Virus record (IMG/VR): IMGVR_UViG_3300027852_000187
Location: 1 to 21,464 of that record
From: a virus
DNA length: 21,464 nucleotides
Strand: one strand, 5' to 3'
Part shown: one piece after another, positions 1 through 21,464 of the stretch
How the letters are laid out: each line of letters starts with the position of its first letter
Position numbering within the stretch: position 1 is the stretch's first letter
Made by a program: the position numbers and the translations under genes
Notes under the pieces: model-generated
Seen by the model: only the letters and a program-made list of their open reading frames with translations
What the model was told of the DNA's origin: nothing
Database searches by the model: none

Positions 1-93
1 GTGACGTTCTATCTGGACACAGGCACAGTATATGTGTGGAGACAAAAATCAGGATGGAATTTCACTAATCCTGATACTGAAACAGTTGCCTAA
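1..93 (+). CDS. 3' end of an upstream gene, product unknown (partial)
   Basis: Frame 1 is open from the first base to a TAA at 91-93 and gives 30 residues with an aromatic-rich end (WRQKSGWNF). The GTG at position 1 may be chance, since the frame could continue to the left of the window. The stop lies 14 bases before the small terminase start, the same spacing style as the following genes, so this is probably the C-terminus of the preceding phage gene. The fragment is too short to assign a family. Confidence 0.5.
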   Translation: MTFYLDTGTVYVWRQKSGWNFTNPDTETVA

Positions 94-107
94 AACAGGA
101 GTGGCTT

Positions 108-395
108 ATGTGGGAAAAAGGAAAGTCTGGAAACCCAGCAGGAAGACCTATAGGAGGCAATACAGAGCTTGACCAACTCTTAAAGGCAATTAAGCGGGTT
201 GAATCAACCAAAAATAAAAAATTCTTAGACCATTTTGTAGAAAGAGCATATGAGAGTGATATCATTGCCATCGCTGTTGCAAAAAAGTTAATTCCAGACA
301 GAAAAGAACTTGGTGTTGGAGGAATAAAAGACGCTCCGGCAATTAAATTAATGGATATTAAGGCGTTGAAAAATGCAATATCAACAAGTATCTAA
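108..395 (+). CDS. Probable small terminase subunit (DUF5681-like)
   Basis: This 95-residue protein opens with KGKSGNPAGRPIGG (residues 4-17), the hallmark of the DUF5681 domain (consensus like GQSGNPAGRPKG). That domain is common in short phage proteins encoded just before a large terminase. Small terminase subunits recognise the packaging site on concatemeric phage DNA and present it to the large subunit. The rest is a charged, mostly helical chain ending in ALKNAIS. The ATG at 108 follows a good ribosome site (CAGGAGTGG). The 3' end overlaps the large terminase gene by 23 bases, which supports paired translation. The family match is seen directly; the packaging role rests mainly on position. 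Confidence 0.72.
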   Translation: MWEKGKSGNPAGRPIGGNTELDQLLKAIKRVESTKNKKFLDHFVERAYESDIIAIAVAKKLIPDRKELGVGGIKDAPAIKLMDIKALKNAISTSI

Positions 396-2025
396 GTCTA
401 ATATGGCTTATGCAAAACAGGCCGATAGCTATTTAAAAACAGCTACTTATGCCCAAGCCTGTAAGGTATATGCTACTATTTTAGATGATCCATGTTTGTC
501 GGATGATGTATTAGCTGAACTTGGGAAAACCGATCGTTTCTTTCTTCTTGCACAGATATTACGCAGACCGGATATGTATCACCCGTGGCTATATGAGAGA
601 TGTAGAGAGGTAGAAAAACAACCTGACGGTTGCCTTGATCTTTGGGCCAGAGGACACTATAAAAGCACTATTATAACTTTTGGGGGTACATTTCAGGAGA
701 TAATAAACAATCCTGATATCACGATTTGTATATTGTCATATACAAGACCGATAGCTAAATCATTTCTTGGACAAATTAAAATTGAGATGGAATCCAATCT
801 CCTGCTTAAAAAGTTATATCCCTGGATATTCTGGAGCAATCCAAAGTCGGAAGCCCCTAAATGGTCTCTCGATGATGGCATTACCGTTAGACGAGATATG
901 AACCCGAAAGAAAGTTCGGTTGAAGCATGGGGACTGGTGGACTCGCAACCGACAGCAAAACATTATGATATTATTATATACAACGATGTCGTAGTTGAGA
1001 TAAGCATAACACCTGATATGATAATAAAGACAACCAAGGCATGGGAGTTGTCAAGAAACTTGCTGTCAACTGAATTTGAAGGAGCAAAGAGTAAGCCGAG
1101 ATCATGGCACGAAGGTACAAGATATAGCTACAGCGACACTTATGGAACGATATTACAACGAAAGGCGCTTACTCCACGATTACATCCGGCAACAGATAAC
1201 GGATTGCCTGGCGGCAAGCCGGTTTTTCTCACAAATGAGGCATGGGAAAGGAAAAAGAAAGAAGAAAGTCCACGAGTAATCGCTTGTCAGCAACTACAAA
1301 ACCCGATAGCCGGAGAAGAGCAGGAATTTAAGATTGAATGGATAAGAAACTATGAGATAAGACCTAAAGTATTAAATGTGGCTATCCTTGTAGATCCCGC
1401 CAATTCAAAGAAAAAAAGTTCATGCAATACGGCAATGGCGGTAATCGGAGTAGACCAGCAGCACAATAAATATTTGCTGGATGGTGCTTGTCATAAAATG
1501 GGCCTTAAAGACAGATGGAAAATGCTAAAGTATTTACGTTTTAAGTGGATAAGGCAACCAGGCATTCAGGTTGTAATGGTTGGTTATGAAAAATATGGAA
1601 TGCAGGCAGACATAGAACATTTTACTGAAATGATGGAAATTGAAAAAAGTCCATTTCCTATAGAGGAGGTTTCATGGACGAGGGATTTGGAACAAGCAAA
1701 AGACGATAGGATCAGAAGACTTATCCCGGATCATCAAAACTGGCGTTTTTTTTACCCATATCAGGGCGACGAGACAAGCCTGCAATCAAAAACAATTGCT
1801 CAAAAGCTAAGTTACTTACTGGCTAAACCAATTAAACGAAAGGATCACGAGGGAAAGTATTATAACCTGACTGAGTGGTTTTTTGCGAATGAATATTTAT
1901 TTTTTCCGGCAACAACAAATAAAGACTTCCTGGATGCGATGTCAAGGATTTATGATATTAATATTAACCCACCTCAAATAATCAATGATGAGGATATCCT
2001 ACCTGAGTGGGAAGGAGATTGGTAA
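373..2025 (+). CDS. Terminase large subunit (ATPase plus nuclease)
   Basis: This is the DNA packaging motor: it hydrolyses ATP to drive DNA through the portal and cuts the concatemer. The 550 residues fit the usual two-domain layout. In the ATPase half, a deviant Walker A sits at residues 92-99 (ARGHYKST). A Walker B-like strand is at 198-207 (YDIIIYNDVV), where the first acidic position is Asn204 followed by Asp205. The motif GTRYSYSDTYGTI is near 248-260. The RNase H-like nuclease half shows the three expected acidic sites: Asp341 in ILVDPA, Glu406 in VGYEKYG, and Asp521 in FLDAMSRIYD. I chose the ATG at 373 because TAAGGCG precedes it by about 9 bases; the ATG at 403 would avoid the overlap but has no ribosome site. 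The stop TAA shares its last base with the next ATG (TAATG). Confidence 0.93.
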   Translation: MQYQQVSKSNMAYAKQADSYLKTATYAQACKVYATILDDPCLSDDVLAELGKTDRFFLLAQILRRPDMYHPWLYERCREVEKQPDGCLDLWARGHYKSTIITFGGTFQEIINNPDITICILSYTRPIAKSFLGQIKIEMESNLLLKKLYPWIFWSNPKSEAPKWSLDDGITVRRDMNPKESSVEAWGLVDSQPTAKHYDIIIYNDVVVEISITPDMIIKTTKAWELSRNLLSTEFEGAKSKPRSWHEGTRYSYSDTYGTILQRKALTPRLHPATDNGLPGGKPVFLTNEAWERKKKEESPRVIACQQLQNPIAGEEQEFKIEWIRNYEIRPKVLNVAILVDPANSKKKSSCNTAMAVIGVDQQHNKYLLDGACHKMGLKDRWKMLKYLRFKWIRQPGIQVVMVGYEKYGMQADIEHFTEMMEIEKSPFPIEEVSWTRDLEQAKDDRIRRLIPDHQNWRFFYPYQGDETSLQSKTIAQKLSYLLAKPIKRKDHEGKYYNLTEWFFANEYLFFPATTNKDFLDAMSRIYDININPPQIINDEDILPEWEGDW

Positions 2026-2180
2026 TGGGCGATGTTACAACAAGAATAGCAACATGGCTGGATTTGGTTTTGGATGTAGATCCCGAACATGATAAGCCAC
2101 CTATAGTATACGAATTTAGCAACGATGAGACATTTGAAAGTACCGACCATACTTCAAGCGGGGTTTATGATGGATCGTAA
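2025..2180 (+). CDS. Small phage protein, unknown function (51 aa)
   Basis: The ATG overlaps the terminase stop (TAATG at 2023-2027) and is preceded by a strong ribosome site (GAAGGAGA at about 2011-2018). This makes a short real gene likely. It encodes 51 acidic residues beginning MGDVTTRIATWLDLVLDVD and ending in a Ser/Thr/Asp-rich tail, with no membrane segment or known motif. The TATWLDLVLD-type start followed by a hydrophilic chain could be a short helix with a disordered tail. Its end overlaps the start of the next small gene. I do not recognise a family. Confidence 0.6.
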   Translation: MGDVTTRIATWLDLVLDVDPEHDKPPIVYEFSNDETFESTDHTSSGVYDGS

Positions 2181-2331
2181 AAACTATGTTAATCACCCCG
2201 AATATGATTTTTTGCCTGAGTCAATTAAGGTGATATATTCTCAAAAAGAGTTTGCATGGTTGGGTGAAAATGGGAGAGAAAGAATATTAGATGATATTTG
2301 CTATCCTGATTCCGAAGGTGATGACTATTGA
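2167..2331 (+). CDS. Small phage protein, unknown function (about 54 aa)
   Basis: From the ATGATG at 2167 this frame gives a 54-residue acidic protein (MMDRKNYVNHPEYDF...) with a conserved-looking segment AWLGENGRERILDDICYP and an acidic end EGDDY. An in-frame ATG at 2125 would lengthen it to 68 residues but has no ribosome site and would lie deep inside the previous gene. At 2167 a G-rich AGCGGGG lies just upstream, which is only a weak site. The 14-base overlap upstream and the TTGA overlap with the next gene downstream suggest coupled translation. No family recognised. Confidence 0.5.
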   Translation: MMDRKNYVNHPEYDFLPESIKVIYSQKEFAWLGENGRERILDDICYPDSEGDDY

Positions 2332-2636
2332 AGATCGAGACAGTTATTGAAGGAGTCCCATTACACCAAATGGGAGACATATCACTTGCGAAAAGATGTG
2401 CAGACACGCTTAACAAACACTATCCAGGGCATTTGTGGGCCGTTCACATTAATGATGATAAACTTGGTGGGACATTAGTGATCCGCAATCTGTCACTCTC
2501 TTTTGAATATGGATATGTTTTGCACCTCAAAAGAATATATCAAGACCCAAACCTGAAATGTGTTATGCTTGCAGCAGGCGAAATATTAGAAAGGGCTGGA
2601 ATTAAAAGGGGTAAAAACACAGATGAAAGAATCTGA
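2328..2636 (+). CDS. Conserved-type phage protein, unknown function (102 aa)
   Basis: The gene starts at a TTG (2328) that overlaps the previous stop as TTGA, with an AAGGTG ribosome site about 8 bases upstream. The next in-frame ATG (about 2370) would remove the first 14 residues. The 102-residue product looks folded: a helix containing LAKRCADTLNKHYPGHLW, then strands WAVHINDDKLGGTLVIRN and LSFEYGYVLHL, then a helix VMLAAGEILERAGI. Its last 14 bases overlap the portal start. Position between terminase and portal is typical of small conserved podovirus genes whose role is unknown; I assign none. Confidence 0.7.
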   Translation: MKIETVIEGVPLHQMGDISLAKRCADTLNKHYPGHLWAVHINDDKLGGTLVIRNLSLSFEYGYVLHLKRIYQDPNLKCVMLAAGEILERAGIKRGKNTDERI

Positions 2637-4575
2637 TTCTGGAAACAAATGGTTGATGATTTCAAAGCAGGCACATGAAAAGTCAACCACTTTCGTTGAC
2701 ACTAATTACCGCAAAAAATGGGAAGACTCATTGCTCCATTTTCAAAATAAACATGCTTCAGGGTCCAAGTATTTAAGGCCTGCATATAAATACCGTTCTA
2801 AAATATTTAGACCGAAAACAAGAGCAACAATCCGAAATAATGAAGCAGCAGCAGCAGCAGCCTTTTTTACCAACACTGACGTAGTAGTGATTGAGCCTCA
2901 AAACGAGAGCAATAATCAACAAAAAGCATCGGCTGAAATAAACACTGAAATACTGAACTATCGGCTACAAAATACTATCCCATGGTTTTTAATATGTATC
3001 GGAGCATTCCAGGATGCCCAGGTTGTCGGCGTTGTTTGTTCTTATCAGTCATGGAAGTATCAAGAGAAAGTAGAAACATATGTCGAAGATGTTTTTAATC
3101 CGGAAACTGGAGAAGATGAGCAGGTAAAGACACGGGAAAAAACAACAGTTAAAGACTGCCCAAGTATTGAATTGATTCCTGTTGAAAATATCAGAATATC
3201 TCCTTCTGCGTTATGGACTGATCCGATAGGAACCTCTCCTTATATAATCTGGACTATCCCGATGTATGTTAAAGATATTAAGCGCAGGATGAATGAGATT
3301 GACACCAAAAGTAACCAGCCTAAATGGACAAAGCTGACGGATGATCAACTAAGATCGTCGTCGCAACATCCATATGATTCAACAAGGATGACAAGAGAAA
3401 AAGGGCGTGAAGACAAAACAATAACTGAGCACACTAAGGAGATGGGAGACTATGATATAGTATGGGTTCATATGAATATAATCAACCACAATGGAGAAGA
3501 TATTGTTTATTATACGGCCGGTACGGAGTATATGCTTTCTGATCCTGTTTCTTTAGAAACAATGTATTTTCATGGAGAGCGTCCGTTTGTCATGGGCTAT
3601 TCATTGATCGAGACCCATAAAGCATACCCATCCGGCTTGGCTGAACTTGGGAAAAATATACAGCAGGAAATCAACGAAGTAGCAAACCAAAGACTGGATA
3701 ATGTAAAGCTGGTGCTCAACAAAAGATGGTCTGTTAAAAGAGGGTCACAGGTAGATGTAAAATCTATTACCCGCAATGTGCCGGGGTCAGTAACCTTTGC
3801 AAATGATCCTTTAAAAGATATCGTGGCGCATGAGTTTAGCGATGTAACGGGGAGTAGCTATTTAGAGCAGGATAGGTTAAACGTAGATTATGACGAACTT
3901 GTTGGTAACTTTTCAACCTCAAGTGTTCAGACAAACAGGCAGCTCAACGAAACAGCGACTGGCATGAAAATGATGAAAGGAGCCAGCAACGCCCTTATTG
4001 AATACACGATAAAAACATTTGCCGAGACGTGGGTTGAGCCTGTTATAAAACAACTCTTAAAACTTGAGCAGGCTTATGAAACAGATGAAGTGGTTTTAAG
4101 TATTGCCGCAGAAAAAGCACAACTATATCAAAAATATGGAATTAACGAAATTACGGACGAATTGCTAAATCAATCTTTAACAACAACGATACACCTTGGG
4201 AGCATGGCTACCGATCCTGGATTGAAGTTGAACCAGTTTTTGGGGAAAATCACATCATTTGTAGATATTATGAAAAACATGCCTATGGGATTGAATGTTG
4301 AAGAAATTGCCAAAGAAATATTTGGGAAAAAGGCAAAACGCTTTATTATGGGTGAAGATGGTAAAAATGCTCAAATGCAGGGAATGATAGAACAAATGCA
4401 AAAAACAATTGCTCAACTTGAAATGCAGCTCAAAGAAAAAATGACTCAAGAAAAAACAAAAGTACAGGTAAGCAAAATGAAAGAAGCTGGACAAGACAGG
4501 AGAACTTTCGCAGAGCTGGAGAATAATATTTTATTAAAACGAATGGATATAGCAGGTGGAAACCGCAATGTATGA
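2623..4575 (+). CDS. Portal protein (head-tail connector)
   Basis: The portal is the ring at one capsid vertex through which DNA enters and leaves and onto which neck and tail proteins assemble. At 650 residues it is close to P22 gp1 in size (725). An early polyalanine-containing helix (RNNEAAAAAAFF, residues 71-82) is followed by a beta segment VVVIEP. Next comes the helix-strand IGAFQDAQVVGVVCSYQSW (126-144), the pattern seen in P22-type portals. The C-terminus (about 582-621) is rich in Gln, Lys, Met and Glu with heptad-like spacing, as expected for a coiled-coil barrel or crown. AAGGGG precedes the ATG, which overlaps the upstream gene by 14 bases. Identification rests on these patterns, size and position between terminase and scaffold/coat; the P22-type class is inferred partly from the gp4/gp10 genes downstream. 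Confidence 0.88.
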   Translation: MKESDSGNKWLMISKQAHEKSTTFVDTNYRKKWEDSLLHFQNKHASGSKYLRPAYKYRSKIFRPKTRATIRNNEAAAAAAFFTNTDVVVIEPQNESNNQQKASAEINTEILNYRLQNTIPWFLICIGAFQDAQVVGVVCSYQSWKYQEKVETYVEDVFNPETGEDEQVKTREKTTVKDCPSIELIPVENIRISPSALWTDPIGTSPYIIWTIPMYVKDIKRRMNEIDTKSNQPKWTKLTDDQLRSSSQHPYDSTRMTREKGREDKTITEHTKEMGDYDIVWVHMNIINHNGEDIVYYTAGTEYMLSDPVSLETMYFHGERPFVMGYSLIETHKAYPSGLAELGKNIQQEINEVANQRLDNVKLVLNKRWSVKRGSQVDVKSITRNVPGSVTFANDPLKDIVAHEFSDVTGSSYLEQDRLNVDYDELVGNFSTSSVQTNRQLNETATGMKMMKGASNALIEYTIKTFAETWVEPVIKQLLKLEQAYETDEVVLSIAAEKAQLYQKYGINEITDELLNQSLTTTIHLGSMATDPGLKLNQFLGKITSFVDIMKNMPMGLNVEEIAKEIFGKKAKRFIMGEDGKNAQMQGMIEQMQKTIAQLEMQLKEKMTQEKTKVQVSKMKEAGQDRRTFAELENNILLKRMDIAGGNRNV

Positions 4576-4858
4576 TGATATTGACAGGGAACTATCTGCA
4601 CAAGTATATTTAGGAGAGAAGGCTGACACCTTCTGGCGGGATGATCTTGGAAAATATATTATAGCCAGGATATTAGAGGACATAGAGAGTGCTGTAGAAA
4701 AGCTCAAAACAGTTTCCCCGGTGAACTCAAAAAAAATAATAATGCACCAAAATAGAATAGCGATTGCAGAGGCTGTTCCAAGGTATTTTAATGAGTTAAT
4801 TATAGAGGGGAAACAAGCATTGGGAATAATATCAGAAGGAGAAACAGATGGAGAATGA
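4568..4858 (+). CDS. Small virion-module protein, unknown function (96 aa)
   Basis: The protein (MYDDIDRELSAQVYL...) is 96 residues, mostly helical and mildly acidic, with no membrane segment. I place the start at the ATG 4568 because AGGTGG (4555-4560) sits at ideal distance; a GTG at 4556 in the same frame would add four residues but lacks a site. It begins within the end of the portal gene and ends 11 bases inside the scaffold gene, so it belongs to the same translation unit. A helical protein between portal and scaffold could assist head assembly, but nothing in the sequence shows that. Confidence 0.7.
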   Translation: MYDDIDRELSAQVYLGEKADTFWRDDLGKYIIARILEDIESAVEKLKTVSPVNSKKIIMHQNRIAIAEAVPRYFNELIIEGKQALGIISEGETDGE

Positions 4859-5804
4859 AGAGAAACAGATAGAGAATGAGGAAAAAAAGGAGTTGCCTAC
4901 GCTTGCTGAAGACCGAATGATGGAAATTGAAAAAATTGCAGAAAGGCTTGAAGCTGAAGAAGGTATAGAGACTGAAGAAGAGACAGAGACAGAAGAGGAG
5001 ACGGAGGCTGAAGAAAAGATAGAGGAAGAGGAAGGAGAGACAGAAGAAGAGACGGAGACTGAAGAGAAGACTGAAGAAGGAGAGGAAACGAAAACTTTAG
5101 TTATTGACGGCAAAGAGGAAGAAGTTGTCATGTCTAAAGTAATTGATGCAGGCGTAAGGTCTCTCCAAAAAGAAAGAGCAGCAGATAAGCGGTTGGAAGA
5201 AGCAACGGAATTGCTCAACAAAACAAGAGAAGAGTTATCACGGCTACCCGAAAAGGATGCCGAGAGCATAGAAACTCCTCGCACGTTGGACGCAAAGGAA
5301 TTGATAGAGGCTATCCAGTATGGAGGAGAAAACGAGGAGGCGGCAAAGGTGCAACTTCAATCTTTACTTGACATGGGACGCAACGCTATCCCTGATCAAG
5401 AAGAGATAATTGCAAATGCAGTCAACAAGATTAACCAAAAGGCTATACTGGACAGGTTTGATCTCCCACCCGAAAAGGGCGGATTTAGCGACATAAACGA
5501 AGATAAATTATTATACCGTATAGCTACGGAAAGAGTTCAAGAAAGGCTCCTTAATAAAGAGCCCAATACCTGGGAACTTTATGAGTCGGTTGGAAAAGAG
5601 GTTAGGGAGTTTGGCGAATTTAGAACCGGCAAACTAAAGAATACAACCTCTCTTGCAGAAAAAAGAGAAAGAAAGAAAAAAATCGACAACATTGAAACTA
5701 CTGGAGCAAAAAAACTCGATAAGGAAACAGCAGATGATGATACCCCTGAAAATCCGACTGATGTTGTAAAAGAAATGGCACGGAGCAGGGGACAAATGGT
5801 TTAA
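4848..5804 (+). CDS. Probable scaffolding protein, Glu-rich
   Basis: Scaffolding proteins guide coat assembly into a procapsid and then leave. Three things support this call: position directly before the coat gene, a highly charged and almost wholly helical 318-residue chain, and the segment LVIDGKEEEVVMSKVIDAG (84-102) followed by SLQKERAADKRLEEATELL (105-123). I associate that pattern with scaffold-like proteins of phages with N4-gp56-type coats. Residues 36-83 are a low-complexity Glu/Thr run. The C-terminal third ends in a basic stretch (EKRERKKK, about 270-277), which could bind coat, as the basic C-terminus does in P22 gp8. AGAAGGAG lies just before the ATG. No protease motif is visible. 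The role is inferred, not proven by homology here. Confidence 0.68.
   Translation: MENEEKQIENEEKKELPTLAEDRMMEIEKIAERLEAEEGIETEEETETEEETEAEEKIEEEEGETEEETETEEKTEEGEETKTLVIDGKEEEVVMSKVIDAGVRSLQKERAADKRLEEATELLNKTREELSRLPEKDAESIETPRTLDAKELIEAIQYGGENEEAAKVQLQSLLDMGRNAIPDQEEIIANAVNKINQKAILDRFDLPPEKGGFSDINEDKLLYRIATERVQERLLNKEPNTWELYESVGKEVREFGEFRTGKLKNTTSLAEKRERKKKIDNIETTGAKKLDKETADDDTPENPTDVVKEMARSRGQMV
4953..5096 (+). repeat. Low-complexity GAA/GAG/ACN repeat coding Glu/Thr tract
   Basis: About 140 bases are built from degenerate units of the type GAAGAAGAGACAGAGAC, encoding runs of EEETETEE. This is in scaffold residues 36-83. Such purine-rich repeats expand and contract by slippage, so length should vary between relatives. 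The opposite strand reads as a Ser/Val-rich open frame only because of this bias. Confidence 0.85.
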
Positions 5805-5819
5805 AGAAGGAGAATAATA

Positions 5820-6794
5820 ATGGGACAATTATGGGTTACAAATTCTCTGGGTGGGTATATGAGCGCAAAGAACCTGACCAAAAAACTAAGGTATGCGCTT
5901 CAGCCGATGGTTAAATTTCGACAGTTCTGTGATGTGAAGGATGCAACTCACCAGGGGAAGAAAAAGGGAAGCACGTTTCATTGGGATGTGTTTTCAGATG
6001 TAGCGACTCAGGGTACTAACCTTACTGAAACAACGACTATCCCTGAAACAAACTTTACCATTACCCAAGGAACATTAACGATTGACGAACTGGGTAATGC
6101 CGTACCATATACCGGAAAACTTGACGCTCTTTCTGAGTTGCCGGTTACGGAGATAATTAACAAAGTTCTAAAGTATGATGCAGCAAAAGCATTTGATGAT
6201 GCCGCAATGCAGCAGTTTAATGCCTGTTTGTTAAGAATTGTAAGCTCAAATACGACCGCTATAACCTTGACTACGGACGGAACTGCAACATCAACCAATA
6301 GCCTCGCTTTTCAAAAGGAGCATGTAGGCTTAATTGTGAACACCATGAAAGAGCGAAATATCCCGCCTTATTCAGGGGATGAGTATATGGCGCTCGCATG
6401 GCCTACAACTTTCGCAACCCTTGAAGACGATCTTGAGGCTATAAACATTTATGTAACCGAAGGATACCAAAAGGTTGTGAATGGCGAAAAGGGGAAGTAT
6501 AGAAACATGCGGTTTGTAGAACAAACAAACATTGCCAAGGGAGGGGCGGCTGATTCAACGACATGGAATGCCTGGACTGCCGACGCATGGGATAATGCCC
6601 TTTCAGACCCGATTTATTTTTTTGGGAATGATACAGTTGCCGAAGCAATTGCCGTACCTGAAGAAATGAGAGGGAAAATACCCTCTGATTTTGGACGTAG
6701 TATGGGGGTGGCGTGGTATTACCTTGGTGGTTTTGGTATTGTTCATACTTCCGCTGCTAACTCAAGAATCCTCAAATGGGATAGCGCAAGCTAA
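5820..6794 (+). CDS. Major capsid protein, N4-gp56-like
   Basis: This is the shell subunit. It is the single large gene after the scaffold and has the best ribosome site of the head module (AAGAAGGAG). The 324 residues follow the N4-gp56 family pattern: an N-terminal helix (LTKKLRYALQPMVKFRQFCD), a basic linker KGSTFHWDVFSDV, a Thr-rich strand pair before LTIDELGNAVPYTGKLDALS (97-116), and a long helix VTEIINKVLKYDAAKAFDDA (119-138). Late in the chain is GKYRNMRFVEQTNI, equivalent to the family's yrGvrFvet segment. The protein is shorter than P22 gp5 (430), with no inserted telokin-like domain evident. The HK97 fold is inferred from the family. Identity as coat is strong by context; the family name is from recall. 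Confidence 0.87.
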   Translation: MGQLWVTNSLGGYMSAKNLTKKLRYALQPMVKFRQFCDVKDATHQGKKKGSTFHWDVFSDVATQGTNLTETTTIPETNFTITQGTLTIDELGNAVPYTGKLDALSELPVTEIINKVLKYDAAKAFDDAAMQQFNACLLRIVSSNTTAITLTTDGTATSTNSLAFQKEHVGLIVNTMKERNIPPYSGDEYMALAWPTTFATLEDDLEAINIYVTEGYQKVVNGEKGKYRNMRFVEQTNIAKGGAADSTTWNAWTADAWDNALSDPIYFFGNDTVAEAIAVPEEMRGKIPSDFGRSMGVAWYYLGGFGIVHTSAANSRILKWDSAS

Positions 6795-6806
6795 GGAGGT
6801 GACAAC

Positions 6807-7238
6807 ATGAGTAATACATATGATGACAGTAAGTTCGGAGTTATAGAACGTCACTGGTTTGGGCTTCCCAAAACATGGGGCGGTGGAGCAGCTGGGGGGA
6901 TTACGTTTAATGAGACCGAAGCAACGACAATTAAACGGTTCTACCCTAAAGGGCCGATTCAGATACAAAAACTTGGCGTTATAGCCCTTGCGACTCTAGG
7001 CAAAGGAGAACAAGCATTTAATTTAAAGATAGACGGCTCAACTACAATGAAAAGTATTGTAGCCTCAACGACTTCAGCTCCAGGCACGATAGCCTCGGTT
7101 GTGGTTGATGATGGACTTTCAGCCGGAAGTTATCTGTCTTTAATAGCCTCTACTAATGCATGTTCAACTGGAACCTGTGCTGTGTTTATTGATTTTAGAC
7201 GCAAATATGATACCAGCAGATGGTCCCCGACAAGCTAA
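6807..7238 (+). CDS. Possible capsid decoration or head fibre protein, beta-rich
   Basis: A near-consensus ribosome site (AAGGAGGTGAC) precedes the ATG, so it is probably made in large amount like the coat protein 12 bases upstream. The 143 residues are Gly/Thr/Ser-rich with alternating strands: FYPKGPIQIQKLGVIAL, AFNLKIDGST, and AGSYLSLIAST. The C-terminal strand holds two nearby cysteines (NACSTGTCAVFIDFRRKY). This fits a beta-sandwich virion protein. High expression and position suggest a decoration protein, but I do not recognise a specific family. It is the last gene before the hairpin at 7250-7271 and before the glycosyltransferase cassette, which makes it a candidate glycosylation target (inference). 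Confidence 0.6.
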   Translation: MSNTYDDSKFGVIERHWFGLPKTWGGGAAGGITFNETEATTIKRFYPKGPIQIQKLGVIALATLGKGEQAFNLKIDGSTTMKSIVASTTSAPGTIASVVVDDGLSAGSYLSLIASTNACSTGTCAVFIDFRRKYDTSRWSPTS

Positions 7239-7249
7239 CCTTAATGGGG

Positions 7250-7271
7250 GAGGGCAGTGTTTACTGCCCTC
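7250..7271 (+). terminator. Hairpin at the end of the head module
   Basis: A perfect 9-bp inverted repeat (GAGGGCAGT / ACTGCCCTC) encloses a GTTT loop, and two G-U pairs could extend the base. It lies 12 bases after the stop of the beta-rich protein and 17 bases before the glycosyltransferase start. The downstream bases are CTTAAAAACAAAA rather than a T run, so intrinsic termination on the plus strand would be weak. It may instead be a partial terminator, an RNase-protecting stem, or a structure that lowers expression of the cassette relative to coat. Confidence 0.6.
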
Positions 7272-7287
7272 TTAAAAACAAAACTCC

Positions 7288-8331
7288 GTGAAAATAGTAA
7301 TGCTCACAAGACATTGTTGTATAAGAGTAATCAAAGAAGCATTGCCCCTGATCTCTTTGGGTCATGAAGTACATTTAATAACAAATAAAATAACTCAATT
7401 TTCAGATTTATTTACAACGGTTACAGCCTATCAAGACGTAGACCAGTTATATAATGCCGTTAAGCTTCACGGGGATGCTGATATTTTTCATGCGCATAAT
7501 GAGCCGTCATGGTTTGTTACAGTAGTTAAAGAAACACTTTCTAATGTACCGATTATCTTAGATATACATGATTCTCATGTTTTGAGAAGGACAGACGAAG
7601 AGTTGAGGGAAATAAACGATCCTGAATATTTTAGAATCAGCGTAGATGAAAGGAATAACTTTCAGTTGGCCGATGGGTTGGTTTATGTCTGCAACCCAAT
7701 GGTTGATAAAGTAGGCGGTGAGTTTAAACTTGATCAACCATATATAGTTTTGCCTTCGTATGTCCCTGAAAGATTTTATAGGATTGATTTTTTACGATGG
7801 ATCGGTGGATTGGTATACGAGGGAAGAATAGACTTGCCGGATGAATTGCCCAAAACATGGGATTTTTTCCAGTATTCCAACTATATAGACCTTGCCAAAA
7901 AAGCAAGGGAACTAGGAATTGATTTTCATGTTTATACTCCAAGACAAAATGAAAAGGTGTTAAAAGCATACAAAGATATAGCATATTTACAAACTCCACA
8001 AAAGCTTGACAGGCTTATTAAGTGCTTAGGCTCGCATGATTGGGGTCTTGTTGGAAATATATATCATTTTGAAGAGTGGGAAAATGCTTTACCAAACAAA
8101 TTGTTTGAATATTTAGCGGGCTGTGTTCCTGTTGTGGCGATAAATGCTAGAGAATGCAGCAACCTTATTGATGAATACAAAATAGGCATCTCAGTTGAAT
8201 CACTAGAGGAGCTTACCGAAAGGTGGAAAGAGCATAGAGAGGCGAGAAAGAATGTAATAAAATTCAGGAAAGAGTTTACAATGGAACGGCATATATCAAG
8301 TCTGGTTGAATTTTATAAAGGATTTATATGA
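7288..8331 (+). CDS. Glycosyltransferase, GT-B fold (family 4-like)
   Basis: This enzyme should transfer a sugar from a nucleotide-activated donor to an unknown acceptor. The 347 residues show a GT-B N-terminal domain: MKIVMLTRHCCIRV, then SLGHEVHLITNK (23-34), ADIFHAHNEPSW (64-75) and VPIILDIHDSH (87-97). The C-terminal donor-binding domain has LPNKLFEYLAGCVPVVA (268-284). The first acidic residue before this helix is spaced x8 rather than x7 from Glu274, so the classic E-x7-E is slightly off. No membrane segment is seen, so it is probably cytosolic. It starts with GTG (7288) without a clear ribosome site, unlike nearly every neighbour, and the 3' end overlaps the next gene as ATGA. Donor and acceptor cannot be read from sequence. 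Confidence 0.85.
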   Translation: MKIVMLTRHCCIRVIKEALPLISLGHEVHLITNKITQFSDLFTTVTAYQDVDQLYNAVKLHGDADIFHAHNEPSWFVTVVKETLSNVPIILDIHDSHVLRRTDEELREINDPEYFRISVDERNNFQLADGLVYVCNPMVDKVGGEFKLDQPYIVLPSYVPERFYRIDFLRWIGGLVYEGRIDLPDELPKTWDFFQYSNYIDLAKKARELGIDFHVYTPRQNEKVLKAYKDIAYLQTPQKLDRLIKCLGSHDWGLVGNIYHFEEWENALPNKLFEYLAGCVPVVAINARECSNLIDEYKIGISVESLEELTERWKEHREARKNVIKFRKEFTMERHISSLVEFYKGFI

Positions 8332-9263
8332 CTAAAGTGTTGTTATATTATCCGCCTTGGGGAAACAGGTGGATACCATACATAGAAAACGAGCTAAGTC
8401 AATATTATGATCTATTGGTTTTTACTCCTGATAGCAATGCATTAAACTTTGATCATCTTGCTCAAGCCTCTGAAAAAGCAGATATATTGTTTTCGATGTG
8501 GGGAGATAATATTCTTGGGTTTTGGACAAAGCACTTTCCTGATAAAAATATAATATCATATATAAGGAGATACGAGGTTTGGCAAGACTACACCTATAAA
8601 AACATAGACTTCAAAAAAGTAAATGCTCTTATTTTTGTGAGTGAGTATTATAAAGAAGAGTTTAAAAGACTTTTAAGGGCGGAGCCGCCTACGTCATACC
8701 TTATTCCAAACGGGATTGATCTTAACGAATGGAAAGTACGGCCTGAAAAGGCAGAAACCAACAAAATAGGAATGGCGTGTACTGTTAAAAATGTAAAGAA
8801 CTTGCCCCTTGCAATGCAAATACTGATGGAGTTACCGGATAAATATACAATAGAACTGATAGGGACACCATTTGCAAGCCAAATAGCGGGACAGATATTT
8901 TCATATATAGACAACCTTGATACGAAAGGTAGGTTTATATATCAAGGCCATAAAGACTCTGGTGAGATTCAATCCTGGATGGAAGATAAAGACTTTATCT
9001 TGTCTACTTCGATTAACGAAGGGAACCCGAATAATATAATAGAGGGGATGGCGATGGGGATTAAACCTGTCATTCACAATTGGCCTGGAGCACTGGATCA
9101 GTTCCCAAAAGACCTGGTTTTTGATAAAATCAGTGAGGCCATAGCTATTTTTGAGGGGAAATATCAGCCTGATAAATATAGAAAGCATGTTGAAAATAAT
9201 TATTCACTAGATAATTTTAAGAAGATACACGCCGTAATAGAGGACACACAATGCAAAAAATAG
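8328..9263 (+). CDS. Glycosyltransferase family 4-like, second in cassette
   Basis: This is a retaining-type GT-B enzyme by motif. The 311 residues contain an N-terminal domain with ADILFSMWGDN (51-61) and ALIFVSEYYKEEF (100-112). The interdomain landmark YLIPNGIDLNEW is at 124-135. The canonical E-x7-E donor motif is complete, with Glu231 and Glu239 in INEGNPNNIIEGMAMG (229-244). The domain linker is followed by IGMACTVKNVKNLPLAM, equivalent to the usual 'G....KN...' segment. It is compact for the family, with a short N-terminal domain and no membrane anchor. The start overlaps the previous stop (ATGA at 8328-8331) and an AAAGGA lies upstream, so the two glycosyltransferases are translationally coupled and may act in sequence on the same acceptor. 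Confidence 0.88.
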   Translation: MTKVLLYYPPWGNRWIPYIENELSQYYDLLVFTPDSNALNFDHLAQASEKADILFSMWGDNILGFWTKHFPDKNIISYIRRYEVWQDYTYKNIDFKKVNALIFVSEYYKEEFKRLLRAEPPTSYLIPNGIDLNEWKVRPEKAETNKIGMACTVKNVKNLPLAMQILMELPDKYTIELIGTPFASQIAGQIFSYIDNLDTKGRFIYQGHKDSGEIQSWMEDKDFILSTSINEGNPNNIIEGMAMGIKPVIHNWPGALDQFPKDLVFDKISEAIAIFEGKYQPDKYRKHVENNYSLDNFKKIHAVIEDTQCKK

Positions 9264-9565
9264 ACACAAGTAGACCATATGGAGTTGTGCATGGGCTCTC
9301 TGATTATAAATTTGAACAAGATAATAAGAGGTTTGACCAAAATGGACATGAAATCGTCAAACATGAAACCAAGCCTGATAAAATGCAGGACTTTTTTGAG
9401 AGACTTGACATAGATGACTCAAGAAATGAGTGTTATGTCACAAAAAAAACAATCATGGGATTGTTGGAAAAATACGGTATACCATATAAGCCGGTTGAGA
9501 AAAAAGGCGAGATGGTACGGAAGCTAAAACAATATTATACGGACAATCATAATGTGGACGCTTGA
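9251..9565 (+). CDS. Small protein with HeH/LEM-like (SAP-type) domain
   Basis: The 104-residue protein has a polar N-terminal half with no known motif. Residues about 64-95 (VTKKTIMGLLEKYGIPYK, then EKKGEMVRKLKQY) form the two-helix pattern of HeH/LEM or SAP-like domains: short helix, turn, GI-Y loop, and basic second helix. Such domains bind nucleic acid in some proteins and are frequent in phage structural or accessory proteins with no proven role. A GAGG site precedes the ATG. It overlaps the previous gene by 13 bases and the following fusion by 14, so it is locked inside the glycosyltransferase cassette. Domain assignment is by pattern and moderately secure. Confidence 0.7.
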   Translation: MQKIDTSRPYGVVHGLSDYKFEQDNKRFDQNGHEIVKHETKPDKMQDFFERLDIDDSRNECYVTKKTIMGLLEKYGIPYKPVEKKGEMVRKLKQYYTDNHNVDA

Positions 9566-11060
9566 AACGTCAAGAGGGAATGAAGCCAATAAAATAAAAT
9601 ATGAAATTGTGAACTATACCGGTGGGAGAGTCCTTGATCTTGGTTCAGGCCCATTTAAGCCTTACTCACATTTTATCAGCATGGATAATATGACGGAGTA
9701 TGACAATAACGGGTGGCACCCTGATGTTTATGGAGATGCGGAAGACTTATCCTTATTCTCCAGCAACTCATTCGATGCAATATTTTCAAGCCACCTACTG
9801 GAACATATAGTGGACTATTCCTCCGCATTAAAGGAATGGTGGCGAACAATAAAAGTTAATGGTTATTTAGTTTTGTATTTACCACACAAAGAATACTATC
9901 CAAACATCGGAGAAAAAGGGTCTAACCCAGACCATAAACATGATTATATCCCAGACGATATTGTCGATGCAATGGTTGATTTGAGTGGGTGGAACCTGCT
10001 TGTCAATGAAAGCAGGAATAACGATAATGAATATTCTTTTTTGCAAGTGTACCAAAAGCGTAACGACCATAAGCATAGCTATCCATATAAGATGAAAAGA
10101 CCCGTGAAGACATGCGCTGTTGTTCGATATGGCGGCTTTGGCGATTTAATTCAGGCATCCAGTATTTTACCAGGGTTAAAACGAGAAGGATATCACATTA
10201 CTTTTTATACTACTCCATCTGGTAGAAATATTTTAAAAAATGACCCACATATAGATAGCTTTTTTGTTCAAGGGAAAGACCAGGTTCCAAACAATGAGTT
10301 GCCGTTGTTTTGGAATAAGCAAGCTGAAAAATATGATAAATTTATCAATTTGTCGGAATCCGTAGAGGGAACATTTCTTGCGATTCCCGGAAGAAGTCAA
10401 CACACTTGGCCCTACAAATTAAGAAATGAAATGTTAAACAAGAATTACCTTGAATTTGCACACCTTATGGCGGATGTCCCATTTAAGGATGAACAGCGCT
10501 TCTATCCATCTAAGGATGAACTTAAATGCGCACAAAAACAAAAAGACGAGCTTGGAAGATGTGTTTTTTGGATACTTTCAGGATCGTCTGTTCATAAAAC
10601 ATGGCCTTATTTAGACCAGGCAATAGCAAGGATATTAATCACATATCCTGAAATCAAGATTATCCTTACAGGGGATGAGGTTTGTCAAATATTAGAAATG
10701 GGATGGGAGAAAGAGGAAAGAGTTATTAAAACATCCGGAAAATGGGGGATCAGACGATCCTTAACATTTGCTAAATTTGCAGACATTATAATAGGGCCTG
10801 AAACGGGCATCCTAAGTGCAGTGAGCAATTTGAGTATGCCTAAAATAATAATGCTGTCTCATTCATCCGTAGAAAACCTGACAAAACATTGGGTTAATAC
10901 CGTATCATTAATGCCTATGGAATGTGATTGTTATCCATGTCATATGATGCACTATGGGTTTGACCACTGCCGCAGAGATTCAGAAACAGGTGTAGCGAAA
11001 TGTCAGGCAAACATATCTATCGACCAATTTATGGAAGGATTTAATAGGCTAACGAGGTAA
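9552..11060 (+). CDS. Fusion: SAM-dependent methyltransferase + GT9 glycosyltransferase
   Basis: One unbroken frame of 502 residues carries two enzymes. Residues 1-170 are a class I methyltransferase. Motif I is GGRVLDLGSGPF (24-35), an acidic strand end follows (SMDNM, 43-47), and motif IV is SFDAIFSSHLLEHI (73-86). After these comes LPHKEYYPNIG with NPDHKHDYIP (110-134), the loop of type-11 methyltransferases that act on sugars or small molecules. Residues 186-500 are a GT9, ADP-heptose-transferase-like enzyme. It has AVVRYGGFGDLIQASSILPG (189-208), a donor strand IKIILTGDE (368-376), IIGPETGILSAVSNL (413-427) and a cysteine-rich end (Cys458, 460, 463, 473, 483) like many GT9 proteins. An internal ATG at 10092 could yield GT9 alone. 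It probably makes or transfers a methylated sugar; the acceptor is unknown. Confidence 0.87.
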   Translation: MWTLETSRGNEANKIKYEIVNYTGGRVLDLGSGPFKPYSHFISMDNMTEYDNNGWHPDVYGDAEDLSLFSSNSFDAIFSSHLLEHIVDYSSALKEWWRTIKVNGYLVLYLPHKEYYPNIGEKGSNPDHKHDYIPDDIVDAMVDLSGWNLLVNESRNNDNEYSFLQVYQKRNDHKHSYPYKMKRPVKTCAVVRYGGFGDLIQASSILPGLKREGYHITFYTTPSGRNILKNDPHIDSFFVQGKDQVPNNELPLFWNKQAEKYDKFINLSESVEGTFLAIPGRSQHTWPYKLRNEMLNKNYLEFAHLMADVPFKDEQRFYPSKDELKCAQKQKDELGRCVFWILSGSSVHKTWPYLDQAIARILITYPEIKIILTGDEVCQILEMGWEKEERVIKTSGKWGIRRSLTFAKFADIIIGPETGILSAVSNLSMPKIIMLSHSSVENLTKHWVNTVSLMPMECDCYPCHMMHYGFDHCRRDSETGVAKCQANISIDQFMEGFNRLTR

Positions 11061-11063
11061 AAA

Positions 11064-11804
11064 ATGGCTGGTTCAGGAACAGGGACAGTTGTAACAACAC
11101 CGACATCCGATACGGATATTACTTACACTGGAACTAACATAATAAAAGCTGCATTGCGATGTTTAGGAGTAGTCGCACCCGGAGAAACACCAGAGCCAAG
11201 CGAGATAACAGATGCACTAGAAGCGTTAAATATGATTCTAAAGCAATGGCAAGGGCCTCCAAGTTATTTTTTGCAAGGGCTAAAGGTATGGGCCAACGAA
11301 AGGGCAAGCCTGACGCTTACAGCAGCAAACAGTTTTACATTTCACAGCGCAGGCGGAGCTGACCTAGCGATAGACCCACCGGAAGAAATATTGTTTGCAT
11401 ATCGTAGGAATACAGACAATATTGATTCTACCCTTTCAAAAATGCTGCTATCTGAATATGAAGCAATAAGCAATAAATCAGCAGTTGGAACACCTACAAA
11501 ATATTATTATGAAAAAGAACTTACCCAGGGAGTGTTTTTTCTTAATTATGTCCCGGCTGACATTACTGATACTATAGAAATAACATACAGACGCCCGTTA
11601 GAAAAATTTTCCGCAGGCTCGGATTCCTTTGATTTGCCGCAACATTGGTTTAGGGCTGTAAAATGGAATTTAGCCCTTGAGGTGGGCGGGGAATACGGTA
11701 AAGACATAAGCCAAGTATTGCCGTTAGCGAAAGAATCATTAACAATAGCGCAATCTTTTTATCCTGAAACATCGGTAGATTATTTTCAACCAGGATTAGA
11801 TTAA
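11064..11804 (+). CDS. P22 gp4-like head completion / tail accessory protein
   Basis: In P22, gp4 binds the underside of the portal after packaging, keeps DNA inside, and provides the platform for gp10. The family's opening pattern is clear here after a short Thr/Gly-rich leader: NIIKAALRCLGVVAPGETPEPSEITDALEALNMILKQW, read in pieces over residues about 25-62. The mid-region (LAIDPPEEILFAYRR) and late segments (IEITYRRPLEKF, SFDLPQHWFRAVKWNLALEV) fit this family. The C-terminal helix ends with a short tail. The length of 246 exceeds P22 gp4 (166), as in many environmental relatives. It starts 3 bases after the cassette, with ACGAGG upstream, and overlaps the next start as TAATG. Confidence 0.85.
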   Translation: MAGSGTGTVVTTPTSDTDITYTGTNIIKAALRCLGVVAPGETPEPSEITDALEALNMILKQWQGPPSYFLQGLKVWANERASLTLTAANSFTFHSAGGADLAIDPPEEILFAYRRNTDNIDSTLSKMLLSEYEAISNKSAVGTPTKYYYEKELTQGVFFLNYVPADITDTIEITYRRPLEKFSAGSDSFDLPQHWFRAVKWNLALEVGGEYGKDISQVLPLAKESLTIAQSFYPETSVDYFQPGLD

Positions 11805-13171
11805 TGAAATTCGACTTTATATCAGCAACGCCTGGGCCGGAAGGCCGATATCCTCAAAATCTGTTCTTTCATCCTGAGCAGATAGATGGGAAGCCTGCAT
11901 TGATCGGTACACCCGGATTAATACAGTTTTCCGATCCGTCAAACGAAAGCGAGGTCAGGGGCGGGATATGCGTGGGTAGTTATAGTTATGTGGTATGTGG
12001 AAATACTTTTTACAAGGTAGATTCAGCGGGCACGGCTACAAGCAAGGGAACGATAAACAGCAACTCAGGCAAAGCGTGGATGGAATATAACGGCTCTCAG
12101 ATTATGATAGTGGGTGGAACCGGCGGGTGGGTATATGATGTATCTGCCGATACCCTGACGCAAATTACAGCAGATGGGTTCCCCGGGGCAAGCTCTCTTG
12201 CATATCAAGACACATATGGAATCGTTGTTCGTCCAAACACAAATGAAATATATATATCAGATGAACTGGACTTCACCACATGGGATGCGCTGGACTATGC
12301 GCCTATAAATAGTATAGATAAGCTTGTCGCTGTGTATTCGGCGCATGATGAGCTTTGGTGTTTTGGAAAAGACAGGATAGAGGTTCGATATAACTCAGGC
12401 GCAACCTTTCCTTATGATCCTATTCCTGGGGGTCAAATAGAAACCGGACTTGGGGCGGCAGCTTCACTTGCGATGCTGGATAATCGACTATTCTGGCTGG
12501 ACAACCAAAATTCTATCAGAATGGCTGAAGGACATACTGGAACTGTAATATCAACTCCTGAAATAAATAATCTGATTTCTCAACATCCGAATGATGATGC
12601 CATTGGATACGGATTTATCATAAGCGGTAATCCCTTTTATGTTATCTGCTTCCCATCATGGAATAAAACCCTGATGTATAATGTTTCTACAAACAAGTGG
12701 AACTATTGGAGCAGCTCACCATATGACAGCCGACACAGATCGAATTGCTATATTGATTTTAACGGCAGGCATATTGTCGGAGATTACGAAAACGGGTTAC
12801 TTTATGAAGTTGACTTCGATACATATACTGACAATGGAACCAATATAAGAAGAGTAAAAACATCTCCTTCTATCAGGGGAGAGCACTATGAAAATATATT
12901 TTACCATGAATTGGGCGTATTGTTTAAGCATGGTACAGGATTAACGGATAATGTAGACCCCCAAGCTATGCTCAGATGGTCTGATGATATGCTTAGAACG
13001 TGGTCTAACGAACACTGGAGGGGTATAGGTAAGATAGGTGAATATAAAGACCGTGCTATATGGCACAGAATGGGAAGAAGCAGAGACAGGTGTTACGAGC
13101 TTGTAATAACCGATCCTGTTGAGGTTGTTATCAGGGATGCCTGGTTAAAAGCTGAAAAAGGGTTTGCATAA
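11804..13171 (+). CDS. P22 gp10-like DNA stabilisation / tail hub protein
   Basis: The 455 residues match P22 gp10 in size (472) and position, directly after gp4. In P22, gp10 forms the hexameric hub that plugs the portal channel and anchors tailspikes and the needle. The sequence is beta-rich with blade-like repeats: NPEQIDGKPALIGTPGLIQF-type opening at about 20-45, then AWMEYNGSQIMIVGG, TYGIVVRPNTNEIYISD, WDALDYAPINS and DELWCFGKDRIEVRYN. IRMAEGHTGTVISTPEIN is a strong family-like segment, followed by TLMYNVSTNKWNYWSS. The C-terminal part, RWSDDMLRTWSNEHWRGIGKIGEYKDR, read in halves, is typical of gp10 relatives. The gene is coupled at both ends by TAATG overlaps. Confidence 0.9.
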   Translation: MKFDFISATPGPEGRYPQNLFFHPEQIDGKPALIGTPGLIQFSDPSNESEVRGGICVGSYSYVVCGNTFYKVDSAGTATSKGTINSNSGKAWMEYNGSQIMIVGGTGGWVYDVSADTLTQITADGFPGASSLAYQDTYGIVVRPNTNEIYISDELDFTTWDALDYAPINSIDKLVAVYSAHDELWCFGKDRIEVRYNSGATFPYDPIPGGQIETGLGAAASLAMLDNRLFWLDNQNSIRMAEGHTGTVISTPEINNLISQHPNDDAIGYGFIISGNPFYVICFPSWNKTLMYNVSTNKWNYWSSSPYDSRHRSNCYIDFNGRHIVGDYENGLLYEVDFDTYTDNGTNIRRVKTSPSIRGEHYENIFYHELGVLFKHGTGLTDNVDPQAMLRWSDDMLRTWSNEHWRGIGKIGEYKDRAIWHRMGRSRDRCYELVITDPVEVVIRDAWLKAEKGFA

Positions 13172-13617
13172 TGGCAAAGATAAACAAACCTCCCTTTAGG
13201 TCGATAATTAAAGGCGTATTATGGCCTAAAGAATGGACATTATGGCTTACCAAAGCATACAGCTCAATCAATGATTTTGATACCACTATAACGATCAATA
13301 TTGTAAGTATTGCCTTAAAGGCCAACAAGGTTATAGGTGCAGTAGCCGGGAACCTTGCAGGACTAGACGCTGATGGAGATTTGACGGATAGCGGGAAGGT
13401 TCCACCAACGGGAGATATTGTAGGGACAACGGATATACAGACACTTACGGATAAAACACTTACTCAACCCACCTTAACGGAACCCACAATAGCGGATTTT
13501 ACGAATGCCACCCATGATCATTTATCCGATGCCGGTGGGGGAGACATATTAGACAAAGTTGTATGCTATGAAAATGGCATTGTATGTTATGAAAATAATA
13601 TTGTAACGAGGACTTAA
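13171..13617 (+). CDS. Tail fibre-like or needle-position protein with Cys heptad repeats
   Basis: The 148-residue protein follows gp10, where P22 encodes the gp26 needle. The N-terminus (PPFRSIIKGVLWPKEWTLWL, 7-26) is hydrophobic and aromatic and may dock to the hub. The middle is a fibre-type linker (AVAGNLAGLDADGDLTDSGKV). It is followed by the widespread fibre sequence DIVGTTDIQTLTDKTL and FTNATHDHLSDAGGG. The last 19 residues are two and a third heptads of (V/I)VCYEN(G/N). This composition supports a slender trimeric appendage, not an enzyme. It is shorter than gp26 (233) and lacks an obvious long coiled coil, so needle identity is only positional. Confidence 0.65.
   Translation: MAKINKPPFRSIIKGVLWPKEWTLWLTKAYSSINDFDTTITINIVSIALKANKVIGAVAGNLAGLDADGDLTDSGKVPPTGDIVGTTDIQTLTDKTLTQPTLTEPTIADFTNATHDHLSDAGGGDILDKVVCYENGIVCYENNIVTRT
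13558..13605 (+). repeat. 21-base tandem repeat coding VVCYENG / IVCYENN
   Basis: Two 21-base units (13558-13578 and 13579-13599) and the first two codons of a third (13600-13605) encode heptads with one Cys, one Tyr and an acidic-Asn pair each. They lie at the extreme C-terminus of the fibre-like gene. Third-position differences (TGC/TGT, GGC/AAT) show the copies are not brand new. Confidence 0.85.
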
Positions 13618-13621
13618 TCTT

Positions 13622-14026
13622 ATGGCTACTGATCTCAAAGATTACTCAATCGCCTTACTTGGGTCTGTTTCAATAAACGCACAGACGCTTACAAAGCAGA
13701 CTATCTATACAGTGCCAACAGGAAAAACTCTTATCCCATTTGGCGTACAGATAAGAACACCATCCGCCACGCTTGCCGGAATGACTGATATGGATATCGG
13801 AGGAAATGCCGGTGCAGATGACTGGTTACAGCAAGTATCTCTTGACTCATATACCGCTACTACGGATTACGGTTTAATAGTTCAACCTGAACAGGCGGCA
13901 GGACCTCCGATAGTTCCGACAAAAAAGACCGAATATGCGGCAGGAACGGCTTTTGGTGTGCTTATCAATACAGGGTCTACGGGTGCGGCTACTTTTGTAG
14001 CTGATTTGTTCGGATATATATATTAA
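13622..14026 (+). CDS. Small beta-rich virion protein, unknown
   Basis: The 134-residue protein is almost all predicted strand: LLGSVSINAQTLTKQTIYTV, GKTLIPFGVQIRT, WLQQVSLDSYT, GTAFGVLINTG and ATFVADLFGYIY. It contains many Thr, Gly and Ala and no Cys or membrane segment. An AGGAC ribosome site lies before the ATG, four bases after the upstream stop. The pattern (VP-GKTL-PFGV-IRT) recalls beta-sandwich head or tail surface proteins. It faintly resembles in layout the small protein at 6807-7238, though I cannot align them with confidence. Placed between fibre and ejection genes, it is probably a virion component; exact role unknown. Confidence 0.6.
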   Translation: MATDLKDYSIALLGSVSINAQTLTKQTIYTVPTGKTLIPFGVQIRTPSATLAGMTDMDIGGNAGADDWLQQVSLDSYTATTDYGLIVQPEQAAGPPIVPTKKTEYAAGTAFGVLINTGSTGAATFVADLFGYIY

Positions 14027-14038
14027 GGAGAGAATATC

Positions 14039-14866
14039 ATGTGGGGAGAAATAGCAGCAATAGCAGGAACGTCAATTTTTAGCGGTATAATGGGCGACAA
14101 GGCTGCAAAATCAGAGGAGAGAGCAGCAGGGAAGGCCGCCGATCTTCAATGGAAAATGTATCAACAGGGCAGGGAAGACCTTGCGCCGTGGAGAGAAGCC
14201 GGGATATATGGCCTTAATGCCTTGACGGGTGAAATGGAATATGGCATGTCGATGCCCCGCAGAGAAGATTTTATGACAAAGCCCTCCATGACGTATGACT
14301 TTTCGGACTTTTCAGCAGGGCCACAAGGAATACCCGGAACGCCGACATTTGATGAAGCAGCTTATAACGATGCCATGGATAAATATTATGCCTCCGGGGA
14401 AAGAACCGGAGGGCTGCTTGAAGGCCCCGGAGAATTTACCGAAGATCCTGGGTATCAATTCAGGCTATCGCAGGGTGTAAATGCCCTAGACCGAAGTGCA
14501 GCCTCCCGTGGCAGTGTCGGTGGAGGGGCGCACAAGAAAGCTTTGCTTGAGTATGGTCAAGGGCTTGGCTCACAAGAATACCAAAATTTCCTGAATCGTT
14601 ATTATGAGTCCCTCAATCCTTATTTTAGCCTTGCAGGCATGGGCCAGGTTTCAGCAGGACAGGGTGCTAGCATGGGAACACAAACGGGACAATTAATGGG
14701 CCAAAACTATTTAGCCGGAGGAAGAGCCAAGGCAGGCGGCTATGCTAATTGGGCGAATGCTTTAAATTCTGGTATGGAAAATTATATTAGTATGGGTGGT
14801 GGTTTCGGTGGAGGCGGAGGTTCCGTTAATCCCACCCCTGAGCTACCCTGGTATGGGAGGGATTAA
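14039..14866 (+). CDS. P22 gp7-like DNA transfer / ejection protein
   Basis: In P22, gp7 is packed in the head and ejected first to help DNA cross the host envelope. This 275-residue protein has the gp7-type core DPGYQFRLSQGVNALDRSAA (136-155). It continues with SRGSVGGGAHKKALLEYGQG (156-175), SQEYQNFLNRY (178-188) and SLAGMGQVSAGQGASMGTQ (197-215). A small, weakly hydrophobic helix begins the protein (IAAIAGTSIFSGIMG), followed by an amphipathic region with many Ala/Glu/Lys. A Pro/Gly insert lies at about 90-135, and a Gly-rich tail (GGGFGGGGG) ends the chain. AAGGAG precedes the ATG. The core match is strong; timing and topology are inferred from P22. Confidence 0.82.
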   Translation: MWGEIAAIAGTSIFSGIMGDKAAKSEERAAGKAADLQWKMYQQGREDLAPWREAGIYGLNALTGEMEYGMSMPRREDFMTKPSMTYDFSDFSAGPQGIPGTPTFDEAAYNDAMDKYYASGERTGGLLEGPGEFTEDPGYQFRLSQGVNALDRSAASRGSVGGGAHKKALLEYGQGLGSQEYQNFLNRYYESLNPYFSLAGMGQVSAGQGASMGTQTGQLMGQNYLAGGRAKAGGYANWANALNSGMENYISMGGGFGGGGGSVNPTPELPWYGRD

Positions 14867-14868
14867 CA

Positions 14869-15828
14869 ATGCCTGTCGCTACAAGTATAAAATATCCTGA
14901 CTTCGGAAACGCATTGCTTAAAGCTGAACAGATTAAGGCTTTCAGGCGTGAACCTGGAAGATATGCAGCTGAACGAGGCTATAAGGAAAGAGACTTAACT
15001 CAAAGGCGAAATGCCTTGCTTGCTGAACGTGAAAGAGCAACAACCAAAGAACAAGGTGAGTTGTCCGAAAAGTTTCACGAGGAAGCCGAACGTGCTATTG
15101 CTACTATAGACTTTAATTCTCCCAATGCACAGGGAGAGTATAACTCGATGATACAATATTTTGAAAGGAAGTATGGAAAGGAAGTAACCGGAGAACCTCT
15201 TCCCATATCTCAAGCATTTCAATTACAGCCGATGTTAAGAGAGAAGATAATGGGGACGGAGCAACGCACTCAGGCGGGGAAACTTAGGCTGGAAGAGAAA
15301 AAACAAACAGGCAGGGTTTCTCTTCAAACACAGGAAGACGTTGCGGCAATGGAGCGAGAAAAGGTAAAGAGTAGGGCAAAAACCGTGAATGCAAAGGGCA
15401 AAACCATTGATATGTATAAAGAAATAGATGGTAAATGGTATGAAAGTAAAGTACCCATTAATGAAAAGCTAGAAAAAACACAAGCAGGATGGGGTATTGT
15501 ACGTCCAACCTTTAAGCCTGAAACCAAAAAGACAACATCTGAGACAGAGAAAAGACAAAGAGCGAAAGACGTAAAAAAGGCTGAAGACGTAATACTCAAT
15601 CCTGACAACAAGGAAAACCCACGATTAAAAACAGAAATAGATTTTTTCAATAAATATTCAGATAAACCATATATATATGTGTGGAAGGAAGAAGTTAAAG
15701 GCAGATGGAATGATATAGAAGCTCATGTGGAGAAAATAGACATATCAACCCCTGAAAAAATTCGAGATGCAGATATCCCACGAGAAAAGAAAATTGAACT
15801 ATTAAAATCAAGGTTTGGATTTGAATAA
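14869..15828 (+). CDS. Probable ejection (internal virion) protein, helical
   Basis: The 319 residues are highly charged and mostly helical. The N-terminal third is Arg/Glu-rich (ERGYKERDLTQRRNALLAER) with coiled-coil tendency, and a second helical block spans about 125-180. A short beta-like segment (MYKEIDGKWYESKVPIN) follows, then a Lys-rich linker. No signal peptide, membrane span or enzyme motif is seen. The start lies two bases after the gp7-like stop with GGGAGG upstream, and the stop is fused to the next start (TAATG). It occupies the place of P22 gp20, the second ejection protein. That role is positional inference; the sequence itself is unfamiliar. Confidence 0.55.
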   Translation: MPVATSIKYPDFGNALLKAEQIKAFRREPGRYAAERGYKERDLTQRRNALLAERERATTKEQGELSEKFHEEAERAIATIDFNSPNAQGEYNSMIQYFERKYGKEVTGEPLPISQAFQLQPMLREKIMGTEQRTQAGKLRLEEKKQTGRVSLQTQEDVAAMEREKVKSRAKTVNAKGKTIDMYKEIDGKWYESKVPINEKLEKTQAGWGIVRPTFKPETKKTTSETEKRQRAKDVKKAEDVILNPDNKENPRLKTEIDFFNKYSDKPYIYVWKEEVKGRWNDIEAHVEKIDISTPEKIRDADIPREKKIELLKSRFGFE

Positions 15829-18800
15829 TGAACGCTGAAGCCTTTCTTAATGTAAAAGCCCCTAAACAGGGATCAGCCGAAGACTTTCTTGCCCCCAAGC
15901 AAGGGATCACAAAAAAAGAACCCCCACCAGTACCTTTGGGCTTACTCGAACAACAAGCAATGGGAAAAGAAATAATCCCATCTATGGATATGGCAGCAAA
16001 AGAAGGCCCCGGAGGTAAGGCTGTTGGCTGGCTTGGGGAGCAATTAATAGGTGGAATAGATGCAACCCTGGCTTTAGGCACAGGTATGGCACTATGGCCG
16101 TTTTCTAAAATGTATGGATTAATGGCTCTGCCCTTTGGTGCAGAGGTGGCAAAAATGGCTGAAAATGAAATAGCAAGCCTGGGATATGAACCACGCACCA
16201 AAGAAGGCCAAGAAGCAGTGGAAGCAGTCGGGAAAGGATTTGAACTATTTCTGAAGCCTGCACACATGGCAGGTGAAGCAGCGTCAAAAATAAGTCCACG
16301 GCTAGGATATTTAGTTGAACTAGGTGGAGAGCTTGCAGAGTTCGCAATTACTCATGGTGGGGTTAAAGGAATAAAGGGGAGGCCGAAAAAACCTAAAGTA
16401 ACCGAAAAGGGAGAGGCTGAGATAGCAAGAAAGTTTGAAATAAGTGAGAAATTAAAAGAAAAAAAAGGACGTTTACCATTAAAAACATTATCACAAGCAG
16501 AAAAAAGGATTGGGGATAAGTCTGGCACTGGAATGCCCCTAGTAAAACCTCGTGAAATGGAGCCTGGATATACGTACAAACCTAAGCCATTAGACATTGA
16601 GCCCTTGAAGGGCGCACCAGGAGTTGAAAAAACCACAGTTCAACACAAAGCTGACGTAATTAAAGAACGCTGGGGCGCAAGGGTTGAAAGGGCAAAAGAG
16701 GCAGTAAGACAACAAACTGATGAAACCAAGCCTATGCCTTTAGTAAAACCTAAAAAACTTAAGCCTGGATATAAGTACAAGCCTGCGCCGTTGGATATAA
16801 AACTCTTAGAAGGTGCTCCAGGAGTTGAAAAGACTACTGTTCGGCATAAAAGGGACGTTCTTATGGAATCTGATGCTATGAGAAGAGAGAAGCTGATAGA
16901 TCAGATGATGATTGAACGTCCCGAAACAAGGCCAATACCCTTAACAAAACCTCAAGAACTTAAAACTGGATATACGTATAAGCCTAAAAGATTAGTAAAA
17001 AAACCATCAGGAGAAGTAAGTCTTGAAACAAGTGGTTTCCAACATGCTTATGAATCTTTAGTTAAAAACCTCAAAAAAGAAAAAAAGAGAGGGCGAATAC
17101 TTACAAGGGAAGATATAAAGATATTCGATGAAGGTAGGGTTGTTAAACAAAGAAGGTGGAAAAGTAATGGAATAGCAATGAAAGCTCCTCCAATATATGA
17201 AGCGGAGATGAAAATCATAAAGACTCTTCCTGAATTAAGAAAAAAACCTTTGGGGGGCTGGATAGAAAACGCTATACGAACCTTTGAAGAGCTGGGAGTG
17301 GACGCAAAAGAATTGTTTTATAGGCCAATGAAACAGGCAGAGCATAGGGTGGCACTAGAAAGAAAGGCAACACATTTAAAAATAAATAAATTGAAGGCAG
17401 GGCTTGCGTTAAAATCAAGAAAAAGAATAGGTGCATATGCCATATCACAACAAAAACGTGGCGTGGATATTTTGTCAGAGATGGGGATAACAACCCCAGA
17501 ACTTACCCCAAAAGAGACGAAGGTTTATAAAGTATTGAGAAATGAATTTGAGGAATATTACAAGAGACTCAATAATGCTAGAATGCTATCAGGGAAAGAC
17601 CCGTTTCCAAAAACCAAGAACTATTTTACTTTTTTTAGAAACATAGGCTTACTTGAGGAAATGGGTTTTAATCCTGTTTTTACAAAGGGGGCTGCGCTTC
17701 AAAAACAATTTATACACTTAAAAACAACTCCTTTTCGATTTGCTAAACATAGAGCAAAAACGGGAGTCCTCCCTGTCGAAATAGATGCTTTTAGAATATT
17801 CGAGAAATATGCAGCGCCGGCAATAAAGCATATTCATTTATCTCCAACCATTGCTAAAGGACGAGAGTTCTTGTTAACCTTTCAAGATAAAAAAGGTAAA
17901 TGGATTTTAAAGGATGAAAAGCCCTTGACAGCAAAATTTTTGACAGACTGGTTAGATTTTCAGGCAGGGCAAAAAACCCCCTCCGTTCTTCCCTTGCCAA
18001 TAGAAAAAATGTTGATGAAGATAAATAAAAACTTAACATTTTCTATACTTTCGGGAATGATAAGATCAGCACTTATTCAACCCTCTGCAATAAGAAATAC
18101 AATAGTTGAAATAGGCCCAAAGTATACATGGGAAGGTATCCAGTCTCTTTTTAAAACGAAATCCAGGGACTTTGCTATGGAGAAATCACAAGTATTGCTT
18201 TCCAGGGATTATGATATTGCTGTGCATGATGCTATGGAGGCTGTCAGATTAGGGCGAATTGGGAATATAAAAGAAGTAACAGCCAAACTAGGATTAAAAC
18301 CCTTACAAATATTAGACATAGAAACCGCAAAAGCTACCTGGACAGGAGCTTACCAAATGGCAACCAAAGAGATGAAATACACTGAAAGAAAAGCGGTAAA
18401 TTATGCAGATGATGTTGTAACAAAAACACAGGCTTCCGCTTCCCCAAGTGATATTTCTCCGATACAAAGGTCTGCACTTGGGAAATCAATATCTCTTTTT
18501 CAGACTTTCGTTATTAACGAGTGGGGGTTTTTAACAAAGGATGTTCTAGGTATTAAAAATGCTAAAATGAACAACAAAACGATTTTTAAAAAAGCAATCG
18601 GATTTATTGTTGGAACTACTCTTGTAAATATGTTTTATGAAGATATTTTAAAGATAAACTCACCTTATCCAAGTCCTATAAAAGCATACCAGGAAAAAGA
18701 AGGTATTTCTTCCGTGATAAGTGCAGCAAAAGAACTGGCTGAACAAATACCGATAGTGGGGGGCGGGCTAAGATATGGGAAGGGTATCACCGGGGCTGGT

Positions 18801-18998
18801 TCTGAAATAGTGAGAGATGTAATTGGTGGGAAAAAACCTATCGAAGCTATAATAAAACTTATGGGAATCCCCGGAACTACACAGGTAATAAAAACCATGA
18901 AGGCCAGGAAAAGAGGGGAATCTATTCCAGGTCAACTACTAGGGCAATATACCAAAAAGAAAAAAACCGGAAGACTTTCAGGCGGCCTACAACCATGA
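15828..18998 (+). CDS. Giant ejection / internal virion protein with 67-residue repeats
   Basis: At 1056 residues this is the largest protein in the window and sits where P22 has gp16 (609), the third ejection protein. Residues 1-40 contain short repeats around KQG, AEAFL and AEDFL. Residues about 60-150 have a small hydrophobic region and GYEPRTKEGQEAVEAVGKGF, a segment I recall from large phage internal proteins. Residues 236 to about 392 hold exact-length 67-residue repeats rich in Pro and Lys. From about 440 the chain is helical and basic. Near the C-terminus, SPIQRSALGKSISLFQTFVI is followed by a hydrophobic helix (KKAIGFIVGTTLVNMFYEDI) that could insert into membrane. I found no lysozyme or transglycosylase catalytic motif. 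AAGG lies upstream of the TAATG-coupled start. Confidence 0.68.
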   Translation: MNAEAFLNVKAPKQGSAEDFLAPKQGITKKEPPPVPLGLLEQQAMGKEIIPSMDMAAKEGPGGKAVGWLGEQLIGGIDATLALGTGMALWPFSKMYGLMALPFGAEVAKMAENEIASLGYEPRTKEGQEAVEAVGKGFELFLKPAHMAGEAASKISPRLGYLVELGGELAEFAITHGGVKGIKGRPKKPKVTEKGEAEIARKFEISEKLKEKKGRLPLKTLSQAEKRIGDKSGTGMPLVKPREMEPGYTYKPKPLDIEPLKGAPGVEKTTVQHKADVIKERWGARVERAKEAVRQQTDETKPMPLVKPKKLKPGYKYKPAPLDIKLLEGAPGVEKTTVRHKRDVLMESDAMRREKLIDQMMIERPETRPIPLTKPQELKTGYTYKPKRLVKKPSGEVSLETSGFQHAYESLVKNLKKEKKRGRILTREDIKIFDEGRVVKQRRWKSNGIAMKAPPIYEAEMKIIKTLPELRKKPLGGWIENAIRTFEELGVDAKELFYRPMKQAEHRVALERKATHLKINKLKAGLALKSRKRIGAYAISQQKRGVDILSEMGITTPELTPKETKVYKVLRNEFEEYYKRLNNARMLSGKDPFPKTKNYFTFFRNIGLLEEMGFNPVFTKGAALQKQFIHLKTTPFRFAKHRAKTGVLPVEIDAFRIFEKYAAPAIKHIHLSPTIAKGREFLLTFQDKKGKWILKDEKPLTAKFLTDWLDFQAGQKTPSVLPLPIEKMLMKINKNLTFSILSGMIRSALIQPSAIRNTIVEIGPKYTWEGIQSLFKTKSRDFAMEKSQVLLSRDYDIAVHDAMEAVRLGRIGNIKEVTAKLGLKPLQILDIETAKATWTGAYQMATKEMKYTERKAVNYADDVVTKTQASASPSDISPIQRSALGKSISLFQTFVINEWGFLTKDVLGIKNAKMNNKTIFKKAIGFIVGTTLVNMFYEDILKINSPYPSPIKAYQEKEGISSVISAAKELAEQIPIVGGGLRYGKGITGAGSEIVRDVIGGKKPIEAIIKLMGIPGTTQVIKTMKARKRGESIPGQLLGQYTKKKKTGRLSGGLQP
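16533..17000 (+). repeat. Tandem 201-base (67-residue) coding repeat, two full units and a partial third
   Basis: Units start at 16533, 16734 and 16935, exactly 201 bases apart. Each begins (M/I)PL(V/T)KP, then x3-4, then GYxYKPxxL. Units 1 and 2 also share the segment GAPGVEKTTV(Q/R)HK and DV. The third unit is recognisable for about 20 residues and then diverges. Conservation is highest in the first 43 residues of each unit and lost in the second half, although the length is kept. Confidence 0.9.
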
Positions 18999-19020
18999 AA
19001 CTAACAAAGGAGCAACCATA

Positions 19021-21228
19021 ATGGCAACTCTATGTCCATACCCATTATTCAAAGCATTCGATTCCAGCGATGTCTCGCTAACCGGTGGAAAGGTTAATTT
19101 TTACGAACCCGGTTTGGGCGTAAGAAAAGATACCTACACAACCCCAGCTGGGACTACAGAAAACACAAACCCTGTAATACTGGATTCACGGGGTGAGGCG
19201 GACATATACCTCAACGGTTCGTATAAAGTAGTCCTCACAGATTCAGATGATAATGTAATATGGACGAAAGACCCTGTTTCAGGTATCAGCACCGAATATC
19301 AACAGAATGCTTATTATGTGGATGATACCGTTGCAGATCAGGGAGCGGCAACCACGGAAGGGAACAGGTCTATAAAAGACTTTGTTGACGATATCGGTAG
19401 CACTTCTATCGGGTCGATTATATGTAGGCGTGGAACATCGGGGAATAGCACAACCTATACCCTAACAACTTCAGAGACAATTCCAGACAATATAATGTTC
19501 ATTATGGAGCCCGGTGCAATCATCTCAGACGGCGGAGGGGCTGCAAACCTCGTCATAGGAAAGATGGACCCGGTTACATATAAAGTGTTCGACTGGACAG
19601 GAAGCGGTGCTCCTACCTTCAGCGATGGGGCAATTCCCTATGTTTATCCTGAAATGTTTGGTGGGGCCTCAGACGGCGATTATACGGCAGGCACGGGGAC
19701 TGACAACACAACACCCTTTGCTCAGGCAATAGCCTCCGGGGCCAAAAAAATAATGCTGCTTGTCGGTGAATATAAAGGCAATATTATTCTTGATAGCGAC
19801 CTTATCCTTGAAGGTATCGGCCAAGGAGATACCATTCTATTCCCTGCTACTGATGATGCAGTGATAAAAACCTTGCTTACTGATAATACCGTGAGGGTTG
19901 TCTTTAAAAACTTTCGCATAGACGGAACCTTTGCTAAAGCTACTTTTACTACCTCTGATGGCATCCGACTTGGAGCGACAACCGCAGATAAGTTTGTAGA
20001 TACCATTCGCTTTGAAAACGTTCGCATAGACGACATGGGCCGATATGGTCTATATTGTTTTGGTGACACAAACAATTTCGTACAAGACCTATATGCAGAT
20101 CAATTAAAGATATATGACTGCACAAAAGCGGGGCTATATGTTTCCGGTCATGTGCTTGAGTTTTTATTCAATGCGTCATGGTTTGCCAGAAATGGTGACG
20201 CTTCTAATCCTAGTGTTGAGTTTGTCCTTGATACAAAAAGAGCGAATAGGATAAACTTTACTAGCTGTAGATTCAATCATGCGGACTATTCCACAACTGG
20301 CACGGCAGCCAAGTTCCAGGCCGTAGATCAGCTATCCTTTAAAAACTGTGACTTTGAAGAAGCTGATATTATGCTTCACGTTCTTCACAGTTTGAGCAGA
20401 GGGCTAGGCGTAAAAGAGTGTAACTTTGCTTCAACCGGAAATGTTACAAAGGCTATTTACCTTCAGGATATTAATGGTGCTGAAATTGGCACCAGTGTTT
20501 TTGCTTCTACCGGAACAATGACAACCGGCATCTTGGGTGATTCTGCAATAAACAGATTAAGGAATATTAAAATTGATGCTACAAATGTTTATTCAAACGT
20601 AACTACCCCAGTAGACATTACCAACAATACCACCATAGACACGGGCAAAATATACGCATATCAGGACTACATGCGGGTTAATACTGAGGCTTCAGCAGCC
20701 ACAGACAATCTAGACTATATTTATGATTCAAGTGGGAGTGATGTAGTTACCGGCTTACAGCATGGGCAGGAAGTAACAATAAGGCCGTTTAATACAGCAC
20801 GGTCAGTAGTCATTACCAATGACGGAAATATAGTAACAGCTACCGGGTATAGCGTGTCCCTCGATACGGATGAGTCTACATTTACTTGCAAGTGGGACAA
20901 TACACTCTCTAAGTGGGTGCAGGTAAGCGGCTTTACCGGATATGAAGAATCAATCACGGCAGATGGTGGAACCTTAGCCGCATACGGTACGTCAGTATTA
21001 GATTCAACATCAAACAAGGTTGACTCAACCCTTCCGAGTGCTACGGTAATCGGCACAATGAAGGTTATCGTAATGAGTGAATCCTCAAACTCGTCAACCG
21101 TCTCTATCACTAACCATGAGACTAGCGATCCAGAAGTGGCTACCTTCAACGCTGTTGATGAGACGTGGATAGGGATGTGGACTGGAACTGAGTGGGTGAC
21201 TGTTTACGCAACTTGTACTTTCTTGTAA
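19021..21228 (+). CDS. Tailspike / receptor-binding protein, P22-type head-binding domain and beta-helix
   Basis: The tailspike binds and usually cleaves surface polysaccharide. Residues 1 to about 85 are a P22-style head-binding domain: PLFKAFDSSDVSLTGGKVNF (8-27), LGVRKDTYTTPAGT, NTNPVILDSRGEADIYLNGS read in parts, and YKVVLTDSDDNVIWTKDPV. A linker leads to PEMFGGASDGDYTAGTGTDN (210-229), the cap that precedes right-handed parallel beta-helices in phage spikes. Repeating beta-helix rungs follow to about 540 (ILDSDLILEGIGQGDTILFP, VRVVFKNFRIDG, TIRFENVRIDD, INFTSCRFNH, LSFKNCDF, LGVKECNF). Two beta modules end the chain. The total of 735 is close to P22 gp9 (666). AAGGAG precedes the ATG. 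Catalytic residues cannot be assigned by eye. Confidence 0.9.
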   Translation: MATLCPYPLFKAFDSSDVSLTGGKVNFYEPGLGVRKDTYTTPAGTTENTNPVILDSRGEADIYLNGSYKVVLTDSDDNVIWTKDPVSGISTEYQQNAYYVDDTVADQGAATTEGNRSIKDFVDDIGSTSIGSIICRRGTSGNSTTYTLTTSETIPDNIMFIMEPGAIISDGGGAANLVIGKMDPVTYKVFDWTGSGAPTFSDGAIPYVYPEMFGGASDGDYTAGTGTDNTTPFAQAIASGAKKIMLLVGEYKGNIILDSDLILEGIGQGDTILFPATDDAVIKTLLTDNTVRVVFKNFRIDGTFAKATFTTSDGIRLGATTADKFVDTIRFENVRIDDMGRYGLYCFGDTNNFVQDLYADQLKIYDCTKAGLYVSGHVLEFLFNASWFARNGDASNPSVEFVLDTKRANRINFTSCRFNHADYSTTGTAAKFQAVDQLSFKNCDFEEADIMLHVLHSLSRGLGVKECNFASTGNVTKAIYLQDINGAEIGTSVFASTGTMTTGILGDSAINRLRNIKIDATNVYSNVTTPVDITNNTTIDTGKIYAYQDYMRVNTEASAATDNLDYIYDSSGSDVVTGLQHGQEVTIRPFNTARSVVITNDGNIVTATGYSVSLDTDESTFTCKWDNTLSKWVQVSGFTGYEESITADGGTLAAYGTSVLDSTSNKVDSTLPSATVIGTMKVIVMSESSNSSTVSITNHETSDPEVATFNAVDETWIGMWTGTEWVTVYATCTFL

Positions 21229-21231
21229 CGG

Positions 21232-21464
21232 TTAGCTGACTTTCACCGGGTTTTTTCGGTGTAAAGTCAAGCGGTTGGTTATGCTTTCATCTGATTCAAC
21301 TTCATTGCCCCAAGTGGCCCAGCCCCGCCTTGCTTTTCGAGCAAATATATCGATTTTATTTTCGCCTAAAACTGATATCATATCGTAAAATTTATCGGGT
21401 TTTTGAGAATGTTTTATGTTCTCTGCAGAAAAACCCAAGGGAATCAGGGGGCGTTTTGGCCATA
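21232..21464 (-). CDS. MT-A70 family DNA adenine methyltransferase, C-terminal part (partial)
   Basis: The frame is open to the right edge of the window, so the start is missing. The visible end contains the MT-A70 signature: IKHSQKPDKFYDMI followed by KIDIFARKARRGWATWGNEV. Compare the family pattern HSrKPd-fy-mI ... iElFAR--r-GWd-WGNE. The catalytic DPPW would lie beyond the window. These enzymes methylate adenine at N6 in DNA and in phages often protect the genome from host restriction. A TTG at 21438 is not a likely start because the family continues upstream. The gene converges on the tailspike with only three bases between the two stops, and it is the only minus-strand gene here. Confidence 0.85.
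   Translation of the reverse strand, partial: WPKRPLIPLGFSAENIKHSQKPDKFYDMISVLGENKIDIFARKARRGWATWGNEVESDESITNRLTLHRKNPVKVS
21238..21268. terminator. Imperfect hairpin between convergent genes
   Basis: GACTTT-CACCG and CGGTG-T-AAAGTC pair as an 11-bp stem with one bulged base around an 8-base loop (GGTTTTTT). It lies just after the tailspike stop and inside the last codons of the MT-A70 gene. It is placed to stop late plus-strand transcription, but no T run follows on the plus strand, so efficiency is doubtful. Confidence 0.4.

Follow-up and report, generated by a model that had tools for sequence, protein, structure and literature searches.

A predicted virion-glycan locus between the coat and neck genes of a largely uncultured phage lineage

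In a viral DNA of 21,464 nucleotides (IMG/VR record IMGVR_UViG_3300027852_000187; the whole stretch is called the window here), two GT4-type glycosyltransferases (GT1 and GT2), a small protein and a protein joining a methyltransferase to a GT9 glycosyltransferase (MT-GT9) are encoded between the coat and neck genes. On balance, we favour the view that this stretch is a virion-glycan locus inside the head gene block and that these viruses sugar-coat their own particles. This is suggested because the enzymes sit at the same place in hundreds of relatives and because GT1 pairs with a protein that is likely to lie on the surface of the shell. MT-GT9 belongs to the conserved gene core of a large phage lineage with hardly any cultured members, and the cassette genes other than GT9 are a variable layer of the locus.

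The original prediction listed four open reading frames here, for two GT-B enzymes, a HeH/LEM-like protein and a methyltransferase-GT9 protein, and all four are present (Table 1). Its placement of the cassette in the late operon was also borne out, with the coat gene 5' and genes of the gp4/Ad3 and gp10/Hc3 types 3'. The beta protein gene starts 12 nt past the coat gene; GT1 and GT2 overlap by 4 nt, GT2 and the small HeH-like gene by 13 nt, and the latter and MT-GT9 by 14 nt, and 3 nt separate MT-GT9 from the gp4-like gene. No plus-strand terminator was found. A promoter of its own was rejected for the cassette, since promoter matches were no better than the chance level, and there was no sign of a separate transcription unit.

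Table 1. Genes and domains of the coat-neck interval and its flanks (positions in the window)
Feature	Position	Strand	Evidence
Major coat protein, upstream anchor	5820..6794	+	phrog_1357 1.5e-17; 293 IMG/VR relatives
Beta protein, betaV type, likely cement/decoration; proposed GT1 acceptor	6807..7238	+	adjoins coat; AF2 model
GT1, GT4-type (GT-B) glycosyltransferase, 347 aa	7288..8331	+	Pfam PF13439
GT2, second GT4-type glycosyltransferase, 311 aa	8328..9263	+	PF00534; phrog_2170 1e-15
Small protein, 104 aa, N-terminal RPYG..G....EQ motif	9251..9565	+	alignment with relatives
MT-GT9 protein, 502 aa, whole gene	9552..11060	+	ORF; Methyltransf_11 and GT9 fold model
Class I SAM methyltransferase domain of MT-GT9, residues 1 to about 176	9552..10080	+	Methyltransf_11 5.3e-10
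GT9 domain of MT-GT9, residues about 184-502	10083..11060	+	GT9 structure matches of model
gp4-like head-completion/adaptor protein (Ad3), downstream anchor	11064..11804	+	SU10_adaptor 8.2e-6 (slightly under the Pfam cut-off); phrog_637 5.9e-7
gp10-like head-closure protein (Hc3)	11804..13171	+	phrog_578 1.9e-91

The predicted sugar-transfer and methyltransferase identities were confirmed, by Pfam for GT1, GT2 and the methyltransferase half and by the model and the relatives for GT9. Both GT1 (PF13439, Glyco_transf_4; 30.4 bits, cut-off 28.5) and GT2 (PF00534, Glycos_transf_1; 28.0, cut-off 26.4) pass a GT4-type profile. The E-x7-E motif is found in GT2 at 231-239; of its two Glu residues, GT1 has the second alone (in PNKLFEY). 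GT1 has 47 relatives in IMG/VR and no match in cultured phages. The small protein matched neither Pfam nor PHROG, and the HeH/LEM fold proposed for it thus found no confirmation there; its relatives, encoded in 51 of 142 coat-GT9 intervals, share only the N-terminal motif. None of the four cassette proteins has a strongly hydrophobic stretch that could serve as a membrane segment (highest 19-residue mean, 1.23).

The methyltransferase half of MT-GT9 scores 40.2 bits against Methyltransf_11 (cut-off 21.2), and its model matches 3dli with a Z of 16.7, so that fold and profile both point to a class I SAM methyltransferase; in some relatives this domain is a separate gene, or is unmatched. The GT9 half of the window protein has no match to PF01075 (Glyco_transf_9), which 7 of 16 relatives do match (best 1.4e-5). 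An AF2 model of residues 184-502 fits solved GT9 enzymes of GT-B fold along the whole domain (3tov, Z 23.4; WaaF 1psw, 22.4; WaaC, 20.5; TibC, 20.4), and a profile search reaches 3tov at 9e-4. Survivin/BIR matches, obtained by phmmer with the window GT9 half alone, were dismissed as chance matches. More than 50 columns are invariant among 23 GT9 relatives spanning 39-54% identity, and the motifs include R-Y-G-x-F-G-D198, K349, G-P-E417-T-G and C460xxC463H..C473..C484. D198 and K349 are invariant in the 23 sequences. The GD motif, of which D198 would be the catalytic Asp, aligns with the GD of 3tov; K349 is assigned as a phosphate-binding Lys from the motif alone. The donor motif D-T-G-x-x-H is absent from the phage GT9 family, which has E417-T-G-x-x-N/S instead, whereas host GT9s carry DTG/DSGxxH; therefore, the GT9 donor may differ. 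The four Cys (C460xxC463-x9-C473-x10-C484) are all invariant in the relatives. We rejected a TibC-like iron finger as a pointer to a protein acceptor: two of six GT9 tails from Paraburkholderia and Aromatoleum also have four Cys, and the four-Cys tail is therefore uninformative on the acceptor.

The closest folds of the GT9 half include the LPS heptosyltransferases WaaF and WaaC, and GT9, GT4, WbpB and WlbB are enzyme types that also serve LPS. The GT9 and GT4 enzymes could accordingly add or alter LPS core sugars within the cytoplasm of lysogens or of cells at a late stage of infection, keeping progeny from sticking to debris and lysed cells and blocking superinfection. Such a role in modifying the host surface, which we consider unlikely, would also fit the mostly Gram-negative hosts found, the integrases in some relatives and the presence of WbpB/WlbB-type LPS enzymes in relatives. 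It fits less well with a cassette that has no visible transcription unit of its own and none of the membrane segments that gtr-type conversion would need.

The distribution of GT9 also bears on this question. MT-GT9 or its GT9 half lies between the coat and neck genes in 67 of the 67 loci that show both, and in 21 of 21 loci picked by coat alone. Coat and/or neck genes adjoin GT9 in 77 of 78 loci newly retrieved with the GT9 query, and in a search of genomes from 84,980 bacterial and archaeal species, 20 of 21 GT9 matches adjoin coat and/or portal genes. Prophages of Paraburkholderia (sp. C35, for example), Aromatoleum (for example A. anaerobium LuFRes1) and Pseudothauera carry MT-GT9 or GT9 in the head block, and at least 587 GT9 relatives were confirmed in IMG/VR. 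Neither 50,697 cultured phages nor 72,556 plasmids yielded a counterpart of MT-GT9; in the cultured phages, matches were confined to the methyltransferase half and lay mostly in cyanophages, with none to the GT9 half. Thus, such a gene order is the norm for this lineage of phages, and the idea of a cassette inserted into a P22-like block does not hold. GT9 distances track those of the portal at r 0.77 and those of the coat at r 0.58, and GT9 is therefore inherited with the head; coevolution of GT9 and coat beyond the backbone was not found within the lineage (partial r 0.1). This fixation in the head block argues against modification of the host surface. After thinning, the phages lacking glycosyltransferases (two cultured ones and two of their IMG/VR relatives) formed one clade (100/100) in a midpoint-rooted tree whose rows were partly picked by GT9, and on which GT9 could have been either gained or lost.

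Around this constant gene, the coat-neck interval of the relatives varies in size from 0.25 to 9 kb. It adds GT-A enzymes, a sulfotransferase and other methyltransferases, as well as the sugar-nucleotide enzymes WbpB (5.6e-83) and a WlbB-like acetyltransferase; HNH-like and fibre-like ORFs are also found inside. Possibly, then, the coat-neck gap is a cargo hot spot that tolerates insertions, with the glycan genes as morons without a role in the virion and GT9 fixed by chance. We regard this as quite improbable, as GT9 is exceptionless in the lineage, keeps its invariant columns and is less divergent than the head-closure protein. The best-known use of phage glycosyltransferases is the glycosylation of DNA bases, and, like the T4 glucosyltransferases, the enzymes might act on phage DNA with hydroxylated bases. 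A PF00303 (thymidylate synthase/hydroxymethylase) protein is encoded in 4 of 19 long records, but the other 15 lack one, although some may be fragments, and all 19 have GT9; we consider DNA modification highly improbable.

The beta protein next to the coat gives the best clue to the acceptor. Its AF2 model is a beta sandwich (pLDDT 73) that weakly matches phage cement proteins (KHP40 7dou, Z 8.1; KHP30 7dn2, 8.0; Pam1 7eel_H, 7.8), with non-phage structures scoring equally; a sequence profile of the betaV type found no solved relative. Judged by where its gene lies and by a moderately confident model whose matches, at a Z of about 8, are in the range of a common fold, it is probably a cement or decoration protein on the shell. 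The betaV protein contains 22% Ser+Thr, with S97 invariant (31/31) and T63, T116 and T123 mostly Ser/Thr. Ser/Thr richness was rejected as a sign of glycosylation, the beta counterparts in cultured phages without glycosyltransferases having 18-24%. GT1 accompanies the betaV type in all 31 non-redundant loci and the other beta type in none of 67 (Fisher 3e-26, uncorrected for kinship). The pairing persists in phages whose coats are only 34-43% identical, and betaV and GT1 distances correlate (r 0.65; 0.61 with coat held fixed). Distances of betaV and coat, also direct neighbours, hardly do so (r 0.35; partial 0.17), and neither betaV nor GT1 tracks the coat well. Part of the betaV-GT1 correlation could come from joint transfer of adjacent genes. 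A tie between GT1 and one type of coat-adjacent protein would not be expected of LPS modification, and it speaks against the DNA and, across lineages, the cargo explanations as well. It makes a modified capsid or decoration protein, one of the two options in the original prediction, the more probable target.

If the particle is indeed the target, GT1 would move a sugar onto the betaV-type protein, which would be both a component of the virion and the acceptor; GT2 would lengthen the glycan begun by GT1, and the methyltransferase domain may cap it by methylation. GT9 would be the fixed core enzyme, probably glycosylating a head protein (the coat, the beta protein or another) with a nucleotide sugar of the host, for example ADP-heptose, as donor. 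The glycan might protect the particle, help it escape binding by host or environmental components, or mediate adhesion. A bolder version, possible but doubtful, is a two-layer capsid glycocode. GT9, as an obligate protein glycosyltransferase, would prime a head protein across a widespread uncultured lineage. Swappable pairs of cement protein and GT1, together with differing sets of extension genes that in relatives also make a rare amino sugar on site, would build a phage-specific surface glycan and pass between phages as modules, like bacterial O-antigen loci.

Serotype conversion by gtrABC of P22 also relies on phage glycosyltransferases, but those genes lie beside the att site; here, there is no flippase or membrane protein and no promoter or terminator signal of the cassette, which lies inside the head operon. 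Among cultured phages, those with the most similar coat (45-48% identity) are Xuquatrovirus PTXU04, the E. coli phages Bas95 and Pondi, and the Vibrio phages D65-like and 1.232.O. They share the portal-scaffold-coat-Ad3-Hc3 order, but the four coat-neck intervals read contain small ORFs only and no glycosyltransferase. The phage GT9 shares with WaaF and WaaC the fold and the conserved active-site Asp and Lys; it differs at the donor site, where it has E-T-G and Asn/Ser rather than D-T-G and His, and in forming a phage-only subfamily inherited with head genes. The autotransporter heptosyltransferases TibC/AAH are an example of GT9-like enzymes that act on protein (PMC4358343), and share the GT-B fold and the catalytic Asp, along with a four-Cys motif (339/342/358/370 in TibC; PMC4358343) that ordinary GT9 enzymes can also have. 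Unlike them, the phage protein lacks an N-terminal beta barrel, its N half being a class I methyltransferase or absent. Virion glycosylation is described for mycobacteriophages Che8 and Rita (Freeman et al. 2023, as cited in PMC11256854 and PMC12691614); there, phage-encoded glycosyltransferases are thought or shown to glycosylate capsid proteins. In Maravista, the transferases map close to the 3' genome end (PMC11256854). The present locus, for which virion modification is predicted, differs in its coat-neck location, its GT9 core, the paired coat-adjacent protein and the sugar-nucleotide genes of relatives. We found no description of this arrangement of glycosyltransferases between coat and neck genes in the open literature.

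To our knowledge, virion glycosylation is documented for few cultured phages. If our reading is correct, it would belong to the core of a large uncultured lineage, coded in the head operon and paired with a protein that is probably on the shell surface, and its acceptor and enzyme could be identified from sequence. Prophages of culturable soil bacteria would then offer test systems, and the question would arise of what benefit a sugar-coated capsid brings to phages of soil and water.

The record is a fragment lacking end repeats, and its + strand carries a podovirus-like virion block. Terminase, portal, scaffold, coat and a beta-rich protein (betaV) are followed by two transferase genes (GT1 and GT2), a HeH-like gene, a methyltransferase-GT9 fusion (MT-GT9), Ad3- and Hc3-type neck genes, ejection-type proteins and the spike. 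The four predicted ORFs from GT1 to MT-GT9 were all present. Successive members overlap by 4, 13 and 14 nt, and 3 nt separate MT-GT9 from the gp4-like gene; the gap between coat and betaV is 12 nt, as against 49 nt between betaV and GT1. No plus-strand terminator was seen from coat to the gp4-like gene, and promoter matches in the cassette were at the level of shuffled sequence, with no excess. Thus, the cassette looks to be co-expressed with the late genes.

Coordinates of features in the window and in loci of relatives
Record	Strand	Positions	Feature
Window	+	5820-6794	Coat
Window	+	6807-7238	betaV
Window	+	7288-8331	GT1
Window	+	8328-9263	GT2
Window	+	9251-9565	HeH-like
Window	+	9552-11060	MT-GT9
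Window	+	11064-11804	gp4-like, Ad3-type neck
Window	+	11804-13171	gp10-like, Hc3-type neck
Window		15828-18998	1056-aa protein
Window		19021-21228	Spike
L009		10292-10552	Spike N-terminal recurrence
L054		9786-10058	Spike N-terminal recurrence
L016		625-972	Spike N-terminal recurrence
L097		1656-1889	Group I intron (RF00028)
L121		2589-2895, 3503-3795	Group I introns (RF00028)
L139		7702-7983	Group I intron (RF00028)
L171		7530-7814	Group I intron (RF00028)
L031		2939-5161	Terminase large-subunit match in two pieces

The original prediction, which called for head-neck gene order to be compared in relatives, had the cassette inserted in a P22-like virion block. From 293 coat relatives in IMG/VR we took the best 80, ignoring their glycosyltransferase content. 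MT-GT9 or GT9 was present in 59 of these 80; among the remaining 21, 20 stop less than 2 kb past coat and one (L050) stops 5.2 kb past it, before the neck genes. The comparison does not bear out an insertion: MT-GT9 or GT9 lies between coat and neck in all 67 loci showing both, and in 21 of the 21 loci among the best 80 that reach the neck genes. A GT9-query search of IMG/VR confirmed at least 587 relatives, and coat and/or neck genes adjoin GT9 in 77 of 78 newly fetched loci; the exception is a short contig. A search of 84,980 bacterial and archaeal species genomes gave 21 GT9 loci, 20 of them adjoined by phage coat and/or portal genes; prophage GT9 occurs in the isolates Paraburkholderia sp. 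C35, P. rhynchosiae WSM 3937, Aromatoleum anaerobium LuFRes1 and Pseudothauera rhizosphaerae. The GT9 half found no match among cultured phages and plasmids. The nearest cultured coats (PTXU04, Pondi, Bas95, Vibrio D65-like and 1.232.O) share 45-48% identity with that of the window, and four of these phages' records, when read, had only small ORFs after coat. GT9 distances track those of portal (r 0.77) and coat (r 0.58; permutation p 0.0005), and mean divergence is 0.68 for GT9 versus 1.41 for the head-closure protein. GT9 is therefore a head-block gene passed on by vertical descent.

Several other features of these genomes were recorded. In several relatives the coat-gene match is interrupted, and group I introns (55-103 bits) sit inside that match or along its border. 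Coat matches are also interrupted in L111, L170, L215 and L235, and an Rfam scan of L111 and L215 gave no hit; the window coat gene is uninterrupted. The two terminase pieces in L031 are about 640 bases apart, perhaps reflecting another intron or insertion. Residues 627-902 of the 1056-aa protein match phrog_9880 (unknown function), and the protein may belong to the virion, either ejected or internal. Relatives carry counterparts of the first 90-120 residues of the spike (34-51% identity), and their location varies, which is the pattern anticipated for a domain that binds the particle and is combined with exchangeable receptor parts.

The predicted sugar-transfer and methyltransferase identities were supported: GT1 and GT2 scored above the Pfam cut-offs for GT4-type transferases, as did the first half of MT-GT9 for a class I methyltransferase. 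The second half (residues about 184-502) is too divergent in the window protein for a Pfam match. Glyco_transf_9 was matched by 7 of 16 relatives, however, and the family profile retrieves the GT9 structure 3tov. The AF2 model of MT-GT9 (mean pLDDT 87) matched 3tov (Z 23.4), WaaF (22.4), WaaC (20.5) and TibC (20.4). The active-site D198 and K349 are invariant in 23 sequences. In the phage GT9 the donor motif D-T-G-x-x-H is replaced by E-T-G-x-x-N/S, so a sugar other than heptose may be transferred. Since some relatives encode the methyltransferase separately and relatives of a marine group match the GT9 half only, GT9 is the core of the locus. Likeness to TibC is not enough to place the phage protein among the autotransporter heptosyltransferases: the TibC beta barrel (PMC4358343) is absent from it, and of six host GT9 tails used as a control, two also have four Cys. 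A gtr conversion set was rejected because gtr needs membrane proteins, and the four cassette proteins showed no strongly hydrophobic segment.

In most relatives an ORF of about 120-200 aa begins shortly after coat, and two types of it are distinguishable, betaO (MATKNMAYDHPAY...) and betaV. IMG/VR was searched separately with GT1 and with betaV. With near-copies removed, GT1 was present in 31 of 31 betaV loci versus 0 of 67 betaO loci (Fisher 3e-26, kinship ignored), or 4 of 4 versus 0 of 67 when restricted to loci picked by coat or GT9. Six GT1 loci with coat lacked betaV by profile; in four, the ORF in the same slot has, by eye, a betaV-like C-terminal FFxD motif. The coat-betaV-GT1 order is kept even where coat is just 34-43% identical to that of the window. 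Across 31 loci, GT1 distances rise with those of betaV (r 0.65; 0.61 at fixed coat). Simple adjacency would predict a link between coat and betaV too, yet this is weak (r 0.35, 0.17) despite their closer adjacency in the window. The flanks of the pair, coat and GT9, correlate strongly (r 0.87, 17 loci). Hence betaV and GT1 move and diverge together within a coat-GT9 frame that is itself stable. Such joint divergence is what an enzyme and its substrate would show. Within the lineage, no tie of GT9 to coat beyond the backbone was found. The beta protein is modeled as a beta sandwich (pLDDT 73); its best structural matches (Z 7.8-9) include the KHP40 and KHP30 cement proteins and a Pam1 capsid chain, but also unrelated proteins, so that a role as cement protein is at most a reasonable guess. 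Candidate glycosylation sites are S97, invariant in 31 betaV sequences, and T63, T116 and T123, mostly Ser/Thr.

Across 142 coat-GT9 intervals, the cargo besides GT9 spans 0.25 to 9 kb. It includes GT-A transferases, extra methyltransferases (TylF and FkbM types), a fusion of GT4 and sulfotransferase, and a dehydrogenase of the Gfo/Idh/MocA type accompanied by a hexapeptide acyltransferase. In the relative L250 the latter two match solved WbpB (5.6e-83) and the lipopolysaccharide acetyltransferase 3mqg (9.6e-54). WbpB and such an acetyltransferase form a pair making the 2,3-diacetamido-glucuronate donor; the window is without both. Members of L216-L254 with the 34-43% identical coats form a second, more divergent uncultured set, with the order coat-betaV-GT1-GT2-GT9 and, in some, sugar-nucleotide genes; the coat of one (L219) has distant cultured relatives only (36-37%).

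Action of the glycosyltransferases on phage DNA is unlikely, because a PF00303 gene (thymidylate synthase or hydroxymethylase type) occurs in just 4 of 19 long records. In those four (L204-L207, the records of L009, L149, L038 and L152) it lies on the other strand, and may be a sign that this subgroup has modified bases. Mycobacteriophages are known to glycosylate their virions; the transferase genes of Maravista are close to the genome's 3′ end (PMC11256854), whereas those of the window are in the head block. The open literature, which was the part searched, yielded no description of a glycan locus within the head block.

The original interpretation is partly supported, and sharpened. The chief rival is that the cassette modifies the LPS core instead of building virion glycans. 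Virion glycosylation remains the most likely reading: late in infection, betaV would receive a sugar from GT1, GT2 and other transferases would lengthen it, and the methyltransferase would cap it, while GT9 would modify a head protein with a donor supplied by the host.
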